64,000 bases of DNA. Source: Bacteroidales bacterium (GTDB taxonomy: Bacteria > Bacteroidota > Bacteroidia > Bacteroidales > P3). Each line of letters begins with the position of its first letter. The first letter of the stretch is position 1. The notes beneath the pieces are model-generated. The model made no database searches. It was not told the DNA's origin and was given only the letters and a program-made list of their open reading frames with translations. The position numbers were made by a program, and so were the translations under genes. Below, one piece after another: positions 1 to 64,000 of this stretch. Where the stretch lies: contig JAFVCE010000015.1 of the NCBI GenBank assembly GCA_017479385.1, forward strand, positions 62,001 through 126,000, in the 5' to 3' direction.

Positions 1-2
1 AT

Positions 3-155
3 GTGCCCTCGACGGTCGATTCTGTTGGCATGTCGGCCTTCTCCATGTGCACAGGCTTGCGCCGTGTCAACCTTCCCACGAGTGGCGCTGCTCACATCGA
101 CGGCACGGCTTTCCACGGTTGCTCGGTGCTTGAACGAGAGGATAAAGAACAGTAA
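3..155 (+). CDS. C-terminal fragment of a BspA-like leucine-rich-repeat protein
   Basis: The window opens inside a reading frame in frame 3 that ends at a TAA at 153-155. The readable residues have the spacing of LRR_5 (BspA-like) repeats: VPSTVDSVGMSAFSMCTGL, then VNLP, then a second repeat start around HIDGTAFHGCSVL. This family is known for surface-exposed or secreted proteins in Bacteroidales. The protein ends in a short charged tail (LEREDKEQ) without the T9SS sorting domain seen on the similar protein at 36513-38681, so either this paralogue exits differently or the end is truncated. Only about 50 residues are visible, so full length and domain order cannot be given. Confidence 0.6.
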   Translation: MPSTVDSVGMSAFSMCTGLRRVNLPTSGAAHIDGTAFHGCSVLEREDKEQ

Positions 156-303
156 GAAAGATTGCGGCAAAAGACAGTTGAAAACTGGCCGAGAGATTGC
201 CTTCAGAAGATGATTTGAGAAAAGTGTGATTTTACAACGGGTTGATAATCAGTTGCTAATTGGCTGTTGTGTAAAAAAGTTACATCGGTTAGAAAAAAAA
301 ATG

Positions 304-311
304 TAATATTG
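304..311 (+). promoter_or_regulatory. Possible -7 promoter box for porP-like gene
   Basis: TAATATTG differs by one base from the Bacteroidales -7 consensus TAnnTTTG. It lies 25 bases before the ATG at 336, and no clear TTTG -33 box is visible. Confidence 0.35.
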
Positions 312-335
312 CATTTTGGAATATAGGTCTATCGT

Positions 336-1346
336 ATGCACTACAAAAGAACGAATTGGAAACAGGCGCTTGTGATGGCGGTGGCCATGCTGGGTGCTTT
401 CACTGGTAAGGCGCAGGATATAGGCTTTTCTCAGTTCTACGCCAATCCGCTCTATCTCAACCCTGCATTCGCAGGCTCGGTGGTGGCTCCGCGCATATCG
501 TTGAGTTACCGTGGTCAGTGGCCAGGACTGGTCAGTGCCTATACCACCGTTTCGGCCTCGTACGATCAGTATTTCAACGACTTGCATGGCGGTTTGGGCT
601 TCCTTTTGGTGACCGACCGTCAGGGCGACCACGGGGCACTGTCCACCACCTCTATCGGGGCAATGTACTCGTTTCGTTTCCAAGTAGCACGCGACATATA
701 TGTCAACGCAGCCCTGCAAGCCACGCTTGTCAACAACAACCTCAACTGGAGCGAATACCTGCGCTTCCCAGACCAGATTGACGATCAGTTGGGTTTCTCG
801 TTTGCAACAGGTGCCACGCCGCCCGATAAGACCAGTAAATGGAGTCTCGACTTCAATGCTGGTGCGTTGGTTTTCAGCTCGAAGTGGTATGCTGGTATAG
901 CAGCCGCCCACCTCACCCAGCCCAATCAGGCTTTCTATAGCGAAGACCGTGTGGCTATGAAATTCACCGTTCATGGGGGTGGTTTGATCAACGTGTCGGA
1001 AGAACGTCGCCGTCAGTCGGCGCTCGGGTTGGGCACGCCCATCATCTCGCCCAATGCGGTCTATCAATACCAAGGTGGGCAACATTACTTCAACTATGGT
1101 GTTTATCTTGACTGGATGCCATTCTTGGTAGGTGTGTGGTTCCGTAACGGCATAGAGAACCCCGACGCATTTATCTTTATGGCAGGTGTGCAGCAAGACT
1201 ATTTCAAAGTGGGCTACAGCTACGACGTAACCGTGTCGCAGTTGGCCAACAACACTGGTGGTGCCCATGAGCTCACGGTGGGTTTGTTGCTGCCAGTGCC
1301 CGAGCATAAAAAGAAGATAAAGGCCATACGTTGCCCCTCGTTCTAA
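336..1346 (+). CDS. porP: PorP/SprF-family type IX secretion membrane protein
   Basis: A 336-residue protein with an N-terminal signal sequence ending near GKAQD, followed by the PorP/SprF family start pattern (FSQFYANPLYLNPAFAG) and alternating beta-strand character to the end. Family members are outer-membrane proteins that attach T9SS or gliding-machinery components such as PorK/GldK and, for SprF, a specific cargo. It is followed 84 bases later by a gldJ-like lipoprotein gene on the same strand, which matches the usual T9SS neighbourhood. porL, porM and porN homologues are not next to it, so this may be one of several porP/sprF paralogues rather than the core copy. Family assignment is firm; the paralogue assignment is not. 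Confidence 0.85.
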   Translation: MHYKRTNWKQALVMAVAMLGAFTGKAQDIGFSQFYANPLYLNPAFAGSVVAPRISLSYRGQWPGLVSAYTTVSASYDQYFNDLHGGLGFLLVTDRQGDHGALSTTSIGAMYSFRFQVARDIYVNAALQATLVNNNLNWSEYLRFPDQIDDQLGFSFATGATPPDKTSKWSLDFNAGALVFSSKWYAGIAAAHLTQPNQAFYSEDRVAMKFTVHGGGLINVSEERRRQSALGLGTPIISPNAVYQYQGGQHYFNYGVYLDWMPFLVGVWFRNGIENPDAFIFMAGVQQDYFKVGYSYDVTVSQLANNTGGAHELTVGLLLPVPEHKKKIKAIRCPSF

Positions 1347-1430
1347 AGTGAAATAAAAAAGTTGTGCGACAGTGAAACAAAAAAACGCTGTCGTCCGTTA
1401 TAGAAATAAAACAACCGACAAATACAGCCT

Positions 1431-2990
1431 ATGAAATTGTTCAGAATGACATGTCTTGTGTTGACGGCCGGACTTTTGCTGACCTCGTGCTTTGGCAAAA
1501 GCAAGAAGTCGTCGACCACGGGTTGGAATCTTAACGACCCCAAGTGGGGCGGTTATGAAGTGTCCGACGCCACCGAGCAGGCCACTGCCCCAGGATTGGT
1601 GTTTATTGAAGGTGGTTCGTTCGTCATGGGACACGTCTCGGAAGACCCTCGCTACAGCTGGGATAACGTGGCCCACACCGTTACGGTGTCGTCGTTCTAT
1701 ATGGACGAAACCGAGGTGAGCAACGAAGCCTACGGCGAGTTCGTCTACTGGATGCGTCGCGCCTACAACGACGAGTATCCTGAGAAAGTGCGCGCCATAT
1801 ACCCCGACACTGCCGCATGGCGCGACAAGTTGGCTTGGCGTGAGAGTTTTGTCGACTACTATTTCCAAAGCCCCAACTATAAGGACTATCCAGTTGTTGG
1901 TGTGTCGTGGGAACAGGCTCAAGCTTTCTGCACTTGGCGTACCGACCGCGTGAACGAAAAAGTGCTCATCGACCGCGGTGTAATCAATAACGAGCAGGAA
2001 AACTTGGGTACGGGTGCTTTCCAAACCGACGTCTACTTGGCTGGTTTGTTTGAAGGCGAGGTGCGCAACAATTTGCCCGACCTCAATCCGTCAGCAGGTG
2101 GCGAACCGCGTAATGTGCGCAAGGCCGATGGTATACTCTATCCCTACTACCGTCTACCCACCGAGGCTGAATGGGAGTTTGCCGCACTTGGCCATATCGG
2201 AAACACCTACGACGAGCGCGTAACAGAGCATAAGACCTACCCCTGGGCTGGTCAAAGTCTACGTTCGGCCAACAAGAAATACTACGGTCAGTTCCTTGCC
2301 AACTTCAAGCGCACTCGTGGCGATGCTATGGGCGTGGCTGGCAATCTTAACGATGGTTGGGACTACACCTGCCCCGTGAAGTGGTACTTCCCCAACGACT
2401 ATGGCCTGTACAACATGGCTGGCAACGTCAGCGAATGGTGCATGGATGTATATCGTAAGACGGTTAGCCCAGTGGGTGCCGACGATCTTGATCCTTTCCG
2501 CGGAAATATCTATCGCACTGCCGTTCGCGATGAAGACGACGCCGTGCAACTTGGCGACGATGGAATGGTGGTGTATAAGGATGTCGACTTTGACGCCAAC
2601 CGCCGCAACTACCGCCAAGCCAACAACGTTAACTATCTTGATGGCGATCGTGCTTCGAATCTTGAAAACTGGCGCGATGAAAACATAGAGGGTGAAGACG
2701 AAGAGGATGGCACTGGCTCAGACGGTGAGGACGAAGATGAGGACAACGGCACACAGATGTCGGACGATGATATGTACACCAATAATATGTATCGTCGCAC
2801 AAGTACCGATAAAGACAGCCCCACTTCATCGCTCGTTAACAATAAGGTGCGTGTTGTGAAAGGTGGCAGCTGGAAAGACCGCGCCTACTACTTGCAGTCG
2901 GGTACCCGCCGCTATTACGACCAAGACAAGTCAACTTCGTGGATCGGCTTCCGTTGTGCAATGGATCGTCTTGGCTCTCGCACAAAATAA
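1431..2990 (+). CDS. gldJ: GldJ-like gliding/T9SS lipoprotein with FGE-sulfatase fold
   Basis: A 519-residue lipoprotein. The signal peptide ends in the lipobox LLLTSC, with the lipid cysteine near residue 20. From about residue 55 it has the formylglycine-generating-enzyme/sulfatase-modifying fold (APGLVFIEGGSFVMGHV, FYMDETEVSNEAYGEF, PVVGVSWEQAQAFCTWR, LPTEAEWEFAA, GNVSEWCMDVY, VVKGGSW, GFRCAMD). Flavobacterial GldJ and GldK share this fold. The TGWNLNDPKWGG opening and DRVNEKVL stretch resemble GldJ more than GldK, whose RGEL opening is absent. An acidic insert of Asp/Glu/Gly lies near residues 420-445. It probably acts at the periplasmic face of the outer membrane with PorP-type proteins. 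A terminator follows. Confidence 0.8.
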   Translation: MKLFRMTCLVLTAGLLLTSCFGKSKKSSTTGWNLNDPKWGGYEVSDATEQATAPGLVFIEGGSFVMGHVSEDPRYSWDNVAHTVTVSSFYMDETEVSNEAYGEFVYWMRRAYNDEYPEKVRAIYPDTAAWRDKLAWRESFVDYYFQSPNYKDYPVVGVSWEQAQAFCTWRTDRVNEKVLIDRGVINNEQENLGTGAFQTDVYLAGLFEGEVRNNLPDLNPSAGGEPRNVRKADGILYPYYRLPTEAEWEFAALGHIGNTYDERVTEHKTYPWAGQSLRSANKKYYGQFLANFKRTRGDAMGVAGNLNDGWDYTCPVKWYFPNDYGLYNMAGNVSEWCMDVYRKTVSPVGADDLDPFRGNIYRTAVRDEDDAVQLGDDGMVVYKDVDFDANRRNYRQANNVNYLDGDRASNLENWRDENIEGEDEEDGTGSDGEDEDEDNGTQMSDDDMYTNNMYRRTSTDKDSPTSSLVNNKVRVVKGGSWKDRAYYLQSGTRRYYDQDKSTSWIGFRCAMDRLGSRTK

Positions 2991-3035
2991 AATCTCTGTC
3001 GGTGCGCTGCTGCGTAACGCAATGAGTTGAACATA

Positions 3036-3075
3036 AAAAGGAATTAGTGGTCAGACAGACTCCTAATTCCTTTTG
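3036..3075 (+). terminator. Rho-independent terminator after gldJ-like gene
   Basis: A 12-bp perfect stem (AAAAGGAATTAG at 3036-3047 pairs with 3063-3074) with a 15-base loop, ending in a T run. It closes the porP-gldJ unit and argues against the TTG at 3073 as the start of the next gene. Confidence 0.8.
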
Positions 3076-3087
3076 TCTTGTTGCAGA

Positions 3088-4635
3088 ATGATACATCTTA
3101 CCCAACATAAAAACTTGGCAGTGAAGTCTGTGTGGCGTGCTGTTGCTGTGCTATACCTGTGCTTAACAGGTGGCTATGCTTGCGCTCAGAAGATGATAGA
3201 GTATACTGCTGGCACTGGCTCAAGGTATCCCGATCGCGCCAATGTGTGGGTGCTGTATAATGGGGTTAAGGCTTCGCATGAAGGTATGACACTTGATGCC
3301 GACTCGGCTCACTATAACACTTTGGAGAATAGCTTTACTGCATTTGGCGACATTGTGATACGACTAACGGACACAACTACCATTTGGGGCGATAGTTTGT
3401 ACTATGATGGAAATGCACGCGTGGTTGATATTTGGGCTGATACAGTGGTGCTTGTTGATGGTGAAACCACGTTAAAGTCTAATCATTTGACATATAATCG
3501 CAACACTTCTACGGCCTACTATAACCTGTGGGGACATGGCACAAGCAGCGATCGCGTACTTGATAGTAAACAAGGTTTCTACAACTCGGCACTGAAAGAG
3601 TTTTATATCTATGGCGACGTGGTGTTGAGCGACTCGTCGGCTACGCTGTTGACCGATACGTTGACCTACAACACCATCAGTAGAATTGCACATTTTGAAA
3701 GTCCTACGCATATTTATAGCGATTCGTCGGTGATATATAGTGAGCTCGGCGACTACAATACGACATCTCGTTTTGCCATATCGTATAGGGGTTCGCACGT
3801 AGATAATCAGAAGAAATCAATAGATAGCGACACCCTTTATTATGATGCTATACAAGAGTATGGCAAAGCGTTCGGTCATGTAAACATAATAGATTCGACC
3901 AACGATTTGCACTGTACGGGACGTTATGGCGAGACCAATCAAAGTTTGCACTACTCGTTTGTTACCGACAGCGCGCATGTGTTGTTTATTGACAATGGAG
4001 ACTCGCTTTTCCTTCATGCCGACACAATCTATATAACCACCGACAGTTCTAACCACATGCAGGCTGTTCGTGCCAATTATAAAGTGAAACTCTACCGACG
4101 AGACGTTCAGGCTATGGGCGATTCGGCTTTTTATTCGGCTTCGGATTCGGTGATAACCCTCTTCGGCTCGCCGTTTTTGTGGTATGACCATTATCAATGT
4201 TCGGCCGATACAATATCTTTGTTTATAGACTCGGCTGGCGTAAAGCATGCCTATCTTCGTAACGATTGCTTTGCAATAGAGCAGGTTGATCGCGACCGTT
4301 TCAATCAGTTGAAAGGCAAACGGGGACGAGTGTATTTTGAAAATGGCGAGCCAAAATATGTTGACATATTGGGTAATGCGCAGATGGTTTACTACATAAC
4401 CGAGACCAATGCCGAACGTCGTCCCGAGTTGGTAGGTGTCAATGTCGGTGTGGGTACTGACATGCGCATTTACTTTGACAATAATAGAGCGCCCGCACGT
4501 GTGGTGACATACGATAAAGCTGATATGCAAACCTATCCTGTAGAAGCTCTGCCCGACGACCAAAAACAACTGAACGGCTATAACTGGGCGCCACAAAAAC
4601 GCCCACGTTCGCCACAGGATGTCTTTGTGTGGTGA
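3088..4635 (+). CDS. OstA/LptA-like organic solvent tolerance protein
   Basis: A 515-residue protein starting at ATG 3088 (MIHLTQHK). An earlier in-frame TTG at 3073 lies in a terminator stem and is rejected. A signal peptide ends at YACAQ. The body is a run of OstA-type beta-jellyroll repeats built on DxLxYD and GxVxLxD patterns (for example GDSLYYDGNARVV, LLTDTLTYN, DTLYYDAIQEYGKAFGHV). This fold forms periplasmic beta-jellyroll bridges that carry lipopolysaccharide in LptA and the periplasmic part of LptD. The Bacteroidales OstA-like proteins are long like this one. It lies 62 bases before grpE, whose promoter region overlaps its stop codon. A role in lipopolysaccharide transport is inferred from the family. 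Confidence 0.8.
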   Translation: MIHLTQHKNLAVKSVWRAVAVLYLCLTGGYACAQKMIEYTAGTGSRYPDRANVWVLYNGVKASHEGMTLDADSAHYNTLENSFTAFGDIVIRLTDTTTIWGDSLYYDGNARVVDIWADTVVLVDGETTLKSNHLTYNRNTSTAYYNLWGHGTSSDRVLDSKQGFYNSALKEFYIYGDVVLSDSSATLLTDTLTYNTISRIAHFESPTHIYSDSSVIYSELGDYNTTSRFAISYRGSHVDNQKKSIDSDTLYYDAIQEYGKAFGHVNIIDSTNDLHCTGRYGETNQSLHYSFVTDSAHVLFIDNGDSLFLHADTIYITTDSSNHMQAVRANYKVKLYRRDVQAMGDSAFYSASDSVITLFGSPFLWYDHYQCSADTISLFIDSAGVKHAYLRNDCFAIEQVDRDRFNQLKGKRGRVYFENGEPKYVDILGNAQMVYYITETNAERRPELVGVNVGVGTDMRIYFDNNRAPARVVTYDKADMQTYPVEALPDDQKQLNGYNWAPQKRPRSPQDVFVW

Positions 4636-4665
4636 CAAAATGTCATACTTTCTGACTATGGCAAG
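4633..4665 (+). promoter_or_regulatory. Palindromic operator-like site upstream of grpE
   Basis: TGACAAAATGTCA at 4633-4645 is a near-perfect palindrome, followed by TGACTATGGCA at 4653-4663, a second copy of the TGnCA-type half-sites. The first site overlaps the stop codon of the upstream gene. The same kind of paired site lies upstream of dnaK (34754-34790). Confidence 0.5.
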
Positions 4666-4697
4666 CTTTTTGCTCGTATAATAACAAACATTGCACT

Positions 4698-5219
4698 ATG
4701 AAAGAAGACGTAGAAAAGAATAAGGAAACAATAGAAAACGATGAACCTGTCGTTGAGAACGACACCGTCGAGGAACAACCATCGGCCGAGGAAACTATTC
4801 AGCAACTTGGTGAAAAACTGGAGGCTATAGACGACAAGTATAAACGCTTATACGCCGAATATGAAAACTATCGCAAACGTACCAATTTAGAAAAGGCCGA
4901 CTTGTTGATAAATGGCAGTCGAGAGACAATAAAGTCAATTCTGCCAATAATAGACGACATGGAACGCGCCCTTAACGCAATGAGCGATGATGAGGGTGTC
5001 AGGCTGATATATAACAAATTGGTAAAGATATTGCAGCAAAAGGGATTGAAGGAGATGGAGGTGATGGGAGAACGCTTTGATGAGAATCTTCATGAGGCTG
5101 TTACCAGGATTCCCGCCACCGATGAAGAGCAGAAAGGTGTGGTGATAGATGTAGTGGAAAAAGGCTACTTCCTTAATGACAAAGTGTTAAGGTATGCCAA
5201 GGTGGTGGTGGCATGTTAG
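4698..5219 (+). CDS. grpE: GrpE, nucleotide exchange factor for DnaK
   Basis: A 173-residue protein with an acidic, flexible N-terminus (about residues 1-35), a long helix that would form the GrpE dimer (LYAEYENYRKRTNLEKADLL), and the C-terminal beta domain (LHEAVTRIPA, VIDVVEKGYFLNDKVLRYAKV). GrpE releases ADP from DnaK so that the chaperone can cycle. It sits 17 bases before dnaJ, forming a grpE-dnaJ unit; dnaK itself is 28 kb away on the other strand. The length is typical of the family. Palindromic sites upstream suggest stress-linked control shared with dnaK. Confidence 0.95.
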   Translation: MKEDVEKNKETIENDEPVVENDTVEEQPSAEETIQQLGEKLEAIDDKYKRLYAEYENYRKRTNLEKADLLINGSRETIKSILPIIDDMERALNAMSDDEGVRLIYNKLVKILQQKGLKEMEVMGERFDENLHEAVTRIPATDEEQKGVVIDVVEKGYFLNDKVLRYAKVVVAC

Positions 5220-5236
5220 TATAGAAAGGAGAAAGG

Positions 5237-6382
5237 ATGGAAAAACGCGATTATTATGAGGTTCTTGGAGTGAGCAAAAATGCCACACCAGAGGAACTAA
5301 AGTCGGCTTATAGGAAGCTTGCACTGAAATATCATCCTGATCGCAATCCAGGAGATAAGGATGCAGAAGAAAAGTTCAAAGAGGCAGCCGAGGCATACGA
5401 TGTGTTGAGCAACCCCGAAAAGAAGTCTCGCTATGACCAATTCGGTATGGATGGTATGAATGGGTCGTATGCACAGGGTGGCATGAATATGAATGATATA
5501 TTCTCTCAGTTCGGCGACCTGTTTGGCGACCTATTTGGAGGCGGTGGTTTTGGAGGGTTCAATGGTGGATTTAGAACGGGTGGACGACGTGTGCAACGTG
5601 GAAGTAATCTGCGAATTAAGGTGAAACTGACCCTTGAAGAAATTGAGCATGGTTGTGAGAAAAAGATAAAAGTGAACAAGTATGTACCGTGCAAGACATG
5701 TGGAGGGTCGGGAGCTAAAAATAATGCATACGAAACATGTCAGCACTGTCATGGCACGGGTGTAGTGACTGAAGTGAAGAGAACAATCCTCGGACAGATG
5801 CAAACCCAGACGGCTTGCCCCAATTGTGGTGGAGAAGGAAGGATAATAAAGGATAAGTGCCACGATTGCCACGGAGACGGAATTGTAAAGAGCGAAGAAG
5901 TTATCACGATAAACATACCTGCTGGTGTGCAAGATGGTATGCAGTTGTCTATGCACGGACAGGGCAATGCTGCAGCGAGAGGTGGAGTTGCGGGCGACCT
6001 AATTGTTGTTATCGAGGAACTACCACACGACCTTTTTGAGAGACAAGAGGCAAATATATACTACAATGCTTTTGTGACGTTCAGTGAAGCAGCACTTGGA
6101 GCCTCGATAGAAATACCTACGTTGACGGGTAAGGTAAAGGTGAAGATAGAACCCGGTACGCCATCTGGTAGGGTGCTACGCATTAGAGGCAAAGGATTGC
6201 CAGTGCTTAATGGCTATGGCAGGGGCGACTTGTTGGTTAGTGTCAACGTGTGGGTCCCCAAAGTTTTGAGCAAGGAAGAAAAGAAGATGCTTGAAGATTT
6301 GAAGAACCATGACAATTTCAAGCCTAATCCTACCAAGCAAGAACGTGGTTTCTTTGATAAAATGCGTGAAATATTCAACTGA
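5237..6382 (+). CDS. dnaJ: Chaperone protein DnaJ
   Basis: A 381-residue class I DnaJ. The J domain covers about residues 1-70 with the HPD motif at 33-35. A Gly/Phe-rich linker (about 75-118) follows, then four CxxCxGxG zinc motifs ([32 protein letters not shown]) at about 155-220, and the C-terminal substrate-binding domains. DnaJ delivers unfolded clients to DnaK and triggers its ATPase. The gene follows grpE closely, and its TGA overlaps the ATG of the DUF2851 gene by one base, so all are probably co-transcribed. Nothing looks damaged. Confidence 0.97.
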
Positions 6383-7659
6383 TGACTGAAGCGTTCCTTC
6401 AGTATGTTTGGCGCTACCAACTTTATGATAAGCCCGTGTATACTGTTGATGGGCGGTTTATTAGGGTGGTGTCGTGTGGGACGCTGAATCGCGATGCTGG
6501 ACCCGATTTTCAGAATGCGCATTTGGTCATTGACAACGTTGAATGGATAGGTAATGTAGAGATACATGTAAAGAGTAGCGATTGGATAGCCCATGGACAT
6601 TCTTCAGATTGTGGTTACAACAACGTTGTGCTGCATGTGGTCTATGACGACGATGCCCAAGTGAGGCTTGAAAATGGGCAAATGCCGCTCACGTTGTGCT
6701 TGCAAAAATACCTTTCGCAGGCTCTTATAGACAAATATTCACGTATAACATCGGTTACAGAAGGGGAGCAGCAGTGCATAAGCGAGGTGCAACTGCTGCC
6801 CCCTTTTATGCTTAACTCCTTTTTCGAGCGGTTGCTTGTGGAGCGAGTCGAGGAAAAAGCGACAACCGTTAGACGGTTACTTGACGAAAGTAGGGGTGGC
6901 TGGGAGCAGACGTGCTATTTGCTTATGGCACACTATTTCGGAGGAAGAGTGAATGCTTTGCCGTTTGAACTTTTGGCCAAATCAGTAGACATGCGACTGC
7001 TTGCAAGGTGGAAAGACAACCCCACTCGTGTTGAGGCTTTGCTTATGGGGCAAGCAGGCTTGCTTGACGGCTACTTTACAGACGACTATCCTCGGGCTTT
7101 GCAGGCCGACTATGAGGCTTTGCGACAAGCCCTTGGCCTTAAACCAATAGATGGATACCTATGGAAATTTTATTGTTTACGTCCATCTTCTTTCCCCACA
7201 ATTAGAATTAGTCAGTTTGCACATTTGGTGTGTGAAGTTAGTGGGCTGTTTTCAAAAATGTTGCAAACAGTTGATGTTGACCATCTTCTTCAATTCTTTA
7301 ATCAGACGGCTTCTAATTATTGGGATAACCATTACCAGTTTGACAAGCCAAACACGCGACATTTCAAAAAACACATCGGCGATATGCAGGCTGTGTCGAT
7401 TATCATAAATGCTTGGGTTCCACTACTTTTTGTTTATGGTCAAACCATTGGTAAGCAGCAGTATAAAGAGCAGGCAATAGAACTGCTAAACCAACTCAAA
7501 CCCGAAGCCAATCGCATCACTCGCAAGTGGAGTCGTGGAGGCCTTGAGTGTCGCAGTGCGGCGCAGAGCCAAGCTTTGATACAGTTAGAGAATAATTATT
7601 GTGCCAACAGGCGGTGTCTCGACTGCCAAATTGGTTATTTCCTATTGAAAAAGATATGA
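6382..7659 (+). CDS. DUF2851-family protein
   Basis: A 425-residue soluble protein with the DUF2851 signature at its start (LQYVWRYQLYD, NRDAGPDFQNAHLVIDNVEWIGNVEIH, SSDWIAHGH, YNNVVLHVVYDDD). Family members are common in Bacteroidota and their function is unknown. The conserved NAGPDF-like and NVEIH segments resemble restriction-endonuclease-like folds, but I see no proof of catalysis here. The start overlaps the dnaJ stop by one base, and its own TGA overlaps the ATG of murF-alr by four bases, so translational coupling is likely. Function is left open. Confidence 0.85.
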   Translation: MTEAFLQYVWRYQLYDKPVYTVDGRFIRVVSCGTLNRDAGPDFQNAHLVIDNVEWIGNVEIHVKSSDWIAHGHSSDCGYNNVVLHVVYDDDAQVRLENGQMPLTLCLQKYLSQALIDKYSRITSVTEGEQQCISEVQLLPPFMLNSFFERLLVERVEEKATTVRRLLDESRGGWEQTCYLLMAHYFGGRVNALPFELLAKSVDMRLLARWKDNPTRVEALLMGQAGLLDGYFTDDYPRALQADYEALRQALGLKPIDGYLWKFYCLRPSSFPTIRISQFAHLVCEVSGLFSKMLQTVDVDHLLQFFNQTASNYWDNHYQFDKPNTRHFKKHIGDMQAVSIIINAWVPLLFVYGQTIGKQQYKEQAIELLNQLKPEANRITRKWSRGGLECRSAAQSQALIQLENNYCANRRCLDCQIGYFLLKKI

Positions 7660-10136
7660 ATGCAACGCAGGTAACATCCATTCTTAAGGCTTTTTCGTGC
7701 CAACTTCCATTCCCCCAAAACGAAATCACCACGCTGCTTACCGATAGTCGCCGACTCGTCGAACCAGATGGAGTGCTTTTCTTTGCCATCACTACCAAAC
7801 ACGACAGCGGATGCAACTATATAGAGCAACTTTACCGCCGTGGTGTCCGCAACTTTATTGTGCCACGCAATTGCCCACAATTGAAACAAGAAGCCAATGT
7901 GTGGATTGTAGACGATGTGGTTGAATCGCTGCAACGGCTTGCAACATGGCATCGCGAGCATTACGACATACCCGTGGTTGGCATAACCGGCAGCAATGGT
8001 AAGACGATAGTCAAAGACTGGATAGTGCAGCTGCTTTCCGACCACCATTTGGTGGCAAGCCCCAAGAGTTTTAACTCGCAGATAGGCGTACCTCTGTCGG
8101 TGTGGCAAATGTCGGCTGCACACGACATGGCAGTGTTCGAAGCTGGTATATCTGAAACGGGCGAGATGTTACGCTTGCAAAAAATTATTCGCCCAACCAT
8201 AGGCATCTTTACCAACATCGGTCAGGCTCACGATGAGAACTTTCTGACGCGACAACAAAAGGTGGCCGAAAAGCTTCAACTGTTCACTCACTGTGATACG
8301 CTCATTTATTGTACAGATCATAAGGATATTCATTCTGTGGTGTTGGGCATTGAGAGTTTTCACCGTGTGAGAAGGTTTACGTGGGGTAGCGACGACGAGA
8401 ACGACGTTCAGGTGCTCTCGACAATGGTTGAAAACCGCAATACGATCCTATCTTTGCGCCACAAAAATGAAGAGTTCTCGGTAACGATACCTTTCTTCGA
8501 CCGTGCTTCGCGTGAGAATGCCATGCATTGCATCACGCTAATGCTGTACTTGGGTTATGCACCAAGCGTAGTGATTGAGCGGTGCAGTCACCTCATGCCC
8601 GTTGAAATGCGTTTGGAAATGAATGAGGGCGTGAACAACTGTCTGATAATAAACGACAGTTATAGCCTGGATCTTAACTCACTTGCCATTGCCCTTGACT
8701 TTTTGCAGCAAGAAACGCAACACTATCGCAAGGTACTCATCATAACCGATTTTATGCAGTCGGGAGTGCCCGAGGAGGAACTGTATAGGCAGGTGGCCAA
8801 CTTGATTTTGCATCGTGGCGTTACAGACCTGTTGTGTATAGGTGAAACGATGATGCACAACCAGAATAGTTTTGCAGGCCTCGATGCTCATTTTTTTGCC
8901 TCAACAACCGAGTTTCTTAATACTTTCGACTTCAACAGCCTGCACAATTCAACGATTTTGCTCAAAGGTGCTCGCAAGTTTGGCCTCGAACGAGTGGCCA
9001 AACTGCTCTATCGTCGACAGCACGAAACGGTGATGGAGGTCAACTTGTCGGCGCTATCCCATAATCTCGACTACTATCGCTCACGTCTGCAACCGCAAAC
9101 GCGGGTCATGGCCATGGTGAAAGCCTCGTCGTATGGGGCTGGTACGGTCGAAGTGGCAGCGGCTCTTCAGCGTAGCCATGCCGACTATCTTACTGTGGCC
9201 TATGCCGACGAGGGGGTAGAACTTCGGCGCAACGGCATCACATTGCCTATCATGGTGATGAACCCCGAGGAGAGTTCGTTCGACGACATCATCCGTCATG
9301 GTTTGGAACCCGATGTCTACAGTTTCCGCATTCTTGACCTGCTAAACCGTCATGCGGCTCTATATGAAACTACTATCTCGGTGCACATCGAACTCGACAC
9401 GGGCATGCATCGCTTGGGTTTTGGCGAGTCCGACATAGCCGAGCTGATAAAACGACTGCGTCAGTGTGCCGTACGCATACATGTGAGTAGCATATTCTCA
9501 CACCTTGCTGGCAGCGATGACCCCAATATGGACTCGTTTACGCACTTGCAAATAAGCCGTTTCTCAGAGTGGAGCGAGCGGCTCATTCAGGGTATTGACT
9601 GCACAGGGCAGCCACCATTGCGCCACATACTTAACTCATCGGGTATTGCTCGTTTCCCAGAGGCACAGTTTGATATGGTACGACTGGGTATTGGCCTCTA
9701 CGGTGTGGCGGCCGAGCCCGATGTGCGAGCCAATCTGCGACAGGTGAGCAGCCTACTTACCCGTGTGTCGCAGATAAAAACTGTGCCGCAGGGAGAGACT
9801 GTGGGCTACAATCAGGGATGGCGAGCCACCCGTCCATCGCGCATTGCTATTTTGCCCATTGGCTATGCCGACGGGCTCAATCGTCGTCTCTCGAATGGGG
9901 GACGTGTGGCCTTTCGCACCGGCGATGCCACCTATGTTGAGGCTCCTATTGTGGGAAATATATGTATGGATATGTGTTTTGTAGACGTAACCGACATTCC
10001 CTGCCAAGAGGGAGACGTGGCCGTGGTATTTGGCCAGTCCGACCTCTTGCAGCGCAACGCCAGTGCGGCCCAAACCATAACCTACGAATTGCTCACCTCG
10101 GTGGCACCACGTGTTAAACGAGTGTATATCTATTAG
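7656..10136 (+). CDS. murF-alr: Bifunctional MurF-Alr (UDP-MurNAc-pentapeptide synthetase / alanine racemase)
   Basis: An 826-residue fusion. The ATG at 7656 is chosen because it overlaps the previous stop as ATGA; a TTG at 7599 would extend into the neighbour. Residues 1 to about 450 are MurF: N-terminal substrate domain with TDSR, ATP loop GITGSNGKT near 109-117, and later Mur ligase domains. MurF joins D-Ala-D-Ala to the muramoyl tripeptide. From about residue 459 (MEVNLSALSHNLDYYRS) it is alanine racemase, with the PLP lysine in AMVKASSYGAG near 488, HRLGF, and the catalytic tyrosine region ETVGYNQGW near 716. Together the halves make D-Ala and use its dimer in peptidoglycan. The fusion is known in Bacteroidales. 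The normal MurF loop lysine is present. Confidence 0.95.
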   Translation: MNATQVTSILKAFSCQLPFPQNEITTLLTDSRRLVEPDGVLFFAITTKHDSGCNYIEQLYRRGVRNFIVPRNCPQLKQEANVWIVDDVVESLQRLATWHREHYDIPVVGITGSNGKTIVKDWIVQLLSDHHLVASPKSFNSQIGVPLSVWQMSAAHDMAVFEAGISETGEMLRLQKIIRPTIGIFTNIGQAHDENFLTRQQKVAEKLQLFTHCDTLIYCTDHKDIHSVVLGIESFHRVRRFTWGSDDENDVQVLSTMVENRNTILSLRHKNEEFSVTIPFFDRASRENAMHCITLMLYLGYAPSVVIERCSHLMPVEMRLEMNEGVNNCLIINDSYSLDLNSLAIALDFLQQETQHYRKVLIITDFMQSGVPEEELYRQVANLILHRGVTDLLCIGETMMHNQNSFAGLDAHFFASTTEFLNTFDFNSLHNSTILLKGARKFGLERVAKLLYRRQHETVMEVNLSALSHNLDYYRSRLQPQTRVMAMVKASSYGAGTVEVAAALQRSHADYLTVAYADEGVELRRNGITLPIMVMNPEESSFDDIIRHGLEPDVYSFRILDLLNRHAALYETTISVHIELDTGMHRLGFGESDIAELIKRLRQCAVRIHVSSIFSHLAGSDDPNMDSFTHLQISRFSEWSERLIQGIDCTGQPPLRHILNSSGIARFPEAQFDMVRLGIGLYGVAAEPDVRANLRQVSSLLTRVSQIKTVPQGETVGYNQGWRATRPSRIAILPIGYADGLNRRLSNGGRVAFRTGDATYVEAPIVGNICMDMCFVDVTDIPCQEGDVAVVFGQSDLLQRNASAAQTITYELLTSVAPRVKRVYIY

Positions 10137-10179
10137 CCACAATTTGAGCCGTGCTACACAATGATATGGAGGTATCAAC

Positions 10180-10300
10180 TAAGGAGCAAGTAGGGACCAA
10201 CTAAGGCTCAAGTAGGGAGGTTGTAAGGCAAAAAAGTGTTAAAAGCCTAACATGATCCTTAGTTGATCCTTAGTTGATCCCTACTTGATGCCTAATAGGT
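10180..10300 (+). repeat. Inverted pair of 11-bp periodic arrays
   Basis: TAAGG or TAGGG cores begin at 10180, 10191, 10202, 10213 and 10224, exactly 11 bases apart. The complementary form (CCTAA, CCTTA, CCCTA, GCCTA) begins at 10246, 10257, 10268, 10279 and 10290, again 11 apart. The two halves therefore face each other across about 17 bases. They fill most of the space between murF-alr and the next lipoprotein gene. Confidence 0.8.
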
Positions 10301-10425
10301 GCGGTGGAAAAATGTGTGACGCGACAGGAAAAACACTGCGAACGAGAGGAAAAATATTGTGTGCATGCAACGTACTACCGCTCTTTTTTGCCCGTTATCA
10401 AGAAAATATTAAACAAGAAAACACT

Positions 10426-10896
10426 ATGAAAAAGTTTTTTATGCCCCTGGTGGCAACACTTGCTTTGAGTTTTGGCCTTGCCTCATGCAGTGGTGATGAG
10501 GTGCTGCTTGACAGCGTGAAAACCTATGTTATGGAGGAGGATGTTTATCCAGCTGATTGGCAGGAAGCCGATGGTTATCTCTATTGCACATTCAATTGGA
10601 ATGCCATTACCGATGCTGTGATGCGCGATGGTACGGTGAATGCGTACATATATGAGTATGTTTACGACGAGGCTCGTCAGATACCGTTGCCCTATGTGTA
10701 TCCGATGACGTGGAATATGCCCGATTCGACGCAGCAGGTGCTACCTGAAATGGTGCGTTTCGATTTTCAACGTGGGCAGATTACTTTTTTGATTGAAGAG
10801 GTTAACGAGAATGTTCTCACCCGTGCCGATATTGCCACCAAGTATAAATTCCGCGCTGTGGCTACTGTTCCAGTTACCTATATCATTGAACAGTAA
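10426..10896 (+). CDS. Small uncharacterised lipoprotein
   Basis: A 156-residue protein that I do not recognise. The ATG at 10426 is chosen because it begins a clear signal peptide (MKKFFMPLVATLALSFGLASCS) with lipobox LASC; the upstream ATG at 10285 would put the signal sequence inside the protein and run through the repeat array. The mature part is rich in aromatic and acidic residues and probably beta (YLYCTFNWNAITDAV, QGQITFLIEEVN-like stretches). A short lipoprotein with this layout is common in Bacteroidales, but no function can be assigned. A very strong terminator follows 26 bases later. Confidence 0.7.
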   Translation: MKKFFMPLVATLALSFGLASCSGDEVLLDSVKTYVMEEDVYPADWQEADGYLYCTFNWNAITDAVMRDGTVNAYIYEYVYDEARQIPLPYVYPMTWNMPDSTQQVLPEMVRFDFQRGQITFLIEEVNENVLTRADIATKYKFRAVATVPVTYIIEQ

Positions 10897-10922
10897 GTGA
10901 AAGAGTTGCCGTTAGGCTAAAT

Positions 10923-10970
10923 AGAGAGGGGGCGCGGAACAACTTCCGCGCCCCCTCTCTGTTTCTTTTT
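10923..10970. terminator. Strong terminator between convergent genes
   Basis: A 17-bp perfect stem at 10923-10939 paired with 10944-10960, loop CAAC, then GTTTCTTTTT. It lies between the lipoprotein gene and folD on the other strand and could serve both. Confidence 0.9.
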
Positions 10971-10987
10971 ACTGCTTCAACAACGAG

Positions 10988-11872
10988 TTATAGGTTATGG
11001 TGTTGACGGTAGGCTTGCAATGTGTTTTGCAGTAGCGATACGATGGTGAGTGGTCCCACACCACCGGGTACCGGCGTTACCCAACTGCAAAGTGGGTCTA
11101 CCTCGCTGTGGCGCACGTCGCCAACGATGCGATAGCCGCTTTTGCGACTGGCATCGGGTAGGCGATGTATTCCTACATCAACCAGTACGGCTCCTTCTTT
11201 CACCATCTCTGGCCCAATGAATTCGGGTTGCCCAATGGCCACAACCAGTATGTCGGCCTGGCGTGTGAGGCTGGCAAGGTTGGCTGTGCGGCTGTGGCAT
11301 AGCGTAACTGTGCAGTTGGCTGTCTCTCGGTTGCGGCTCATAAGGTTGGCAAGTGGGGTGCCCACGATGTTGCTCCGTCCAACGATGACGCAGTGTTTGC
11401 CTTCGGTGGCAATGCCGTTGCGATGCAAAAGGGTGCTTATTCCCAGAGGTGTCGCTGGTGTGAAACAGGGACGACCGAGCACCATGTTGCCAATGTTGAG
11501 CGGAGTGAAGCCATCGATGTCCTTTTGTGGAGCAATGGTATTGATGACGTTTTGTTCGTTGATGTGTTTGGGTAGTGGTAGTTGCACGATGAACCCATCG
11601 ATTTCAGGGTCGTTGTTTAGGAAGTTGATGGTTGCAAGAAGTTCCTGTTCGGTGGTGTTTTCGGCCAAGCGGTATACCGACGATACAAAGCCCACTTCGT
11701 GGCTCGATTTTTCTTTGTTTGCCACGTAGGTCATGCTGGCTCCGTCGTTGCCCACCAGTACAGCCGCCAAATGTGGCGGACGATGCCCTGCATCGGTAAG
11801 TCGACGCACGGTGTTGGCTATTTCGTTTTTTATCTCAATAGACAGGGCTTTACCATCAAGGAGTTGGGTCAT
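10988..11872 (-). CDS. folD: FolD, methylenetetrahydrofolate dehydrogenase/cyclohydrolase
   Basis: A 294-residue bifunctional enzyme converting 5,10-methylene-THF to 5,10-methenyl-THF (NADP-linked) and then 10-formyl-THF. Visible family motifs are the catalytic tyrosine and lysine region (MTYVANKEKSSHEVGF), GFIVQLPLPKHIN, DIDGFTPLNIG, the Rossmann loop VGRSNIVGTP, and the C-terminal PVPGGVGPLTIVSLLQNT. Length is normal. It lies downstream of ffh on the same strand with a 36-base gap, so the two may share a transcript. No unusual features. Confidence 0.96.
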   Translation of the reverse strand: MTQLLDGKALSIEIKNEIANTVRRLTDAGHRPPHLAAVLVGNDGASMTYVANKEKSSHEVGFVSSVYRLAENTTEQELLATINFLNNDPEIDGFIVQLPLPKHINEQNVINTIAPQKDIDGFTPLNIGNMVLGRPCFTPATPLGISTLLHRNGIATEGKHCVIVGRSNIVGTPLANLMSRNRETANCTVTLCHSRTANLASLTRQADILVVAIGQPEFIGPEMVKEGAVLVDVGIHRLPDASRKSGYRIVGDVRHSEVDPLCSWVTPVPGGVGPLTIVSLLQNTLQAYRQHHNL

Positions 11873-11908
11873 AGTGGGGTGTTGTTTGGGGTGGATACTG
11901 GATTGTTT

Positions 11909-13228
11909 TTAACGGTGATGTCGGAGTGGCATTTTGCCACCTTTCTTGGTCATCATACGCATCATTTTGCGTGTGTCGTCAAATTGTTTAAGGAAGCGAT
12001 TTAGTTCTTGTATGCTGCGACCGCTACCGGTGGCAATGCGTTGTTTCCGACTGCCATTGAGGCAGGAGGGATGCTGTCGCTCGTAGGGTGTCATGCTGCC
12101 AATCATGGCTTCGATGGGCACAAAAACGTCGTCGCTTACTTCAATGTTTTTTGTCATTTTGTCCATGCCAGGTATCATACCAATGAGGTCTTTCATCGAG
12201 CCCATTTTCTTTACCTGCGATATTTGCGAAAGGAAGTCGTTAAAGTTGTATTCGTTTTGTATTAACTTCTTTTGCAATTTGCGAGCTTCGGCTTCGTCGT
12301 ATTGTTCTTGAGCACGCTCAACAAGGCTCACCACGTCGCCCATGCCCAAGATGCGGCTGGCCATACGATCGGGGTGGAATACGTCGAGAGCGTCCATTTT
12401 CTCGCCAATGCCAACAAATTTTATGGGCTTATCAACGGTGTAGCGTATGGTGAGAGCCGCTCCACCACGGGTGTCGCCGTCAAGTTTTGTAAGCACCACT
12501 CCGTCGTAGTCGATGCGCTCATTGAATGCTTTGGCGGTGTTCACGGCATCTTGACCAGTCATGGAGTCGACCACAAAGAGCGTCTCTTGCGGGTTTAGTT
12601 CACGCTTTAAGGCCGCAATTTCGTCCATCATGCTTTCGTCAATGGCTAAACGTCCTGCCGTGTCGACAATCACCACGTTGACGCCCTTGGTGCGAGCTTC
12701 GCGGATGGCTTTTTGTGCTATGTCAACGGGGTTTTTATTGCCTTCTTCGGTAAACACGGGTACCTGTATTTGTGTACCTAATGTCTGCAATTGGCTTATG
12801 GCTGCCGGACGGTAAACGTCGGCTGCAACCAGCATCACGTTGCGACCTTTCTTGGTCTTAAGATGGTTGGCTAATTTGGCAGAGAAGGTGGTTTTACCCG
12901 AACCCTGTAAACCTGCAATGAGCACTACGGCTGGTGTCCCTTTTATGTTGATGTCCGAAGCTTCGCCTCCCATCAGTTCGGTGAGCTTCTCATGCACAAT
13001 TTTCACCATCAACTGGCCTGGCTCGATACTTTGTATGACGTTGCGTCCAAGTGCTTCGGCTTTAACCTTGTCGGTAAATTCTTTGGCTATGGGGTAGCTT
13101 ACGTCGGCATCGAGCAGTGCTTTGCGCACCTCTTTCACCGTTTCGGCAATGTTAATATCGGTGATAGAGCCCTTGCCTCGAAGTGTGTGTAGGGCTTTTT
13201 CTATCTTGCTGCTTAGGTTTTCAAACAT
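11909..13228 (-). CDS. ffh: Ffh, signal recognition particle GTPase
   Basis: A 439-residue SRP54-type protein starting MFENLSSKIEKALHTLRG. The more distal ATG at 13258 is rejected because a -7 promoter box (13256-13263) overlaps it. Domains: N helical bundle (about 1-90), G domain with P loop GLQGSGKTT, VDTAGR, TKLDGD and GIGEKMDALDVF, then a methionine-rich M domain (DLIGMIPGMDKM, MMRMMTKKGGKM) that binds signal sequences and 4.5S RNA. It targets membrane and secreted proteins co-translationally. It precedes folD. The 4.5S RNA gene was not seen in this window. Confidence 0.96.
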   Translation of the reverse strand: MFENLSSKIEKALHTLRGKGSITDINIAETVKEVRKALLDADVSYPIAKEFTDKVKAEALGRNVIQSIEPGQLMVKIVHEKLTELMGGEASDINIKGTPAVVLIAGLQGSGKTTFSAKLANHLKTKKGRNVMLVAADVYRPAAISQLQTLGTQIQVPVFTEEGNKNPVDIAQKAIREARTKGVNVVIVDTAGRLAIDESMMDEIAALKRELNPQETLFVVDSMTGQDAVNTAKAFNERIDYDGVVLTKLDGDTRGGAALTIRYTVDKPIKFVGIGEKMDALDVFHPDRMASRILGMGDVVSLVERAQEQYDEAEARKLQKKLIQNEYNFNDFLSQISQVKKMGSMKDLIGMIPGMDKMTKNIEVSDDVFVPIEAMIGSMTPYERQHPSCLNGSRKQRIATGSGRSIQELNRFLKQFDDTRKMMRMMTKKGGKMPLRHHR

Positions 13229-13255
13229 AGCTGTGTGTATAGTTATCGCTGAATG

Positions 13256-13263
13256 CAAAGTTA
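13256..13263 (-). promoter_or_regulatory. -7 promoter box for ffh
   Basis: TAACTTTG on the minus strand, a full match to TAnnTTTG, about 28 bases upstream of the chosen ffh ATG. It fixes the ffh start at 13228. Confidence 0.65.
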
Positions 13264-13348
13264 CACTTTTTTATTGAATGGGTTGTAATGTCCGCTTATG
13301 TAAGCTTTTGTAGCTAAAATATAAATGACCTTGTATGGAAAAAAGTAG

Positions 13349-13356
13349 TAACTTTG
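13349..13356 (+). promoter_or_regulatory. -7 promoter box for outer-membrane protein gene
   Basis: TAACTTTG matches TAnnTTTG and lies 27 bases before the ATG at 13383. A partial -33 (CTTG, 13330-13333) is close but not at ideal spacing. Confidence 0.65.
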
Positions 13357-13382
13357 CACGTTAATCAAAACCGTTTTCTAAG

Positions 13383-14150
13383 ATGAAGAAGATATTGATG
13401 CTGGTCGTGGCCGTGGTAAGTATGCTTGTGGCACAGGCACAAGTGGTTGTTGGCCTGCAAGGTGGTTACTATACGGAAAATAAGACCAACACTTTTAATG
13501 CCGATTATGATAAGACCACATCATGGCTTGGCGGGTTGCAGTTGGGCTATCAGATTACGCCGAAGTTGTATGTGGGTGTTATGGGAAGTTATATTAGTAA
13601 TACCACCGACTTTCGTTATGAGCATGATTCAATACACATTGATCTGCGTGCCCATAGCGCATTTGTGGATATGTGGAAAACGGTAGACGATCATCAGTTT
13701 CTTAGCACTCGTACGGGGTGGACTGTTGCCCCGATAGTAAGGTATGAGGTGGTGCGCTATGGTAATATGCATCTAAACATTTTGTTACAGGGTGATATAA
13801 CCTCGTTGGGTTATACAACAGTAACGGAACGCTATGTAAAACCGTTTGAACACAATGAATTGGAGGATTTTGATGCCATCCAAGATAGCATTGGTTACTT
13901 CTCGTGGGGTGTTAGCCTTCGCCCAACGCTAACGTATGAGTTCTCTAAGCATTTGAGTGCCGAGTTGTCTCTTGATGTTTTATCAGTGGGGTATGTTAGT
14001 GAAGACATAAAGTACGACAATGGTGGAGTACGCACCAGCGAGCCGTATAAGGACCATATCAGCCGCATGTATGCTGGTTTGAATATGATGCGGCAGGCAC
14101 TGAAATGGGAAAATCCGATGCTTCGGTTGGGATTTAATTATACGTTCTAA
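13383..14150 (+). CDS. Outer-membrane beta-barrel protein (porin-family-like)
   Basis: A 255-residue protein with a signal peptide (MKKILMLVVAVVSMLVAQAQ) followed by alternating beta strands starting VVVGLQGGYYTENK, including a glycine-rich barrel strand (GVMGSYISN) and a C-terminal strand ending in Phe (MLRLGFNYTF). This is the usual look of a small Bacteroidota outer-membrane beta-barrel of the OmpA-barrel/OMP_b-brl type without a peptidoglycan domain. Cargo or ligand is unknown. It is a single-gene unit with its own promoter box and a strong terminator 15 bases after the stop. Confidence 0.75.
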   Translation: MKKILMLVVAVVSMLVAQAQVVVGLQGGYYTENKTNTFNADYDKTTSWLGGLQLGYQITPKLYVGVMGSYISNTTDFRYEHDSIHIDLRAHSAFVDMWKTVDDHQFLSTRTGWTVAPIVRYEVVRYGNMHLNILLQGDITSLGYTTVTERYVKPFEHNELEDFDAIQDSIGYFSWGVSLRPTLTYEFSKHLSAELSLDVLSVGYVSEDIKYDNGGVRTSEPYKDHISRMYAGLNMMRQALKWENPMLRLGFNYTF

Positions 14151-14164
14151 CATTTTGACATAAA

Positions 14165-14216
14165 AAAGCGAGAGGAGGCGGCCTGATTTTCAGGCCGCCT
14201 CCTCTCGCTTTAATTT
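14165..14216. terminator. Bidirectional terminator
   Basis: A 22-bp perfect stem (14165-14186 with 14190-14211), loop TTT, flanked by an A run on the left and TTTAATTT on the right. It separates the barrel gene from the convergent transglutaminase-like gene. Confidence 0.9.
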
Positions 14217-14231
14217 AATTGCTTCTTGGTT

Positions 14232-15722
14232 TTATTTTGTGTGTAAAAGGAGGGTATCAAGGCTCTGCCAATTGGTTATAACATTGCGGTAAGCTTTGTA
14301 GTCTTCGGCAGTGATGATACTCTTTTCGATGTTCAGCGTACGTTCTATGATAAGTTTTTTGCCACTTTGTTTTATTTTAATGCTGCTGGCTCCAATATTG
14401 GGGCTACTTGAGCTCCTGTCAATGGCTTTACCCACCAGCTTTACTCCTTTAGGAAGAACAACAGTTAGGGTTTGCTCGATGTGGCAGGCTTGACCCATGA
14501 GAGGGGCTGTGCGAGTAATGGCAAGGTTGGTTGCTTTGACTGAAGGCTCGCCCTTAATGGCGGGAATGATGTAGCGGTAAAAGCCTTCTGTTATGGTGTC
14601 AAGACGGGCTGTGTCGGTGATGGTTTCTTTTATGTCGACAACTTCGTCTTTGGCCTCACCGTTAAGCATAAGGCTATTCCTTTTCCGAATGTCAAAGACG
14701 TACTCCATTGTGTCTATCATTACGCTCACTTTGTCTGAATGGTTACCCGAGACGTGCGCGTTGTAGCCATATTGGTTGAGTAGGGCAGAGAGCAGTACGG
14801 CTTTGTCGGTTGCGGTGCCACACACGCTTTGCCACACCTCTTGAGCTGTTGCGTGAGTGTAGCCCAGCATGGATGGGGCAATGTCGTTGAGGTGAATGTT
14901 GCTGACCACGAAGTTGCCAATGGCGGTGATGTTGGTGGCTGGGTTGCTGCTGTTTAGCAGACGGTTAATGGTTTGCTCGGCTTCGGGTAGTCCCTCTTGA
15001 TTAAAATCGGGTGTGAATTGTGCTACACCATTATAGAAATGTAGCGTGGGGTAGAGTTGATCGTAGGGCGGTAGATAGCTATCGACATAGGACTGTGGCA
15101 CATCTTTGGCTTTGAGACTATACGATGTAGTGCCAGATTTTACAGTTGGTGTGAATGTAAGGTAACCTGGATTGTTCATTTTTACATTCAGTTCCTGTGT
15201 TGATGGTACGGAGATGTTTACCTCAAGATTCTCGATAGGACAGTCTTTTATAAGGTTAAGCGTTTGGTTGACCAATCCATATTTGCGGTGCAGTGTGTAG
15301 TCGACCACTACGATGCAGTTGTATTCCATACCAGTGTGTACCATCACCATCTCTCGCAATTGGTTGAATCGTCCACAGTCGGTACAATTGCTGGGCAGTT
15401 GCTCAATAAAAGCATTTTGGGGCATCTCCACCTTTGAACCGTCGGCTCGGAGGGTGTATACCTCGTTTATCTGTAATTGTTCTATTGCTGGGTTGTATGT
15501 TACAAAAGTCTCTCCCTTATCGGCATAGCCTGTGAGGGCACGGTTACGTAGTATTTTTATTTCATGACGATAGTGATAGTCGCTCGTTGTGTCGGATGTT
15601 ACTATCCATTCGTGCTTCACTGTCTTGTATATTGCATCTGGCTGTTGGGCTATTGCTTTGTTGTGAACTGCTGCAACTGACAGTACGGCTACCAGTATTG
15701 TGGCTGTTATGGCGTGTTTCAT
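14232..15722 (-). CDS. DUF3857 / transglutaminase-like exported protein (shorter paralogue)
   Basis: A 496-residue protein with a signal peptide ending near KAIAQ. The N-terminal half matches DUF3857 (YHYRHEIKILRNRALTGYADKGETF, LQINEVYTLRADGSKVEMP). The second half has a transglutaminase-like core with Cys near residue 300 in SVCGTATDKAVLLSALL and an Asp in YVFDIRKRNS; the expected His between them is less clear. Members of this family are periplasmic or surface proteins of unknown substrate in Bacteroidota. It follows its larger paralogue by 22 bases, so the two form an operon and may act as a pair. Confidence 0.8.
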   Translation of the reverse strand: MKHAITATILVAVLSVAAVHNKAIAQQPDAIYKTVKHEWIVTSDTTSDYHYRHEIKILRNRALTGYADKGETFVTYNPAIEQLQINEVYTLRADGSKVEMPQNAFIEQLPSNCTDCGRFNQLREMVMVHTGMEYNCIVVVDYTLHRKYGLVNQTLNLIKDCPIENLEVNISVPSTQELNVKMNNPGYLTFTPTVKSGTTSYSLKAKDVPQSYVDSYLPPYDQLYPTLHFYNGVAQFTPDFNQEGLPEAEQTINRLLNSSNPATNITAIGNFVVSNIHLNDIAPSMLGYTHATAQEVWQSVCGTATDKAVLLSALLNQYGYNAHVSGNHSDKVSVMIDTMEYVFDIRKRNSLMLNGEAKDEVVDIKETITDTARLDTITEGFYRYIIPAIKGEPSVKATNLAITRTAPLMGQACHIEQTLTVVLPKGVKLVGKAIDRSSSSPNIGASSIKIKQSGKKLIIERTLNIEKSIITAEDYKAYRNVITNWQSLDTLLLHTK

Positions 15723-15744
15723 AAACGTTGTTTGCTATGAGGTT

Positions 15745-17694
15745 TTACTTTGTAAGAATGATGGGTGTTGTTGCCATTTTTTTCTGGTTAGAGGCTGCTA
15801 TGCGGAAGGCTGGCCACTCGCTGGCCTCGTAGCGGCGTTTGCCAAGCATAATGTTTTCTCCAAACGTAAGTTGTTTGCCTTGCATTTGTATGCCACAACC
15901 AAAACTTGCCGATGGGTCGGCCAAACCGTCAATCATTGGATAGTGCAGCATGGTGTACTCTTCGGGTAAGGAAACCTCCTCTTTAATATCAATAAAGCGT
16001 GAGCAACGGTCGCTGAATGGCTGTTGGCGAGAGGCCTGGTCAAGTTTGAGAAAAAGATGACTCATGGCACGGCTGTAAAAGTTGCGAGCCGAGAGGGGAA
16101 TGAAAGCAAGGGTGTTTTTATCGACCGTGGCATAGTTTGCGATGCTGTACTTGTAGGTTATCATCACGGGTTGATCAAGGTAGTGGTCGGGGTCGGTGTG
16201 GGTGATGTCTATTATTTCTGCTCGTGGGTCAATACGAAGCAGTTCCAACTCAAGGTTGCGTTGCCATTCGCTCTGGCGCGCACTGAACACACCTCTCACG
16301 GCAGCGTCGCTCTGTCCCTCGGCGGTGATGGTGATGGTGCCAGTGAGGTCGCCAGTGGACGATATTTTGCAAGTGTTGAGAATGCGGATATAATGGTTTT
16401 TAGAATCGCTTATGGGTGTCTCTTGCAGGTCTGCGCCTTCGGGTGTACCAATCAGGTAGCCTTGTTGTTGTTCGGCACTGCTCCATAGTTCGCGTACGTT
16501 AGGCACCCATGTGGGATCGAGAAGTTGGAATTTACCGTTGCGCAGTTGCACAGCACACACGCTATGGTTAAATTGATCGGCAGGTATGCGGTCTATACGT
16601 TCTCCAGCCATGGTCATGGCAGCATAGGCTTTGAATCCTGCAGCACGCAACATGGCTACTAAAAGCGATGCCTTGTCTTTGCACACGCCACAGCGATCGG
16701 TGAAGTTCATTTGCACGTTGTGCAACGTAAAGCCTTCGCCTTCTCCCATCGAAATGCCTGCATAGCGCATGTTGTCGGCCACCCAGTGGGTAAGGCGTGC
16801 CACCGAGTCGGCTTCGTCTTTGGCACCGTTCAGTATTTCGGCTACTTTCTTTGTAAGTTCTGGTGTGGCCGTGAAACTACCATAATCTTCGTTAACACCA
16901 TAAAACCAACGGCTTTTGGTTTGCCAGTCGGGGCTGGTTGATAGCAGTAGTTTGCATTGTATGTCGTTGTTTGCAAGTGCGTTTGGTTCGCGCTTTAGTG
17001 GCATTATGTCGGTCTTGGCAAAGGTGTAGATGCTACGTCCCTCTTCTGCGGCTTTCTCGCTATGGGTAGTTATATCGCCATTATAGACTTTATATTGCAG
17101 GTTTTTCTCGTCAAGAATATTCAACTGATATACTTTGCGTTCTACGGGTTGCGAAGCATAGAAAGGCACAATATCGTAGAAGTGCCCTTTCATGGGAGGT
17201 ATGTATCGAGCATCGGCATTTGTTTCATCAGATAGTAGGGCATAGGTGAACCCCTTTTTATATGTCCACACCTCCAGTTCGTCGCCTATTTCAAGATGCC
17301 CCACTTCTACCATCTTTTGGCTCGCTCCCCAGTAAATGAGGCGCGCGGGAGCAACATAGTCGTACACTTCGCTGTTGTTTTCACGACCAGGCCATATTAG
17401 CGTGTCTGTGTTACCCTGTCGGTGTACCAGCACTCGTTCTATATCGCAGTATGCCGACTGGGGGTCGTAGTCCATCTTGAATGTGCTGTGTTGTGTGCAT
17501 CCAGCCAAGCTATTCATGGCAATGCGTACGTGATTTTGTATGTGGCTCAATCCCGATTCCTCCATATATACACCTGTCGAATCGAAACGAGTCACCGTGT
17601 TGTAACCTGCATACTTATCGGGCAATGCTGCATCTTGCGCCGCCACATAGATGCCACTTGCGGCCAACATCAGTGTCAGTAGAGTTTTCTTCAT
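15745..17694 (-). CDS. DUF3857 and transglutaminase-domain exported protein
   Basis: A 649-residue protein with signal peptide MKKTLLTLMLAASGIYVAAQ. It carries DUF3857 (about 35-215: TRFDSTGVYMEESGLSHIQNHVRIAMNSL) and a transglutaminase core whose Cys-His-Asp triad is visible: RCGVCKDKASLLVAMLRAAG near 335, FNHSVCAVQL near 373 and LLDPTWVPN near 389. The C-terminal third is beta-rich (DUF2569-like or accessory domain not recognised). The fold could be a peptidase, amidase or crosslinking enzyme; which one cannot be read from sequence. First gene of a two-gene unit with 14232-15722. Confidence 0.85.
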   Translation of the reverse strand: MKKTLLTLMLAASGIYVAAQDAALPDKYAGYNTVTRFDSTGVYMEESGLSHIQNHVRIAMNSLAGCTQHSTFKMDYDPQSAYCDIERVLVHRQGNTDTLIWPGRENNSEVYDYVAPARLIYWGASQKMVEVGHLEIGDELEVWTYKKGFTYALLSDETNADARYIPPMKGHFYDIVPFYASQPVERKVYQLNILDEKNLQYKVYNGDITTHSEKAAEEGRSIYTFAKTDIMPLKREPNALANNDIQCKLLLSTSPDWQTKSRWFYGVNEDYGSFTATPELTKKVAEILNGAKDEADSVARLTHWVADNMRYAGISMGEGEGFTLHNVQMNFTDRCGVCKDKASLLVAMLRAAGFKAYAAMTMAGERIDRIPADQFNHSVCAVQLRNGKFQLLDPTWVPNVRELWSSAEQQQGYLIGTPEGADLQETPISDSKNHYIRILNTCKISSTGDLTGTITITAEGQSDAAVRGVFSARQSEWQRNLELELLRIDPRAEIIDITHTDPDHYLDQPVMITYKYSIANYATVDKNTLAFIPLSARNFYSRAMSHLFLKLDQASRQQPFSDRCSRFIDIKEEVSLPEEYTMLHYPMIDGLADPSASFGCGIQMQGKQLTFGENIMLGKRRYEASEWPAFRIAASNQKKMATTPIILTK

Positions 17695-17823
17695 ATCTTA
17701 TTGTTAATTTTTTTTGACCTAAAACAGGTCAACGTGGCAAGTGCGTGATTTATTGCACATCATGCCAAGATTATTCACCTTTTTTGTCCGTACTTACGCC
17801 CAATTATCACCCTCTTTTTTAGG

Positions 17824-17867
17824 ACTTAGGTAGGACTTGATAGGGAGATGATAGGGAGATGGTACCT
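17824..17867 (+). repeat. 11-bp periodic array (four units)
   Basis: Units start at 17824, 17835, 17846 and 17857: ACTTAGGTAGG, then ACTTGATAGGG, then AGATGATAGGG, then a decayed copy. The period is exactly 11 bp, and the TAGGG core matches the arrays at 10.2 and 21.0 kb. It lies in the 263-base gap between the DUF3857 gene and tRNA-Gln. Confidence 0.7.
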
Positions 17868-17920
17868 CTAAAAAGGCCTGTTGCTTTGTCGCAATATGGG
17901 AGAGGAGGGATAGAAGATAA

Positions 17921-17954
17921 AAGAAAAGCGAGGTAAACCACAGGTTTACCTCGC
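17921..17954 (-). terminator. Terminator after tRNA-Gln
   Basis: On the minus strand a 12-bp stem GCGAGGTAAACC (pairing 17943-17954 with 17928-17939), 3-base loop, then CTTTTCTTTT. It begins 3 bases after the tRNA. Confidence 0.85.
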
Positions 17955-17957
17955 CAG

Positions 17958-18028
17958 TTGTCCTACCAGGACTCGAACCTAGACTAGCTGATCCAGAGTC
18001 AGATGTGCTACCATTACACCATAGGACA
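17958..18028 (-). tRNA. tRNA-Gln (anticodon CTG)
   Basis: On the minus strand the 7-bp acceptor stem TGTCCTA pairs with TAGGACA, followed by a D arm (GGTGTAATGGTAGCAC), an anticodon arm with loop CTCTGGA whose anticodon is CTG (reads CAG, Gln), and a T arm containing GGTTCGAGTCC. The discriminator base is A and CCA is not encoded. A terminator follows directly. Confidence 0.95.
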
Positions 18029-18209
18029 GCGTTTTGTCTTGTTGCTCAAAGGAACTTTGTCGCACTCAAAACGGTTGCAAAAGTAAGTCTTTGGCGCAAA
18101 GTGAGCAAATTTTTTTGCATTTGGTTACTCGTTTTTTTATCCCTTTGCTGGTAATCAGAAGTTTGTGGCTGTTGAATATGCCTGTACAAAATATGTTTGC
18201 AATTGACTT

Positions 18210-20846
18210 TTACAACGTATCACCTTCAGAGTCCGATCCATTTTGAGCCGATTTTTCGAGTTCCATTTTACCAAAACGAAGTGTTACGCCAGCCGATATG
18301 TAGCGACTGTTGGTCATCTTGTTGGTGCTCTCGCTCAAATAGAATGGGTTGGTATTTTCACTGCCACTGCCGTAGCGTCCACCCCAGTTGAAGATGTCTT
18401 GTATGTTGACGAATACAGACAGTTTGCGCTTGAAGAAGTCGCTACGCACACCCATGTTGAGGCTGTAGCGTGCTTTGCGCTCGCTCATCAAACTTAATGT
18501 TGGTGAGTTGTAGTTTGCCGACAGATGCACCTGATATTGGTTGAATATCTTGGTCCAAGCGTTTAGTCGTACACTCCACGACACCATGTCTCGCTCATCG
18601 GTCTGTGGCACCCCATTGCGATCATATTCCATGCGGTATCCGTAATCGTACAGGTTGGCGTATAAGCGTACATTGAAGAAACCTGTTGGGCGATAGGTCA
18701 TATTCACCGAAGCCCCATATCGCCATGAAGTACCCATGTTGTAGGGTATCGAGTAGCTCACAATGCGGTCGAGCCATGCGTCGTACTCGGCATCTGTCAG
18801 ACTGCTAATCTCATTGGTACTTAAGCGTCCGTAGCCTTCAATTCCAACATTGCCAAATCGTTCAAAGTATTTTTGCCAACCCAACTCGGACGAGTGCGTT
18901 ATGGCATTGCGAAGTCCATTCTGGTTACCAGTCCTGTATGAGTCTTCTCCATATATCCTAAAGCGAGTCAACTGGCTCTCTGAGGGGGTGGCCATACGCA
19001 TCGAATAGTTAACCTTGAAGTTGTGCATCGACTCGGTGCGATAGCTTATGTGTACCGATGGACGAAATGTGATTTCGGTGAATGAGCTGTCGTCGCTAAA
19101 AGGCATTTCGCTTTCATATTTGTATGCCGTTTGTTCAAGCCCAACCCCGAGACCACTACTCACTGTTAGCCCACCCCAACGGTGTGTCCAGTTTACATCG
19201 GCGTTGCCACTTGTTTCTGCTCCAGTGAAATGGTAGGCACGTAGAACGTCGATGCTGTCGTAGCTGCCAGATGCCGACATGTAGTAACGTCTATACTCAT
19301 TATCCATGCTCTGGTGGTCAACACGTAGGCCGTAACTCATTTCTCCATCCTTGCTATATGGGCGATTGTAGCGAGCATCAAGGCTCAAACCAAGTGTGCT
19401 ACTTTCGGTTAGTAAGTAGCGGTTTTCATCAAGGTCGGTATAAGTTGTGTACCAGCGGTTATAGTAATCGTCGGTGCTGTTGTGCGATATGCGACTGTTA
19501 ATGCCGATTCTGAGATTGTGTCCCTCTTGATCGAACTTTTTAGTCCAGTCGGCACCCAAGTGACCAAACATAGAAGCTCCGCTTGAAGTGTCGCCAATAC
19601 GGTAATCAAGTATGCTATCGATGGCTCCATAGAATGTTTGAATTGTGTGGCGTCGTGAGGGGTTTTCGCTGTGTGTATAGTTGAAACCTCCATCGACAGA
19701 TATTTCCTGCGAGGAGTCGATTTCGTAGTTGACAGACATGAATATGTTACCCCCTATGCTCATGGCCTCGCTTGCCGAGGTATCGGTTTGGTACATTGTT
19801 GTGTCGTAGTCGTCGCCGTTTTGGGCGCGACGCATAGACCATCCTTCGTTGGTGTTGTCGCGACGCGAGTATCGTCCACTGGCAAATATGTTGATGCTCA
19901 GTTTCTCTTTCGCCCACATGTAGCTCAACCACGGGCTAACGAATGGTTGATTACCTCCATTGACACCGAAACTTATGAATTGGTTGCTTTTGATGTGAGC
20001 CGTTGTGATAATGTTTATTACGGCTTCGGCACTGGTAGCATACTTAGCCGACGGATTGGTAATGGTTTCGATGCGAGCCAAGGCATTGGCAGGAAGTGTC
20101 TCAAGATAGGTCTTAAGGTTCTCTTCGGTCAGTTTTGAGGGTTTGTCGTTTACCCATATTTCTACGCTACTAACACCGCGAAGCGTGATGTTGCCTTCAA
20201 CGTCCACCTCTACACCGGGCGCATTTTGCAGCGCATCGTTGGTGGTACCAGTCTGAATCGACGGGTCTTCGCTAACGTTGTATACCATTTTCTCGCCCTC
20301 CATGGCATAGAGAGGCTTGGATGCGGTGATGGTTACTTCTCCAAGTGTTGTAGAGCCAGGCTTCAGACGCAGCGTGCCAAGGGCTGTATTGTTGCTCACG
20401 GAGAAAGGCATGAGTAGGCTTTGATAGCCTATTGCCGATACACGCAGCAGGTGTCCCCCTTGAGGTATTTCGCTTATTTCAAATAGCCCATCGAAGTTTG
20501 TAGAGCCTCCTTTAATGAAAGAACTGTCGGCCGAATCGAGCACGGCCACGTTTACGAATGGTAAAAATTCACCCGTTACGCTGTCGCGCAGCGAACCTAC
20601 CACCTTGAAAAGGTCGCCTTCTTTAACCTTTTTCTTTTGCTTAACAGAGCGTGCCTTTTCGCTATCGGACATGTTGTTCCAGTCGCGATTTTGACCTGGT
20701 CGAGGCCTGTTACCGGGACGTTCGCCCGATGGGGGACGACCACCAGGGCCACCAAAACCACCAGGTTGGGCGTTGAGTGTTGAAGCAAGGGTTAGGAATG
20801 TGGCCAATGCTGTGGCATATAGCAGTAGGTTTGTGCGGATTTTCAT
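18210..20846 (-). CDS. Outer-membrane beta-barrel protein of the TonB-dependent-receptor-like family
   Basis: An 878-residue protein: signal peptide to about residue 27 (STLNAQ), a Pro/Gly/Arg-rich stretch (about 28-55), a CarboxypepD_reg-like domain (GDLFKVVGSLRDSVTGEFLPFVNVAV, about 78-165), a plug-like domain (DALQNAPGVEVDVEGNITLRGVSSVEIWVNDKP, about 205-285) and a long barrel (OMP_b-brl_3 type) ending VTLRFGKMELEKS. No TonB box is recognisable by eye. Such proteins import or export unknown substrates across the outer membrane. The acidic C-terminal tail after the last strand (GSDSEGDTL) is a little unusual. It has its own -7 box and no co-directional partner. Confidence 0.85.
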   Translation of the reverse strand: MKIRTNLLLYATALATFLTLASTLNAQPGGFGGPGGRPPSGERPGNRPRPGQNRDWNNMSDSEKARSVKQKKKVKEGDLFKVVGSLRDSVTGEFLPFVNVAVLDSADSSFIKGGSTNFDGLFEISEIPQGGHLLRVSAIGYQSLLMPFSVSNNTALGTLRLKPGSTTLGEVTITASKPLYAMEGEKMVYNVSEDPSIQTGTTNDALQNAPGVEVDVEGNITLRGVSSVEIWVNDKPSKLTEENLKTYLETLPANALARIETITNPSAKYATSAEAVINIITTAHIKSNQFISFGVNGGNQPFVSPWLSYMWAKEKLSINIFASGRYSRRDNTNEGWSMRRAQNGDDYDTTMYQTDTSASEAMSIGGNIFMSVNYEIDSSQEISVDGGFNYTHSENPSRRHTIQTFYGAIDSILDYRIGDTSSGASMFGHLGADWTKKFDQEGHNLRIGINSRISHNSTDDYYNRWYTTYTDLDENRYLLTESSTLGLSLDARYNRPYSKDGEMSYGLRVDHQSMDNEYRRYYMSASGSYDSIDVLRAYHFTGAETSGNADVNWTHRWGGLTVSSGLGVGLEQTAYKYESEMPFSDDSSFTEITFRPSVHISYRTESMHNFKVNYSMRMATPSESQLTRFRIYGEDSYRTGNQNGLRNAITHSSELGWQKYFERFGNVGIEGYGRLSTNEISSLTDAEYDAWLDRIVSYSIPYNMGTSWRYGASVNMTYRPTGFFNVRLYANLYDYGYRMEYDRNGVPQTDERDMVSWSVRLNAWTKIFNQYQVHLSANYNSPTLSLMSERKARYSLNMGVRSDFFKRKLSVFVNIQDIFNWGGRYGSGSENTNPFYLSESTNKMTNSRYISAGVTLRFGKMELEKSAQNGSDSEGDTL

Positions 20847-20886
20847 TTCTTGTGTTGAGTTTGGGAAATGGTATAAAAAACGCTTG

Positions 20887-20894
20887 CAAAGGTA
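20887..20894 (-). promoter_or_regulatory. -7 promoter box for the barrel gene
   Basis: TACCTTTG on the minus strand, a full match to TAnnTTTG, 41 bases upstream of the ATG at 20846. No TTTG at ideal -33 spacing. Confidence 0.6.
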
Positions 20895-20993
20895 ATAATA
20901 ATTTTAGTACAATATTCCCCCCAAATCTTGCAAATACGACAAAGTAAAGATTGATATCTTCTGGGCATAAGGAGCGTAGCGTGTCCTGCATTT

Positions 20994-21042
20994 CGCCCTA
21001 TCAAGTCCTGCAGAAGCAGGACTTGATAGGGCGTTGATAGGG
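20994..21042 (-). repeat. Hairpin built from 11-bp repeat units
   Basis: An 18-bp perfect inverted repeat (20994-21011 with 21016-21033) with loop AGAA. The right arm contains ACTTGATAGGG at 21021 followed by CGTTGATAGGG at 21032, 11 bases apart, and the left arm is the complement. It follows the stop side of the gene at 21057-22109 and may act as its terminator, although no T run is present. Confidence 0.7.
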
Positions 21043-21056
21043 TGAAAATACGACTA

Positions 21057-22109
21057 CTATCTATTAGTGGCACGGAGTGCTGTTTCGTAGTCGGTTTCGT
21101 CAAATGTGTAGGTTATGCGATAACGGTATACTTCGTTGGCAGAATATCTACGATTATAGCGGGAACCACTTATGTGGTGTTCTGTTTTTACAAACATGTC
21201 GTTGACCATCCAGTTTTGGTGGTCAAGAAAACATTTTTCGGGGAGGTAATGCAGGCTATCGGTAGTTGTGTCGTAGATGCATTGTTGCATGATGCGGATT
21301 GAGTCGTCGAACACTACGTACAGAGTGTCGCGTATGTATCCACGAGGTACGTTTCTTATCTGATTGATGGCAAATTTATTCGTACGGAGCGTGGATGGTA
21401 TGAACAACTCTTGGAATGTTACGGTTTGTTGTGGCGCGATTGTAAGTGTCAGTGGCGTGGAAAGCGAGTCGCGTTGTTGCATTTGCAGGGTTATGGCGTG
21501 TTGTGTACTATTGGTAATTACTGCTAAATCTTGGTCTTCTGCTTTATCTGTGTGCCATGTGGTTCTGTGAAAGAATAAAGTATAAAGTATGGCTACAATC
21601 AAAGCCAGACCTATCCATATCCATTGGCGGATGTTGAATTTATGTGCCGACTCGGTTTCAATTTGTTCGCCACCGCACAACTGTTGCTGCAGTGCATCAA
21701 TGGTTTTGCCTTGAAATAGGTCGGCATTGACCATTATAGGGTCGCCATCAGTAAGTGTCAGTTGTAGGATGATAAGCTCATTCCTGCCTGTGCCGAAATT
21801 TACGACTGTCGCTTCAGTTATGTCGGCGCAATTAACCAGTATGTGTTCGTGATATTTTATACGCCAGGTTACCTCTTTTACGGCACAGTGGTATAAGATT
21901 ATTTGTTCGTCGTCAAGTTCTATGAGGGCTTTACGGCGGGAATAGTCGATAAGAAAGAGCGTTAGGGGAATCGGAATTAGGAGAATCAATATAATCAGAA
22001 GCCAATATTGGACGGTGATTCCGAGAATGATGGTACCCACGATGAATAGGAGGGTGATATACTGTACTGTGCGGTTAAATAGTTTTTTAGGTTTGATTGT
22101 CATTTTCAT
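21057..22109 (-). CDS. Uncharacterised membrane protein with PH-like segment
   Basis: A 350-residue protein I cannot name. Two adjacent hydrophobic helices near the N-terminus (about 16-34 and 36-55: YITLLFIVGTIILGITV, LLIILILLIPIPLTLFLI) are followed by a basic turn and a beta-rich segment that resembles a bacterial PH-like domain (ALIELDDEQIILYHCAV). A further helix lies near 168-184 (WIWIGLALIVAILYTLFF). The C-terminal half (about 185-350) is predicted extracytoplasmic and beta-rich, with several Cys. It is the second gene on its strand after the small ORF at 22131, separated by 21 bases. Confidence 0.6.
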   Translation of the reverse strand: MKMTIKPKKLFNRTVQYITLLFIVGTIILGITVQYWLLIILILLIPIPLTLFLIDYSRRKALIELDDEQIILYHCAVKEVTWRIKYHEHILVNCADITEATVVNFGTGRNELIILQLTLTDGDPIMVNADLFQGKTIDALQQQLCGGEQIETESAHKFNIRQWIWIGLALIVAILYTLFFHRTTWHTDKAEDQDLAVITNSTQHAITLQMQQRDSLSTPLTLTIAPQQTVTFQELFIPSTLRTNKFAINQIRNVPRGYIRDTLYVVFDDSIRIMQQCIYDTTTDSLHYLPEKCFLDHQNWMVNDMFVKTEHHISGSRYNRRYSANEVYRYRITYTFDETDYETALRATNR

Positions 22110-22130
22110 ATTTTTTGTCGCTTAATTGTC

Positions 22131-22397
22131 TTATTCTTGTTTTTCGAGGAAAGTGAACGTAATGGGTAAGTTGACTTGTACCCGAACCACATTTCCGTTG
22201 CTGTCTATATACCCAATCTTTGGGAAAGATAAAAAGCACTTATGTACCGATATAGCCGTAGATAACATCACCATGTATAACAATGGGGAATAGGGGGGGG
22301 GGCTTGGGCACTGTGTCAAAGCCAGGTGATTCTGGGCTCCACAAAAGAGGGCAATAAACATCGTCGCCCAAAGCGCTGGCCGTAGAATTGTTTTCAT
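22131..22397 (-). CDS. Small exported protein with a ten-base C tract, possibly frame-disrupted
   Basis: An 88-residue frame with a signal-like start (MKTILRPALWATMFIALFCGAQ) and a C-terminal part that reads like a real protein (IGYIDSNGNVVRVQVNLPITFTF). In the middle, ten C residues in a row on the coding strand (22293-22302) encode PSPPPYS. Around that tract another frame also reads plausibly (GFDTVPKPPP before it, VIHGDVIYGYIGT after it), so the gene may be shifted out of frame here or switch by slipped-strand changes in the tract. It sits 21 bases before the 350-residue membrane protein gene. Function unknown. Confidence 0.45.
   Translation of the reverse strand: MKTILRPALWATMFIALFCGAQNHLALTQCPSPPPYSPLLYMVMLSTAISVHKCFLSFPKIGYIDSNGNVVRVQVNLPITFTFLEKQE
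22293..22302 (+). repeat. Homopolymer tract of ten G
   Basis: Ten consecutive G on the plus strand inside the small ORF at 22131-22397. A second tract of ten C occurs at 53712-53721. Confidence 0.9.
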
Positions 22398-22601
22398 AGT
22401 TGTGAATTGATTATGATTTTGAAAGGTGCAAATGTAGAAAGAAAGTTGAATAGTAACCGTAACTAATTACTCCTCCCCATAATATCTTGTGTATCAATTG
22501 TATGATGGTTGGTGTGTTTTAATAGTCTGTGTGCGTGAGATGGTTTGTTAGGATAAAACGACCGAAAAATATTTACTGTGTGCCATGTTGCATAATTGCA
22601 G

Positions 22602-22609
22602 TAACTTTG
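22602..22609 (+). promoter_or_regulatory. -7 promoter box for NCS2-type permease
   Basis: TAACTTTG, a full match to TAnnTTTG, 37 bases before the ATG at 22646. It lies inside the longer frame that begins at 22529, so the later start is favoured. Confidence 0.65.
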
Positions 22610-22645
22610 CAGCGAGAAACTATTCTACAAAAACGCCTATATAAG

Positions 22646-24013
22646 ATGCAAAGAACTTTTGGTGAGGAACAACCCTACTGGCCATTAGGCCCATTCAAAG
22701 TACGTCTACCTTTCGTCCATTACAAGTTTGCGTGGCCCGACTATGTGCAAGGCCTCTTGGTATGTGCTGTATGTCTCAGTGCTGTGCCGATGTTGCAAGA
22801 GTATCTTGGTATGCCGTTCGACATTGCCATAACCATTGTCATCCTAAACGGATTGCTTTACTGCACTCACGTGCTACTTGGAGACCCCGTGGTGCCTGGT
22901 TGGATAACGCCAGCCATACCAATATTACTACTCTACGTGAGTCAGTATGCCCCAGGACCAGAACGTATGCAGGCTTTGATCGCATTCGAATTCATGCTTG
23001 GCATCTTGGCGTTTACACTGGGTGTAACAGGATTGGGGAAAAAGATGATAAAGATAGTGCCCAACGCGATGCAGGCTGGTATTATTGTTGGGGCCGGCAT
23101 TGCAGCAGTGATTGTGGTTTTCAAAGAGGGGGGGCATTTCGATAAGTCGCCTCTCACCATTGGCATTTGCATGGCCATTGGATTCTTCCTCTTGTTTTCT
23201 AACACGTTCAAAGTGTTTGCCCAACGTAACAAAGTGGCTAAATTCATCTCCGACTTGGGTATATTGCCCATCATGGTGTTGGCTGTAGTTTTGGGACCGC
23301 TGGTACTTGAAACTCCGTGGCCAAAAATAGAATGGGGTGTGGTGAAGCCAAATTTTATTGGCGTGTGGCGCGACTGGACGGTGTTTGGACTTGGTATTCC
23401 ACCTGCCAAGATGTTTCTTTCTGCCATCCCAATAGTCATTTCCACCTATATTGTACTTTTTGGTGATATGATTCAGGCTCAAGCCCTACTTGAAGACTGT
23501 GCCGAGAAACGCCCCGACGAGAAAATAGACTACAACCCCAACCGTTCGCACATCATTTTTGGTATGCGCAATATGATTATGTCGGTCATCGGTCCCGACC
23601 TCACCATGTGTGGCCCACTGTGGGCCGCTATGCAAGTGGTTATCTGCGATCGCTATAAAAAAGGCCGTGCCGCAATGGACTCTATTCACTCGGGTGCAGG
23701 TTCATTCCGCTTTGGTACACTGACGGGCTATTTCCTCCTGCCAATAGTTACACTTGTGCGACCTATATTGGGCGTGGCATTGGCCTCAACCTTGCTCATA
23801 CAAGGCTTTGTCTCGTTCCGCGTGGGTATCAGCAAGGCTCGAACTGCGATAGATCTGGGTATAGCTGGAGTTATGGCTGCCGTGCTCGCATCGCGTGGTG
23901 CCGCGTGGGGATTGGGCACAGGCATTGTGTTGAGTCTGTTACTACTGCTGCCACGGCAGAAACAAGAACCTCGTAAAGAAGAGTCAGAAAAAGACACGAC
24001 GGGTAACGATTAG
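22646..24013 (+). CDS. NCS2-type (xanthine/uracil-like) membrane permease
   Basis: A 455-residue inner-membrane protein starting MQRTFGEEQPYWPLGPFKVRLP; the frame opens earlier at 22529 but a promoter box at 22602 excludes that start. It has about 12 hydrophobic segments (for example YVQGLLVCAVCLSAVPML, FMLGILAFTLGVTGLGKKM, IMVLAVVLGPLVLE, LGVALASTLLIQGFVSFRVG). Layout and spacing resemble the NCS2/SulP group of nucleobase or anion transporters, but a diagnostic nucleobase motif is not clear, so the substrate is open. The C-terminus is short and charged (RQKQEPRKEESEKD). Single-gene unit. Confidence 0.65.
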   Translation: MQRTFGEEQPYWPLGPFKVRLPFVHYKFAWPDYVQGLLVCAVCLSAVPMLQEYLGMPFDIAITIVILNGLLYCTHVLLGDPVVPGWITPAIPILLLYVSQYAPGPERMQALIAFEFMLGILAFTLGVTGLGKKMIKIVPNAMQAGIIVGAGIAAVIVVFKEGGHFDKSPLTIGICMAIGFFLLFSNTFKVFAQRNKVAKFISDLGILPIMVLAVVLGPLVLETPWPKIEWGVVKPNFIGVWRDWTVFGLGIPPAKMFLSAIPIVISTYIVLFGDMIQAQALLEDCAEKRPDEKIDYNPNRSHIIFGMRNMIMSVIGPDLTMCGPLWAAMQVVICDRYKKGRAAMDSIHSGAGSFRFGTLTGYFLLPIVTLVRPILGVALASTLLIQGFVSFRVGISKARTAIDLGIAGVMAAVLASRGAAWGLGTGIVLSLLLLLPRQKQEPRKEESEKDTTGND

Positions 24014-24141
24014 CCAGTAAAATTAGGTTCAATTTCCCACTTGACACAAATTTCATATTATAAACATCGCTTGAACAGTAAAGTCTTATTTGCCAAATCT
24101 TTTTTTGCACTATAGTGTTGCCTTGCAGCAAAAAAAGTTTT

Positions 24142-24149
24142 TACCTTTG
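24142..24149 (+). promoter_or_regulatory. -7 promoter box upstream of RNA element A
   Basis: TACCTTTG matches TAnnTTTG; CTTG at 24122-24125 is a weak -33. Transcription would start near 24156, about 70 bases before the conserved part of RNA element A. Confidence 0.5.
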
Positions 24150-24224
24150 CGGAGAAGTTACAACTGTTAAGTTATCAATTGATAAATGCTATGATGAAAT
24201 AATACTCATAAAACTTAAGAAATA

Positions 24225-24463
24225 ACATAATTGAGCGGACGCTCTTGTTCTCCTGTAGAAAAGCTGGTAACTTTCAAAGAACGAGAATAAGAAAGCGCGA
24301 GTTCACGTCAGGGGCGTGAATTTTCGTGACACTTATTAGTTCTAAGGTATCACCAGCACCTTCTACAGTAATAAGGCAGTTTTGACGAAAGAATCACGCC
24401 TTTCTTCATGCCCCTTAATTAGCAATAGTGTCCTGCTTATAACAATAAGCAGGGAAGCCGAAA
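24225..24463 (+). ncRNA. Structured RNA element, copy A (family not recognised)
   Basis: Begins with a 28-base stretch identical to copy B, including the small hairpin GAGCGGACGCTC (24233-24244). Then a long imperfect hairpin: CTGTAGAA (24253-24260) pairs with 24361-24368; an AA/ACC internal loop; GCTGGT (24263-24268) pairs with 24352-24357; AGAAC (24278-24282) pairs with 24339-24343; AATAAG (24286-24291) pairs with 24332-24337; top hairpin TTCACG/CGTGAA (24302-24320). A 3' domain follows (GGCA with TGCC, GAAAG with CTTTC) and a last hairpin CCTGCTTAT/ATAAGCAGG (24432-24453). It ends 60 bases before the lipoprotein gene at 24523. Copies B, C and D keep the pairing with different bases. Confidence 0.7.
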
Positions 24464-24522
24464 ACTGCACTATAGAGTAGGCAGAAAAAAAGTTGCGCAC
24501 GACACGAAATAGTGTATAAAAA

Positions 24523-24894
24523 ATGAAAAAAATTATTACAATCATCGGTGTAATCATTGTTAGTCTAAACCTGACCTCATGTGAAGCAGTGTTATATGGT
24601 TTACTTTTGGGGGCAACTATGGTCACAACTCCGGCTTACACACCCACGTACACTGCACCAACATACACGTCTCCATCCTATTCAAGTCCTACCTATACTC
24701 CAAGTACAACCACACCATCCTCTTCTTCATCCTCACAAAAGGATTGTCAAAGATGTTTGGGGAGTGGAAAGTGTCAGATATGCAATGGTAAAGGTTGGTA
24801 TACACAGTTAGGCATTGGTAGCGGAACTCATAACTGCACAAGTTGTAATAAAACAGGAAGATGCAGTGTATGTGGAGGCTCGGGGAAGAGATAA
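24523..24894 (+). CDS. Small lipoprotein with CxxCxGxG zinc-finger-like repeats
   Basis: A 123-residue protein. The signal peptide ends in lipobox LTSC (about residues 17-20). A Thr/Pro/Ser/Tyr-rich low-complexity linker (about 35-75) is followed by four DnaJ-type motifs: CQRCLGSG, CQICNGKG, CTSCNKTG and CSVCGGSG. In DnaJ, paired CxxCxGxG motifs bind zinc; finding them on an exported lipoprotein is unusual, and the function is unknown. The secreted protein at 62414-63106 has eight such motifs, and both genes lie just after copies of the same structured RNA. Sequence here is AT-rich compared with the core genes. Confidence 0.75.
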   Translation: MKKIITIIGVIIVSLNLTSCEAVLYGLLLGATMVTTPAYTPTYTAPTYTSPSYSSPTYTPSTTTPSSSSSSQKDCQRCLGSGKCQICNGKGWYTQLGIGSGTHNCTSCNKTGRCSVCGGSGKR

Positions 24895-25370
24895 ACCCTC
24901 TCAACCACGATATTATTTCTATAGCGACCTCATTGACATTCCTTCTTAGGTTACAATTGGTTGTGCATTTTTAATAAACGTTTCAACTCAAAGCAGAGAG
25001 GGTATTTTATGACTTTCTGAAGAAGACGTTTCAGCAAATTGTGCAGAGGATACCGTTATCGCCGTCTTGAGAAATCACAACACATACTGGATGTCCAAGG
25101 ACATCGAAAAGGAAAACACGGTTAGACTCACCGATGTGTAGACGGTGTTGGTATCGACAACAGCCACCACATTACTGAAAGATACACCATTAAATCCAAC
25201 TACATCGGCACGGTCTACACTTGTATTGCAATACTCGAAGATTGCGAGGAGAAATCCGAGGATGTGACGCACGACCAAAATGGGCTGTGGCGACTCTAAC
25301 GAAAGGATATTTCTTTGAGATAGAAAAAAAATGGCACAAAGAAGTCTCAAAATACCAACATTATTACAGA
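24895..25370. other. Gene-free stretch, probably decayed coding DNA
   Basis: No intact gene. On the plus strand a short readable piece (VIAVLRNHNTYWMSKDIEKENT, from about 25030) stops in frame at 25138-25140 and cannot be matched to a family by eye. I see no RNA structure like elements A to D here. Confidence 0.35.
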
Positions 25371-25400
25371 AAAAGCGAGGCCAAATGGCCTCGCTTTTTT
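25371..25400. terminator. Bidirectional terminator
   Basis: Stem AAAAGCGAGGCC (25371-25382) pairs with GGCCTCGCTTTT, loop AAAT, with T runs on both strands. It follows the stop of the PIN pseudogene on the minus strand. Confidence 0.85.
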
Positions 25401-25447
25401 ATAGTAAAGGCATATTTTACTTCACCTATTCTTGATTGGTATCGTCA

Positions 25448-25852
25448 TTATATCTGCGATGCAAACTCCTGTATGGTTAGGATTGCCAACTTTGGCCAGT
25501 CAATTTGTTTGAGGACGTTGAAATGGGCATCGTTAGTAACGATATACTCAGCATCGTAGGCTACAGCGCAGTCAACAAATTTGTTGTCGTCTACATCCTG
25601 TTCAATCAAGCAAAAATGGATATAGGTCTCTTGAAAATGTGTTGTATGCAAACGGGCAATAGCTTCCACCACGTTGTGGGCTATCTCCTTTGTGGTCTTC
25701 GCGGCAAGGATCTCCTCATACTCAATCAGAATCTCGGTGTTGACGCAAAGGGATGTGTCGCCATTCAGCACGCTCAACCATATTTTATGGTATGGGCTGC
25801 CGCTGGGCAACGACTACAGGAGACAATTAGTGCCTAATACTATTCTGCGCAT
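25448..25852 (-). pseudogene. Inactivated PIN-domain toxin gene
   Basis: From the ATG at 25852 the frame reads MRRIVLGTNCLL, then a TAG at 25814-25816, then continues in the same frame through a PIN-domain protein (EILIEYEEILAAK, DADDNKFVDCA-like DVDDNKFVDCAVAYDAEYIVTNDAHF) to 25448. PIN toxins are Mg-dependent RNases that start with DTN; here the first catalytic Asp is Gly (GTN). The open frame from 25810 would lack the first strand and its acidic residue. The remaining acidic residues (DDNKFVD, TNDAHF) are intact. So two independent lesions, a missing catalytic Asp and a nonsense codon, point to loss of toxicity. No antitoxin gene is visible beside it. Confidence 0.8.
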
Positions 25853-26260
25853 AACGATAAGGGGTACGCATGTGTTCTGCGCCCCATTGCAGTAGCAGCG
25901 GTACAGTGGTATGCCTGCCTGGCTTGACGAGGCAAGACTGGGCTTTTCTTGGTGGGGATGACGGCCTTTAGGTTGTACCCCCGACTCAAAATCTAATCAA
26001 ATACTATGTCCCTCCGAGGTAACAATACAAAAAAAACTGCTCCCTAGTTGATGGTCATATACAGTAATAGCAATCCTATGGCAAAATCGATCTCTCCGCA
26101 GTCGAAAAACAGACCTGCACGCAGCTCTGCAAGATCAATCGCCGTGTGTCAAACTCTATCCACATCAATACTTTTTCAATTTCACATCATTGATTTTCAA
26201 TCATCCGCCATACTAAGTATCAATCCCACTTTGCCATGTCACCATGTCAAAAAATAATTG
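25853..26260. other. Gene-free stretch in the accessory island
   Basis: Nothing I can support as a gene. A 69-residue frame at 26048-26257 has no recognisable features and ends beside the promoter of the next operon. No clear hairpins or repeats seen. Confidence 0.4.
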
Positions 26261-26268
26261 TATCTTTG
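26261..26268 (+). promoter_or_regulatory. -7 promoter box for the TIGR04255 operon
   Basis: TATCTTTG matches TAnnTTTG and lies 27 bases before ATG 26295. It sits inside the longer frame from 26244, which decides the start in favour of 26295. Confidence 0.6.
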
Positions 26269-26294
26269 CGTCGAGATTAGTATATTTAACGGAT

Positions 26295-27038
26295 ATGTGG
26301 CCAACATTGAAAAACCCTCCAGTCGGAGTGGCATTAGCACAAGTCAAACTGAATACAGAGAATTTTTCTATTCAGAAAGTGGATAATGTAGATAGACCGA
26401 TAAAGAACATCCTTCCCATTCGAAAAGAAGGAACACATGTAAACATCGGACTTGACAAATCCAGCCTTCCTCTTGGCGTGTCAAAAATCAGCGCCACCTC
26501 AGATGTCAAGATTGCAACCTATATCTATTTTTCCAAAGAACAGAAAACCAAACTGGAAATTTCGGGAGACACAATCACATATGTCAGCGAAGACCGATAT
26601 CAAGGGTGGGATGTCTTTAAAGGTAGTGTCCTTGAATTTCTCGGTATATTAGAGCGTGTTTTCGGCCAATTCGAGATACAGAGAACCTCTATCCGGTTTA
26701 TCAACCGCTTCTCTTTTCCCGATTTTGACACCCCCGAAGATTATATTAACACTTTCATCTCGGCCACTGGAGAATCGCAACCCTATCCTTTGCGGAAGTA
26801 TGGATTTCGCCTGATTATGGATATTCCCGATACAGACACCTACTCGGTTGTAAACCACAATGTCGAGCGTGTCGTTGATGGCAAATTCCTTTACACTTTT
26901 GATATTGATGTTCTGAACAATCAGAAGTTGTTGTTCAGCATCGACTCTATTGACAATAACTTGGACAATCTGCGGGAGATAAAGAATAACATCTTCTTCA
27001 ACACCTTAACCGAAAAGACGCTGTCACTATGCAATTGA
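26295..27038 (+). CDS. TIGR04255-family protein
   Basis: A 247-residue protein starting MWPTLKNPPVGVALAQVKL; start chosen because the -7 box at 26261 lies inside the upstream extension. The opening PPVGVALAQVKL and the later IQRTSIRFINRFSFP block are typical of the sporadic TIGR04255 family (PPVxEAxxxxxF near the start, LxRxxLRYINR later). The role of this family is unknown; members often appear in accessory gene clusters. The stop overlaps the next gene by 10 bases, and that gene overlaps the third by 22, so three genes form one coupled operon. Confidence 0.75.
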   Translation: MWPTLKNPPVGVALAQVKLNTENFSIQKVDNVDRPIKNILPIRKEGTHVNIGLDKSSLPLGVSKISATSDVKIATYIYFSKEQKTKLEISGDTITYVSEDRYQGWDVFKGSVLEFLGILERVFGQFEIQRTSIRFINRFSFPDFDTPEDYINTFISATGESQPYPLRKYGFRLIMDIPDTDTYSVVNHNVERVVDGKFLYTFDIDVLNNQKLLFSIDSIDNNLDNLREIKNNIFFNTLTEKTLSLCN

Positions 27039-27472
27039 ATCAACTGCCCAACCATGCAAAAGTATTGACCCTTGCCACCGGTTTGTTGGCAACAACACCT
27101 GTTTTTGCATATTCCGATTTGGACAATCTTGGCAATATCCTCACTACGAGAAGAAATGTCGACTATGTGAAAAACATTTCTTCTGCTGAGGAGTTCGACA
27201 TCGCGCAGAAGTTCAAATTCCAGATGCACCTGGCGGCATGGGAACAGAAAACAGTTTTTTCCTCCTCTGTTGCCACCATTGTCAACGATGAGGATTTCCA
27301 GGCAATCGTAGGTATGGGAATTGTTGCCGTGCCGTTCATAAAGGAAGAAATTGAAAGGAAGCCGTCCGTCCTTGTGTGGGCATTGAACTATATCTATGGG
27401 AGCAAAATCTCCAACAAGCCTGATTTAACTATTTCGGAAGCCTGCAATTTATGGATAAAGGCAATATCATAA
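27029..27472 (+). CDS. Small helical protein, middle gene of a three-gene operon
   Basis: A 147-residue protein without a named family. The C-terminal two thirds resemble a short helical protein often found just before DUF7689-type genes: an alpha segment (FKFQMHLAAWEQKTVFSSSVATIV), a second (FQAIVGMGIVAVPFIKEEIERKPSVLVWALNYIYGSKI) and a final SEACNLWIKAI. It overlaps the gene before by 10 bases and the gene after by 22 bases. Such overlap suggests a fixed ratio of products, as in toxin-antitoxin or effector-immunity pairs, but that is only an inference from context. Confidence 0.6.
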   Translation: MQLNQLPNHAKVLTLATGLLATTPVFAYSDLDNLGNILTTRRNVDYVKNISSAEEFDIAQKFKFQMHLAAWEQKTVFSSSVATIVNDEDFQAIVGMGIVAVPFIKEEIERKPSVLVWALNYIYGSKISNKPDLTISEACNLWIKAIS

Positions 27473-27924
27473 ATATATTCCCCAATCTAAAGGATGACCA
27501 ATTCTTCGAGATAAGTAGTCCAGAAGACCCGAACTACAATTGCATCGCGTGGGCTTTCCAACTCTTTCAAAACCGATGGATGCAACCTCCGTCAGGAACC
27601 TATATTCCCGAGCTGGATGCCGTGACATGGTGGCCCGCAGGAGCCTCCGAAGGAACGGATATATCCTGCTTGCTTGAAGCCTTCCAAAAGAACTCGTTTC
27701 AACTGTGCGACTCATGGGAACATGAAGACGGATATATCAAGGTTGCCTTGTATTATGATCCCACAGACAATAGGTGGACTCACGCCTCCCGCGAAAGTCG
27801 TTACGGTAAATATTGGTTAAGTAAACTCGGCCAAAGCAACGACATCCATCATGGAACACCATTCTCAATCGAAGGGACGTTTTACGGTAAAGTGTATTGC
27901 TTTCTAAAGCGAGAAAGTAAATAG
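27451..27924 (+). CDS. DUF7689-like protein with conserved Cys and His
   Basis: A 157-residue protein with the pattern I associate with DUF7689: NYNCIAWAF near residue 29, a Trp/Pro pair (AVTWWPAGA), IKVALYYDP, then THASRE near 110 and LGQSNDIHHGTP near 125. An Asn-Cys near the N-terminus followed by His residues in two later blocks could form a cysteine-dependent active site of the papain/NlpC kind, but this is inferred from spacing, not shown. It is the last gene of the three-gene operon and ends about 40 bases before structured RNA element B. Confidence 0.6.
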   Translation: MDKGNIINIFPNLKDDQFFEISSPEDPNYNCIAWAFQLFQNRWMQPPSGTYIPELDAVTWWPAGASEGTDISCLLEAFQKNSFQLCDSWEHEDGYIKVALYYDPTDNRWTHASRESRYGKYWLSKLGQSNDIHHGTPFSIEGTFYGKVYCFLKRESK

Positions 27925-27966
27925 AATAATTAAACAATTTGACATAAAACGAAGAAATAGAAGAAA

Positions 27967-28215
27967 TACATAATTGAGCGGACGCTCTTGTTCTCTGTGA
28001 GTAAATAGTCTGGAAAACTCTTTTACAACGGAATGAGAATAAAGTTGCGGAAGTTCGTGCTTATGGCGCGAATCTTTCTCCACTTATCATTCCAAAGGTA
28101 AATTTCCAGACAACCTACTCACAAGATAAGTGGCAATCAAATAGCAGAAAGGATTTGCGCCTTTCTTGTTGCCCTTAAATATCGGCTTCTCGCTCAATGG
28201 CTGGAAGCTGAAATT
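27967..28215 (+). ncRNA. Structured RNA element, copy B
   Basis: Starts with the 28 bases shared with copy A (hairpin GAGCGGACGCTC at 27976-27987). The main hairpin keeps copy A's layout with different bases: TGTGAGTA (27996-28003) pairs with 28116-28123; internal loop; GTCTGGAAA (28008-28016) pairs with 28103-28111; GGAATG (28030-28035) pairs with 28088-28093; top hairpin TTCGTG/CGCGAA (28054-28072). The 3' domain has GGCAA with TTGCC (28132-28136 with 28168-28172) and AAAGG with CCTTT inside. A last hairpin CGGCTTC/GAAGCTG then TTTTATTT resembles a terminator. It lies 65 bases before the secreted-protein gene at 28280. I see no clear promoter for it. Confidence 0.7.
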
Positions 28216-28279
28216 TTATTTAACCATTATAAATTATAAAAACTGAAGAGGCAACAGGATAAAACCGCCAATAAAAACA

Positions 28280-28816
28280 ATGAAGAGAATAATAATCATG
28301 TGCATCACGTTTTTGTGCATTGGAAATATTTATGCTCAAAAACTAGACTATAAATACTGGGATATGACTGGCGATTATGCATACGCTCACAAAATCATCA
28401 TCCCGACGAAAAGTAATCTGATAACTCTCGTTGATTTATCACAATCGAGTTTTATTTCACTGATGAAACAATATGGCTATTTTCAAGATTCTGATGTAGT
28501 ACCTTCAGACTATACTTTCTCTGCATTTTGTAATTATAGTATTGACTTTTTCATGGAGCCCTTAAATGGATATGGAACAAACACTATAGAACATAGTGAA
28601 ATTCGGAAATGCGTTCGGTTCATTGGTAAAATGAATAATCTTTCTCCGCGCAATGCGATAACTAACCTTGTAAAGGAGTTACAAGAATACTATACCAAAA
28701 AGGTTGATGGGAAGGACTGTTTTGTGATACCGACTCAACAAGGAGGTGGGTACGTATTCCTAATAGGGATGTCAAACGGTTTCTATGTAGTGGAATGTAT
28801 GCATTTAAATAAATAG
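28280..28816 (+). CDS. Uncharacterised secreted protein
   Basis: A 178-residue protein with signal peptide MKRIIIMCITFLCIGNIYAQ. I do not recognise the mature part, which is mixed alpha/beta (for example IIIPTKSNLITLVDLSQSSFISLMKQ, then AITNLVKELQEYYTKKVDGKDCFVIPT, and a C-terminal GGGYVFLIGMSNGFYVVECM that looks like paired strands). Only two or three Cys. It follows structured RNA element B directly and is followed after 40 bases by a short frame of the same strand. It is exported by the general secretory route; whether it stays periplasmic cannot be told. Confidence 0.6.
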   Translation: MKRIIIMCITFLCIGNIYAQKLDYKYWDMTGDYAYAHKIIIPTKSNLITLVDLSQSSFISLMKQYGYFQDSDVVPSDYTFSAFCNYSIDFFMEPLNGYGTNTIEHSEIRKCVRFIGKMNNLSPRNAITNLVKELQEYYTKKVDGKDCFVIPTQQGGGYVFLIGMSNGFYVVECMHLNK

Positions 28817-28856
28817 AAATGTATGTTTTTATCAAAATGACAGGGGCATTTCATTC

Positions 28857-29147
28857 GTGGAAGTACAATTAGTACGCTCCTCACGAGAGCAAGTCAATCG
28901 GCTCATATCAAGTATCGATAGAAAATATGGAAAACACACAATCAAAGATGAAAAAAATCCTGGTGGTGTAATTTATATTTGGCAGACACCCAGTGGTAAT
29001 GTTGAGATTTGGAGAAGCGAATTCTGGGATGAAGATGGGCGTTGCAATCTTACCATCACATATAAAGACTTCACTTTGGTAAAAAGGGAAGCACAATCCT
29101 ATGCAGAAAAAGAAAAGAATAGAGCAGCACACAAGAATGATTTATAA
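28857..29147 (+). CDS. Short uncharacterised protein without a clear start, possibly truncated
   Basis: The frame is open from 28818 but contains no ATG before 28857, where a GTG would start a 96-residue protein (VEVQLVRSSREQVNRLISSIDRKYG to KEKNRAAHKNDL). The middle (VIYIWQTPSGNVEIWRSEF) looks like real beta strands. A different frame just upstream starts with ATG at 28819 and would join after a frameshift near 28855, so this may be the end of a gene whose N-terminus was lost. No family recognised. Confidence 0.4.
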   Translation: MEVQLVRSSREQVNRLISSIDRKYGKHTIKDEKNPGGVIYIWQTPSGNVEIWRSEFWDEDGRCNLTITYKDFTLVKREAQSYAEKEKNRAAHKNDL

Positions 29148-29185
29148 TGGTTGTCCGATTATTATTTTGCCAAATCGTGAAAAAG

Positions 29186-29193
29186 TACCTTTG
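29186..29193 (+). promoter_or_regulatory. -7 promoter box
   Basis: TACCTTTG matches TAnnTTTG, with TTTG at 29166-29169 as a -33 box at a slightly short 16-base spacing. It serves the gene at 29268. Confidence 0.5.
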
Positions 29194-29267
29194 CAACCAA
29201 AATCAAACCAATGTTTGACTAAATAAAATTCAGCGCATAAAACACAATTACTGATAGAATAAAACAT

Positions 29268-30638
29268 ATGAAAAGAAATAGTATCATTTGGATTATTATC
29301 GCAACATGGTTTGTTGGCCTTGTTGGAGTTTTTTTTTCTACCAAAATGGCAGTTGACAAGAAAGAAAAGAAACTGTGGATGCAGGCACACAATGCATTAA
29401 GTGATTATTTCGACAATCAATCAACCTACATGGATGTTGTTTATTCTGGAAGAACTGTCGCATACGAACAAATATCTATTCCAGACAGACCTCAGAAAAG
29501 AGACAATCCACAATCTGATTGGCAAAGAACGCTAAACGATTCTTACGGGAAATATCTTGAACAGTGGAAGTCTGAATATGGTGATATTTGGAAATTGTAC
29601 AAGTTGAAGCCCAAATACAAATCAGAAAACAGCTGGAACTCGGACAATGAATGGACAGGGTGGATGTTCCATGGCCTAGAGTGCATTAATGCTTGGAATG
29701 GGGTTATAGAGTTTATAGAATATCCATATCAAGTTGGATTAAAAAAACAGGATTACAATTTCTTTTATAACTTTATGCCCACGATACAAGAGGCTCTTAA
29801 TAGTGCATACGAGTTTGAAACAGAAGACCCCAAATCGTCAAATAGAGACAAATTTGCAGGTGGAAATAAATCCAATATCTGGAACCTTAAAGGCATGGTG
29901 GAAAACGAATATTTTTTTCTTTGGAGTTACGACGATAATTGCAACAGTTTTGGGAAGGAAAGTGTTGACAGTATGCTGTGTGCAACTGATTGGTCAAAGT
30001 ATCACATAAAAAGTGCCTATTCCTTGCCGAGTAGTGATGTTAGCGTTAGGTCATTGGTTTTTGCTAAATCTGACTATCCTGGCGTCTATAATGGATACTA
30101 CCAAGTTTACAACAGGCTGGAAAAAACTGCCGTTTGGCGATTAACGTATAATTGGTATGATGATAACAAGAGTCGTAACCTGAAAAAATACCGCATACGG
30201 TGGGCTGCTATTCTTACCATATTGATGCTTGGCTCAGTCATTCCGCTATCTATCATTGAAAACAAGAAAAAGAAAATGTCGGAGGAAACATTGCAAGATA
30301 GGCTTAAAAGGCTGTGCAATCCCCAGAACTTCATGAAGAATTACGACACGAAGAAAGTCGAAACAGCAAATGCACTATACCAAAGGCTTATGACTGTTGC
30401 CCTTGGAGAGCAGGCATTGAATGAGATTTCGCAAACGGCAATTACGGAATTAGGCATTACGCTGATTGATGAAACGCAATTAAAGAAACTGAAGGAGAAA
30501 GTGAATCCTCAGCGGTATATGAAGCCGTACGATGCAGAAAAGGTGTCATTAGCCAATGAGTTGTTTGCAAAAATCAACAAATCGGGACTGACTTACGAAG
30601 AGTATATTGAAATTGAAAAAGAATCAAAAAAACTTTAA
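29268..30638 (+). CDS. Uncharacterised two-helix membrane protein with duplicated C-terminal motif
   Basis: A 456-residue protein. One membrane helix near the N-terminus (IIWIIIATWFVGLVGVFF, about 6-23), a large outside-facing domain (about 25-305) rich in Trp and Tyr, a second helix (AAILTILMLGSVIPLSII, about 312-329), and a cytoplasmic C-terminus. That tail has two copies of one motif: LKRLCNPQNFMKNYDTKKVE followed by ANALYQRLM, and LKEKVNPQRYMKPYDAEKVS followed by ANELFAKI. The shared pattern is NPQxxMKxYDxxKVxxAN. I do not recognise the family or role. It is the last plus-strand gene of the accessory island. Confidence 0.6.
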   Translation: MKRNSIIWIIIATWFVGLVGVFFSTKMAVDKKEKKLWMQAHNALSDYFDNQSTYMDVVYSGRTVAYEQISIPDRPQKRDNPQSDWQRTLNDSYGKYLEQWKSEYGDIWKLYKLKPKYKSENSWNSDNEWTGWMFHGLECINAWNGVIEFIEYPYQVGLKKQDYNFFYNFMPTIQEALNSAYEFETEDPKSSNRDKFAGGNKSNIWNLKGMVENEYFFLWSYDDNCNSFGKESVDSMLCATDWSKYHIKSAYSLPSSDVSVRSLVFAKSDYPGVYNGYYQVYNRLEKTAVWRLTYNWYDDNKSRNLKKYRIRWAAILTILMLGSVIPLSIIENKKKKMSEETLQDRLKRLCNPQNFMKNYDTKKVETANALYQRLMTVALGEQALNEISQTAITELGITLIDETQLKKLKEKVNPQRYMKPYDAEKVSLANELFAKINKSGLTYEEYIEIEKESKKL

Positions 30639-30716
30639 TAATATGAAAGCGGATATTACTGACTATTGCGATGGTGACGGGTAGTATTTCATCATTACAC
30701 CCAGACATTTCATTTT

Positions 30717-30724
30717 TATCTTTG
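30717..30724 (+). promoter_or_regulatory. -7 promoter box of the HU-like remnant
   Basis: TATCTTTG matches TAnnTTTG, about 65 bases before the readable start of the HU remnant. Confidence 0.45.
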
Positions 30725-30780
30725 CCATGTTAGGAAAAGTCTGTACCGATGCACCAGTATTCCTCAAATGTCAAACCACA

Positions 30781-30923
30781 AAAGAAAGGATTAATTATTC
30801 CGCTGTTCTACAACAAGGTGCAAGAAAGTCAACCTCCGCTTCCGCTCAGGCAAAGGCATCAAGGCCGCTCTGGCCAACGCCAAGTTCCGTCCAACTGAGG
30901 ACTTGATGAGCAAGAAGAAGTAG
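30781..30923 (+). pseudogene. HU-family DNA-binding protein remnant with internal deletion
   Basis: The left part reads LIIPLFYNKVQ, like the first strand of Bacteroidales HU-like (HU-HIG) proteins. The right part, in a different frame, reads KVNLRFRSGKGIKAALANAK and ends with FRPTEDLMSKKK and TAG at 30921-30923, like the end of the same family. About 100 residues between them are missing and the frame shifts at the join near 30820. So this is a deletion relic, with its promoter box still present at 30717. The remaining 384-base gap (30639-31022) holds nothing else I can support. Confidence 0.55.
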
Positions 30924-31022
30924 CCAGCAAAATACTAAGCGCAAGAAGTTTGAACTTCATGCTCATAATTTCGAAAAAAATTGAGCATATTTTGAATTCG
31001 AAACTACGCTTTGTAGTATTCA

Positions 31023-32513
31023 TCACAAATCCACAATGCCGTTTACAATTAAATAGTTTATTCGTGGATCAACAACTTCATACAACGTAGTCCCATCACT
31101 TGCTGGATATAAACTATCTTTAACAAGATTGTATTTGATTAAGTCGTTTATATGACGTTGTGCCGTTTTGAGATTTGACACTTTGAAGAAGTCTGAATAC
31201 TGCCGGATGCTAAATGATGTTAATTTCATTCGTAACAACCTGTTTATCCAGTTGATAATATCTGAATTTTTCCCAGTACGTACTGGTTGTTGTGAGTAAT
31301 AATCAAATTTCTTGCAATAGGCCAAACATCCATTATATATTGCGCTGCTAGAAAACGATACAATATCATTTGTCTCGGACTCTTCGTTTATAATATAGCT
31401 TAACAATGTAATTAGAGACCTCGGTGATCCATCTGCAATTTTTAATATTTTAGTTTGATCATCCTTGTTTGGTAATAGCGACTGAAATGATACCGAATTT
31501 GATTTGTCTATAGAAAAATAGGTCAAACGTTTATTTATCAATGCGGCAAGTTCCTCATTGCGCCATCGAATATCTATTTCTTTAAACTTATCGAAACGCA
31601 CACCTTTTTGATTTAATGCTTTTTTGATTTCTGACCATAAACTCATGACAATCGACAGTTTGTTTGTGTATAACAAATCTGTATCTGACAGTAAATCAAA
31701 TATAAATTCAGCAACTTTGTTTATATCTGTACTAATGTCTTTTACTTCATCTATTTTATCGAATAGTATTACTATTGATTCATGACCTAATTTTTCTGCA
31801 ATGGCCTGCATATTGTGAATGATTTTAATCAAACGTTCTGTGGGCCATGATACAAGTTTCTCTCTAGATACATTTTGAAATTCTTCAATCTTAAACCCCT
31901 CGAAGTATTCATGCCCGACAATAGAAAAATCAGGAGTTACACCTGCGTAACTCTGTATTAGTTGGACACTGACTTGTACACCTGCTGAAATCAAGGAGTT
32001 GACTGGCTTTTTCAAAAAAACATTCCAAATCCTTTTTAATGCATTTTTCCGGCGTTTTGTAGCTATTCCTTTCGAACACCTCAAAAATTCATCTGCATGT
32101 TGTTGGTCATAAAACGCCTCTATAAGAATAGCAATTTCCGTCTTCTGTGATTTATTCAATTTGCTTCGTAGTTTCTTGTTTACATATAATTCCTTTGCTA
32201 TACCAAACGTGATTCCTTGAATTATTGAATACAAAAAATAATTTTCATTGTTATTTTCGGGAATATTATCATACCTTGTAATTAATACTGGAAGTATTTT
32301 ATTTCGCTGCAAATCATCGAATAAATGATAAATTGTTGCAGATTTACCTTGGCCTCTTTGTCCAAGTACAAAACGGCTTACCCCCTCTTTGGCTAAATCA
32401 ACTAATTCTTGGTAATATTGTTGCTCATAATAGTATTCTTTCAAGGCGTCTAATTCTTCTTCTGCACTATATTGTGCAAAGGGATTTCTTTTGATATTTT
32501 TGATTGTCTTCAT
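31023..32513 (-). CDS. P-loop ATPase (Sll1717-like, STAND/AAA type)
   Basis: A 496-residue protein taken from MKTIKNIKRNPFAQYSAEEE; an ATG 24 bases further up (32537) is possible. Walker A is GQRGQGKSA (about 51-59) and Walker B is IVILFDKIDE, followed by a sensor-like WSEIKKAL region. The C-terminus (about 405-496) looks like a winged helix (SIRQYSDFFKVSNLKTAQRHINDLIKYNLV). This arrangement matches ATPases annotated as Sll1717 family, some of which sit in phage-defence islands; a defence role is possible here but unproven. It is AT-rich, stands alone on the minus strand and has no obvious partner nuclease nearby. Confidence 0.7.
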   Translation of the reverse strand: MKTIKNIKRNPFAQYSAEEELDALKEYYYEQQYYQELVDLAKEGVSRFVLGQRGQGKSATIYHLFDDLQRNKILPVLITRYDNIPENNNENYFLYSIIQGITFGIAKELYVNKKLRSKLNKSQKTEIAILIEAFYDQQHADEFLRCSKGIATKRRKNALKRIWNVFLKKPVNSLISAGVQVSVQLIQSYAGVTPDFSIVGHEYFEGFKIEEFQNVSREKLVSWPTERLIKIIHNMQAIAEKLGHESIVILFDKIDEVKDISTDINKVAEFIFDLLSDTDLLYTNKLSIVMSLWSEIKKALNQKGVRFDKFKEIDIRWRNEELAALINKRLTYFSIDKSNSVSFQSLLPNKDDQTKILKIADGSPRSLITLLSYIINEESETNDIVSFSSSAIYNGCLAYCKKFDYYSQQPVRTGKNSDIINWINRLLRMKLTSFSIRQYSDFFKVSNLKTAQRHINDLIKYNLVKDSLYPASDGTTLYEVVDPRINYLIVNGIVDL

Positions 32514-32665
32514 ATGTAAATTGCTGACATGTTTCAAAGAATGCTAGTGTTTAGTATGCCTATAAATTATCCGTCACATTCACCCTCGTTGATGTCGTTC
32601 TTGATAATGTAATATTTAGCATGCCCACATACCGACACATTCACCATGAAATACTCCCAAAACAA

Positions 32666-32701
32666 AAGAGAGGGGAAATAGTCACCTATTTCCCCTCTCT
32701 T
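32666..32701. terminator. Terminator after dnaK
   Basis: A 16-bp perfect stem (32666-32681 with 32686-32701), loop TCAC, with A/T runs on the flanks. It lies 13 bases after the dnaK stop on the minus strand. Confidence 0.9.
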
Positions 32702-32713
32702 GAATGAAAAATC

Positions 32714-34645
32714 TTATTTTACTTCCTCGTAGTCCACGTCGGTGACGTTGTCGTCGCCGTTATTGGGCTGCTGGCCTGCGCCAGGGTTACCACCCATGTT
32801 GTTGGGGTCGAAGCCGGCGGCGCCTCCTTGTGGACCGGCTTGCTGCTGGGCTTTGTACATGTCCTCGCTGGCGGCTTGCCAGGCGGTGTTTATCTTGGCC
32901 ATGGCGGCATCTATCTGCTGGACGTTGCGGGCGCTGTGGGCGGCCTTCAGTTCGTTGAGGGCACTCTCGATGGCACTCTTTTTGTCGGCAGGAATCTTGT
33001 CGCCGTATTCCTTGAGGTTCTTCTCGCTCTGGAAGATCATACCGTCGGCACCGTTGATTTTCTCAATCTCCTCTTTAGCCTTCTTGTCGGCGTCGGCGTG
33101 CGCCTCGGCCTCGGCTTTCATGCGCTTGATCTCGTCCTCGCTCAAGCCGCTGCTGGCCTCGATGCGGATGTTTTGGCTCTTACCAGTGGCCTTGTCGAGT
33201 GCACTGACATTGAGGATGCCGTTGGCATCAATATCGAAGGTTACTTCGATTTGAGGCACTCCGCGCGGTGCTGGTGGAATGCCAGCCAAGTGGAAGCGGC
33301 CGATGGTCTTGTTGTCGTTGGCCATGGGGCGTTCGCCTTGCAGCACGTGGATTTCAACCTCGGGCTGATTATCGGCAGCAGTCGAGAACACCTGGCTCTT
33401 CTTGGTGGGGATGGTGGTATTGGCTTCGATGAGCTTGGTCATTACGCCGCCAAGGGTCTCGATACCAAGCGAGAGGGGCGTTACGTCGAGCAGCAGCACA
33501 TCCTTCACCTCGCCGGTGAGCACACCGCCTTGAATAGCGGCGCCGATAGCCACCACCTCGTCGGGGTTCACGCCCTTGCTGGGGGTCTTGCCGAAGAACT
33601 CTTCCACTTTCTTTTGCACGGCGGGGATACGGCTCGAGCCGCCGACGAGGATAACCTCGTTGATGTCGCTATTGCTGAGGCCAGCGTCGCGCATAGCTTG
33701 ACGGCAAGGCTCGATGGTGGCGCGGATAAGGTCGTCGCACAGTTACTCAAACTTGGCACGGCTCAGTTTCATCACCAGGTGCTGCGGCACGCCGTCGGCC
33801 ACAGTGATGTAGGGCAGGTTAATCTCGGTCTCCATGCTGCTGGAGAGTTCAATTTTGGCCTTCTCGGCAGCCTCCTTGAGGCGCTGCATGGCCATGGGGT
33901 CTTTTCGGAGGTCGATGTGCTTGTCGCTTTGGAACTCGTCGGCCATCCAGTTGATAATCTTGCGGTCGAAGTCGTCGCCACCGAGGTGGGTGTTGCCGTT
34001 GGTGCTCTTAACTTCGAACACGCCGTCGCCGAGGTTGAGGATGCTGATATCGAACGTGCCACCGCCGAGGTCGAACACTGCCACATTCATATCTTGTGCT
34101 TTCTTGTCGAGACCGTAGGCGAGGGCGGCAGCCGTTGGCTCGTTGACAATGCGGCGCACCTTGAGGCCTGCAATCTCGCCAGCCTCCTTGGTGGCCTGAC
34201 GCTGACTGTCGTTGAAGTAGGCAGGCACGGTGATGACGGCCTCGGTTACCTCGGTGCCGAGGTAGTCTTCGGCGGTCTTCTTCATCTTCTGCAGCACTAT
34301 GGCACTGATTTCCTGCGGGGTGTAGTTGCGGCCGTTGATGTCGACACACGGGGTGTTGTTGTTGCCACGCACCACCTTATAGGGCACTGCCTCAATCTCT
34401 TTGCTCACCTGGTCGAAGCCTTCACCCATGAAGCGCTTGATGCTGTAGACCGTGTTGTGGGGGTTGGTGATGGCCTGACGCTTGGCGGGGTCACCCACCT
34501 TGCGGTCGCCGTTTTCAAGAAAGCCCACCACGCTGGGGGTGGTGCGGTTGCCTTCGCTGTTGGCGATAACTACTGGTTCGTTTCCTTCCATGACGCTGAC
34601 ACAGCTGTTGGTTGTGCCGAGGTCGATTCCGATGATTTTTGCCAT
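32714..34645 (-). pseudogene. dnaK: DnaK (Hsp70) interrupted by one in-frame TAA
   Basis: The full frame from ATG 34645 to the stop at 32714 would be 643 residues, normal for Dna[12 protein letters not shown] start, [63 protein letters not shown], substrate domain and [10 protein letters not shown] end. Codon 301 is TAA (33743-33745) in SRAKFE[17 protein letters not shown], where relatives have Gln; CAA to TAA is one base change. Everything on both sides is in frame and undamaged. Either this is a sequencing or assembly error, a very recent mutation, or the cell lacks full-length DnaK from this locus. A 300-residue N-terminal piece and a 326-residue C-terminal piece (from Met at 33694) are otherwise readable. 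Confidence 0.9.
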
Positions 34646-34753
34646 TGTATTGTTCCTTTCTTATTTTTATTTTTCGTTGTTTTGGTTGTGGAAACTTGTG
34701 GTTTTTGTATGGAACCGCAAGTTCATTTGCATTATGTGCAAGAAGTGTGCCAA

Positions 34754-34790
34754 TTGGCAGAAACTGACAACGAGACTGACATTTTGGCAG
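34754..34790 (-). promoter_or_regulatory. Paired palindromic operator-like sites upstream of dnaK
   Basis: TTGGCAGAAACTGACAA (34754-34770) is an inverted repeat with one mismatch, followed by ACTGACATTTTGGCAGT (34775-34791), another. Both use the TGnCA half-sites seen as TGACAAAATGTCA before grpE (4633). They lie about 110-145 bases upstream of the dnaK ATG. Confidence 0.5.
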
Positions 34791-34826
34791 TCGGTGCAGT
34801 TGCCGATTGTGTGAAAAATGACAAAT

Positions 34827-34860
34827 TTTGTTGCTATGTTGAATTTTTTTTGTAATTTTG
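34827..34860 (+). promoter_or_regulatory. Promoter of lipoprotein gene
   Basis: TTTG at 34827-34830 and TAATTTTG at 34853-34860 (22-base spacing), both matching the Bacteroidales consensus, 75 bases before ATG 34936. This promoter diverges from dnaK. Confidence 0.65.
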
Positions 34861-34935
34861 CAGGCCGAAAAGGTGAGATGTGAAGTGTGCGTTACCTCAA
34901 GAAAATAATAATGTAAACTATAAAAAATATAGGAT

Positions 34936-35787
34936 ATGATGAGAAAATTGAAGCTTTTTGCAGTCTTGATTGGGTTAGCCACGGTGGCTATTACTTTCGC
35001 GTCGTGTGGCAAGGAGGATAGCAAGAATGACGGCAACCCCAGCGGCGCTGGTGCAGGTTCGGACGACACCCCTGCCGTCGAGGAGATTGACTACAGCGTA
35101 ACCCCCACCTCGCTCGAAGGCACGATTTGGGATGTTCTGCCAGCGGAGTTTGTTGACGAAGGACATATCGAGTTTAAAACCTCGTCGCAGGGCGAGTATA
35201 TCATGTTAAAATTGAAATCTGGCTCCAGTTCAGACTACGATACTACGACTGGCGTATTTACCTATTCTTACGCTGTGGTTGGCGAGAAAGGTGTAGGAGA
35301 GATTGTCATGCAAATCGATGGGAACGAAGATGGCGAAGTCGGCACGTTCACCGTAACGGCTAGCCAACTTGTGTTGTATCCGGAAGGAGCAGCAGCACCA
35401 CTTACCTTTACCCGCCGTGGCGCTCCAAAACCCACGATTGAAAGTAAAACGTATATGTATGATGTTGTTCAGAGGAACGATTGGTCAGACCCCGACGGCG
35501 GCGACCCCTATGAAATTCGTGAAATGATGTATATCAAGTTTCTAACTGCCACTTCTGGAACCTATCTGTATGATTATTACGATTATGAAGCAATGTTTGA
35601 TGATACTACCGCAGCAGAACATAGGGAGTACGAATTTGCCTACACCTTCGATGGAGCCAATGGAACCATCCTGCTACTGATAGACGATGTGCCACATCGT
35701 TGCCCGTTCAGAATAGGCGACCTCGGCACAAAAATGTATTACACCGATTTCGACGAAAAGGAGTGGGTGTTGAGCCTCGCCGAATAA
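34936..35787 (+). CDS. Uncharacterised lipoprotein
   Basis: A 283-residue lipoprotein. Signal peptide with lipobox ITFASC, then a short Gly/Asp-rich linker (KEDSKNDGNPSGAGAGSDD). The mature part contains two similar beta-rich units of about 100 residues (LEGTIWDVLPAEFVDEGHIEF and the later TYMYDVVQRNDWSDP stretch), each ending in a strand that describes a fit or range (LTFTRRG, MYYTDFDEKEW). This resembles lipocalin-like or copper-resistance-type lipoproteins of Bacteroidales, but I cannot assign a family. It has its own promoter and a hairpin after the stop. Confidence 0.65.
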   Translation: MMRKLKLFAVLIGLATVAITFASCGKEDSKNDGNPSGAGAGSDDTPAVEEIDYSVTPTSLEGTIWDVLPAEFVDEGHIEFKTSSQGEYIMLKLKSGSSSDYDTTTGVFTYSYAVVGEKGVGEIVMQIDGNEDGEVGTFTVTASQLVLYPEGAAAPLTFTRRGAPKPTIESKTYMYDVVQRNDWSDPDGGDPYEIREMMYIKFLTATSGTYLYDYYDYEAMFDDTTAAEHREYEFAYTFDGANGTILLLIDDVPHRCPFRIGDLGTKMYYTDFDEKEWVLSLAE

Positions 35788-35812
35788 GCAGTGCGACATA
35801 GGATTTGACGTC

Positions 35813-35839
35813 ATGGTGCGGCTCTGCGTGCCGCACCAT
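35813..35839 (+). terminator. Hairpin after lipoprotein gene
   Basis: ATGGTGCGGC (35813-35822) pairs with GCCGCACCAT (35830-35839), loop TCTGCGT. The T run is weak (AGTTAATT). Confidence 0.6.
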
Positions 35840-35913
35840 AGTTAATTCCCCACAAACAACCCTACCGCATACGCCTCTTATTCCCGTCAGCCAACACGGC
35901 TTTCGGTACTGAC

Positions 35914-35932
35914 AAAATGTCAGTCCTACCGG
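35914..35932. promoter_or_regulatory. Orphan copy of the TGACAAAATGTCA palindrome
   Basis: TACTGACAAAATGTCAGTC is a 17-bp palindrome of the same type as the grpE and dnaK sites, in a 725-base gap with no gene on either strand. Confidence 0.45.
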
Positions 35933-36106
35933 TGTAATCCCTCCCTATACATTACTGGTTATGATGAAAATGTTGACAAGTACCGTATCGCAATCAGCAT
36001 GACAAAAGCGTCATAAAATTTCGCAAAAAAAATCGGACTTTGACCGACCATCCTTTTGCAATAAATCACGACCGAGAGCAGCCAACCCTCGGCAGAGGTT
36101 GAAACT

Positions 36107-36444
36107 GGTCAAGGTCGTATTAAGGTACTATTAAGGACTGGTTAAGGTGCTGTTAACATCGAGTCAAGGAGTGGTTAAGGTCGTATTAAGGTGCTATTAA
36201 CATCGGGTCAAGGAGTGGTTAAGGTCGTATTAAGGTGCTGTTAACATCGGGTCAAGGACTGGTTAGGGTCGTATTAAGGTGCTGTTAACATCGGGTCAAG
36301 GAGTGGTCAAGGTCGTATTAAGGTGCTGTTAACGTCGAGTCAAGGAGTGGTTAAGGTCGTATTAAGGTGCTGTTAACATCGGGTCAAGGAGTGGTTAAGG
36401 TCGTATTAAGGTGCTGTTAACATCGAGTCAAGGTCGGGTCAAGA
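36107..36444 (+). repeat. Large 11-bp periodic array (about 31 units)
   Basis: The stretch is built from 11-base units with core TTAAGG, TTAACA or TCAAGG, always in phase. Four units form a 44-base super-unit (for example GGTTAAGGTCG next to TATTAAGGTGC) that repeats about seven times with few changes. It fills the space between the lipoprotein hairpin and the leucine-rich-repeat gene that ends at 36513. There are no spacers, so it is not a CRISPR array. The rest of the 725-base gap (35788-36512) holds only the hairpin and orphan palindrome listed separately. Confidence 0.9.
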
Positions 36445-36512
36445 GGAAGCAGAAAAAATCCCCACCATAGGGCATACGGTGAGGATATGTGGGCGTTATA
36501 TGTTAATCTGCG

Positions 36513-38681
36513 CTACTTAACCACCACAATGCGGCGGGCGGGGGCGTTGCCAACCTTGACGAGGTAGGCGCCCGTGGCGGGGACATCGAGGGCGATTGCT
36601 TGGCTGTTTGACTGTTTGATGGCCAAAATACGGCCTGCGGCGTCATAGAGGGTAACAATGTTACCTTCGGCATTCTCGACCACAACACGACCAGATTCGG
36701 GGTATATCACGGCGCTCGCGAGGTCTACGAGGCCGATACCTGTTGTGGTGGTGTCGTTTACCTCGAAGTAGGCGGTGAAGGTTGTGTCGGAGGTGACGAC
36801 CACCGTGCGCTCGGCGTTGGTGTCGTTGTCGTTCCAACGCAGGAAGTGGTAACCCTCGTTGGCAATGGCGCGTATGGTGGCGCTATCGCCTTCCTCCACT
36901 TCGCTGCTACCCGTTACCGTGCCCATCAACTCGTCGTCGCTCGCTACGGTGAGCGTATAGTACACCACCTCGTTGCTATCGTAGGCCAAGAAGTATGCGG
37001 TGAGGGTAGTGTCGGAAGTGATTGTTATGGTGCGCTCGGCATTGGTACTTCCATCGCTCCAACGAGCAAAGCGATAACCGTTATTGGCAACTGCCAAGAT
37101 TTCTATTTGTGGCGATTCACAACTGGGCGTTCCTGTTGTTTGTACATTTCCCATTGTGGAATCTGAAGTGACAACATCGAAAGAATATAACATCTGCTCC
37201 TGTATGTTGCAAACTCCCCAATCTGAATTCTGATAAGCTGCTTCGGCCCCACACGGGACATACAGGTCGACATTTTCCAAGTTGGGAAATGACGACCTGC
37301 TCAGTTGAGGGGGTTGCGGACTACGCGATACTATCGTTTCTATATTCATTGCTTGATAGAATGCATCGTTGTGAATAGATGTGATATGGCTACCCAGGAT
37401 TAGTGTGGTTAGTTCTGTTAGATTGCTAAAGGTATATGAAAAATTCTGCACACTGTTGCCAAGGCACAAAAAGGAGATTCTGTTCGATTCATCGAATATA
37501 CGCCCTCCCTCCATATTCACGGCCACGGCATTGCAATAAACAGAGTCTATATTTGTGCAACCTTCGAATGCGTAGCCATCACATTCAGTTAAACCTGTAC
37601 CGATTGACACTTTCGTTAGTCCGCTACATTCTCCAAACGCATTGTATTCTATATGAGTAACTGCATCAGGAATCGTAATGGTCGATAGATTTGAGCACCC
37701 ATAAAATGTAAGCTCTGGAATAATAGTGACGGAATCTGGAATTACAATGCGTGATAAACCTGAGCATTCTTGAAACAAACCTCCGACCCAATGTGCAGGC
37801 TCAAAGGAAGTGATAGTGTTGGGGATGTCAATCGACGTTAGACCGCTACAGCCTATAAATGCACCTTCGCCAATGCTCGTTACTCCGTAGGGGATATTGA
37901 TAGACGTCAAGTTGGAACAGTATGCAAAGGCTCCCATTGCAATGGCAGAAATGGAGCTGGGGATAACGGTGTTTTGACAGCCTGAAATAAGCGTATTTGT
38001 TGATGTCTCAATAATCGCATGGCAATCTTCACGGCAGTCATAAGCAGCATTCGCTTCGGATACAGATATAGAGGTTAACGCAGGACATTTGGCAAAGGCT
38101 AATGTGGCAATATCAGCCACCCCATCTCCAATAGAAACAGAGGTGAGTTGTAAACAGCCTTCAAAAGCCTGAGTACCAATGCTGGCATTGGCTATGATAA
38201 TGGATTCGAGCCCAGTGTTTTGAAATGCCATACTACCAATTGACGTAACCCCGCTGGGTATTTCGATAGAGGTAAGCGAGATGCAGCCTTGGAATGTCTC
38301 GTTCCCTATTGTAGTGACTGATGACGGGATGTTGATAGACGACAACGCAGTGCAGTTTCGAAAAGTTCCCCCTATTATTTCGGTAACAGATTCAGGAATA
38401 CTGACGGACGTCAAGCTGTCGAGGTCGCTAAAATAACCAATACTTGTAACAGGAATGTTTTCTCCATCTATATGAAGGATTGATGAAGGGATAACGAGTG
38501 CGCCAGTAGGCCCGTCTATATCAATTGCGGTAACCATGGCTTCCCGAGGATAGTTAGTACTAATGTAATAGCGTAAAGTTTGCCCCGACGGTGCTGTGCA
38601 CAGCCAACTGCTCGAGAGGGCATTTGCATTTAAGGTTAGCAGCATTATTGCCGCTGCAGCTAAAAGTGTTTTTTTCTTCAT
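36513..38681 (-). CDS. BspA-like leucine-rich-repeat protein with T9SS sorting domain
   Basis: A 722-residue protein with a signal peptide ending at NANA. From about residue 75 to 480 it consists of LRR_5 (BspA-like) repeats of about 23 residues (SVTTIGNETFQGCISLTSIEIP and similar). Two beta repeats of InlB-B type follow (ILAVANNGYRFARWSDG, IRAIANEGYHFLRWNDN, about 520-650). The C-terminus is a T9SS type A sorting domain (NIVTLYDAAGRILAIK, TGAYLVKVGNAPARRIVVVK), so the protein is exported by T9SS and attached to or shed from the surface. BspA relatives bind host or microbial surfaces. Structured RNA element D lies directly upstream. Confidence 0.88.
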   Translation of the reverse strand: MKKKTLLAAAAIMLLTLNANALSSSWLCTAPSGQTLRYYISTNYPREAMVTAIDIDGPTGALVIPSSILHIDGENIPVTSIGYFSDLDSLTSVSIPESVTEIIGGTFRNCTALSSINIPSSVTTIGNETFQGCISLTSIEIPSGVTSIGSMAFQNTGLESIIIANASIGTQAFEGCLQLTSVSIGDGVADIATLAFAKCPALTSISVSEANAAYDCREDCHAIIETSTNTLISGCQNTVIPSSISAIAMGAFAYCSNLTSINIPYGVTSIGEGAFIGCSGLTSIDIPNTITSFEPAHWVGGLFQECSGLSRIVIPDSVTIIPELTFYGCSNLSTITIPDAVTHIEYNAFGECSGLTKVSIGTGLTECDGYAFEGCTNIDSVYCNAVAVNMEGGRIFDESNRISFLCLGNSVQNFSYTFSNLTELTTLILGSHITSIHNDAFYQAMNIETIVSRSPQPPQLSRSSFPNLENVDLYVPCGAEAAYQNSDWGVCNIQEQMLYSFDVVTSDSTMGNVQTTGTPSCESPQIEILAVANNGYRFARWSDGSTNAERTITITSDTTLTAYFLAYDSNEVVYYTLTVASDDELMGTVTGSSEVEEGDSATIRAIANEGYHFLRWNDNDTNAERTVVVTSDTTFTAYFEVNDTTTTGIGLVDLASAVIYPESGRVVVENAEGNIVTLYDAAGRILAIKQSNSQAIALDVPATGAYLVKVGNAPARRIVVVK

Positions 38682-38736
38682 TTTGTTGTTATTTTAGTTA
38701 TACGTTACATTTTCCTTCTTTTCGAACAACATATAA

Positions 38737-38996
38737 AAAAGCGCGGGAACAACTTTCTTGCTTATCCCGCATCTCAGGCCTTCGCATTGCCTCTACTACA
38801 GAATAAGCAATGCCGAAGCCCACGCATATTGGAACATACATTGTATGCTGCCAAACCATGGACGAAGTACATTGCGCTATTGCGGTAGTAGGTTTCGAGG
38901 TTGCGAAGTTCGAGATGCCGCAGACAAACGCCGTTACAACGTCTTTCTTAATATGTCCTGTCGCCCGCCCTCACCCCGAAAGGCTCCGGCTAAACG
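38737..38996 (-). ncRNA. Structured RNA element, copy D, with promoter and terminator
   Basis: On the minus strand from an ideal promoter (39003-39034) the RNA has a 5' segment, then a hairpin of the same design as A, B and C: GCATCTCG pairs with TGAGATGC and CTTCGCA with TGCGAAG, flanking an AA/GCC internal loop (plus-strand positions 38902-38918 and 38769-38786). Above it CTACTAC pairs with GTAGTAG (38885-38891 with 38793-38799). The conserved GATAAG follows the hairpin. It ends in stem GCGGGA/TCCCGC and a T run (38737-38770), a rho-independent terminator. The leucine-rich-repeat gene starts 56 bases later and has no separate -7 box that I can see. Confidence 0.72.
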
Positions 38997-39002
38997 ACGG
39001 TG

Positions 39003-39034
39003 CAAAGTTACAAACATTTCGCGACATGGCCAAA
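39003..39034 (-). promoter_or_regulatory. Consensus promoter of RNA element D
   Basis: On the minus strand TTTG (39031-39034), 20 bases, TAACTTTG (39003-39010): an exact Bacteroidales promoter. Its spacer matches that of the element C promoter at 63373-63404 in 16 of 20 bases, and the AAAATAAATTTG upstream edge is also shared. Confidence 0.85.
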
Positions 39035-39106
39035 TTTATTTTTCTGGATAGGCTGTGGCATACGTAAGAATGGTCATCGGAGGGCTCTACGTGGGTATAT
39101 GCGTGG

Positions 39107-39125
39107 GACTGACAAAATGTCAGTC
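39107..39125. promoter_or_regulatory. Orphan copy of the TGACAAAATGTCA palindrome
   Basis: GACTGACAAAATGTCAGTC, a perfect-armed palindrome as at 35914, in the 330-base gap between the element D promoter and aspA. Confidence 0.45.
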
Positions 39126-39160
39126 TTGGGGTGTGTTCGGCCTCTCACGGCTGTCAGTCT

Positions 39161-39189
39161 GGGAGGGGTGGGGTGGGGGATTTAGGGGT
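39161..39189 (+). other. G-rich stretch with G-quadruplex potential
   Basis: GGGAGGGGTGGGGTGGGGG at 39161-39179, followed by ATTTA and GGGGTGGG, has four or more runs of at least three G separated by one base. This satisfies the usual quadruplex pattern. No gene is nearby on this strand. Confidence 0.5.
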
Positions 39190-39192
39190 GGG

Positions 39193-39236
39193 CGATGTTA
39201 ACCCGACCTCAATACGACCTTAATACGACCATAACC
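39193..39236 (-). repeat. One 44-bp unit of the 11-bp array, reversed
   Basis: Reads on the minus strand as four 11-mers including TATTAAGGTCG, TATTGAGGTCG and GGTTAACATCG. This is the same 44-bp super-unit as the array at 36107-36444 in the opposite orientation. Confidence 0.8.
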
Positions 39237-39306
39237 CATTTAATGTGTTGGAAATCAGCGGTTTATGTAAGTTGTTGATTTTTAGTAGTTTAGGGGTGAA
39301 AATGAT

Positions 39307-39335
39307 AAGGGGGCGGCGCGCAGCGCCGCCCCCTT
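39307..39335. terminator. Terminator after aspA
   Basis: A 13-bp GC-rich perfect stem (39307-39319 with 39323-39335), loop GCA, about 30 bases after the aspA stop on the minus strand. The T run is short (TT then ATCATT on the minus strand). Confidence 0.75.
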
Positions 39336-39364
39336 ATGGCAGAGAACTTGACCTGTCAGTTCTG

Positions 39365-40795
39365 TCAGATGATTTGTTTCAGCTCGACAGGTTGGAGCAT
39401 ATTTTCGGGTTTCAAGATTTCGTCCAGTTGCTCTTTGGTCAGCAAGCCGTGTTCGAGCACCAGCTCGTAGACGCCGCGGCCGGTTTCGGAGGCCTCTTTG
39501 GCAATCTTGGTGCTCTGTTTGTAGCCGATGATGGGGTTGAGCATGGTGACGATGCCAATCGAGTGTTCCACCAGTTGGCGGCAGCGTTCCTCGTTGGCGC
39601 GGATGCCGTCGATGCAGAAGGTGCGCAGGGTGTCGAGGCCGTTCTCGAGCAGGTGCACGCTTTCGAAGAGGGTGTAGGCAATGACGGGTTCCATAACGTT
39701 GAGCTCCAGCTGGCCATTGTCGCTGGCTAAGCTGATAGTCATGTCGTTACCAATAACCTTGTAGCACACTTGGTTCATCACCTCGGGGATGACGGGGTTG
39801 ACCTTGCCAGGCATAATCGACGAGCCGGGTTGACGCTCGGGCAGGTGAATCTCGTTCAGTCCGCAACGGGGGCCGCTGCTCAGGAGGCGCAGGTCGTTGC
39901 ACATCTTGTTGATTTTGATAGCCAAGCGCTTCATGGCGCTGCTATACTGAATCATGCAGCTTGTGGCGCTGGTGGCCTCAATCAGGTTGTCGGCCAGCGA
40001 GATGTTCCAACCCGTAACGCGGCGCAGGGCCTTGATGCAAGCCTCGCTGTAGCCCGGTTTAGAGCAGATGCCGGTGCCGATGGCGGTGGCGCCCATATTC
40101 ACAATCAGGAACTCGTCGGCAGCGTTGCGCAGGTTGTGCAATTCGCCACGCAGCGAGGCGGCGAAACCGCCAAAGGTCTGACCCAGAGTCATGGGTACAG
40201 CGTCCTGCAGCTGAGTGCGACCCATCTTGATGACATGGGCAAACTCTTTCGACTTTTGGTCGAGCGCCTCAATCATCTTCTCGAGGCGGGGCATAAACTC
40301 CAAGTGCTCGAGACACATGGCCATGTGTATGGCGCAGGGGTATGCGTCGTTGGTGCTCTGCGAAGCGTTCACCACGTCGTTTGGCGAGCAGTACTGGTAT
40401 TCGCCTTTCTGGTGGCCCATGCGTTCGAGGGCCAGGTTGGCAATCACCTCGTTGGCAGCCATATTGGTGCTGGTGCCGGCGCCGCCCTGAATCATGTCGA
40501 TGGGGAACTGGTCGTGGTAGAGACCCGAGATAAGTTGGTCGCAAGCCCAGATAATGGCTTCGCCCTGTTCGGGAGTAATCATGCCCACCTCGACGTTGGC
40601 CATGGCGGCAGCCTTCTTGGTGATGGCCATACCGCGAATGAAGTTGGGGTAGCTCGAAAGCAGGTGCCCGCTGATGTGGAAATTGTCGATAGCGCGGGTG
40701 GTCTGCACTCCGTAGTAGGCCTGTGTCGGCACTTCGCGCGAACCCAGAAGGTCGCTTTCGGTGCGGGTTTGGATGTTATTGTTTTTGTTTTCCAT
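39365..40795 (-). CDS. aspA: Aspartate ammonia-lyase
   Basis: A 476-residue member of the fumarase/aspartase family. Seen: TRTESDLLGSREVPTQAYYG start, QGGAGTSTNMAANEV, SPNDVVNASQSTND, GRTQLQDAVPMTLGQ, and the signature GSSIMPGKVNPVIPE with catalytic Ser in the flexible SS loop. Aspartase converts L-aspartate to fumarate and ammonia and feeds fumarate respiration in many Bacteroidales. Length matches aspartase (about 470) and the sequence reads as aspartase rather than fumarase. It stands alone on the minus strand, and the divergent Wzy-like gene starts 150 bases away. Confidence 0.93.
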   Translation of the reverse strand: MENKNNNIQTRTESDLLGSREVPTQAYYGVQTTRAIDNFHISGHLLSSYPNFIRGMAITKKAAAMANVEVGMITPEQGEAIIWACDQLISGLYHDQFPIDMIQGGAGTSTNMAANEVIANLALERMGHQKGEYQYCSPNDVVNASQSTNDAYPCAIHMAMCLEHLEFMPRLEKMIEALDQKSKEFAHVIKMGRTQLQDAVPMTLGQTFGGFAASLRGELHNLRNAADEFLIVNMGATAIGTGICSKPGYSEACIKALRRVTGWNISLADNLIEATSATSCMIQYSSAMKRLAIKINKMCNDLRLLSSGPRCGLNEIHLPERQPGSSIMPGKVNPVIPEVMNQVCYKVIGNDMTISLASDNGQLELNVMEPVIAYTLFESVHLLENGLDTLRTFCIDGIRANEERCRQLVEHSIGIVTMLNPIIGYKQSTKIAKEASETGRGVYELVLEHGLLTKEQLDEILKPENMLQPVELKQII

Positions 40796-40933
40796 TGTTT
40801 TGTTTTATGCAGTTAGTTTAAGTTCATTTGTTCAAAAACACAATAATAACGATAAAAAATATTTTTTATTATGCAAGAAATGAATTTTTTTTTATCTATT
40901 TCGAAAAAAAAGCTCAAAGTGCGAAAAAAAGTG

Positions 40934-40941
40934 TAACTTTG
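40934..40941 (+). promoter_or_regulatory. -7 promoter box very close to the next start codon
   Basis: TAACTTTG ends only 4 bases before the ATG at 40946. Transcription would begin near 40948, so the mRNA is leaderless or starts at the second ATG (40952). Confidence 0.6.
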
Positions 40942-40945
40942 CAAA

Positions 40946-42196
40946 ATGAAAATGACAAGCGTAACCAACATTTTAGAACCACTCACGCCGCTGCAGCGCA
41001 TTGAGTATGTGCTTATGGCAGTGGCCATGGCGGTGTTGCCTTTGTCGCTCAACATCAGTGTCTATGCCGTCTATGCTGCCATCGTGGCCGGCGTGGTGAA
41101 CCTGGTGGTTGGCCACGAACGGCTGTCGAGCAGGGTGGGGGCGAGAGACCGCCGCGCGCTGCCCATTTTTGGCGCCGCTGTGCTGCTCTGGCTCTGCTAT
41201 GCTGTGAGCCTTCTTTGGACCACCAACCTCGCCGAAGGCCTGTTGCGAGTCTCCAAACTGCTGCCGCTGCTGTTGCTGGCGCTCTACTTTGTGGCAGCCG
41301 CTCCAGCCATCTATACCCCTCGCCGCATTCGCGCCGCCTTTTGGTTGCAAGCTGCCGTGCTGGTGGTTCTATTTGCGGTTTGCGCTGTGCGAATGCTGTG
41401 GCGAATCTTGTTCCAAGGGGCAAGCTACAGCCAACTTTCGGGCTCCGGTTTCTACCCACTGCACCATGCCTATATGGCCTACTTCCTGCTCGTGGCCGTG
41501 GGCTTTGTCTATAGCCGCGCCGTCGAGCTTTGGCCGCGCCTCGCCACAGGGGTCAAGGTCGCGATGGTGGCTGCCATCGTGGCCTTGTCGTCCTTCATCG
41601 TGGCGGTCAACTCGCGGGCCGGTATCATCGGGCTGGCCATAGTGGCCCTCATAGTGCTGTGCCACATAACATTCGTCAGGCGACAGTGGCGTGCGGCCCT
41701 CATTGTTGGTGTGGCCATGTTGCTTTTTGGTGGTGGCGTTGCGGCGTTGCTGCCACGCTCCGAACATCGATTGACCAACACCTTCGAGAGCGACGGGTCT
41801 ACGAGCGACGCCCGAGTAATAATCTACACCACTGCCCTCGATGCCATCTGTCACCAGCCTTGGGGCTACGGCGCGGGCGACTACATGGATGTTCTTGGCC
41901 AGTACTACCTGATGCACAATTACGAACATGGCTACACGGAACGCCAAAATTCTCATAATCAGTACCTCGACACTATGCTCGCTGCTGGCTGGCCAGCCGA
42001 AGTTTTGCTGCTGGCTCTGCTGTTGCTCTTTGCCCTTTGGGCGCTGCGTCGGCGCAACGTTGCGGCACTCATTTTCATAGTTGTCACGGCCGAGAACCTA
42101 CTCTTCGAAGCTATGTTCTATCGTCAATGGGGATTGCTCTTTTTCTGTATCGTCTACGGTCTTTTTCTGCAGCAAAGCAACAAAAAAATAACGTAA
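40946..42196 (+). CDS. O-antigen ligase/polymerase-family membrane protein (Wzy_C)
   Basis: A 416-residue multi-span membrane protein with about ten hydrophobic segments (LMAVAMAVLPLSLNISVYAVYAAIVAGVV, LLPLLLLALYFVAAAP, VAMVAAIVALSSFIVAVN). The motif SRAGIIGLAIVAL and, near the C-terminus, TERQNSHNQYLDTMLAAGWPAEV are typical of the Wzy_C/O-antigen ligase family, where the SHNxYL block lies in the large periplasmic loop. These proteins join or polymerise surface polysaccharide. With galE and an OstA-like protein nearby it fits envelope glycan work, but the exact glycan is unknown. The start at 40946 is nearly leaderless; ATG 40952 is the alternative. Confidence 0.82.
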   Translation: MKMTSVTNILEPLTPLQRIEYVLMAVAMAVLPLSLNISVYAVYAAIVAGVVNLVVGHERLSSRVGARDRRALPIFGAAVLLWLCYAVSLLWTTNLAEGLLRVSKLLPLLLLALYFVAAAPAIYTPRRIRAAFWLQAAVLVVLFAVCAVRMLWRILFQGASYSQLSGSGFYPLHHAYMAYFLLVAVGFVYSRAVELWPRLATGVKVAMVAAIVALSSFIVAVNSRAGIIGLAIVALIVLCHITFVRRQWRAALIVGVAMLLFGGGVAALLPRSEHRLTNTFESDGSTSDARVIIYTTALDAICHQPWGYGAGDYMDVLGQYYLMHNYEHGYTERQNSHNQYLDTMLAAGWPAEVLLLALLLLFALWALRRRNVAALIFIVVTAENLLFEAMFYRQWGLLFFCIVYGLFLQQSNKKIT

Positions 42197-42211
42197 ATCA
42201 AAAAAAAATAG

Positions 42212-42219
42212 TATATTTG
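42212..42219 (+). promoter_or_regulatory. -7 promoter box for acyl-CoA synthetase gene
   Basis: TATATTTG, full match to TAnnTTTG, 36 bases before ATG 42255. Confidence 0.65.
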
Positions 42220-42254
42220 CAATTGTTAAAAAAATAAAATAAAAACATAATTAT

Positions 42255-44327
42255 ATGATAGCGAAAGAGTTACTTAATCCGACGAGCATCGTTGTTTGCG
42301 GAGCATCGTCCGATGTGCATAAACCAGGCGGCAAAGCCTTGTGGAATTTGCTTCACAGCCCGTTCAAGGGAACGGTCTATGCCGTCAACCCCAAAGAGAG
42401 CGAAGTGCAAGGCGTGAAATGCTATGCCAAAGTCGAAGAGCTGCCGCAGGTGGATTGCGCCATTCTCTGCATAGCCGCCAAGTTCTGCGCCCAAACCGTC
42501 GATGTGCTTGCCAAAGAAAAAGGCACCAAAGGCTTCATCATTGTCAGTGCTGGCTTCTCCGAGGAGAACGAAGAAGGTGCCGCAATCGAGCGCCGCATAG
42601 TCGAGACCATCAACAGCGTTGGTGGCTCGCTCATCGGCCCCAACTGCACCGGCTTCCTCAACACCAACTATAGCGGCTGCTTCGACGCTCCCATTCCGCC
42701 GCTCGACCCCAAGGGTGTCGATTTCATCACCGGCAGCGGTGCCACAGCCGTCTTTATTAAAGAATATGGTATGAGCAACGGCCTCAAATTCAACAGCGTG
42801 TGGGCCGTGGGTAACAGTGCCCAGCTTGGTATTGAAGACGTTTTGGAACACCTCGACGAGACCTTCGACCCCGAGCGCTCGTCGCGTGTAATCATGCTCT
42901 ATATGGAAAAAATTGGCGACCCCCAGCGTCTGCTCAAACACAGCCGCAGCCTCATCAACAAGGGTTGCCACATTGCCGCCATCAAGAGCGGTGGCAGCGC
43001 TGCCGGCAGCCGTGCTGCCAGTAGCCACACCGGCGCTTTGGCCACCAACGACGCCGCTGTCGACGCCCTCTTCCGCAAAGCTGGCATAGTGCGCTGCCAT
43101 AACCGCCAAGAGCTCACCACCGTCTGCGCCGTCTTTATGCACCCCGAACTCAAGGGCAAGCGTTGCGCCGTCATCACCCACGCAGGTGGCCCCGCCGTTA
43201 TGCTTACCGACGTGCTCAGCAATGGTGGCATGGAGGTGCCCAGCCTCAAAGAGCACCCCGCCAGCCCCGCCTTGTTAGAGAAATTGTTTGCCGGTTCGAG
43301 CGTGGGTAACCCCATCGACTTCCTTGCCACTGGCACCGCCGAGCAGTTAGGCTACATTATTGACGCCGTAGAGAACGACTACACCGACATCGATTTCTCG
43401 GTCGTTATCTTCGGCAGCCCTGGATTGTTCAGCAACCGCGAGGTCTACGCCCTGCTCGACGAGAAGATGAAGACCTGCAAAAAGCCCATCTTCCCCGTGC
43501 TGCCCTCTATTATTAATGTAAAAGAAGAGATAGAAGAGTTCATTGCCAAAGGCCGCATCAACTTCCCCGAAGAGTGCGTGCTGGGCAACGCCATCTGCAA
43601 GGTATACAACACTCCCAAGCCGCAACCCGAAAACGTGGAGCAGCCCAAAATCGACGTGGCTCGCATTCGCGCCACCATCGACCGCTGCAAAGACGGCTAC
43701 ATGGATATTAGCGACTACAACGAATTGCTCGACGCCGCCGGCATAAGCCGCAAAAAGAGCGTCGAGGTTAGCAAGAAAGAGGATGCCCTGGCCTTTGCCC
43801 GTGAGGTTGGTTGCTCGAAGGATGTGCCGCTGGTGATGAAAGTCGTCGGCCCACTGCATAAGAGCGATGTGGGTGGCGTTACCCTCGGTGTGAAAGACCT
43901 CGACACTGTGGCGCGCGAATTCGACCGCCTCATTGTCATTCCCGAGACCTACGCCGTAGAGATGTACCCCATGCTCGACGGTACCGACGTCTATATCGGC
44001 GCCATCCGCGACCCGAAGTTCGGCCACCAAATATTCTTCGGTTTGGGCGGCATATTCATTGAGGTGCTTAAGGATGTGCAAAGCGCACTGGCCCCCATCA
44101 CCGCCGCCGAGGCCAAAGAGATGCTTACCCAGCTCAAGGGCTACAAGATACTGCAAGGTGTGCGTGGCCAAGAGGGCGTGAACCTCGACCTCTATGCCGA
44201 CCAAGTGGCTCGCGTGAGCGCGCTGGTGCAAGCAGCCCCCGAAATTGCCGAGATGGACCTCAACCCACTACTTGGCAATCCGCGCTACGTGACGGCTGTC
44301 GACGCGCGAATACGCCTCGAAAAATAA
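42255..44327 (+). CDS. ADP-forming acetyl/acyl-CoA synthetase (ATP-grasp type)
   Basis: A 690-residue single-chain enzyme that joins acid, CoA and ATP, or runs in reverse to make ATP from acyl-CoA. Domains in order: CoA-binding (about 1-130: SIVVCGASSDVHKPGGKALWNLL), succinyl-CoA-ligase-like (about 150-300: ITGSGATAVFIKEYG; SHTGALATND with the region of the phospho-His), and a C-terminal ATP-grasp domain (about 465-690: VPLVMKVVGPLHKSDVGGVTLGV, FGLGGIFIEVLKD, AEMDLNPLL). The alpha and beta parts are fused in the order seen in bacterial homologues. It probably acts in fermentation energy recovery. Own promoter and terminator, single-gene unit. Rich in C-ending codons. Confidence 0.9.
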   Translation: MIAKELLNPTSIVVCGASSDVHKPGGKALWNLLHSPFKGTVYAVNPKESEVQGVKCYAKVEELPQVDCAILCIAAKFCAQTVDVLAKEKGTKGFIIVSAGFSEENEEGAAIERRIVETINSVGGSLIGPNCTGFLNTNYSGCFDAPIPPLDPKGVDFITGSGATAVFIKEYGMSNGLKFNSVWAVGNSAQLGIEDVLEHLDETFDPERSSRVIMLYMEKIGDPQRLLKHSRSLINKGCHIAAIKSGGSAAGSRAASSHTGALATNDAAVDALFRKAGIVRCHNRQELTTVCAVFMHPELKGKRCAVITHAGGPAVMLTDVLSNGGMEVPSLKEHPASPALLEKLFAGSSVGNPIDFLATGTAEQLGYIIDAVENDYTDIDFSVVIFGSPGLFSNREVYALLDEKMKTCKKPIFPVLPSIINVKEEIEEFIAKGRINFPEECVLGNAICKVYNTPKPQPENVEQPKIDVARIRATIDRCKDGYMDISDYNELLDAAGISRKKSVEVSKKEDALAFAREVGCSKDVPLVMKVVGPLHKSDVGGVTLGVKDLDTVAREFDRLIVIPETYAVEMYPMLDGTDVYIGAIRDPKFGHQIFFGLGGIFIEVLKDVQSALAPITAAEAKEMLTQLKGYKILQGVRGQEGVNLDLYADQVARVSALVQAAPEIAEMDLNPLLGNPRYVTAVDARIRLEK

Positions 44328-44335
44328 AAAAAGTG

Positions 44336-44368
44336 AGAAAAGGTGCAATAAAAGCACCTTTTCTTGTA
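44336..44368 (+). terminator. Terminator after acyl-CoA synthetase
   Basis: AGAAAAGGTGC (44336-44346) pairs with GCACCTTTTCT (44354-44364), loop AATAAAA, then TGT. It begins 9 bases after the stop. Confidence 0.8.
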
Positions 44369-44431
44369 CATACTTTAACGTTTAAACTACATTAAATTCA
44401 ATAAATAACTAAAACAAACCAACACAAAAAA

Positions 44432-45106
44432 ATGAAAAAAGTATTCGCATTCGTGGCAGTGGCAGCCGCCCTGCTCGTGGCTGGCAAAGCCAACGCTCAA
44501 ATCGGTGTCAACGCAGGCTACGCCTCGCAATCCTACATCAACAACTACAACAATGGCAACCACACCGACACCACCTCGATGACCGGTTTCTTTATCGGTG
44601 CCAACTACAACCTCAACCTCACTGGCGACCTCAACCTCAGCGTCGGCCTCCAAGCTCGCTACAACACTGCCAGCGACTCTATTCAAGCTTCGTTATTTGG
44701 ATTTGCAGGTAGCAAAGTTAAAACAACCCAAACCCAAATCCTGCTCGACGTGCCGGTGCTCTTCAACTATGGCTTCAACCTCACCAACGACCTCAAGGCT
44801 TCTGTCTTCCTTGGCCCTACCTTCAGTTTTGCCGTCAAGGGTAACACTAACGTTCAAGGCAGCGCCAATGTATTGGGCACAAGTCTCGGCTCCGGTGGCA
44901 AAGACTACAACTGGTATGCCAGCACCGACGACGGTGGCTACAACTACAACGCCCTCGACATCAGCGGCACCATCGGTCTCTGCCTCGACTTCACCGGCAT
45001 TCGCCTCTATGGTGGCTACAACATGGGCCTTCTGAACCTCCACAACAGCGACAACTGGACCCGCAAAGGCAGCAACATCTTTGTTGGCGTTGGCTACGCC
45101 CTCTAA
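44432..45106 (+). CDS. Outer-membrane beta-barrel protein
   Basis: A 224-residue protein with signal peptide MKKVFAFVAVAAALLVAGKANAQ, followed by strands typical of a small porin-like barrel (IGVNAGYASQSYINNYNNGN, FFIGANYNLNLTGDLNLSVGLQARYN) and ending in GSNIFVGVGYAL. It is the usual type of small Bacteroidota outer-membrane protein, like the one at 13383. No ligand or partner can be inferred. A strong hairpin with a T run follows after 110 bases. Confidence 0.75.
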   Translation: MKKVFAFVAVAAALLVAGKANAQIGVNAGYASQSYINNYNNGNHTDTTSMTGFFIGANYNLNLTGDLNLSVGLQARYNTASDSIQASLFGFAGSKVKTTQTQILLDVPVLFNYGFNLTNDLKASVFLGPTFSFAVKGNTNVQGSANVLGTSLGSGGKDYNWYASTDDGGYNYNALDISGTIGLCLDFTGIRLYGGYNMGLLNLHNSDNWTRKGSNIFVGVGYAL

Positions 45107-45216
45107 AATAACCCAAAATAACTAAGAGTCTGTTAGAATTGCATTTGGCGGTTTTATAGAAACCAACAAGCAAATTTAAGCGACTTCTAAACAAAAGAAT
45201 AACATAAATCTACTTT

Positions 45217-45256
45217 GCTGCGAGGCTTCGAAACGAAGCCTCGCAGCTATTTTTTT
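45217..45256 (+). terminator. Strong terminator
   Basis: A 14-bp perfect stem (45217-45230 with 45234-45247), loop AAA, then TATTTTTTTG. It closes the barrel gene unit. Confidence 0.9.
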
Positions 45257-45337
45257 GCACCGCCACACAATAAAAAAAACGTTTGCGCGTTATTGTTGAA
45301 GAAAAAGCACAAAAATAAACCAACAGCCAACGAAGAG

Positions 45338-46369
45338 ATGAACATCCTTGTTACCGGCGGAGCCGGATTTATAGGTTCCCACACCCTTATAGAACTCTAC
45401 CAAGCGGGCCACACCGCCGTGGTGGTCGACAACCTGAGCAACAGCAACCCCGAGTCGCTTAAGCGCGTGGCTGCCATACTGCGCGACCAGACCCCGAGCA
45501 TCGACATCGAGGTACCCTTCTACCAAGTCGACATACGCGACCGCCAGGGCCTCGAGCGCGTTTTTGCCAACCACCACTTCGATGCCTGCATCCACTTTGC
45601 CGGCCTCAAAGCTGTGGGCGAAAGCGTGGCCAAACCGTGGGAGTATTACGAAAACAACATTGGCGGCACGTTGACCCTGGTCGACGTAATGCGCCAACAT
45701 GGGTGCAAAAACATCATCTTCAGCTCGAGTGCCACCGTCTATGGCGACCCTGCCCAGATACCCATCACCGAGCAGTGCCCCAAAGGACAGTGCACCAACC
45801 CCTACGGCTGGACCAAAAGTATGCTCGAGCAGGTGCTTACCGATATCCAAAGTGCCGACCCCGAGTGGAACGTGGTCCTGTTGCGCTACTTCAACCCCGT
45901 GGGAGCCCACCCCAGTGGCCGCATTGGCGAAAACCCCAACGGCATACCCAACAACCTTATGCCCTACATAACCCAAGTGGCCATCGGCAAGCGCCCCGAG
46001 CTCGGCGTTTTTGGCAACGACTACCCCACACCCGACGGTACCGGCGTGCGCGACTACATACACGTTGTCGACCTCGCGTCCGGCCACGTCTGCGCCCTCC
46101 AAGCCATCGAGCGCCACTGCGGTTTGGCCATCTACAACCTCGGTACCGGACAGGGCTACTCTGTGCTCGACATGGTCAAGGCCTTTGTGCGCGTCAATGG
46201 CGTCGACGTACCCTACAGCATCAAACCCCGCCGCCCAGGCGACATAGCCACCTGCTACTCCGACCCAGCCAAGGCCCATGCCGAACTGGGCTGGCAGGCC
46301 CGCTATGGCATTGACGAGATGGTGCGCGACAGCTGGAACTGGCAGAGCCAAAACCCCGAAGGCTATTAA
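45338..46369 (+). CDS. galE: UDP-glucose 4-epimerase
   Basis: A 343-residue NAD-dependent epimerase starting MNILVTGGAGFIGSHTL; the earlier frame start at 45215 lies in a terminator and is rejected. Visible motifs are GGAGFIGS for NAD, VVDNLSNSN, SSSATVYG with the catalytic Ser, and NPYGWTKSMLE with the YxxxK pair, then RYFNPVGAHPSG and RDYIHVVDLA. It interconverts UDP-glucose and UDP-galactose (or the N-acetyl forms) and supplies surface-glycan sugars. Length and order are normal. porX follows 76 bases later on the same strand. Confidence 0.95.
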   Translation: MNILVTGGAGFIGSHTLIELYQAGHTAVVVDNLSNSNPESLKRVAAILRDQTPSIDIEVPFYQVDIRDRQGLERVFANHHFDACIHFAGLKAVGESVAKPWEYYENNIGGTLTLVDVMRQHGCKNIIFSSSATVYGDPAQIPITEQCPKGQCTNPYGWTKSMLEQVLTDIQSADPEWNVVLLRYFNPVGAHPSGRIGENPNGIPNNLMPYITQVAIGKRPELGVFGNDYPTPDGTGVRDYIHVVDLASGHVCALQAIERHCGLAIYNLGTGQGYSVLDMVKAFVRVNGVDVPYSIKPRRPGDIATCYSDPAKAHAELGWQARYGIDEMVRDSWNWQSQNPEGY

Positions 46370-46445
46370 TCGTTAACCCCACGCCATTAGCCGCACCCCC
46401 TTTCTGCACCAAAAACAATCAACCCTCAACCCACAGCCAACAGCA

Positions 46446-47999
46446 ATGACCAACAACCTCACCATACTCTGGGCCGACGACGAGATTGAACTCCTCAAAC
46501 CCCATATCCTTTTCCTCGAAGAGCGCGGCTACTCGGTGTTGCCCGTCATGAGCGGCGCCGAAGCCGTCGACGCCATGGCCGAACAGCAGGTCGACATCGT
46601 TTTCCTCGACGAGAATATGCCCGGCATGACCGGCCTCGAAACCCTCTCGTTCATCAAAGAACGCTACCCCCAAGTGCCCGTCATCATGATTACCAAGAGC
46701 GAAGAGGAGCACATCATGGACGAAGCCATAGGCAGCAAAATCAACGACTACCTCATCAAGCCCGTCAACCCCAACCAAATACTCCTCACGCTCAAAAAAC
46801 ACACCGAGGCCCGCCGCCTTATGTCGCAAAAATCGACCCTCTCGTACCAGCAACAATTCCGCGAAATAGGGTTCGAACTCGGGGCCGACCACAGCGCCGA
46901 AGAATGGGTCGAACTGTATCGCAAACTGGTTTATTGGGAACTCGAACTCTCCAGCACCGACGACGCTAACATCCACGACATCTTCATCTCGCAAAAAGCC
47001 GAGGCCAACCGCCAGTTCTGCCGCTTCTACGAGAACCACTACGCTGCCTGGCTCGCCGGCACCGAAGAGAAACCCTTGCTCTCGACCACCATACTGCGCG
47101 AAAAACTCTTCCCGCTGCTGCGCGAAAGCAAACCCACGTTCCTCATAGTTATCGACAACTTCCGCTACGACCAGTGGAAGTTTATCCAACCCACCCTCGA
47201 ACAACTCTTCCGCACCGAGCGCGACGAGATGTACTATGCCATCATACCCACCACCACCCAGTTTGCGCGCAACGCCATGTTCAGCGGACTCATGCCCGGC
47301 GAAATCGAGCGCAAGTACCCCCAATACTGGGTCAACGAAGACGAGCAGGGCTGGAAAAACCAGTACGAAAACGAACTGCTCGACGAGAACCTGCGCCGCC
47401 ACGGCTTCAACCTCAAGCACTCCTACAACAAAGTGCTCAACGCCCAATACGGGCACCGCTTGGCTACCAGCATCAACAACCTCATGCAGAACAAGCTCAA
47501 CGTCATAATCTACAACTTTATCGATATGCTCTCGCACGCGCGCACCGATAGCGACATAGTGCGCGAGCTGGCCGACGACGAGAAAGCCTACCGCTCGCTC
47601 ACCCTCTCGTGGCTCGAACACTCGCCCCTGCTCGAGGTGCTCAAAGAGCTGGCCACGCGCGATGTCAACGTCGTCATTACCACCGACCACGGCTCGGTAC
47701 GCATAGACCGCCCAGTGCGCGTCAAAGGCGACCGCGAAGTGAGCGTCAACCTCCGCTACAAGCAGGGCCGCCTGCTCGACTATAACCCCCGCGACGTGTT
47801 CGAGGTGAAAGACCCAGCCAAAATCTTCCTGCCGCGGCTACACGTCACCTCGCCCTACATCTTCTGTCACGAAAACGACTTCTTTGCCTACCCCAACAAC
47901 TACAACCAGTACGTGCAATACTACATGAACACCTTCCAACACGGCGGCATCTCGCTCGAAGAAATCCTAATACCCTACATCGTTATGCGCCCCAAATGA
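46446..47999 (+). CDS. porX: PorX-like response regulator with PglZ (alkaline-phosphatase-like) domain
   Basis: A 517-residue protein. Receiver domain about 1-122: acidic pair DDE at 11-13, phosphoacceptor D55 in DIVFLDENMPG, T/K switch residues in MITKSEEE and DYLIKPVNP. After a helical linker comes a PglZ domain (about 200-510) with metal-ligand candidates DNFRYDQW, TTTQFARN and TTDHGS. In Porphyromonas PorX, with PorY, controls T9SS gene expression, and its PglZ domain hydrolyses nucleotide messengers. The same design here fits the T9SS genes in this window. It has the terminator pair after the stop. Expected lengths match PorX (about 518). Confidence 0.93.
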   Translation: MTNNLTILWADDEIELLKPHILFLEERGYSVLPVMSGAEAVDAMAEQQVDIVFLDENMPGMTGLETLSFIKERYPQVPVIMITKSEEEHIMDEAIGSKINDYLIKPVNPNQILLTLKKHTEARRLMSQKSTLSYQQQFREIGFELGADHSAEEWVELYRKLVYWELELSSTDDANIHDIFISQKAEANRQFCRFYENHYAAWLAGTEEKPLLSTTILREKLFPLLRESKPTFLIVIDNFRYDQWKFIQPTLEQLFRTERDEMYYAIIPTTTQFARNAMFSGLMPGEIERKYPQYWVNEDEQGWKNQYENELLDENLRRHGFNLKHSYNKVLNAQYGHRLATSINNLMQNKLNVIIYNFIDMLSHARTDSDIVRELADDEKAYRSLTLSWLEHSPLLEVLKELATRDVNVVITTDHGSVRIDRPVRVKGDREVSVNLRYKQGRLLDYNPRDVFEVKDPAKIFLPRLHVTSPYIFCHENDFFAYPNNYNQYVQYYMNTFQHGGISLEEILIPYIVMRPK

Positions 48000-48005
48000 G
48001 GCGTG

Positions 48006-48066
48006 CCGACAGTCGGTTTTTGAAAAAGGCCCACCACGGCGCCCGCCCGCAGGGCGGGCGCCGCAC
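48006..48066 (+). terminator. Tandem terminators after porX
   Basis: First CCGACAGTCGG followed by TTTTTG (48006-48021). Second, stem GGCGCCCGCCC (48038-48048) pairs with 48052-48062, then CTTTTTG. Confidence 0.8.
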
Positions 48067-48143
48067 TTTTTGCCAAAAAACAAACCAAAAAACACACCCC
48101 AAACAAAAAGTTATCAACAGCTTTGCAACTGCCTCAAAAACAA

Positions 48144-48187
48144 CCCTTTGGTCGGGTTAAGCTCCTATTGAGGTCGTATTAACATCG
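48144..48187 (+). repeat. 11-bp periodic array (four units)
   Basis: Units GGTTAAGCTCC (48155), TATTGAGGTCG (48166), TATTAACATCG (48177), and a decayed unit before them. Same 44-bp design as the 36 kb array. It lies in the 377-base gap 48000-48376 with the porX terminators and the promoter of the next gene. Confidence 0.75.
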
Positions 48188-48313
48188 AATACCCCTCGTA
48201 ACCTATTCGAACACAATGCGTTGCAAGCCCCTTTGCTCCACTTTTCGCCAACTTATCAACACCCAAACTCGCCGACCACAAAAAATAAATAACCACAATT
48301 CAGAAAAAAAACG

Positions 48314-48321
48314 TAAATTTG
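48314..48321 (+). promoter_or_regulatory. -7 promoter box for small lipoprotein gene
   Basis: TAAATTTG, full match to TAnnTTTG, 56 bases before ATG 48377. Confidence 0.6.
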
Positions 48322-48376
48322 CAACCGCGACCATAGTGTCCGCAACCATATAAAAAACAACACAAAACCAAGACCA

Positions 48377-48796
48377 ATGACACATAGAACCCTCGCCGCC
48401 GCCCTCCTCCTTGCCCTGCTGGCAACAGCCTGCAACGGTCGTAACCCACAACCCCAACCCACCTCGGCCGACACCACCATCGTAGCCACCGAGCCCGAAC
48501 CGGAACCGGAGCCCGAACCCGAGCCCGTAGCAGCGCCCCAACCCGCCGCCCGCCAGGCTGCCGCTGCTCGCCCAACTCAGACCCCAGCCCGTGGCAAAGC
48601 CGAAACCATCTACATCGAGACCGAAGGTGCGCAAGGCCGCGTTTGGGGCCACGTCACCATGCAGGGCGACCGTGGTCAAGGCACCATCCACGACTGGGAC
48701 GAAAACACCCTCTCGGTCCGCGTTACCCGCCACGGCGACGAACTCTACGCCATCGACCAAAACTCTCGCCAATACGTATTCAAGCTCCGCAAATAG
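48377..48796 (+). CDS. Small lipoprotein with PE repeats
   Basis: A 139-residue lipoprotein with lipobox LATAC, a low-complexity stretch of repeated EP/PE pairs (about 40-52) and an Ala/Gln/Pro-rich linker, then a compact beta-rich end (ETIYIETEGAQGRVWGHVTM, DENTLSVRVTRHGDELYAID). The linker would hold the C-terminal domain away from the membrane. No family recognised. It is followed by the transketolase N subunit gene 78 bases later. Confidence 0.65.
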   Translation: MTHRTLAAALLLALLATACNGRNPQPQPTSADTTIVATEPEPEPEPEPEPVAAPQPAARQAAAARPTQTPARGKAETIYIETEGAQGRVWGHVTMQGDRGQGTIHDWDENTLSVRVTRHGDELYAIDQNSRQYVFKLRK

Positions 48797-48873
48797 CCGG
48801 TATGGCGGTACATAAATGCTGCCATTAGCGAGGTTTGTATGGAATTGAAAATAATAAACAATTAACAATAACA

Positions 48874-49722
48874 ATGAAAACAACAGCAGAACTTCAGCAG
48901 ATTGCGACGCAGGTGCGCCGCGACATACTCAGAATGACCACCGCCGCCAAGAGCGGTCACCCAGGTGGTTCGCTCGGCACGGCCGACTGGTTTGTGGCCA
49001 TGGAGTGGAACATCATGCACTTCGACCCCAAAAACTTTACCATGAGCGGCGAGGGCGAGGATATGCTCTTCGTTTCGCAAGGCCACATCACCCCCGTCAT
49101 CTATAGCACCATGGCCCGCCGTGGCTACTTCCCCGTTGCCGAGCTCGCCACCTTCCGCCAGTTTGGCACACGCCTGCAGGGCCATCCCAGCACCGAGCAC
49201 GGCCTGCCTGGCATTCGCATGGCCAGCGGCTCGTTGGGCCAGGGTTTGAGCGTGGGCATCGGTGCCGCGTTGGGCAAAAAGATGACCGGCGACAAGCACC
49301 TCGTCTTCACCATGCATGGCGACGGCGAACTGCAAGAAGGTCAGATTTGGGAAGCCGCCATGTTTGCCGGCGCCAAAGGGGTTGATAACCTCATTGCCAC
49401 AATCGACTACAACCACCAGCAAATCGACGGCACGGTCGACAACGTGATGACCCTCGGCGACCTCAAGGCCAAGTTCGAGGCTTTCCTCTGGAAGGTTGTT
49501 GTTGTCGAAAACGGTAACGATATGCAGCAAGTGCTCGACGGCATGGCACAAGCCAAAGACATGAGCGGACAAGGTGCCCCAGTGTGTGTTATCCTTACCA
49601 CCAAGATGGGCTTCGGTGTAGACTTTATGCAAGATACCAACAAGTATCACGGTGCGGTGCTCGGTGCCGACGACCTGCCGCGCGCCCTTGCCCAACTGCC
49701 CGAAACGCTTGGCGATTATTAA
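48874..49722 (+). CDS. Transketolase, N-terminal subunit
   Basis: A 282-residue protein starting MKTTAELQQIATQVRRDIL; an upstream ATG at 48835 adds a poor N-terminus. It has the TPP-binding half of a transketolase: SGHPGGSLGTADWF, FVSQGHITPVIYS, GLPGIRMASGSLGQGLSVGIGAAL, HGDGELQEGQIWEAAMFAG, IDYNHQQIDG. Split transketolases need a separate C-terminal subunit, which is normally the next gene. Here the matching C subunit begins at 63574, almost 14 kb away. The enzyme works in the non-oxidative pentose phosphate pathway. A vWA gene follows directly. Confidence 0.9.
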   Translation: MKTTAELQQIATQVRRDILRMTTAAKSGHPGGSLGTADWFVAMEWNIMHFDPKNFTMSGEGEDMLFVSQGHITPVIYSTMARRGYFPVAELATFRQFGTRLQGHPSTEHGLPGIRMASGSLGQGLSVGIGAALGKKMTGDKHLVFTMHGDGELQEGQIWEAAMFAGAKGVDNLIATIDYNHQQIDGTVDNVMTLGDLKAKFEAFLWKVVVVENGNDMQQVLDGMAQAKDMSGQGAPVCVILTTKMGFGVDFMQDTNKYHGAVLGADDLPRALAQLPETLGDY

Positions 49723-49818
49723 TAGACAGTTCAGAACCCGAGGCTTGAAGAAAATCGTGCTTACAACGTTTGCCACAACGCGATGAACTCTGGACGCACA
49801 TTAATTTTTTCGAAAAAA

Positions 49819-51261
49819 ATGGATAATACGCACACGCAAAAAGTAGCACCCCGTTGGTTCGGCCCTCAGGCCGGGCGCAAAAGCCTGTTGGCAATTCGAT
49901 TGGCGCTATGTGTGTGCCTGTTCTTCGCTCTTCAAGCCTCGGTTGCTGTTTCGGCCCACGCCCAGCAGCCCGAAAAAACGCGCCTGCTGGTTATCCTCGA
50001 CTGCTCGAACAGTATGTGGGACCACTGGCAGAGCGACAGCAAGATTAAGGTAACGCAGCAAGTGCTGCTGTCGTTCCTCGACAGTGCCGAGCGCCAAAGC
50101 GACATCGATGTGGCGTTGCGTGTTTTTGGCCACCTAAACAAGGAGTCGTATGCCACGCGCCTCGAAGTACCTTTTGGTTACGACAATTATTATCGCATTC
50201 GCAGCAAAATCAAGACCCTCGTTCCGCAAGGTGGCTGCACGGCCGCCACAGCACTGACCGACGCGCTCGACGATTTCCCTCACTCTGACGATTCGCGCAA
50301 CATCATACTCATCATCACCGACGGCATGGACGACTGCGACGCCGATATTTGCGACGTGGCGCGCCATGTGCAACTCAGTGGCGTGGTGGTCAAAACGTTT
50401 ATTCTCGGAATTGGCAACCGCGAAGATTTTCGTCACAGCCTCGATTGCGCGGGGAAGTTCACATACGTCTCGAACGAGGAGAGCTACGCCTCGGTGCTGT
50501 ACGACATTTTTGGCCTTTCCGACAAAAAAGCCCGCGTGGTGCTGCGCCTGCTCGACGAGCAGGGTGCGCTGTTCGAAAACGAGCTGCCGGTTACTTTCTA
50601 CGACAACCAAACGGGCGTAGCGCGACTCTCGACCCTGTATGCTTATAACTATCGGCGCAACCCTGACACTTTGACACTCGACCCGTTGGTGAGCTACGAT
50701 GTCGAGCTCCACACCTCGCCAGCCATACGCCTCGAAGGGCGGCAGTTTTCGCCCGAGAGGGTCAACGAACTCGATGTGAGGGTGGCTGCTGGGTCGCTCG
50801 CGGTGCGTTTCGATGGGCGTAAGCCCGCTTGGCAGATTCCAGCCTACAATGTCAATGTGCGCTCTGCCACAAACGACAGCACAATCAAAATCCAAGCCAT
50901 TGGCGACCAGACTGACTTTTTGGCAGGTCGCTATGACATCGAGGTGCAGTGTCTGCCCCCCATCACACTACGCGGCATAGAGGTCAAAGCTTCGTCGGCC
51001 ACCGACTTGGCGCTCCCCATGCCAGGCCTGCTCCAGCTGGGCAAGCCGCGCGCCATCACCACAGGGGCGGTGCTCAAAGTGAGCGAAGGCGTTACCAGCT
51101 ACGTCTGCAACCTCAACCCCAACAACGCCCTGGAGCGCATAGTCCTCCAGCCTGGCGAGTACGAAGTCCTGCTCCATCCGCAAGGCTCGGCCGACTACGA
51201 CAAAGTGCAGTCGCGCCGCTTCGTCATCGTGAGTGGGCAAACAACCAAAATACAATTCTGA
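49819..51261 (+). CDS. Exported von Willebrand A-domain protein
   Basis: A 480-residue protein starting at ATG 49819; the ATG at 49783 would extend into a region of poor composition. The signal segment ends near HAQQPEK. The vWA domain (about 55-230) has the metal-ion site motif DCSNSMW (DxSxS), a TAATALTDAL block and ITDGMDDCDADICD. The rest is a row of small beta domains (about 240-480), with carboxypeptidase-regulatory-like strands (TLYAYNYRRNPDTLTLDPLVSYDVEL). It is probably periplasmic or surface-exposed and binds a protein partner through the vWA site. Ferritin follows 18 bases later. Confidence 0.78.
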   Translation: MDNTHTQKVAPRWFGPQAGRKSLLAIRLALCVCLFFALQASVAVSAHAQQPEKTRLLVILDCSNSMWDHWQSDSKIKVTQQVLLSFLDSAERQSDIDVALRVFGHLNKESYATRLEVPFGYDNYYRIRSKIKTLVPQGGCTAATALTDALDDFPHSDDSRNIILIITDGMDDCDADICDVARHVQLSGVVVKTFILGIGNREDFRHSLDCAGKFTYVSNEESYASVLYDIFGLSDKKARVVLRLLDEQGALFENELPVTFYDNQTGVARLSTLYAYNYRRNPDTLTLDPLVSYDVELHTSPAIRLEGRQFSPERVNELDVRVAAGSLAVRFDGRKPAWQIPAYNVNVRSATNDSTIKIQAIGDQTDFLAGRYDIEVQCLPPITLRGIEVKASSATDLALPMPGLLQLGKPRAITTGAVLKVSEGVTSYVCNLNPNNALERIVLQPGEYEVLLHPQGSADYDKVQSRRFVIVSGQTTKIQF

Positions 51262-51279
51262 CAACCAAAAAACATAACC

Positions 51280-51795
51280 ATGCTTAACAAAAACGTTTCG
51301 GACCTGCTCAACGAGCAGATAAACAAAGAGCTCTACAGCGCTTACCTCTATCTGGAAATGAACAACTACTTCGACAAACGAGGCCTCGACGGCTTCGCCA
51401 ACTGGTATATGATTCAGGCCCAGGAAGAGCGCGACCACGCCATGCTCATCTACAAGTATATGCAGAACAACGACTGCCCCATTGTGCTTGGTGCCATTGC
51501 CAAGCCCGACAAAGTCTTCAATAGCGACATGGATGTGCTCCGTGCCGGCCTCGAACACGAAGAGTACGTCACTGCCTCTATCCATACCATTTACGACGCA
51601 GCCTACAACGTCAAAGACTTCCGCACCATGCAGTTCCTCGATTGGTTCGTCAAAGAGCAGGGCGAAGAAGAGACCAACGCACGCGACATGATTACCAAGA
51701 TGGAACTCTTCGGCTCCGATGCTCGCAGTCTCTATATGCTCAACCAAGAGCTTGCCGCGCGCACCTACTCCTCGCCGAGCCTCACGCTCGACTAA
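51280..51795 (+). CDS. Ferritin
   Basis: A 171-residue prokaryotic ferritin that stores iron in a 24-subunit shell. Di-iron ligands are visible: Glu in NKELYSAYLYLEM near 17, QEERDHAM near 49-53 (EExxH), Glu94 region in LEHEEYVTASIHT, and the GEEETNARDM helix near 130. The length (about 165-175) and the DFRTMQFLDWFVKEQGEEE helix are normal. It lies 18 bases after the vWA gene, so both may be one unit. A large inverted repeat with facing promoter-like boxes follows the stop. Confidence 0.95.
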   Translation: MLNKNVSDLLNEQINKELYSAYLYLEMNNYFDKRGLDGFANWYMIQAQEERDHAMLIYKYMQNNDCPIVLGAIAKPDKVFNSDMDVLRAGLEHEEYVTASIHTIYDAAYNVKDFRTMQFLDWFVKEQGEEETNARDMITKMELFGSDARSLYMLNQELAARTYSSPSLTLD

Positions 51796-51856
51796 GGCCA
51801 GTGCTGAATCCGGCCACAGGCTTTGTTGGTTCGACCATAAAATATTCATAACCTAT

Positions 51857-51902
51857 ACTTTGCACCGGTTCGGGAGTGTCCCAAATCGGTGCAAAGTTAC
51901 AT
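51857..51902. repeat. Inverted repeat after ferritin gene
   Basis: ACTTTGCACCG (51858-51868) pairs with CGGTGCAAAGT (51889-51899), inner GGG/CCC pair, loop AGTGT. The right arm reads TAACTTTG on the minus strand (51893-51900). It may be a terminator for ferritin or an operator; there is no T run. Confidence 0.5.
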
Positions 51903-52058
51903 GAAATTTCCAATCTGCCAGAAAAAATATCGTTGCAGTGCCTCTCCAACGATTGCAATCTTCGTGCACGCGGCAAGGTGCTGTTGTGGCTGCCGGCAGT
52001 GGGGAGCCTTGTGCGGGTTGGAGTTCGAAAAAAAATCTTCTATTCGGAAAAAATTTAT

Positions 52059-52066
52059 TATTTTTG
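52059..52066 (+). promoter_or_regulatory. -7 promoter box for DUF2798 gene
   Basis: TATTTTTG, full match to TAnnTTTG, 97 bases before ATG 52163. Confidence 0.55.
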
Positions 52067-52162
52067 CATCTGTTCGTCCTACAATCGCAGAGCGATGCAA
52101 ACAATTTGTTTTAAGGCTGTTGCCATAATTACGAGTTGGCGCAATGTGGGCGAAAAAACGTA

Positions 52163-52873
52163 ATGAAAAAGACCTATAATAACATGACAAAAAACGCAAA
52201 CGAACTTCAAAAAAATGGCCCACAAGCCGCCCAAGACCACCTGCAGCACATTGTCTATGCCCTGATTACGGTGGTCATAACCGTCCACGCCTTTGTGCTC
52301 TATAGTCTCTACGTCGTTGAAGGCGACAGCCTGATGGCGGCAACTGGCACAACCTCTGTTTTCCAAGCCATCGGTCACCAGGGCGGCGTTTATATGTTTG
52401 GCAGCTACCTGCCAGTGTGGCTGATGATTCTTGTCGAGATGGTTTTTGCTTTTGTGCTGGCTGTTGCGGTGGGCAGCCCGTTAGCGTTCCGCTTGGCCAG
52501 CCGCAAGTTCGACCCCAGACGCAACCACCCTATGATTTTCGAGTCGGCCATCATAACCGCCACTGTTTGCATCATGTGCCCCTCGATGAGCCTGTTGGCC
52601 GACATCTTTTATTACCCTTACTACAACGGTTTCAACTTCGTAGACTTTTTGCTGCGTTGGTTCCGACTTGTGTGCTACAACTTGCCGTTTGCCTATTTCT
52701 CGCAGATGTTCTTTGTGCAACCTTTTGTGCGATTTGCCATCCGCAAACTTTTTGCCGACAGGATTGCCCTGCGCAACGAACAAAACACCGACAAGACCGT
52801 CAAGCCGTCGAACGAGTCGGAAGCCATAGCCGACATCATAATCCGCGAAAACGAGATTGCGGCCGAGGACTAA
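52163..52873 (+). CDS. DUF2798-like membrane protein
   Basis: A 236-residue membrane protein starting MKKTYNNMTKNANEL; the frame opens from a TTG at 52136 that is less likely. Four hydrophobic helices are visible: HIVYALITVVITVHAFVLYSLYVV, YLPVWLMILVEMVFAFVLAVAVG, FESAIITATVCIMCPSMSLLADI and LVCYNLPFAYFSQMFFVQPFVRF. The sequence has the tandem two-helix layout of DUF2798 proteins, whose function is unknown. The C-terminus is charged and cytoplasmic (KTVKPSNESEAIADIIIREN). It converges with the FMN reductase-like gene after 22 bases. Confidence 0.65.
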   Translation: MKKTYNNMTKNANELQKNGPQAAQDHLQHIVYALITVVITVHAFVLYSLYVVEGDSLMAATGTTSVFQAIGHQGGVYMFGSYLPVWLMILVEMVFAFVLAVAVGSPLAFRLASRKFDPRRNHPMIFESAIITATVCIMCPSMSLLADIFYYPYYNGFNFVDFLLRWFRLVCYNLPFAYFSQMFFVQPFVRFAIRKLFADRIALRNEQNTDKTVKPSNESEAIADIIIRENEIAAED

Positions 52874-52895
52874 CCCTCGCGGTGGTGTGCCACCA

Positions 52896-53336
52896 TCATT
52901 CTACTCTACCAACCAGCCTCTTGCCCAACTCGAAGGCGTTGTGGCGACCGAGGTGGCCGTTACTCTCATCGTCGGGCTTCTCGTACATATATGTTCCGAT
53001 GGGGAACATCAGTCGCTCCATGAAGGCACGTATGACGCCAGTGGGATAGCTGTAGTAGACGGGCGAGCCAAGCACGATGACGTCGGCCAGCCGAGCCCGC
53101 TCCAACACGGGGCGCAGGTCGTCATTGATGGCGCAGATGCCGTTGCATTTCGAGTTTTTCAGTTTGCAAGCAAAGCAGCTTTTGCACCCCTTGAAGTCGA
53201 TGTCGTAGAGGTGTACGAGTTCTGTTTCGGCTCCTGCCGCCTCGGCTCCACGCATGGCGCTCTGGAGCATATCGGCTGTGTTTTTATTTTTTCGCGGACT
53301 GCCATTGAAGAACATGGCACGTATTTTCTTTTCCAT
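52896..53336 (-). CDS. Flavodoxin-family NAD(P)H-dependent reductase, internally shortened
   Basis: A 146-residue protein starting MEKKIRAMFFNGSPRKNKNT; the upstream frame from 53444 crosses the promoter box at 53366 and is rejected. FMN-binding motif FNGSPRKNKNT at the start, iron-sulfur-flavoprotein-like Cys cluster (GCKSCFACKLKNSKCNGIC), LGSPVYYSYPTGVIRAFMERL. Relatives are about 190-210 residues; here the sequence jumps from MFPIGTYMYEKPDDESN to a typical C-terminal HNAFELGKRL, so about 50 residues seem to be missing in frame. It may still fold, but an intact active site is uncertain. Confidence 0.75.
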   Translation of the reverse strand: MEKKIRAMFFNGSPRKNKNTADMLQSAMRGAEAAGAETELVHLYDIDFKGCKSCFACKLKNSKCNGICAINDDLRPVLERARLADVIVLGSPVYYSYPTGVIRAFMERLMFPIGTYMYEKPDDESNGHLGRHNAFELGKRLVGRVE

Positions 53337-53365
53337 AAAAGTAGTTGTTTCTAATTTTGAGAATG

Positions 53366-53373
53366 CAAAGATA
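53366..53373 (-). promoter_or_regulatory. -7 promoter box for FMN reductase-like gene
   Basis: TATCTTTG on the minus strand, full match, 29 bases before ATG 53336. Confidence 0.6.
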
Positions 53374-53659
53374 CGATTTTTTTTAATTTCCATGCGACCA
53401 GTGGCTATTTTTGTTTCCTCTGGTCGTAATTCACCATAGTTCAAGCAAGTCAGCTCCTGCCCTCGACACTATATTGGTTAAAAATCAACGTGCGATAACA
53501 AGTCTTTTCAACTACCGCCATACCTACCCCAAAAACAGCCACCTGCGTACCATAAAGAGGTAGGTGCAATGTGACCTCGGCTGTCAGCTTTCGGCAGGCG
53601 ATGAGGTTGCTGTTGATAATTTTTTTTGTGCAAAACGCGTAGATTCCGGATTTTTTGTG

Positions 53660-53667
53660 TATCTTTG
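53660..53667 (+). promoter_or_regulatory. -7 promoter box for T9SS cargo gene
   Basis: TATCTTTG, full match, 145 bases before ATG 53813, implying a long leader. The 476-base gap (53337-53812) also holds a C tract; apart from the two promoter boxes nothing else is supported. Confidence 0.55.
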
Positions 53668-53711
53668 CACCCGCTTATGACGTGCAACACTGCCCATAAT
53701 ACGCCAATTTA

Positions 53712-53721
53712 CCCCCCCCCC
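53712..53721 (+). repeat. Homopolymer tract of ten C
   Basis: Ten consecutive C in the leader of the T9SS cargo gene, followed by the small hairpin CTGTCTTTAGGCAG. Slippage here would change the leader, not a protein. Confidence 0.9.
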
Positions 53722-53812
53722 TCTGTCTTTAGGCAGGTGGGTAAGTGGAGTTAGGCTCAGGTCGCCGAAATTCAACAAGGAAATATTATTTCTCACACAT
53801 AATCATATAGCA

Positions 53813-54289
53813 ATGAAGATAAAGACTTTCGTTGCAGGCATGGTGGCGTTGGTGTTTGCCATGTCTGCGGCTATGGCGCAGAACGCCGTGGTGACAACAG
53901 GCGGCGATATTGCTGCCGACAACTATCTGTTTTCGTTCACCGTGGGGCAGATAGCGCAGACTACGGCGCAGAGTGCCGACGCAACCGTCGTCGAAGGGGT
54001 GCAGCAACCTCTCTCTGTCGAAGTGCAGAGCATCGATGCCGTCGACGCACTACCTACGGTGAGCATCTTCCCCAACCCCACCGATGCCATTGTTACCCTG
54101 CGGCGCGAGGCCGACGGCGAGCCGGCCCGCGTTGTGCTCTACGACGCTTCGGGGCGCCAACTCGAATCGCAGACGTGGACAGGCGCAAGCCTCTCACTGG
54201 ACCTCACCGCGCAGCCATCGGGTGCATACATAGTGCGCGTGGCGTACAGCGACAATAGAGTTAAGAACTACAAAATCATTAAACGATGA
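53813..54289 (+). CDS. Small secreted protein with T9SS sorting domain
   Basis: A 158-residue protein: signal peptide MKIKTFVAGMVALVFAMSAAMAQ, a short beta-rich body (NYLFSFTVGQIAQTTAQ) and a T9SS type A sorting domain (LPTVSIFPNPTDAIVTLRRE, RVVLYDASGRQLESQ, PSGAYIVRVAYSDNRVKNYKIIKR). Exported by T9SS and then processed at the C-terminus. The body is the short Bacteroidota form whose EGVQQPL ending often stands before a sorting domain. Its stop overlaps the start of the next large surface-protein gene by four bases (ATGA), so the two are one unit. Confidence 0.85.
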   Translation: MKIKTFVAGMVALVFAMSAAMAQNAVVTTGGDIAADNYLFSFTVGQIAQTTAQSADATVVEGVQQPLSVEVQSIDAVDALPTVSIFPNPTDAIVTLRREADGEPARVVLYDASGRQLESQTWTGASLSLDLTAQPSGAYIVRVAYSDNRVKNYKIIKR

Positions 54290-57200
54290 AGAAGATACTA
54301 TCATTTGTATTCACCCTCATGCTTGGGGTGATGCTGTGGGCGCAAGTGCCACAGAGTTTCAGTTATCAAGCCGTGGTGCGTAACGCCACAGGGCAAGCCG
54401 TGGCGGAGCAGAGCGTAGGTGTGCGAATCTCGCTGCGACAAGGCAGTGCCGACGGCGCAGAGCAGTATGCCGAACTGCACACCGCCACCACCAATGTGGC
54501 AGGATTGATTACCCTCACCGTTGGCGAAGGCACGGTGCAATCGGAAGGCACGCTGACCGACATCGACTGGGCCAACGGCCCGTGGTACCTCTGCACAGCG
54601 GTGGACCCCGAGGGCGGCGACAACTACACGCTCACCACCACGCAGCAGCTACTCTCCGTCCCCTACGCCCTCTATGCCACCGACGCCGAAGCGCAAGCAC
54701 AGCTATCCACCCTCGCAGACAAGGTAGATAGCCTGCAATTGGTCAACGAAGCCGCTATTATCGGCAACGCAGATGCTATTTCCGACCTCAACAGCAGAAT
54801 AGACAGCCTCAACGTAGCAACTGCTACTAACATTGAAGCCAATGCAGATGCCATTGAAGCTCTCGAGCGCAAGACCGATAGCCTCATTGCAACAATAGAC
54901 GGCAACGACGACAATGCCGAGGCGATAGCCTTGCTCGAAAGCAGGGTGGATAGCCTACAGGTGGCCAACGAAACCGCTATTAACGGCAACGCAGATGCCA
55001 TTTCCGACCTCAACAGCAGAATAGACAGCCTCAACGTAGCAACTGCTGCCAACAATGAGGCCAACGCAGATGCTATTGAAGCTCTTGAACACAAGACCGA
55101 CAGCCTTTTTGCTACAATAGATAGCAACGACGGAAATGCCGAGGCGATAGCCTTGCTCAAAGATAAAGTCGACAGCCTGCAAGCTGCCAACGCAGCCGAA
55201 ATGGCTGCACTCAACGCAAAGAACGACAGTCTGCAAGCAGCCAACGCTGAGGCACAGGCACAGGTGTCGGCACTTGAGGATAGAGTAGACAGCCTAACGG
55301 CGACCAACTCCACGTTGCAAAACGAGCTGACTGCCTTTGAAGAAAGAATGCAGCAGATGCAGCATTATATCGACAGTGCGATAGCTGCCGCCCTGCAACA
55401 TAGTAGCCATACCGACACCACTGGCGGAGATACACCATTCACGCCCGACCCTGTTGAGGATACAACAATCACACCCTCACCAACTCCCGATACAACAAAC
55501 GTGCAATGGGTAGACCTCGGCTTGCCCAGCGGTCTGCTGTGGGCAAGTTGCAACCTCGGAGCTAATAGCCCCGAAGATTATGGCAATTACTACGCCTGGG
55601 GTGAGACTACCACCAAGAGTGAGTATAGCTGGGATACCTACATATATGCCAATGGAAGTTTCGACCAACTGACCAAGTATTGCGACAGGAGCGACTATGG
55701 TTACAATGGCTTTACCGATAACCTTACTACCCTGCAAGCTATGGACGATGCCGCCACGCAAGCATTAGGCAATGGTGCGCGCACTCCAACCAATGAGGAA
55801 TGGGAAGAGTTAATGAACAACACCACCGTAGAATGGACAACCATGAATGGTGTAAACGGATGTAAGTTTACTGCATCGAATGGCAATTATATTTTCCTGC
55901 CTGCCGCTGGCGCCCGTGGTGGCGAGCTGGTATATGCAGACACGATTGGCGGCTACTGGTCAGCTTCGCTCAGCGAGAGCAGCCCGTACGGCGCGTTGTA
56001 CTATGGCTTCAACGACGACGACGACGACGTCCAGTCCGGAGTGGGCGACGACTACCGCTATGGTGGCTTTTCGGTGCGTGCGGTGCGTTCCACTGACAAC
56101 ACAACGGACGACACTACTGGCGGAGATGCACCACTCACGCCCGACCCTGTTGAAGACACAACAATCACACCCACACCCGATACAACAAATGTGCAATGGG
56201 TAGACCTCGGCTTGCCCAGCGGTCTGCTGTGGGCAAGTTGCAACGTTGGTGCCAACAGTCCAGAAGAGTATGGCGACTACTATAACCTTACCACCTTGCA
56301 AACTGTGGACGATGCCGCCACACAAGCATTAGGCTCCGGTGCTCGCACACCAACAATAGTGGAATGGGAAGAGCTATTAAATAATACCACTGCAGAGTGG
56401 ACAACCGTAAATGGAGTAAACGGCCGAAAGTTCACAGCAGCGAACGGTAATTATATTTTCCTGCCTGCTGCTGGCTACCGCTGGTTCGGCGAGATGTACG
56501 AAGCAGGCACGTGGGGTCGCTACTGGTCAACCTCGCTCGTGGACGACCAGGCCGCGTGGAACATCGACTTCTACGCCAGCGGCCTGGACAAGAACACCGG
56601 CTATCGTGGCTACGGGTTTTCGGTGCGTGCGGTGCGTTCCACTGACAACACAACGGACGACACTACTGGCGGAGATACACCACTCACGCCCGACCCTGTT
56701 GAGGATACAACAATCACACCCTCACCAACTCCCGATACAACAAATGTGCAATGGGTAGACCTCGGATTGCCGAGCGGACTGCTGTGGGCATCATGCAACT
56801 TGGGTGCTACGAGTCCAGAAGAGTATGGCGACTATTACGCATGGGGCGAAACTACCACCAAGAGCGAATATAGCTGGGATACCTACATATATGCCAATGG
56901 CAATGAAAATCAATTGACCAAGTACTGTAACGATAGCGACTATGGATATAATGGCTTTACCGACAACCTCACTACTTTGCTGCCCGAAGACGATGCCGCT
57001 GCGCAGTCGCTCGGCAATGGCACACGCATACCTACCAGAGAAGAATGGCGGGAACTCATCGACAATACCACTTTAGAACGGACAGACATGAATGGAGTGG
57101 GTGGCGTGAAATTCACTGCACCGAATGGCAACTCAATCTTCCTCCCAGACGCTGGCATCATGTGGCAAAGCAACCACGCGGGAGATAGCATTTGTGGCTA

Positions 57201-58023
57201 TTACTGGTCGTCAACTTTATACTCGGTCAACTCGACATGTGCGTTTAACTTCTACTCATGTTCGAGCGACTATCAAGGCATAAATGGTGTCAGCAGTCGC
57301 GCCAGAGCGCAGTCAGTGCGAGCGGTGCGTGCTGGTGAGGACGATACGGAAGAGCCAATTGTTACTCCTGAGCCTGAACCTGAGCCTGAGCCTGAACCCG
57401 AACCAAGCGAAACCTCTGTGGAGTGGGTAGACCTCGGCTTGCCGAGCGGACTGCTGTGGGCATCGTGCAACTTGGGTGCTGCGAGTCCAGAAGAGTATGG
57501 CGACTACTATGCATGGGGCGAAACTACCACCAAGAGCGAGTATAGCTGGGAAAACTACCTGTATGGTAATCAATACGATCTGACCAAATACTGCAACATA
57601 AGCAACTATGGAAATAATGGCTTTACAGACAACCTCACCACACTACTGCCCGAAGACGATGCCGCCACACAGACGCTGGGCAACGGTGCACGCATACCCA
57701 CCAAAGAAGAGTGGATTGAACTCTATCTCAACACCACTGCGGAATGGACAGCCGTGAACGGCGTGTATGGTAGGATATTTACTGCTGCGAATGGAAACTA
57801 TATCTTCCTGCCAGCCGGTGGCTACCGGTGGGGGAGCGACCTCGTGGGCGTCAGTGGCGCCAGTGTCGGCCACTATTGGTCGTCGACGCTTGTCACGACG
57901 ATCATCCCGGAAGCCACGAACGATGCGTGGATATTCGGCTTCAGTTTGCGCAACCAGTATATGTACGACCATGACTACCGCAGCATCGGCAACTCGGTGC
58001 GTGCAGTGCGTGCTGCAAATTAA
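54286..58023 (+). CDS. Large repeat-rich surface protein (Fib_succ-major-like domains)
   Basis: A 1245-residue protein. Signal peptide ends near LWAQVPQ. An N-terminal domain (SFSYQAVVRNATGQAVAEQ) is common in Bacteroidota surface proteins. Residues about 140-360 form a coiled coil with a near-duplicate 70-residue block (SDLNSRIDSLNVATA occurs twice). Then four copies of a domain starting VQWVDLGLPSGLLWASCN at about 406, 635, 820 and 1044, of the Fibrobacter-major-paralogue (Fib_succ_major) type, joined by Thr/Pro and PE linkers. Copy 2 lacks about 40 residues (YAWGETTTKSEYSW onward). No T9SS sorting domain is seen at the end. Expressed with the small cargo gene before it. Confidence 0.8.
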   Translation: MKKILSFVFTLMLGVMLWAQVPQSFSYQAVVRNATGQAVAEQSVGVRISLRQGSADGAEQYAELHTATTNVAGLITLTVGEGTVQSEGTLTDIDWANGPWYLCTAVDPEGGDNYTLTTTQQLLSVPYALYATDAEAQAQLSTLADKVDSLQLVNEAAIIGNADAISDLNSRIDSLNVATATNIEANADAIEALERKTDSLIATIDGNDDNAEAIALLESRVDSLQVANETAINGNADAISDLNSRIDSLNVATAANNEANADAIEALEHKTDSLFATIDSNDGNAEAIALLKDKVDSLQAANAAEMAALNAKNDSLQAANAEAQAQVSALEDRVDSLTATNSTLQNELTAFEERMQQMQHYIDSAIAAALQHSSHTDTTGGDTPFTPDPVEDTTITPSPTPDTTNVQWVDLGLPSGLLWASCNLGANSPEDYGNYYAWGETTTKSEYSWDTYIYANGSFDQLTKYCDRSDYGYNGFTDNLTTLQAMDDAATQALGNGARTPTNEEWEELMNNTTVEWTTMNGVNGCKFTASNGNYIFLPAAGARGGELVYADTIGGYWSASLSESSPYGALYYGFNDDDDDVQSGVGDDYRYGGFSVRAVRSTDNTTDDTTGGDAPLTPDPVEDTTITPTPDTTNVQWVDLGLPSGLLWASCNVGANSPEEYGDYYNLTTLQTVDDAATQALGSGARTPTIVEWEELLNNTTAEWTTVNGVNGRKFTAANGNYIFLPAAGYRWFGEMYEAGTWGRYWSTSLVDDQAAWNIDFYASGLDKNTGYRGYGFSVRAVRSTDNTTDDTTGGDTPLTPDPVEDTTITPSPTPDTTNVQWVDLGLPSGLLWASCNLGATSPEEYGDYYAWGETTTKSEYSWDTYIYANGNENQLTKYCNDSDYGYNGFTDNLTTLLPEDDAAAQSLGNGTRIPTREEWRELIDNTTLERTDMNGVGGVKFTAPNGNSIFLPDAGIMWQSNHAGDSICGYYWSSTLYSVNSTCAFNFYSCSSDYQGINGVSSRARAQSVRAVRAGEDDTEEPIVTPEPEPEPEPEPEPSETSVEWVDLGLPSGLLWASCNLGAASPEEYGDYYAWGETTTKSEYSWENYLYGNQYDLTKYCNISNYGNNGFTDNLTTLLPEDDAATQTLGNGARIPTKEEWIELYLNTTAEWTAVNGVYGRIFTAANGNYIFLPAGGYRWGSDLVGVSGASVGHYWSSTLVTTIIPEATNDAWIFGFSLRNQYMYDHDYRSIGNSVRAVRAAN

Positions 58024-58068
58024 CAACACACGGTAACTACTATACACGAGTTAACACAATATACGATA

Positions 58069-58102
58069 AAGCAGCCGAACAAATATCAATGTTCGGCTGC
58101 TT
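58069..58102 (+). terminator. Hairpin after repeat-rich surface protein
   Basis: AAGCAGCCGAACA (58069-58081) pairs with TGTTCGGCTGCTT (58090-58102), loop AATATCAA. Strong stem, no long T run. Confidence 0.7.
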
Positions 58103-58267
58103 AACGTTTGGCTCGCTTGAACTCGGACGACACGCTGGTGTATTGTTGCTGCCAACAATACAGGCTTCGGGGTAAACCGTGGCGAGAATCAAAAAAAAGC
58201 CTATCTTACCCTCGAAAGCGAGTCGAGATATGGTCGGGCTTGAGAGTGTTAAAAAAGTGTTAAAAGA

Positions 58268-58311
58268 CGACCTCAATACGACCTTAACCCCTCTTCAACC
58301 CCTCTCCAACC
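58268..58311 (-). repeat. 11-bp periodic array (four units), reversed
   Basis: Plus-strand units start at 58268, 58279, 58290 and 58301 (CGACCTCAATA, CGACCTTAACC and two C-rich variants). Same period and core as the 36 and 39 kb arrays. It lies in the 424-base gap 58024-58447, where I see no gene. Confidence 0.8.
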
Positions 58312-58447
58312 CCCTACCATCAGCACTGCCACAGTCGACCCTTCTCGATGGGCGGAACGTGGCAACTCTATGAAGACTATTTTTTAGTGGCTTGGCAATA
58401 AAAACACTTTTGGGACGTTAATATAGTGTAACACCAAGATAAAAACT

Positions 58448-59080
58448 ATGGCATTCGACTATAAGAAAGAGTACAAGGAGTTCTATCTCCCGGCTGCAAG
58501 GCCGCAGATAGTGGCTGTGCCGCCTATGAACTTTGTCGCCGTCAGGGGCAAGGGAAATCCCAATGCGGAGGAGGGAGAGTATAAGCGCAGCATCGAGCTG
58601 CTGTATGGCATTGCTTACACCATCAAGATGAGCAAGAAAGGCGACCACCGCATAGAGGGGTACTTCGACTACGTGGTACCGCCACTGGAGGGCCTATGGT
58701 GGACCAGCGATAGTTCGTTCGACTACTCTGACAAAGAATCGCTGAACTTCATCTCTATGATACGCCTGCCTGAATTTGTGCAACGCAGCGATTTCGACTG
58801 GGCTGTGGCCGAAGCCTCGCGAAAGAAGAAGGTCGACTTTTCGCAGGTAGAGTTTTTTACCTACAATGAGGGCTTATGTGTGCAATGTATGCACATTGGT
58901 TCCTACGACGACGAGCCTGCCACCATTGCAGCCATGCATACCTATGCCGAGGCACAGGGCTACGCCATGGACTTGAACGGCATCCGCCGCCACCACGAGA
59001 TATACCTCTCCGACCCGCGAAAGACCGCTCCAAACAAGTGCAAGACAGTTATCAGATTGCCTATCATAAAGAATGCCTGA
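58448..59080 (+). CDS. GyrI-like small-molecule-binding protein
   Basis: A 210-residue protein of the GyrI-like (effector-binding) family, whose fold binds small molecules and also occurs as the sensor half of AraC-type regulators. Seen: FDYKKEYKEFYLPAARPQIV start, MNFVAVRGKGNPN, a GYFDYVVPPLEGLWW segment with the conserved Pro-rich loop, SMIRLPEFVQ, and GLCVQCMHIGSYDDEPATIAAMH. No DNA-binding domain is attached. It is 5 bases from the RhuM-like gene, so the two may be co-transcribed. Confidence 0.85.
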   Translation: MAFDYKKEYKEFYLPAARPQIVAVPPMNFVAVRGKGNPNAEEGEYKRSIELLYGIAYTIKMSKKGDHRIEGYFDYVVPPLEGLWWTSDSSFDYSDKESLNFISMIRLPEFVQRSDFDWAVAEASRKKKVDFSQVEFFTYNEGLCVQCMHIGSYDDEPATIAAMHTYAEAQGYAMDLNGIRRHHEIYLSDPRKTAPNKCKTVIRLPIIKNA

Positions 59081-59085
59081 ATATA

Positions 59086-60090
59086 ATGAATCACAAAGGA
59101 AAGGAAGCACCGAGCATGGAGAATCACGGAGAAATAATCATCTACCAGACCGCCGACGGGCAGACTCGACTGGAGGTGAAGATGGAGCAGGATACGGTGT
59201 GGCTGTCGCAAGCGCAGATGGCCGCCCTGTTTCAAAAGGACCAGTCCGTCGTTGCACGACATATAAAAAACGTATTTGACGAGGGAGAACTTGAGGTGAA
59301 TAGTAATATGCAAATTCTGCATAATACTTTCTCAAAGTATAAGCCGACCAAAGTCTATTCCCTCGACGTCATCATATCCGTAGGTTACCGAGTGAAAAGT
59401 CAGCGGGGTACGCAGTTTCGCATCTGGGCTAACCGTGTACTGAAGGAGTATCTTACCAAAGGCTATGCCATCAACGAGAAGATACGGCAGGAGAACCTCG
59501 TGGAGTTGCGCCAGCTGGTGCAGTTGGTGGGGCGCACGCTTAATCGTGGAGAGGAAGAGCCTGTGGATAGTCAAGGGTTGCTTGACGTGGTGGTAGACTA
59601 CACCTACGCCCTCTCTACGCTCGACAGCTATGACTACCAACGCCTCGCTGTGACCGACACCACCGGCGAGGCATCATTCCATGCTACCTACGAGGGGGCA
59701 ATGCAGGCCATACTTGCCGTCAAAGAACGCTTCGCCGAGAGTCCACTCTTCGGCAACGAGAAGGACGAATCGTTCCGTAGTAGCATAGGTCAGATATATC
59801 AAACCTTCGATGGCGTGGAACTCTACCCCTCGGTAGAGGAGAAGGCAGCCATGCTGCTATACCTCGTGACGAAGAACCACTCCTTCAGCGATGGCAACAA
59901 GCGCATAGCAGCGACGCTGTTCCTTTGGTTTTTGAACAACAACCGTATCCTCTACCGTGAGGACGGAAGCAAGCGCATCGCCGACGGCACCCTTGTAGCC
60001 CTCACATTGATGATTGCCGAGAGTCGGCCCGAAGAGAAAGATGTGATGGTAAAGGTGGTGGTGAATCTGATTAACAAGAACAACCAATAA
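59086..60090 (+). CDS. RhuM-family protein with C-terminal Fic/Doc-like domain
   Basis: A 334-residue protein starting MNHKGKEAP (MENHGE at 59116 also possible). The N-terminal two thirds match the virulence protein RhuM family (IIIYQTADGQTRLEVKMEQDTVWL, LSQAQMAALFQKDQSVVARHIKNVF, TKVYSLDVIISVGYRVKSQRGTQFRIWA). The C-terminal third has a Fic/Doc motif HSFSDGNKRIAATLF, close to the Doc form HxFxDANKRTA rather than the AMP-transferase HPFxDGNGR. RhuM genes are often found in restriction and defence islands, and the function is not settled. Its last 60 bases were copied into the scar at 62204-62359. Confidence 0.82.
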   Translation: MNHKGKEAPSMENHGEIIIYQTADGQTRLEVKMEQDTVWLSQAQMAALFQKDQSVVARHIKNVFDEGELEVNSNMQILHNTFSKYKPTKVYSLDVIISVGYRVKSQRGTQFRIWANRVLKEYLTKGYAINEKIRQENLVELRQLVQLVGRTLNRGEEEPVDSQGLLDVVVDYTYALSTLDSYDYQRLAVTDTTGEASFHATYEGAMQAILAVKERFAESPLFGNEKDESFRSSIGQIYQTFDGVELYPSVEEKAAMLLYLVTKNHSFSDGNKRIAATLFLWFLNNNRILYREDGSKRIADGTLVALTLMIAESRPEEKDVMVKVVVNLINKNNQ

Positions 60091-60098
60091 ATGTTAAG

Positions 60099-60200
60099 AT
60101 GTATAATATAGTGCTTGACCGAATAGGCATCAGGTATCCAGAAATCTTTAAGAGTGGTATGGTATATAATGACAAATCAAAAAAAACAGCAAAAATATGA
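60099..60200 (+). CDS. Possible 33-residue ORF before thioredoxin-like gene
   Basis: A short frame MYNIVLDRIGIRYPEIFKSG continues to a TGA that overlaps the next ATG as ATGA. The composition looks protein-like but it is too short to judge; it could be the end of a lost gene. Confidence 0.2.
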   Translation: MYNIVLDRIGIRYPEIFKSGMVYNDKSKKTAKI

Positions 60201-60880
60201 CTTACTACGGAAACCGATTAATAAGGCACTCTCTTCTTTTCACCATTTGCATTGCAGCAGTGCTATGTTGTGGATGCAAGCATGAAACCACGCCACTGAC
60301 GTACGAGCCTGCTGGGTCTATCGGTATGGAGGAATTGGCCGCCATCGCGCGGGACACCATGCACTACCGCGCCCTCATCTTCACCAGCCCCTACTGCTAC
60401 GGTTGCCGACAGATGAACGAGTCGACGCAGAAGGCAGTCGAGGCTATGGACACCTCGCTGTGGCGTATCTACTACCTCATTGTCGAGGACATCGTCGACT
60501 CCGCCCACTGGGAAGAGGTGGTCGGGGACATGATGGGTATGGGCATCCCCCACAAGTTGATACACCATTGTAGTCTGCCCTTCGAGGTTGGAATGTACCG
60601 CGACGTGGTTGCACTCTTCCGCACGGCTCAGTCCATCGACCCACGCGCCCCCATGGAGGGCGTACCTTTCGAACTGGTAGTCGACACCAACAACTACATC
60701 CCCGTGCAACGCTACAAGCCTGCGCCCGACTCCGACAGCAGCTGGTTCGGAGTGCGCAGTTCCCTCGATGAGGACTACCTGCTCACCATCACCGACTTCA
60801 CTATCGACGACGGCTGCTTCTCAGTAGTGACATCCTCCTCCACGACCGCCGCCGACCGTTCAATAGTTTTGGAAAGATAG
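60197..60880 (+). CDS. Thioredoxin-like lipoprotein (CxxC)
   Basis: A 227-residue lipoprotein: signal peptide and lipobox ending LCCGC, then a thioredoxin-like N-terminal half with the pair CYGC in YRALIFTSPYCYGCRQMNES (near 70-75). No other classic thioredoxin features (no cis-Pro motif seen clearly; GVPFELVVD near 155 may carry it). The redox pair would act in the periplasm on other disulfides. C-terminal third is weakly conserved. Single gene between RhuM and a GNAT gene. Confidence 0.65.
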   Translation: MTYYGNRLIRHSLLFTICIAAVLCCGCKHETTPLTYEPAGSIGMEELAAIARDTMHYRALIFTSPYCYGCRQMNESTQKAVEAMDTSLWRIYYLIVEDIVDSAHWEEVVGDMMGMGIPHKLIHHCSLPFEVGMYRDVVALFRTAQSIDPRAPMEGVPFELVVDTNNYIPVQRYKPAPDSDSSWFGVRSSLDEDYLLTITDFTIDDGCFSVVTSSSTTAADRSIVLER

Positions 60881-61033
60881 ACTGAGGACAACAAGAGCTT
60901 CGTAAGGCAAGACAAATACATACCGTGATGGGCAGAATGGAATTAATTGGTCTGATGGGTGCTATGGGCATTAGGTGACAGCCACCAATTAAACCCATCA
61001 ATAAAGAAAAATATTCAACAAAAACAATACAAC

Positions 61034-61531
61034 ATGACCCTCTGCGAAAACAAATATAAAATCCGTGAGATGCGACATGATGAATACCCGATGCTAAACG
61101 ATTTCCTGTATCAGGCCATATTCCAACCAGACAAGACAAACCTTGCACCAAGGAGTGTCATCGAGAGACCGGAATTGCAGGTGTACATAAAGGATTTCGG
61201 CACTAAGAAGGATGACCATTGCCTTTGCGCTGAGGCCGATGGCAAGGTGGTTGGTGCGGTATGGGTGAGAAACATCGACGGCTACGGCAACATTGGAAAC
61301 GCCACTGTCGAATTTGCAATCTCGGTCTTTGATGATTACCAGCAGCGGGGCATCGGCACCGCACTGATGCGCCACATGATAGCTCTCTTGAAGAGCCTCC
61401 ACTATCACCAAGCCTCACTCGCCGTGCAAAAAGCCAACTACGCTGTGCGAATGTACAAGAAAGTCGGCTTAGAGATTATTGGCGATACCGAGCAGGAATT
61501 TATGATGATTATTAATTTGAGTAATAAATAA
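61034..61531 (+). CDS. GNAT-family N-acetyltransferase
   Basis: A 165-residue enzyme starting MTLCENKYKIREMRHDEYP; an earlier TTG start is rejected. Acetyl-CoA-binding motif A is visible as ISVFDDYQQRGIGTALMRHMI (QxxGxG/A), then AVQKANYAVRMYKKVGLEIIG (motif B). Substrate unknown. The first 17 bases of coding sequence and the leader resemble the start of the transketolase C subunit at 63574 (ATGACCC, CTxCGAAAACAAA), so its 5' end may have been acquired by recombination. The stop overlaps the next gene start by one base (TAATG). Confidence 0.88.
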   Translation: MTLCENKYKIREMRHDEYPMLNDFLYQAIFQPDKTNLAPRSVIERPELQVYIKDFGTKKDDHCLCAEADGKVVGAVWVRNIDGYGNIGNATVEFAISVFDDYQQRGIGTALMRHMIALLKSLHYHQASLAVQKANYAVRMYKKVGLEIIGDTEQEFMMIINLSNK

Positions 61532-62190
61532 TGACACAGATGAAGACTGGAATGGTGCGCAGAATCCTTGGCATCACGGCATTAGCACTGTGGCTGCTGG
61601 CTATTGTTCCGACGATTGTCTTATGGCGCAGCGGCTGTAGGATCGTGTGGCAGTTGGAGAACTGGGCTTGGCTTTTTGCCCCGGTTTTCACGCTGGTTTA
61701 TGCTGTGATTTTGACCGTGCATATTTCCAAGTGCAAGCATTGGGTTGTTAAAATGGCCGAATGGTTGGGCTGCACGCTAATAGTAATTATATGTATTGTC
61801 ACGTCCTTTGGGGCAGGAATACTTCACAATACCAAAGTATGGGGTGACAAGAATTATGTGATTTACAAGGTAAGAGGTTCTACCTTTTATCGTCATGAGT
61901 TGTACAAAAGATGTGGCATGGTTGACCGTTACATGTATAAGTTGGATACCTACCCCAAAAAGCCACCTATATATGACAAAAGGCATTTCTTTCCTGAATA
62001 TGATGAAATCTACAGCACCGAATATCTCATCCACGAGGACGTGAACCTGATACAGTGTGATGCCGTTGTAAGACCATATATAAATAAGGACAGTACCTTC
62101 CACGCTACAGTATTCTATCGGCTGGACAATGGGCAAAGGTATAACGAACCTCAAAACGACTCGCTAATATCTTTGATAAATAATCAATAA
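61531..62190 (+). CDS. Uncharacterised membrane protein
   Basis: A 219-residue protein with three N-terminal membrane helices (ILGITALALWLLAIVPTIVLW, FAPVFTLVYAVILTVHIS, CTLIVIICIVTSFGAGIL, about 12-97) and a C-terminal extramembrane domain with several Tyr and His (RHELYKRCGMVDRYMYKL, FHATVFYRLDNGQRYNEP). I do not recognise the family. It overlaps the GNAT gene by one base and is probably co-expressed with it. Confidence 0.55.
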   Translation: MTQMKTGMVRRILGITALALWLLAIVPTIVLWRSGCRIVWQLENWAWLFAPVFTLVYAVILTVHISKCKHWVVKMAEWLGCTLIVIICIVTSFGAGILHNTKVWGDKNYVIYKVRGSTFYRHELYKRCGMVDRYMYKLDTYPKKPPIYDKRHFFPEYDEIYSTEYLIHEDVNLIQCDAVVRPYINKDSTFHATVFYRLDNGQRYNEPQNDSLISLINNQ

Positions 62191-62203
62191 AAACAACAAT
62201 ATT

Positions 62204-62359
62204 ATGACCCACTGCGAAATACAATCGATGAAAGAGTTTCGCGCTGGTATGGGCGATGACCTTGTGGAGGCTGTCCGTACGAACGAAAAAATCCGCCCCG
62301 AAGAGAAAGATGTGATGGTAAAGGTAGTGGTGAACTTGATAAACAAGAAAAACGAATGA
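62204..62359 (+). pseudogene. Chimeric scar: transketolase C start joined to RhuM end
   Basis: A 51-residue frame. Residues 1-30 (MTHCEIQSMKEFRAGMGDDL and VEAVRTNEKI) match the start of the transketolase C subunit at 63574. Residues 31-51 (RPEEKDVMVKVVVNLINKKN and E) match the end of the RhuM-like protein at 59086-60090. At DNA level both parts are mostly identical to their sources. So a copy of the transketolase C gene and a copy of the RhuM gene were once joined here by deletion. Confidence 0.8.
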
Positions 62360-62413
62360 CGGTTACGTTAATGAGGGTCAATATCCCTCTACTAAACAAC
62401 TCAGCATAACATA

Positions 62414-63106
62414 TTATAACCGACCTCTACCCTTACATAATTGACACCTACCAGTCCCTCTACAAATTCCACAATCTACCAAACTTCCATCAAAAGAAGA
62501 CCTCGATTCACCACGGCCTGCACAACTGTTGCATTTGCCACTGCCGCTACACACACCACATTCGTCATAGGATTTAGAACCAGAGGAATTTGAATTGTTA
62601 TTATAATCAGTGCCACCAGAAGGCATATAACCAGGATTTCCGCTATTCCCTGAACCCTCAAGAGAAAAAACATTACTCCGATTTCCGAAGAGGCTGATGT
62701 ATCCCAATTTTTCTTTTCCATTAATCATTGTGATCGCAGGCAATTTACCTGCTCCACCGCAAATTATACAGATTTGTTTTCCTGTAGCGCTGCAAAAGGA
62801 GCATGGCTCCATCATCATTATTCCAATGACGTAATTGTAGGCCATTTTACCTCCTTGACCATAACATATAGGACACGACTGGCCTCCTTGTCCATAGCAT
62901 ACATTACAATTTTTGATTTTAATAGACTCTACCCATCCGCTGCTATACTCATACCGATAGAACTCTCCGTCGTAAGATGATGATACGACTCTCCCAACTC
63001 CATTGATATACTTTGAGTGACTATATTTTTGGTGTACATCCATATAGTTCTGTGCGCTGCATGATAAAGCGATGAAGGTGGCAAATACTGTTATTATACT
63101 TTTCAT
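62414..63106 (-). CDS. Secreted protein with eight CxxCxGxG motifs
   Basis: A 230-residue protein starting MKSIITVFATFIALSCSAQ; the ATG at 63133 would add nine poor residues. After the signal peptide come eight DnaJ-type motifs in two clusters: CNVCYGQG, CPICYGQG, CSFCSATG, CIICGGAG, then after a Gly/Asn/Ser linker CGVCSGSG, CNSCAGRG, CGICRGTG and CQLCKGRG at the C-terminus. Paired motifs could bind zinc; export of such a domain is unusual. It is related in layout to the 123-residue lipoprotein at 24523 and, like it, follows a copy of the structured RNA (element C). Confidence 0.75.
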   Translation of the reverse strand: MKSIITVFATFIALSCSAQNYMDVHQKYSHSKYINGVGRVVSSSYDGEFYRYEYSSGWVESIKIKNCNVCYGQGGQSCPICYGQGGKMAYNYVIGIMMMEPCSFCSATGKQICIICGGAGKLPAITMINGKEKLGYISLFGNRSNVFSLEGSGNSGNPGYMPSGGTDYNNNSNSSGSKSYDECGVCSGSGKCNSCAGRGESRSSFDGSLVDCGICRGTGRCQLCKGRGRL

Positions 63107-63144
63107 GTCATTCAATTGCAGATACTGCTGCAAACCCAGTTCTA

Positions 63145-63366
63145 TTTCTCACTTGTGCCACAATGAGCAAACCAGTACAAAGCGTGGCCGATTACCACTT
63201 CTTTGACTGAAGGTCGTGAGAAAAATTACCTGTGAAGAAGATGTAGCAAACAGCCCACGCTAATACGCGCGAAGCCGTTATTGCACACACTTGCTTCTTG
63301 TTGAAAATTTCTCACGTTTTCAGTCACAAGTCGAGGCATAACGCTCCGTGATTTCGCTGTCGAAAT
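63145..63366 (-). ncRNA. Structured RNA element, copy C
   Basis: On the minus strand, from a consensus promoter. The main hairpin has the same plan as A, B and D: TGACTGAA pairs with TTCAGTCA and CGTGAGAAA with TTTCTCACG, with an AA/ACC internal loop (plus-strand positions 63308-63326 and 63204-63223). Above it AAGAAG pairs with CTTCTT (63294-63299 with 63235-63240), the bulge AGGTA is kept, and a top hairpin TTCGCG/CGTGGG follows. A 5' hairpin GGAGC..CTC lies at 63333-63347. The 3' side begins AAGAAGTGGTAATC, like copy B. The gene for the secreted CxxC protein starts about 40 bases later. Confidence 0.7.
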
Positions 63367-63372
63367 CGAGTG

Positions 63373-63404
63373 CAAAAATACACACATTTTTGGACATGGC
63401 CAAA
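63373..63404 (-). promoter_or_regulatory. Consensus promoter of RNA element C
   Basis: On the minus strand TTTG (63401-63404), 20 bases, TATTTTTG (63373-63380). The spacer is 16 of 20 identical to the element D promoter. The remaining bases to 63573 contain only the leader of the transketolase C gene. Confidence 0.8.
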
Positions 63405-63573
63405 TTTATTTTCGTTTTGCATGAAAATAGGCGTATGGCGAGGGCAATAATATTGTTAAATTCTCGTTAAAGTAGAGAATATTTTATAGTTGCCATAAAG
63501 AAGGTACATGGAACCCACGAAGAAGTACCGTCGAGAGAAACATTAAAACAAAAACAAATAAAACATCAATATC

Positions 63574-64000
63574 ATGACCCACTACGAAAACAAATCAATG
63601 AAAGAGTTGCGCGCCGGTATGGGCGAAGGCCTTGTGGAGGCTGGCCGCAGAAACGAGAATATCGTCGCGCTGAGTGCCGACGTGAAAGGCAGCGTGAAGA
63701 TGGACGGCTTCGCCAAGGAGTTTCCTGAGCGCTTCATCCAGTGCGGCATTGCTGAAGCCAACATGGTTGGCATCGCTGCCGGGTTGAGCCTCTGCGGCAA
63801 GGTGCCGTTCTTGGGTGGCTTCGCCGAGTTTGTCACAGGACGCGTATACGACCAGATACGCCAGGTGGTTGCCTACAGCAACAAAAACGTTAAGATTTGC
63901 GGCTCGCACGCTGGCATTTCGCTCGGCGAGGACGGCGCGACGCATCAGACAATGGAGGACATCGCCCTCATGAAAGCCCTGCCGGGCATGACGGTACTGG
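63574..64000 (+). CDS. Transketolase, C-terminal subunit (partial)
   Basis: Runs off the window end; 142 residues are visible from MTHYENKSMKELRAGMGEGL. Pyrimidine-binding half of transketolase: IVALSADVKGSVKM, RFIQCGIAEANMVGIAAGLSLCG with the catalytic Glu in GIAEANM, then FAEFVTGRVYDQIRQVVAYSNKNV and GSHAGISLGEDGATHQTMEDIALM. It would pair with the N subunit at 48874-49722 to form one active site. The separation of the two genes by about 13.9 kb is unusual. A broken copy of its start lies at 62204. Confidence 0.92.
   Translation, partial: MTHYENKSMKELRAGMGEGLVEAGRRNENIVALSADVKGSVKMDGFAKEFPERFIQCGIAEANMVGIAAGLSLCGKVPFLGGFAEFVTGRVYDQIRQVVAYSNKNVKICGSHAGISLGEDGATHQTMEDIALMKALPGMTVL

Follow-up and report, generated by a model that had tools for sequence, protein, structure and literature searches.

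Candidate portable attenuators in gene leaders of Bacteroidales: a recurrent structured element with two predicted folds

Four copies of one structured element, named A, B, C and D, are found in the window, that is, in the whole stretch of 64,000 nucleotides of Bacteroidales DNA that was analysed. They are homologous and have one common architecture. The element contains sets of complementary strands and a U-rich 3' side, a promoter box is enriched upstream of it, and it recurs before unrelated genes. It is probably a portable attenuator of 5' leaders, in other words a conditional terminator, often equipped with its own promoter. The folded RNA occurs in 101 of the 295 sampled genomes of the order, often in several copies, and its core has no match in Rfam. 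If it is a conditional terminator, a single device would control many accessory genes, including those of surface repeat proteins, lipoprotein-like proteins and small ORFs. Bacteroidota are abundant in the gut, and to our knowledge few RNA regulators are known for this phylum. The many homologues make the structure and the switching open to direct testing.

From 5' to 3', the element is composed of a leader strand, S1, AA, S2, a linker, S3, strand a, the top hairpin H, strand b, S3', AGGY, S2', RCC(Y), S1', a trailing strand, the X1' strand and a U-rich stretch, after which comes the start codon. In A (plus strand), a promoter-like TAnnTTTG box (TACCTTTG, an exact match) is located at 24142–24149. 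The modelled RNA core (24242–24378) is matched by two covariance models presented below (R1, 122.2 bits, E = 1.8e-25; R2, 114.9 bits), A being in both training sets. The core begins with the leader strand (24242–24252), complementary to strand a (24283–24291). The 5' arms of S1 (24254–24260), S2 (24263–24268) and S3 (24278–24282) pair with 24361–24367, 24352–24357 and 24339–24343, respectively, and all three stems show covariation. Hairpin H occupies 24301–24327; its 3' arm (24314–24327) is also complementary to X1' (24385–24400), giving helix X1, and strand b (24332–24337) is complementary to the trailing strand (24370–24375), giving helix X2. X1' and the U-rich stretch (24385–24406) would be the 3' half of a terminator-like hairpin. 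The downstream ORF (24523–24894, 123 aa) has a lipoprotein-like start by eye and no Pfam family above cut-off.

B lies on the same strand, with its core at 27985–28133 (R1, 108 bits; B is also in both training sets) and stems S1 at 27997–28003/28116–28122, S2 at 28008–28016/28103–28111 and S3 at 28030–28035/28088–28093. Its X1' strand and U-rich stretch (28146–28167) are followed by an ORF of 178 aa with a signal-peptide-like start by eye (28280–28816; no Pfam family at E ≤ 0.01), and no TAnnTTTG box was found within the upstream stretch searched. C and D are on the minus strand. C is preceded by two TAnnTTTG boxes (63401–63408 and 63373–63380, within 63373–63408). Its core (63195–63337) contains S1 (63319–63325/63205–63211), S2 (63308–63316/63215–63223) and S3 (63294–63299/63235–63240), and is followed by X1' (63182–63189) with a short U-rich stretch (together 63177–63189) and by an ORF of 230 aa with a signal-peptide-like start by eye (62414–63106; no Pfam family at E ≤ 0.01). 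In D, the core (38758–38930) contains S1 (38911–38918/38769–38776), S2 (38902–38908/38780–38786), S3 (38885–38891/38793–38799) and helix X2 (38801–38810/38758–38767). X1' (38741–38747) is complementary to 38819–38825 and forms, with a U run, the stretch 38733–38747; the downstream ORF (36513–38681, 722 aa) encodes a BspA-type leucine-rich repeat protein (LRR_5, E = 6.2e-71). Two other features of the window were recorded: a weak R1 match beside C on the opposite strand (63403–63528, plus strand, E = 0.068), and a GC-rich hairpin between A and T runs at 25346–25404, terminator-like on either strand (sub-threshold Rfam alignments).

The common architecture had been proposed in the first-pass annotation, and the stems that it gave are indeed present in the four copies, which fold better than shuffled sequences (z = −5.4 for A, −6.8 for B, −5.0 for C, −4.8 and −5.7 for two stretches of D). 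The elements are real but larger than first described. A top hairpin had been assigned to A, B and C only; these three have it, but so does D, where it is long. Because the likely 3' end is that of the X1' strand and its U-rich stretch, the start codons lie 52–117 nt beyond the element, and not 40–70 bases as formerly stated. All four ORFs have export-like starts by eye, in agreement with the exported proteins announced earlier, but a restriction to such proteins does not hold across the family, whose downstream genes are diverse. Finally, the AGGYA segment had been taken for a single strand. AGGY is complementary to RCCY below S2 in the four copies (AGGT/ACCT in A, B and C; AGGC/GCCT in D), yet this pairing taken alone is not significant: the own partner is better in 51/101 rows of the swap control described below, no pair reaches significance, and the pairing was not retained.

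Using BLAST, relatives of A were found in 42/99 genomes and 2/41 genera. R1, a covariance model of the 142-position core built from 68 sequences, all from the genus except one (L078), has matches at E ≤ 0.01 in 64/99 genomes and 12/41 genera. The second model, R2, was built from 100 matches, including A and B. At E ≤ 1e-4, it has matches in 57/59 genomes of the genus and, within the order, in 101/295 genomes and 69/184 genera; across the phylum, 30/296 genomes and 14/140 genera have matches at E ≤ 0.001, the window's own genome being counted in each case. Copies per genome are lower bounds, the candidates scored per genome being 10 for the phylum and the order, 32 for the 99-genome set and 54 for the genus. 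As a control, 50 kb of E. coli gave a best R2 match of 12.2 bits (E = 1.2). C was found by R2 (49.6 bits, E = 1.2e-8) though it belongs to neither training set, C-type relatives being in that of R2. D is matched by R1 only (E = 0.023), with no R2 match at E ≤ 1. D-type relatives exist, however: BLAST finds them in 37/59 genomes of the genus, and the window's own genome has seven D-type BLAST matches, including a pair separated by about 100 nt on a single contig. Of 20 D-type loci, R2 matches 14 at E ≤ 1, and for ten of these E is below 1e-4. The order of helices in the D-type alignment is the same as in the other copies.

Several observations accompany this survey. One contig (G429:C66) has two equal-scoring copies in the same orientation, 1.1 kb apart (1263–1399 and 2388–2524), possibly a tandem duplication of the element plus its gene. 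Fragmented genomes, G074 among them, have many copies at most a few hundred bases away from the end of a contig, which suggests that repeats stand beside them. The antisense strand of many copies is also matched by R1 or R2, up to 47.9 bits; the RNA is therefore quasi-palindromic. Contigs labelled archaeal and myxobacterial that carry the leader pattern (L196, L221) were discarded, with no R2 match at E ≤ 1.

The covariation of S1–S3 was evaluated using our own R-scape-like statistic and null alignments that preserve the phylogeny. When 68 sequences were aligned with MAFFT, without fitting to structure, 10 pairs surpassed the whole set of 60 null alignments; nine belong to S1–S3 and the tenth to a mini-stem surrounding the S2 loop, and four further pairs have E < 1. 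In A8, an alignment of 101 rows fitted by covariance model, the pairs with E < 0.05 are 7/7 in S1, 6/8 in S2 (one untested) and 5/5 in S3; one S3 extension pair and one mini-stem pair are also significant. A8 derives from 100 chosen sources, same-genus loci with strong antisense matches being left out, and columns with more than 40% gaps were dropped from its test, which placed one S2 pair outside. It leans towards S1–S3 through its model, a bias from which the 68-sequence MAFFT alignment is free. A significant column pair, 38–148, was rejected as a base pair, being an echo of two pairs with a common partner. Each of the four Watson-Crick types is represented at every pair of S1 and S3, the share of G-U among pairs is only 2.3% in S1, 0.1% in S2 and 1.4% in S3, and there are 90 distinct S1 sequences among the 101 rows. 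Judged by comparison of homologues, the S1-S2-S3-H hairpin, hereafter fold I, is demonstrated by the covariation of S1–S3. The selection on folding that had been claimed from four loci thus holds with many homologues and with 18 model pairs of S1–S3 at E < 0.05 on the CM-fitted alignment; the covariation check with more sequences, here by the in-house test, did yield significant pairs. In the strict test on A8, the leader helix, X2, a-b and H contain no pair that is significant individually, which we would ascribe in part to the low variation of these strands and to shifts in their register. As aligned, strands a and b of fold I are paired in only 43% of cells.

The helices that would compete with fold I were compared by a swap control, in which the duplex energy of a strand with its own partner is set against that with partners from other copies, over 101 rows. 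The leader helix, X1 and X2 are used by neither R1 nor R2; the pairing of strands a and b is used by R2. The own partner is better for the leader with strand a in 99/101 rows, for the 3' arm of H with the X1' region (X1) in 86/101 and for strand b with the trailing strand (X2) in 78/101. The corresponding values are 71/101 for the two arms of H and 69/101 for strands a and b. No significant preference for the own partner was seen for the 5' arm of H with the downstream strand (42 of 101), leader with trailing strand (57), a with trailing strand (53), leader with b (32), S1 with S3 (37), S1' with S3' (27) and S1 with RCC (28); the average for swapped S3 is artefactual, as the strands concerned form no duplex. 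Within clades, p < 0.05 is reached by the leader helix in three of four groups and by X2 and X1 in two of four each; three of the negative strand combinations, repeated in the same way, reach it in 0/4. Moreover, the leader helix, X2 and two mini-stems jointly beat slid partners (X1 lies outside the alignment) and exceed nearly all column shuffles on four of five measures. The putative leader helix, X1 and X2 are thus supported by swap controls, not by single-pair statistics. A further pairing, P4, which would join the flank of X1' to sequence lying beyond it on the 3' side, seemed persuasive by eye in certain lineages; it was rejected at 51/101 in the swap control and at 32/54 (p = 0.10) in a subset.

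The 3' side resembles that of an intrinsic terminator. The mean number of T is 6.3 in the 9 nt after X1' and 2.0 in the 9 nt before; within the 9 nt past X1', a run of at least four T is present in 58/101 rows and absent from 43/101. A hairpin followed by a U run thus stands at the end of the leader, as in attenuators that use an intrinsic terminator. H and X1 have the 3' arm of H in common, so that the alternative fold would exclude the terminator. The mean energy up to X1' is −59.6 kcal/mol for fold I, −60.3 for the unconstrained minimum and −48.4 with the arms folded apart. Fold I is about 11 kcal/mol more stable on average, and the alternative (fold II) is lower in 1/101 rows, in a calculation that credits no inter-hairpin contacts. 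When the right arm is folded alone, X1 forms (at least five closing brackets in X1') in 100/101 rows.

The following scheme can be proposed. Transcription would start upstream, at the TAnnTTTG box where one exists, and the nascent RNA could adopt two mutually exclusive folds. In fold I, S1, S2, S3 and H would form one long hairpin; X1' would be left free and RNA polymerase would read into the gene. In fold II, the leader would pair with strand a, and the 3' arm of H and strand b with X1' and the trailing strand; the resulting hairpin and the U-rich stretch after it would constitute an intrinsic terminator. The choice between the two folds would hinge on the 5' arm being free in time, and the deciding factor could be a bound protein, an antisense RNA or pausing of the polymerase. 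Capture of the 5' arm would make the terminator the natural outcome, and with this arm free, fold I would prevail at equilibrium; hence the attenuator reading, in which we infer the occurrence of termination, its conditional nature and a trigger of this kind.

TAnnTTTG is the consensus of the Bacteroidota promoter box. Among 126 elements, 77 have it on the sense strand in the 150 nt upstream and 49 do not; it is found in 24/126 on the other strand and in 10/126 downstream, 9.9 being expected from base shuffles. Its distances to the element are clustered, with 21 boxes at 38–46 nt and 32 at 75–81 nt (53/77). A sense-strand ORF starts downstream in 118/125 cases. It should, however, be noted that ORFs are also common on the divergent side (88/119), and ORF orientation is therefore weak evidence. 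The 89 downstream proteins considered (out of 100 downstream ORFs) match 50 Pfam families, 46 of which are matched by one protein; the commonest, BspA-type LRR (LRR_5), accounts for seven proteins. A role of these genes in defence was not retained, no PADLOC family matching more than 2/89 at E ≤ 0.001. A family of peptides of about 50 aa (KREYxAPxVEVxxARVERGFxxSG and similar) is encoded 3' of the element in several genomes (L014, L015, L017, L039, L041, L042, L043, L047 and L065). They look like precursor peptides by eye; when five of these ORFs were compared with NCBIfam, a single match, at chance level (E = 0.07), was obtained for one of them, and none at E ≤ 1 for the other four.

Similar copies often have different surroundings. 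By a rough identity measure, both flanks are at background in 1992 of the 2208 pairs of similar copies for which the two flanks were available, and copies up to 94% alike occur among such pairs. Some similar copies do have a downstream gene in common (L014/L017 and L143/L150, for example). In 10 aligned pairs, the similar region comprises the core together with the X1' stretch, and in 4/10 it also takes in a TAnnTTTG box; no terminal inverted repeats or target-site duplications were recognised in these pairs, the limits of similarity being set by eye only. Since similar copies stand before unrelated genes within background-level flanks, the element acts like a portable unit, which in some cases includes its promoter. 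At another locus (L274), an rteR sRNA (RF04181, 79.6 bits, positions 20–102) lies about 1.4 kb from a copy, which suggests a conjugative-transposon setting for that copy. Carriage by phages or plasmids was considered and set aside for A (no match in plasmid or phage collections), L250 (no phage match) and L246 (no plasmid match). L250 and L249 match one plasmid, that of Rhizosphaericola mali, where R2 scores 89 bits and the copy precedes a gene for a hypothetical protein. Leader patterns of the A type, the L250 type and the D type (a pattern that matches D) were absent from viral contigs; the L125-type pattern occurs in five, which were rejected as none matches R2 at E ≤ 1.

The same data can be read differently. 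An independent, trans-acting small RNA (about 180 nt) that has a promoter and a terminator of its own and does not target the adjoining gene is unlikely, though it would account for the promoter box and the terminator-like 3' side, for stems that are arbitrary yet strictly complementary, for similar copies adjoining unrelated genes and for several class-level loci at which the next ORF (at least 45 aa) starts more than 200 nt away. However, the box is not enriched in the 150 nt 3' of the element (10/126, against 9.9 from shuffled upstream sequence). Moreover, in 26 of the 100 rows with an ORF, no more than 40 nt separate the T run (or, where no run was found, an assumed end) from the start of the first ORF, which leaves little room for a separate promoter, although a small number of these starts seem spurious.

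A riboswitch-type leader sensing a ligand or a protein, with the S1-S2-S3 region as its aptamer and the same terminator, has the plan of terminator riboswitches, in which a conserved upstream fold overlaps a terminator-like hairpin. It appears improbable, because S1 and S3 are arbitrary in sequence, the downstream genes have no common pathway (50 Pfam families among 89 proteins) and, by eye, few strongly conserved nucleotides beyond AA/RCC and AGGY are left unexplained by a helix. There is a comparably small chance that the element is a self-addressed riboregulator, in which private Watson-Crick stems would allow the arms, or the terminated leader acting in trans, to recognise their own gene only. 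If so, a barcoded switch and a terminator, often with a promoter, would travel as a unit and provide orthogonal control of the adjoining gene.

Whether the selected molecule is RNA or single-stranded DNA had been left open in the first-pass annotation. G-U outnumbers A-C in the leader helix (123:28), X2 (67:11), H (140:2), S1 (16:1) and S3 (7:1); the ratio is reversed in S2 (1:10) and in mini-stem mA (4:13), and weak for S1–S3 pooled (24:12). The large excess in the leader helix, X2 and H favours RNA of the gene's strand over single-stranded DNA. From their pair composition, most helices look selected as sense-strand RNA; S2 and the mini-stem do not show this. A DNA-level palindrome, be it a target of site-specific recombination, a hairpin of the REP or attC kind or arms whose complementarity is maintained by template switching, is consistent with the nearly exclusive Watson-Crick pairs of S1–S3 (G-U 0.1–2.3%), A-C above G-U in S2, the antisense matches, the unrelated flanks of similar copies and the many copies near contig ends in fragmented genomes, but is very improbable given the strand preference of wobble pairs in three helices, which REP or attC hairpins would lack, the T-rich 3' side, the promoter box mainly on one strand and the internal loops that stay mismatched between stems, unlike what palindrome correction would leave.

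Comparison with catalogued RNAs places the attenuator reading in context. The family had not been recognised at first, and its core is indeed without a match in Rfam: no family was found at E ≤ 5 for the cores of A and B or at E ≤ 0.05 for those of 20 further loci across the family, C's included, and a scan of the window at gathering thresholds gave no match on D's core. The tail of A, however, does match a recognised family. That scan returned a tRNA and, on this tail, DUF805b (RF02914, clan CL00115; 36.5 against 35.6 bits), with no match in B, C or D. DUF805b, which Rfam classes as Cis-reg, immediately follows the core of A on its 3' side and also stands behind further copies whose genes differ, as at L140 (47 bits). 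It differs in that its 35-position motif is an optional tail only (24448–24483 in A) and leaves the core uncovered; other copies have another hairpin tail or none. No description of the element was recognised in the text consulted from PMC2864571, PMC8040213 and PMC9723704, and one of the candidates that the last two leave without a name may correspond to it.

Among known systems, terminator-based attenuators and riboswitch expression platforms use mutually exclusive folds in a gene leader, one of which is a terminator hairpin. The element resembles them by its exclusive folds in a gene leader, one with a terminator-like hairpin; it differs by its arbitrary stems, the lack of a visible common gene pathway and the presence of similar copies before unrelated genes. 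Plasmid copy-control RNAs act through kissing hairpins. As in these RNAs, the element has two hairpins whose complementary loops could extend into a duplex, and its sequence is specific to each copy. In contrast, both partners are in one RNA here, and the copies stand beside many different genes.
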